A stretch of DNA of 5,423 bases from Lachnospiraceae bacterium (lineage in GTDB: Bacteria > Bacillota_A > Clostridia > Lachnospirales > Lachnospiraceae), in assembly GCA_017960415.1 (NCBI GenBank), contig JAGCZE010000259.1, forward strand, positions 1 through 5,423. Direction: 5' to 3'. The notes beneath the pieces were generated by a model. That model had not been told where the DNA came from, did not search any database, and saw only the letters and a list, made by a program, of their open reading frames with translations. Every line of letters starts with the position of its first letter. Positions within the stretch are counted from its first letter, which is position 1. The translations under genes and the position numbers were made by a program. Shown one piece after another: positions 1-5,423 of the stretch.

Positions 1-1
1 C

Positions 2-367
2 CGCGATTCCTATGAGAACACCAACGGCTTCTATATCAAATATGCGATGAGAAACGCCATGGATATCGCAACTTTGGGCACTTCGGTCAATGCCCGGTTA
101 TCTGCCGACAAAAAGAGCTTTGACCGCGTCAGGATCGCCTACGGTGTCGCAGGTCCCGTTCCGCTGCGTGCAACAACGGCTGAGAACTTTATTAACGGCA
201 GGGAAGTGACCATGGAGAACATCGAAGCATTTTCGAAAGAAGTCTTAAATGATGTACATGCCCGCGATTCCTGGCGTGCAGCCAAGGATTTCCGTGAACA
301 TATCGCCGTCGAAAGCGCCAAACGCGCACTGATCGAATCCGTAAGAAGATGCGGTGGAGAGATCTAA
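2..367 (+). CDS. xdhB: Xanthine dehydrogenase FAD-binding subunit, C-terminal fragment (5' end outside window)
   Basis: This is the last 121 codons of the FAD subunit of a heterotrimeric molybdenum hydroxylase of the xanthine dehydrogenase type. In the complex this subunit passes electrons from the Fe-S subunit to NAD+ or another acceptor in the cytoplasm. The reading frame is open from base 2, so the first visible ATG (base 47) is internal. The fragment is the CO-dehydrogenase-flavoprotein C-terminal domain: a YIKYAMRNAMDIATLG segment, then AYGVAGPVPLRA, then a SWRAAKDFR motif near the end. All three match my recollection of E. coli XdhB. It ends in tandem TAA stops (365-370). The 2Fe-2S subunit follows 66 bp downstream on the same strand, as in the E. 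coli xdhABC order, so the Mo subunit is probably upstream. Purine specificity is inferred from resemblance; another hydroxylase of the family, such as a nicotinate or selenium-dependent enzyme, is not excluded. Confidence 0.88.
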   Translation, partial: RDSYENTNGFYIKYAMRNAMDIATLGTSVNARLSADKKSFDRVRIAYGVAGPVPLRATTAENFINGREVTMENIEAFSKEVLNDVHARDSWRAAKDFREHIAVESAKRALIESVRRCGGEI

Positions 368-433
368 TAAATCACTTCAATTTTGTAGTTTTATAAATAA
401 AGCAAATACAAAGATGATATCGGAGGACAGACT

Positions 434-931
434 ATGGCTCAGTATCAACTCATACATTTCACCCTGAATGGCAGACCCGTAGAAAAATACATTGATGTAC
501 GCGCTTCCCTGACCGATGTCCTGCGTAATGATTTTTCGATGACAAGCGTCAAGAAAGGCTGTGAAGTCGGCGAATGCGGTGCCTGCAACGTCCTGATCGA
601 CGGCGAATGCTACAACTCCTGCATTTATCTCGGAGTATGGGCGGACGGCAAAAACATCCGCACTCTTGAAGGACTCCTCGGCCCCGACGGCGAGCTCTCC
701 GACATCCAGCAGGCATTTATGGACGAAACCGCCGTACAATGCGGCTTCTGTACCCCCGGCTTTATCATGACCGCTGTAGAGATCCTCGAAAGCGGAAAGG
801 AATACTCCGAAGAAGAACTGCGCAAACTCCTCTCCGGCCACCTGTGCCGCTGCACCGGCTACGAGAACATCCTGCGTGCCGTAACTAAAGTGATGAAGCA
901 GAGGCTGGAAGGAACCCCGTACACACCGTAA
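434..931 (+). CDS. xdhC: Xanthine dehydrogenase 2Fe-2S iron-sulfur subunit
   Basis: This is a complete 165-residue small subunit of a molybdenum hydroxylase, close to the usual 150-170 residues. It carries the two [2Fe-2S] clusters that relay electrons from the molybdenum centre to the FAD subunit. The N-terminal plant-ferredoxin-like domain has the CxxxxCxxC...C ligand set at C43, C48, C51 and C63 (CEVGECGAC). The C-terminal helical domain has C103 and C106 in QCGFCTPG and C138 and C140 in LCRCTGY, the hallmark of the family. No ligand is missing. The start is fixed by a GGAGG ribosome binding site at 422-426, seven bases before the ATG, and by the N-terminus lining up with E. coli XdhC. It lies 66 bp after the FAD subunit gene and is probably co-transcribed with it. 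The gene order and LSD/LEG-type segments favour a purine-type enzyme over CO dehydrogenase. The exact substrate cannot be read from this subunit. Confidence 0.93.
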   Translation: MAQYQLIHFTLNGRPVEKYIDVRASLTDVLRNDFSMTSVKKGCEVGECGACNVLIDGECYNSCIYLGVWADGKNIRTLEGLLGPDGELSDIQQAFMDETAVQCGFCTPGFIMTAVEILESGKEYSEEELRKLLSGHLCRCTGYENILRAVTKVMKQRLEGTPYTP

Positions 932-943
932 TCAAAGAGATGA

Positions 944-974
944 ATGGCCCGCCGCGTTTTCCGCGGCGGGCCAT
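944..974. terminator. GC-rich hairpin between convergent operons, probable bidirectional terminator
   Basis: A perfect 13-bp inverted repeat (944-956 with 962-974, core GGCCCGCCGCG) flanks a five-base loop, TTTTC. It begins 12 bp after the xdhC stop and ends 17 bp before the stop of the convergent EAL-domain gene, so it is placed to end transcripts from both sides. Neither side has a proper run of T: the + strand continues GTAATTTACG and the - strand continues TCATCTCTTT. It may therefore act as an imperfect intrinsic terminator, need Rho, or mainly protect mRNA 3' ends. The hairpin is directly seen; its function is inferred from position. Confidence 0.72.
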
Positions 975-991
975 GTAATTTACGAAAGCAT

Positions 992-3610
992 CTATTTCTC
1001 CGGCGTATGCAGTGTATACACCGGTTCTTTCAGCCTCTTCAGGTACTCATCTCCCGGCAGCGGCTTATCAAAATAATACCCCTGGATCATATCACAACCA
1101 TTGTCCTTCAGGAAGATCAGCTCTTCGTGTTTCTCGACACCTTCCGCAACGACCTGCATGCCCAGATCGCGGGCCATGCGTATGATACTTCCGATGATCT
1201 TTTTAGTCTTGGCATCCTTTATACCGGCATCGAGGAAGCCCTTATCTATCTTCAGCACATTGAAATCCATCGTCTGAAGCATATTCAGTGACGAATAACC
1301 CGATCCGAAATCATCTATCGAGGTTGAGATACCGTTGGCATGCAGTTCACGAAGTATCTGGGTAAGTCTTTCGGTTTCTCCCGCCGCTGTTGTTTCGGTA
1401 AATTCGATCTCGATCAGCTCATGCGGAATGCCGTATTTATCGATAACATCGACGATCTGGTTGACGATCTCCGGCGAAGCGATGTGCAGCTTCGAAAAAT
1501 TCGAAGAAACCCGGACAGGCTCCAGTCCCGCATTAAGCCATGATCTTAAGTCGCGGCATACCTGGTCCAGCACGTAGAAATCCACATGAACTACATAACC
1601 GTTTTTCTCAAATAACGGGATAAAGCGTCCCGGAGCAATAAACTCACCGGCATGATTCCAGCGTACCAGCGCTTCGGCACCGTGCAGCTTCATGCTGCGC
1701 AGATCTACCTTGGGCTGATAGAAAACAACAAATTCCCTGCTCTTGATGGCATCACTGAAAGCCTTTGTGAGATATGCCGCCTCCACCGAACCGTCCTTCA
1801 TACTCTCGTCATAATAAATACGGCAAGGGCTGTTCCGGTCTTTAGCTGCCCGGTGGGCAATGCCGACCTTTCCGATAACATCGCCGACACTGTCTTCATC
1901 ACTTATCTGATAAACTCCCGCACAGATATTAACGAGGAAATCATTCTCTCTCTGACCGAGGAACGGATGTACCGTTATTCCGTTCAACTTCAGAAGGAAA
2001 TCATCCATTCTGCTCTTCTCGACCAGGGCAAGGAACTCCACATCCCCGTATCGGGCAAGAAGCTCGCCTTTCTCAACCATAGAGGCCGCGATCTGGGCAT
2101 ACTCCTTGATACACTTATCAACTTCATCATATCCGTATCTTGAATACATCAGATCATTATCGATCATCGAAAAACAGGCAACCTCGTATTTCTCGGTCTC
2201 ATGTCTTCTGATGACCTCTGTGATCCTGTCATTAAAACTGTTCAGATTGGGAATTCCGGTAAACATATCCGTCATGTACAATCTGACATTCTCGAATTTC
2301 TCATAATAAGCACAATTCTCCCGACGGTTGAATCCGAGCGCGATCGCACGTGCCATCTCACGGCAGCTGCCGTAACCGCATGCATGGCAGTTTGTGGTAC
2401 GGGTCTCGGGAGCGTACTTATGCATAAACTCGAAGACCTCATTGAGGATCTCTTCGGGCACCTGATACTGCTGGTGAAATCTGTCGGCAAAATCACGCCT
2501 GAAATCATCAGGATCAAGATAAGACAAAAACCTGTCCAACGCCGCTCTCATCTCTTTGATCTCGGATTCATCCCTGACAGCTGCTTTTGTCTTCAGCATC
2601 CTGCTGGTTTCGGTCTGTGACTCGGCGAGAAGCTTTGCCGATCTTTCCCAAAGCCTGACGCTCTCAATAAGATTGTTATCGTCTGCAGGGCCGAGAACAC
2701 AGCCATGTTCGCAGTTCATAGCATCGATAAGGAACGGTCCGTCCTCATCATTTATCAGTTTTTCACAGAACGAACTCACGTATTTATAGTATTTGCGGGC
2801 TCCGGGTATGGAAAGGATAAGCTTTTCGGGCTCGAGGAAATTGGAAACTCCGACTTTTGCATCTCCCGACGCATATAGGAAATTGCTCGGGAAGCAGCAG
2901 TCAAGAGTTATCTCTTCCGGCATTTTTTCATATTCCGAAGGATCTATTCTGGAAAGAAGCTTTTTAACCGTCAGATTGTATGAATATATCTCCTCTGAAG
3001 AAGCATTCTCAAATTCGTCCTTCCGGGCAGGGCAGTTCCCGAGGAACGCCAGTTTGGAAGTATCGCGGAAATGCTTCTTGATATAGATACCCATGCACAT
3101 TACCGATGACTGCACGGGGATAAGGTGCTGAACGCCTTCAAGCGAATGTTTCTCAACATAATTGACAAAAACAGGGCATTCAGATATCGCAAATCCGCCA
3201 TCGCGGTGCAGATCCAGAAAATTCATGATTGCCCATGTAGTAATGGTTCCGCCAAAGCCTCCGTCATATATATTGACCAGACCGCGCTTTTTCAGATAAT
3301 TCAGGATCTTTCCCGCTTTTTCGGAATAACGGAGCATAAACGAAGGAGCAACGACCAGAGATATTTTTTCACCCTTGGAAAGCGCTGACAGAAATTCGTC
3401 GGAATCGTCCGTATAATCACGGGCACTGTGAGGACAGGCTGTTATACAATGTCCGCAGTGGATGCACTTATCCGGATCGACTCTCAGAAAATTGCCGTAA
3501 AGTGCCTTCTCAGCTATGTTGGCTTCCGGAACCGGACAGCCCAATACACAGCTGTTGCAACCGATACAGCTTGACTTTGTGAAAACTAAACCCGTAGTAC
3601 TGTTCTTCAT
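992..3610 (-). CDS. [FeFe]-hydrogenase-like / Fe-S / degenerate GGDEF / EAL fusion, putative redox-responsive c-di-GMP phosphodiesterase
   Basis: This 872-residue cytoplasmic protein has no signal peptide or membrane segment visible. Domains in order: (1) a 2x[4Fe-4S] ferredoxin with C15/C18/C21/C25 and C49/C52/C55/C59. (2) An [FeFe]-hydrogenase large-subunit-like domain, about 80-305, with candidate H-cluster ligands C145 (ISECP), C193 (GNCPARKDE), C300 and C304 (MNCEHGC). (3) A linker and a C-x2-C-x4-C-x16-C Fe-S domain at C408, C411, C416 and C433. (4) A GGDEF domain, about 440-605, whose signature reads GDVEF (522-526), so it is unlikely to make c-di-GMP. (5) An EAL domain, about 612-865, with E646 (EALVRW), N704, E736, E739, D766-D767 (DDFG), K787, E823 and Q843 all present at normal spacing, so it is probably an active phosphodiesterase degrading c-di-GMP. 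The Fe-S modules probably sense redox state, H2 or another gas. It follows the FIST gene by 35 bp in one transcript. The ATG lacks a clear Shine-Dalgarno sequence, but no alternative in-frame start exists before an upstream stop. The exact signal is unknown. Confidence 0.9.
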   Translation of the reverse strand: MKNSTTGLVFTKSSCIGCNSCVLGCPVPEANIAEKALYGNFLRVDPDKCIHCGHCITACPHSARDYTDDSDEFLSALSKGEKISLVVAPSFMLRYSEKAGKILNYLKKRGLVNIYDGGFGGTITTWAIMNFLDLHRDGGFAISECPVFVNYVEKHSLEGVQHLIPVQSSVMCMGIYIKKHFRDTSKLAFLGNCPARKDEFENASSEEIYSYNLTVKKLLSRIDPSEYEKMPEEITLDCCFPSNFLYASGDAKVGVSNFLEPEKLILSIPGARKYYKYVSSFCEKLINDEDGPFLIDAMNCEHGCVLGPADDNNLIESVRLWERSAKLLAESQTETSRMLKTKAAVRDESEIKEMRAALDRFLSYLDPDDFRRDFADRFHQQYQVPEEILNEVFEFMHKYAPETRTTNCHACGYGSCREMARAIALGFNRRENCAYYEKFENVRLYMTDMFTGIPNLNSFNDRITEVIRRHETEKYEVACFSMIDNDLMYSRYGYDEVDKCIKEYAQIAASMVEKGELLARYGDVEFLALVEKSRMDDFLLKLNGITVHPFLGQRENDFLVNICAGVYQISDEDSVGDVIGKVGIAHRAAKDRNSPCRIYYDESMKDGSVEAAYLTKAFSDAIKSREFVVFYQPKVDLRSMKLHGAEALVRWNHAGEFIAPGRFIPLFEKNGYVVHVDFYVLDQVCRDLRSWLNAGLEPVRVSSNFSKLHIASPEIVNQIVDVIDKYGIPHELIEIEFTETTAAGETERLTQILRELHANGISTSIDDFGSGYSSLNMLQTMDFNVLKIDKGFLDAGIKDAKTKKIIGSIIRMARDLGMQVVAEGVEKHEELIFLKDNGCDMIQGYYFDKPLPGDEYLKRLKEPVYTLHTPEK

Positions 3611-3645
3611 AAGTAAATACCCATGCCCCGAAAATATGTTAGTTA

Positions 3646-4758
3646 CTATTCAAATGCTATACCCAATAATGTCTTGTTGATATTGATCCGGTCAAGCTGC
3701 TCTCCGTATCCCGAAATTCCCGCGAACTGCGGTGCGAGAGTTCCGAGTCCTGCGCAGAAGACGCTTGTCCAGTTGATCTCTTTATAGTATTTCGTTAATG
3801 AAATGCAGTTTATATACAGCATAAACCTCGGCTGGGGGATCCTCTGGCGCACAGCCGCGACCATATCGGCAAGGCAGCTGTCATGTTTGCCCCGTTCAAG
3901 CAGGCACAGCCTTGTGCCGCCGTAAACTCCCGCAAGCATCTCAAGTCCCTTATTTCTGGTGATGCCCATGATCTCGGTGGTATAAACAACATCTCCGACC
4001 CTTCTGCCCAGACCGTAGTCAAGCAGATGTTCGTTCAGTTCATACAACTCATAATGCAGGTTCTTGGCCATCTGTACCGCCGCCGGCTTGCCGTCAAGCT
4101 CATGGATTATACGCTTGCGCACATCAACGGAGGTTGCCCGGAATTCAGTTCTCATCGGAACAAACATATCCTGCTTGATCACCTCAACCCTGCCGCATTT
4201 ATTGTGAATAAAGAGAAATACGGATGCCGAGGAATAGACTGTGCCGTTACATGCCACATAAGTGATCCTGTCGTTGGTCTCATTGCCGCAGGAAGAACCC
4301 GCGACATGTATCGGTCTGTCGCCAATGACCGAGGCCAATGTATCGAGCACCAGCTCCTCTGCTCCGAAAAATGCGGTAGTTAATGTCAGGCACACCGTAT
4401 TCTCCTGCTCGACTTCATTCATACTCCTCTCTATTACCGGAGCAAATTCTATCGGATGCATCAGGATCTCTTCGATCACTCCGCCGCTGCATTCAAAACT
4501 GTCGCCGAAAGCAACTATTACAGTTCCGATCCCGTATTCCTCGGTGCATCTACGGCCTTCAAAGAAGGAATAGCTGGTGGTTGCGCCGTATGACGGTACG
4601 TTGGGATATTTCTGCGAAAGCTGTGCGGTAAGCTCCTCAAAAACGGAAGAAGGCGAAAAATACAGGATCGTGCCCGGATTATCGCTAAAATCCGCCGTAG
4701 CTTCATCCACAATAACACTGGGATCTTTTGAATAACTGTGTCCCGTAACCAGATCCAT
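3646..4758 (-). CDS. FIST-domain protein (FIST_N plus FIST_C), stand-alone putative ligand sensor
   Basis: This 370-residue soluble protein consists of FIST_N (about residues 28-215) and FIST_C (about 216-358) and nothing else. The FIST family is a sensory domain proposed to bind small ligands, possibly amino acids, and is often fused to or encoded beside chemoreceptors, histidine kinases and c-di-GMP enzymes. Supporting segments are VPSYGATTSYSF (54-65), the glycine-rich HVAGSSCGNETNDR (151-164) followed by a strand-rich YVACNGTVYSSASVFLFI region, and the C-terminal FAGISGYGEQ with NINKTLLGIAF that closes most FIST_C domains. The start is supported by AGGTGA (4763-4768 on the complement), four bases before the ATG, and by a good promoter 38 bp or more upstream. 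It has no output domain of its own. The next gene supplies an EAL domain, so a FIST-to-EAL signalling pair is the natural inference. The ligand is unknown. Confidence 0.85.
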   Translation of the reverse strand: MDLVTGHSYSKDPSVIVDEATADFSDNPGTILYFSPSSVFEELTAQLSQKYPNVPSYGATTSYSFFEGRRCTEEYGIGTVIVAFGDSFECSGGVIEEILMHPIEFAPVIERSMNEVEQENTVCLTLTTAFFGAEELVLDTLASVIGDRPIHVAGSSCGNETNDRITYVACNGTVYSSASVFLFIHNKCGRVEVIKQDMFVPMRTEFRATSVDVRKRIIHELDGKPAAVQMAKNLHYELYELNEHLLDYGLGRRVGDVVYTTEIMGITRNKGLEMLAGVYGGTRLCLLERGKHDSCLADMVAAVRQRIPQPRFMLYINCISLTKYYKEINWTSVFCAGLGTLAPQFAGISGYGEQLDRININKTLLGIAFE

Positions 4759-4795
4759 ATTTTCACCTGCCCCTTTAAAGTGATTTAATTATATA

Positions 4796-4824
4796 ATTTT
4801 AACAAATTTATTGGAAATTTTCAA
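4796..4824 (-). promoter_or_regulatory. Predicted sigma-A promoter with extended -10 for the FIST/EAL operon
   Basis: Read on the minus strand: a -35 TTGAAA (4824-4819), a 17-bp spacer, and a -10 TAAAAT (4801-4796) preceded by TGT, forming an extended -10. Both hexamers match consensus at five of six positions. The predicted start is near 4789, giving a leader of about 30 bases that ends in the AGGTGA ribosome binding site of the FIST gene. A second TATAAT (4793-4788) lies just downstream but has no convincing -35. It sits after the rsmA stop, so the signalling genes need not depend on rsmA transcription. Prediction only, in an AT-rich region where chance matches are easier. Confidence 0.6.
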
Positions 4825-4825
4825 T
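4810..4825. repeat. Imperfect 16-bp palindrome overlapping the -35 element
   Basis: ATTGGAAATTTTCAAT pairs with itself at seven of eight positions, the remaining one being G opposite T. It covers the predicted -35 of the FIST operon, a typical place for a repressor operator. It is short and AT-rich, so chance is a real alternative, and it does not resemble an operator I can name. Confidence 0.35.
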
Positions 4826-4839
4826 ATAAACTATGAATA

Positions 4840-5423
4840 TTAACTATTTTCGTTATTATTCGCAAAACATTGCGAAAGCTTGGCAAATTGTTCAAGGGAA
4901 AGGGTCTCACCCCTGACATCGGGAGACAGCCCCGCCCGGGCTATCGCTTCGGCCGCCTTCTCCTTCGTGATGCTCAATTCACTGTAATTGCATATGCCGT
5001 TCAAAAGAGTCTTGCGTCTCTGATTGAACGAAGCCCTGATAAGTGCGAAAAGGAATTTTTCATCATCTACACGTACCGGAGGTTCATCATAGAGCTTCAT
5101 CCTGATAACAGCGGAATCCACCTTGGGTCTGGGCATAAAGCAGTTGACGGGAACATTGGCAGCTATGTACGGTTCCGAATAATACTGCACGGCCAGCGAC
5201 AGCGCCCCGTAATCACTGCTCCCGGGCCTTGCCTGCATCCTTGCGGCAACCTCTTTCTGAACCATTACAGTAATACTTTCAACAGGGAGTTTTTTCTCCA
5301 GAAGTGCCATAACGATGGGCGTAGTAATGTAATAAGGCAGATTGGCCACGACCTTTACGGGTTTTCCGCCGTTTTCCGAATCTATCAGTGCTTTTAAGTC
5401 CAGCTTCATCACATCATCATTGA
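4840..5423 (-). CDS. rsmA: 16S rRNA (adenine1518/1519-N6)-dimethyltransferase RsmA/KsgA, C-terminal part (5' end outside window)
   Basis: RsmA dimethylates two adjacent adenines in the 3' terminal helix 45 of 16S rRNA late in 30S assembly, using S-adenosylmethionine. About 193 codons are visible and the frame stays open through the window edge; the GTG at 5412 is internal, since the upstream codons read N-D-D and fit the family's NDDVMKLDL-type strand. Seen from there on: the catalytic motif NLPYYITTP (codons from 5343), VQKEVAARM, YGALSLAVQYY, the FMPRPKVDSAVIR segment, ASFNQRRKTLLN, and a small helical C-terminal domain ending near ETLSLEQFAKLS. The SAM-binding glycine motif and about 90 N-terminal residues are missing only because of the window edge. 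The stop is 81 bp before the FIST start. No terminator hairpin is evident after it, so some read-through into the FIST operon is possible. Confidence 0.95.
   Translation of the reverse strand, partial: NDDVMKLDLKALIDSENGGKPVKVVANLPYYITTPIVMALLEKKLPVESITVMVQKEVAARMQARPGSSDYGALSLAVQYYSEPYIAANVPVNCFMPRPKVDSAVIRMKLYDEPPVRVDDEKFLFALIRASFNQRRKTLLNGICNYSELSITKEKAAEAIARAGLSPDVRGETLSLEQFAKLSQCFANNNENS

Follow-up and report, generated by a model that had tools for sequence, protein, structure and literature searches.

An [FeFe]-hydrogenase-type iron-sulfur module fused to a likely c-di-GMP phosphodiesterase in a Lachnospiraceae bacterium: a possible redox-gated enzyme beside a FIST gene

Which signal could a hydrogenase-like protein pass on to the breakdown of c-di-GMP? 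The question is raised by one gene in a 5,423-nucleotide stretch of Lachnospiraceae DNA (the window). The initial annotation read two ferredoxin clusters, an H-domain, a four-cysteine site, GGDEF and EAL in one chain, and a Pfam search agrees. With a probability of roughly 0.5, we regard the product as a cytosolic c-di-GMP phosphodiesterase gated by Fe-S redox through a module with the [FeFe]-hydrogenase fold. The features of the locus are as follows.

992..3610 (-), sensor-phosphodiesterase of 872 aa (ORF and Pfam): two [4Fe-4S] ferredoxin sites, H-domain, four-Cys FeS site, degenerate GGDEF, EAL
3413..3586 (-), two ferredoxin [4Fe-4S] sites (Fer4_10), residues 9-66 (C15, C18, C21, C25; C49, C52, C55, C59)
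2687..3361 (-), H-domain PF02906 with [FeFe]-hydrogenase fold, residues 84-308 (69.1 bits)
3173..3184 (-), L1 motif S-E-C-P, residues 143-146; cubane cysteine C145 present, Glu144 at the C299 (CpI) position
3020..3037 (-), L2 motif N-C-P-A-R-K, residues 192-197; cubane cysteine C193 present, Arg196 at the K358 (CpI) position
2699..2725 (-), L3 motif D-A-M-N-C-E-H-G-C, residues 296-304; C300 and C304 present, Met298 at the M497 position
2309..2395 (-), C-x2-C-x4-C-x16-C cluster site PF04060, residues 406-434, lying between the H-domain and the output
1835..2272 (-), degenerate GGDEF domain, residues 447-592 (Pfam)
2033..2047 (-), GDVEF replacing GG(D/E)EF, residues 522-526 (motif comparison)
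1061..1762 (-), EAL phosphodiesterase domain, residues 617-850 (225.5 bits)
944..974 (-), terminator-like hairpin of 13 pairs, 11 of them G-C, directly 3' of the EAL gene (consensus match; 6 found, 3.6 expected)
3646..4758 (-), FIST-domain protein of 370 aa (PF08495), 35 bases upstream of the EAL gene
4796..4824 (-), promoter-like TTGAAA-17-TAAAAT ahead of the FIST gene (consensus match; 6 sites found, 6.0 expected from shuffles)

The sensor-EAL fusion as observed is confirmed. A frameshift or misassembly joining two genes, a check named in the initial annotation, is ruled out because relatives carry the same full-length fusion. A survey of the architecture found at most 30 distinct EAL-type proteins (31 rows, one gene being present twice), and the fusion most simply has two or more origins. 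Other outputs among the relatives are MCP, kinase and SpoIIE. The 80 sensor loci comprise 13 of EAL type, one of HK type and 66 of MCP type; 29 further proteins that have EAL and lack the sensor were left out of the membership counts. The midpoint-drawn tree was built from relatives only. The relatives occur in anaerobic gut lineages, in keeping with the anaerobe setting proposed at the outset.

The output half is likely to hydrolyse c-di-GMP, because its GGDEF is degenerate and the EAL site is intact. The nine EAL positions that we take to be catalytic (E646, N704, E736, E739, D766, D767, K787, E823 and Q843 in the window protein) are identical in 31/31 EAL-type rows, which upholds the EAL output first assigned. 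The exact GG(D/E)EF motif of diguanylate cyclases occurs in 0/31 of these rows, and GDVEF at this site in the window protein rules out an active bifunctional cyclase/phosphodiesterase. The structure of the output matches MorA and PA0575.

The Cys spacing of the front half is that reported for groups C and D of the sensory [FeFe]-hydrogenases, namely two N-terminal [4Fe-4S] motifs, an H-domain and a C-terminal C-x2-C-x4-C-x16-C (PMC8163306, accessible part), so the HydS-like character recognized initially is borne out. These ligands are strongly conserved. Seven ferredoxin positions are Cys in 43/43 rows and C52 is Cys in 42/43, while the four cubane cysteines (C145, C193, C300 and C304) and the four cysteines of the C-terminal site are kept in 43/43. 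The H-domain also shows the groups C/D pattern in which C299 is replaced together with M353 and/or M497: Glu144 stands at the first position and Gly191, immediately ahead of the L2 motif, at the second, and Met298 is retained at the third. Within the A-P-S stretch (residues 88-90), P and S are kept, as is S168, and we take these residues to have roles at the [2Fe] unit.

The exception to the groups C/D pattern lies at K358 (CpI numbering), which presumably holds the distal cyanide of the [2Fe] unit. The window protein has Arg196 there in place of Lys, and this Arg could still contact the cyanide ligand. Across the 30 distinct EAL-type rows, the position is Lys in 15, Arg in 9 and another residue (N, S, Q or Y) in six. 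Within the main EAL clade it is non-Lys in 13/21 tree rows, versus 0/66 MCP-type loci (p 2e-10); Lys358 is found in all 66 of the latter, with or without maturases, and in 5/5 of the second EAL group. Four EAL-type proteins found later (P0044-P0047, with R, Q, K and K) fall outside the count of 21, since they are absent from the tree. We equate K358 with the residue mutated in PMC11376134, where it is called an arginine. In the accessible part of that study, an enzyme with Asn at this site, close to the distal cyanide, showed no [2Fe] signals (PMC11376134). Asn occupies position 358 in the Treponema bryantii protein (L070), and its genome has no maturases over the cut-off.

The maturases HydE, HydF and HydG were looked for in sensor genomes. 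HydF and HydG were checked for 50 of the 80 sensor loci: all 13 of EAL type, the one of HK type, and 36 of the 66 of MCP type, the last picked for longer contigs or isolates. On contigs of at least 3,000 bases, with genome completeness unreported, HydG was over the cut-off in 17/50 and HydF in 20/50, and neither was in 30/50. Not all genomes lacking both are labelled MAG: P6A3, 28-4 and Treponema bryantii B25 are recorded without that label. HydE, checked in 24 of the 50, was over the cut-off in 9/24 and in 0/14 of the HydF/HydG-less genomes among them. The sensor and HydG occur independently of each other: among 150 genomes sampled from the family, HydG is present in 18/32 sensor-positive and 56/118 sensor-negative genomes (Fisher p 0.43; Fisher values here overstate independence because genomes and rows are related). 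Genome G014 has the EAL sensor as the sole PF02906 protein found at E up to 1e-8, and none of the three maturases is over the cut-off. Roseburia hominis An869 is ambiguous, having HydF over the cut-off and HydG and HydE below it. The nearest genome, G001, whose sensor is 76% identical, encodes all three maturases; each of the three PF02906 proteins found there (E up to 1e-8) is of the sensory type, so the maturases may serve sensory proteins there.

Maturase absence is weakened as clean proof of a missing H-cluster. Group A or B hydrogenases are over the cut-off in 28/30 HydF/HydG-less genomes, in 13/17 with both and in 3/3 with HydF only. Control hydrogenases from maturase-less genomes have TSCC in 12 of the 13 readable cases (L105 has TSCS); TSCS is found in 2/6 from maturase-bearing genomes. 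Since group A/B hydrogenases persist, mostly with TSCC, the missing maturases may reflect an unrecognised maturation route and not a lack of H-clusters. No maturase statements were found in PMC8919644.

These data bear on the proposal that the protein is a true H2 sensor, in which HydE, HydF and HydG would build a full H-cluster in the H-domain and EAL activity would change when H2 is bound or oxidised. The intact cubane cysteines and hydrogenase fold agree with it, as do the maturases of G001 and the invariant Lys358 of the MCP-type relatives. Substitution of C299, M353 and M497 fits as well, being usual in characterised, active enzymes of groups C and D (accessible parts of PMC8163306 and PMC10055695). 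We nevertheless consider H2 sensing rather unlikely, given that HydG and HydF are below the cut-off in most sensor genomes checked, that the sensor and HydG are not associated, and that position 358 is Arg in the window, six relatives having N, S, Q or Y there, with the Asn of T. bryantii matching the change that abolished the [2Fe] signals. The initial annotation had proposed a link from H2, redox or iron status to c-di-GMP breakdown; the HydS-like front half with an EAL output in an anaerobe stands, and H2 as its signal is not supported by these findings. A different source of the signal would be the neighbouring gene. The main signal could be heme or NO, which are the ligands for CdpA and NosP, bound by the FIST protein and acting on the EAL protein in trans, with the Fe-S half as a scaffold or secondary input. 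A FIST gene lies directly upstream at 5/13 EAL-type loci (Bacillota and Spirochaetota), including the window, versus 0/67 others (p 5e-5), and elsewhere FIST proteins occur as regulators or fusion partners of c-di-GMP enzymes (PMC8846402, accessible part). However, 8/13 EAL-type loci show no FIST gene, although two of these (L031 and L077) have less than 1.2 kb upstream, and the sensor's cluster cysteines are strictly kept. The neighbour reaches 83.4 bits against PF08495 (cut-off 23.2) and 23.9 against FIST_C, below the cut-off of 28.5. A clear NosP is ruled out by its 102.4 bits against the equivalog cut-off of 450. A heme ligand is not evident, because the six FIST proteins compared do not share a single invariant histidine, and the search by sequence found no relative of solved structure, its one match (E 0.22) carrying an unrelated name. 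The FIST ligand as main signal seems improbable to us. An iron-status or oxidative-damage sensor, switched by loss of a labile cluster instead of by redox state, would be consistent with four cluster sites in a single chain and with gene retention independent of HydG, and it seems very improbable to us. The FIST gene and the degeneracy of the GGDEF domain were both absent from the initial annotation.

The redox-gated phosphodiesterase that we favour would work as follows. Ferredoxin-like donors would deliver electrons into the two N-terminal clusters, on which the redox state or the occupancy of the H-domain cubane would depend. The cubane state may then reach the EAL dimer as a conformational change, by way of the C-terminal four-Cys domain, then a helix and the GGDEF relay, so that c-di-GMP hydrolysis is raised or lowered. 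A simple redox relay through the C-terminal cluster is argued against by TamHydS, whose C-terminal cluster was not reduced by 1 atm H2 (PMC13104023, accessible part). A complete H-cluster, and hence H2, would be dispensable for the evolutionary retention of this sensor design. The FIST protein, whose gene belongs to the same putative operon, probably acts on this phosphodiesterase too, as another sensor or regulator. The domains, the intact cluster ligands and EAL site, the lost GGDEF motif and the gene pair are read from the sequence; we infer a cytosolic location, cluster loading, dimerisation, the signal, whether it raises or lowers activity, and interaction with FIST. More tentatively, the H-domain of this clade could carry the cubane alone, without HydE, HydF or HydG, as a redox gauge for c-di-GMP breakdown with a FIST partner. 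The literature searched contained no biochemistry for this clade.

Comparison with known systems places the protein near several families. The ending of HydS-like fronts in PAS, kinase or phosphatase modules, as described initially, accords with the HydDB entries available, in which all group C classes are putative: C1 kinase-linked, C2 chemotactic (chemoreceptor-linked) and C3 phosphatase-linked. Like group C and TmHydS, the window protein has two ferredoxin sites, an H-domain, C-x2-C-x4-C-x16-C and a signalling output, with C299 replaced, and it shares with TmHydS the Gly at the M353 position. It differs in its Arg at position 358 and in having no PAS domain by Pfam search, and its EAL output lies outside the HydDB classes listed. 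The Fe-S layout without PAS resembles TamHydS (group D, M2e), for which the accessible description gives neither PAS nor output. Many relatives of the window protein have the Ser353 and Leu497 pair of group D; the window protein itself carries Gly and Met there, unlike TamHydS. As far as available descriptions go, the putative, diguanylate cyclase-linked [NiFe] group 2c also has a hydrogenase-type input proposed to control c-di-GMP, but the window protein is of [FeFe] type and would break c-di-GMP down instead of making it. DosP/PdeO and Bhr-HD-GYP, in partial accounts, likewise fuse a metal-cofactor input to a c-di-GMP phosphodiesterase, and the GGDEF-EAL output of DosP is matched by that of the window protein; their inputs are heme-PAS or hemerythrin and not Fe-S clusters. 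NosP and CdpA couple a FIST domain to EAL control. In the sources consulted, NosP does so via a kinase and CdpA is listed as a phosphodiesterase itself, whereas the FIST domain of the window belongs to a separate neighbouring gene.

No [FeFe]-hydrogenase-EAL fusion or [4Fe-4S] c-di-GMP phosphodiesterase was found among the matches listed, in which subscription papers are poorly covered, and this published absence is weak evidence because the searches covered only part of the literature. The terms 'iron-sulfur', 'Fe-S' and 'hydrogenase' appear nowhere in the main text of the 2022 census of c-di-GMP sensors. If our reading is correct, the [FeFe] sensory family would gain c-di-GMP breakdown as an output, and an iron-sulfur-gated c-di-GMP enzyme would exist. 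If the cubane alone is carried, many of the proteins that surveys of rumen and gut list as sensory H2 hydrogenases would not sense H2. Whether group C/D-like proteins do sense H2 matters for the studies that propose such sensing in rumen and gut (PMC6776011 and PMC12578642, accessible parts). Members without detected maturases, such as T. bryantii, would serve as natural tests of H2 sensing by group C/D-like proteins.

Comparison with the relative L001 indicates purifying selection (dN 0.104, with dS about 2 and saturated), and dN is lowest in the EAL and FeS parts. Residues 396-440, around the C-terminal cluster site, are 93% identical to L001, versus 82% overall.

The single chain of Fe-S sensor, GGDEF and EAL domains described by the initial annotation is a real, conserved and recurrent architecture, and an Fe-S input is likely. 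Residues 1-440 were used for a search in which only the 7997 candidates with the most shared words were scored; it yielded 43 rows, one of them the window's own protein. This search and a profile search, judged with our own profiles, found the sensor in 48 of 77 proteins; the remaining 29 have EAL without the sensor. The outputs comprise 18 EAL, 19 chemoreceptor (MCP), four histidine kinase and one SpoIIE, with another output or none recognised in six. The best 80 of 557 confirmed GTDB loci contain 13 EAL-type, 66 MCP-type and one kinase-type locus. The sensor, with any output, is present in 32 of 150 genomes drawn from the family of G001, the genome nearest to the window (E up to 1e-40).

On a tree of 73 rows, three changes are required to explain the EAL label, and most simply the EAL-type fusion would have at least two origins. 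The main EAL clade (21 rows, support 99/99) includes Lachnospiraceae, Oscillospiraceae and Treponema. A second group of five Lachnospiraceae sensor-EAL fusions (L031, L042, L069, L072 and L077), joined by one kinase-type row, would most simply represent a separate origin. In the 793-aa protein P0066, the sensor module is accompanied by a PF00211 (adenylate/guanylate cyclase) domain from precomputed annotation, possibly a further output type. At loci L044 and L026, a GGDEF-EAL gene directly follows an MCP-type sensor gene on the same strand, possibly a two-gene version of the fusion. The stand-alone HydS-like proteins L115 (genome G001) and L117 (genome G002), both from Lachnospiraceae, have two ferredoxin sites, an H-domain, a four-Cys site, the motifs STACP and SPCPAK, and no recognised output.

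Nine EAL positions that count as catalytic in EAL enzymes were examined, and none of them varies across the 31 EAL-type rows, where L001 and P0002 are one gene counted twice. An exact GG(D/E)EF occurs in none of these rows, and the window has GDVEF. Because of these two features, the output of the 872-aa protein is likely a phosphodiesterase, and cyclase activity is not expected. L069 and L077 of the second group have a near-canonical GGDEY. Five EAL-type proteins have an additional C-terminal stretch (L070, 1151 aa; L071, 1001 aa; P0010, P0022 and P0024), with a Pfam PAS_3 match in P0022 and a weak one in P0010.

The predicted output differs from those of the putative HydDB [FeFe] classes C1 (kinase), C2 (chemotactic) and C3 (phosphatase), and none of the [FeFe] classes described there is phosphodiesterase-linked (PMC5037454). 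The putative [NiFe] class 2c is linked to a diguanylate cyclase (PMC5037454), whereas the protein here combines an [FeFe]-type sensor with a likely phosphodiesterase. A census of sensory inputs to c-di-GMP signalling, published in 2022, does not contain the terms iron-sulfur, Fe-S or hydrogenase in its main text (PMC8846402). According to a review on hemerythrin sensors from the same year, there was then no known EAL-domain phosphodiesterase with hemerythrin (PMC9388753).

The proposal that H2 is the signal was examined by asking whether sensor genomes can build an H-cluster, with the maturases HydE, HydF and HydG scored against curated cut-offs. HydG was found in 17 and HydF in 20 of 50 sensor genomes; 17 have both, three HydF only and 30 neither. 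HydE was scored in 24 of these genomes; 14 of the 24 have neither HydF nor HydG, and HydE is absent from all 14. The 13 EAL-type genomes include six with HydF and HydG, one with HydF and HydE without HydG, and six that lack both HydF and HydG. Within the family sample of 150 genomes, HydG is present in 18 of the 32 that carry the sensor and in 56 of the 118 that do not (p 0.43). Sensor retention thus does not visibly depend on HydG. H2 as the signal is unproven. One result against an Fe-S redox reading of the sensor is that G001 has HydE, HydF and HydG, with partial matches for HydE and HydG. With these maturases present, H-clusters are possible in the three H-domain (PF02906) proteins found in G001, namely the EAL sensor, an MCP sensor and a HydS-like protein that stands alone.

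Enzymes of groups C and D usually have C299, M353 and M497 (CpI numbering) replaced, which is compatible with activity (PMC8163306, PMC10055695). Position 358 behaves differently. All 66 MCP-type loci have Lys there, whether maturases are detected or not, as do all five members of the second EAL group. The main EAL clade, with 21 rows on the tree, has eight Lys, eight Arg (the window among them), two Ser, one Tyr, one Gln and one Asn, so that 13 are non-Lys. The Asn is in L070 of T. bryantii, whose genome has no HydE, HydF or HydG over the cut-off. The residue near the distal cyanide that has been mutated to Asn is presumably K358. This mutation abolished the [2Fe] signals according to a review that names the residue arginine (PMC11376134). 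For part of the clade, the Treponema members with neither maturases nor Lys358, an H2 signal is improbable. A redox relay through the C-terminal four-Cys cluster is doubtful by analogy, because the equivalent cluster of TamHydS, a group D [FeFe]-hydrogenase, stays unreduced under H2 (PMC13104023).

The most serious result against an Fe-S redox reading of the sensor is the persistence of group A or B [FeFe]-hydrogenases without maturases. They exceed the cut-off in 28 of 30 genomes without HydF and HydG (G005, G006 and G008 among them; example genes L095-L108) versus 13 of 17 with both (p 0.17). TSCC is kept in 12 of 13 readable examples fetched from maturase-less genomes. Either these lineages have an unrecognised route of H-cluster maturation, or the H-domain proteins in them function in the absence of [2Fe], as another use of the fold.

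The window, 5423 bases long, has the following genes:

4840-5421, minus strand: end of rsmA/ksgA, first in minus-strand reading order
3646-4758, minus strand: FIST-domain gene, between rsmA/ksgA and the 872-aa gene
992-3610, minus strand: 872-aa sensor-EAL gene, last in minus-strand reading order
2-367, plus strand: end of xdhB (xanthine dehydrogenase subunit XdhB), truncated at the edge of the window and convergent with the sensor gene
434-931, plus strand: xdhC (xanthine dehydrogenase subunit XdhC, scoring above its cut-off in NCBIfam), also convergent with the sensor gene

The FIST and 872-aa genes likely form a two-gene operon, because they lie 35 bases apart, with a promoter-like site ahead of the FIST gene and a 13-pair, terminator-like hairpin just after the 872-aa gene. 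The order of RsmA, FIST, sensor and xanthine dehydrogenase-type genes recurs in a Lachnospiraceae MAG (L001), where the RsmA and xanthine dehydrogenase assignments come from visual inspection of gene position and the N-terminal sequences.

FIST proteins such as NosP and CdpA are known partners of c-di-GMP enzymes (PMC8846402). A FIST gene lies immediately upstream in five of 13 EAL-type loci (L001, L025, L053, L070 and L071); among loci with over 1.2 kb of upstream sequence, the count is five of 11. None was found in the other 67 loci, 57 of which have upstream sequence of that length. The FIST and sensor genes overlap by 14 bases at one extreme and lie 74 bases apart at the other, taking the starts set by the ORF finder. 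The six FIST proteins compared share no invariant histidine. The pairing is present in both Bacillota and Spirochaetota. At L025, the FIST and sensor-EAL genes are immediately preceded by an additional GGDEF-bearing gene (1916-3832), and the three possibly form a c-di-GMP gene cluster.
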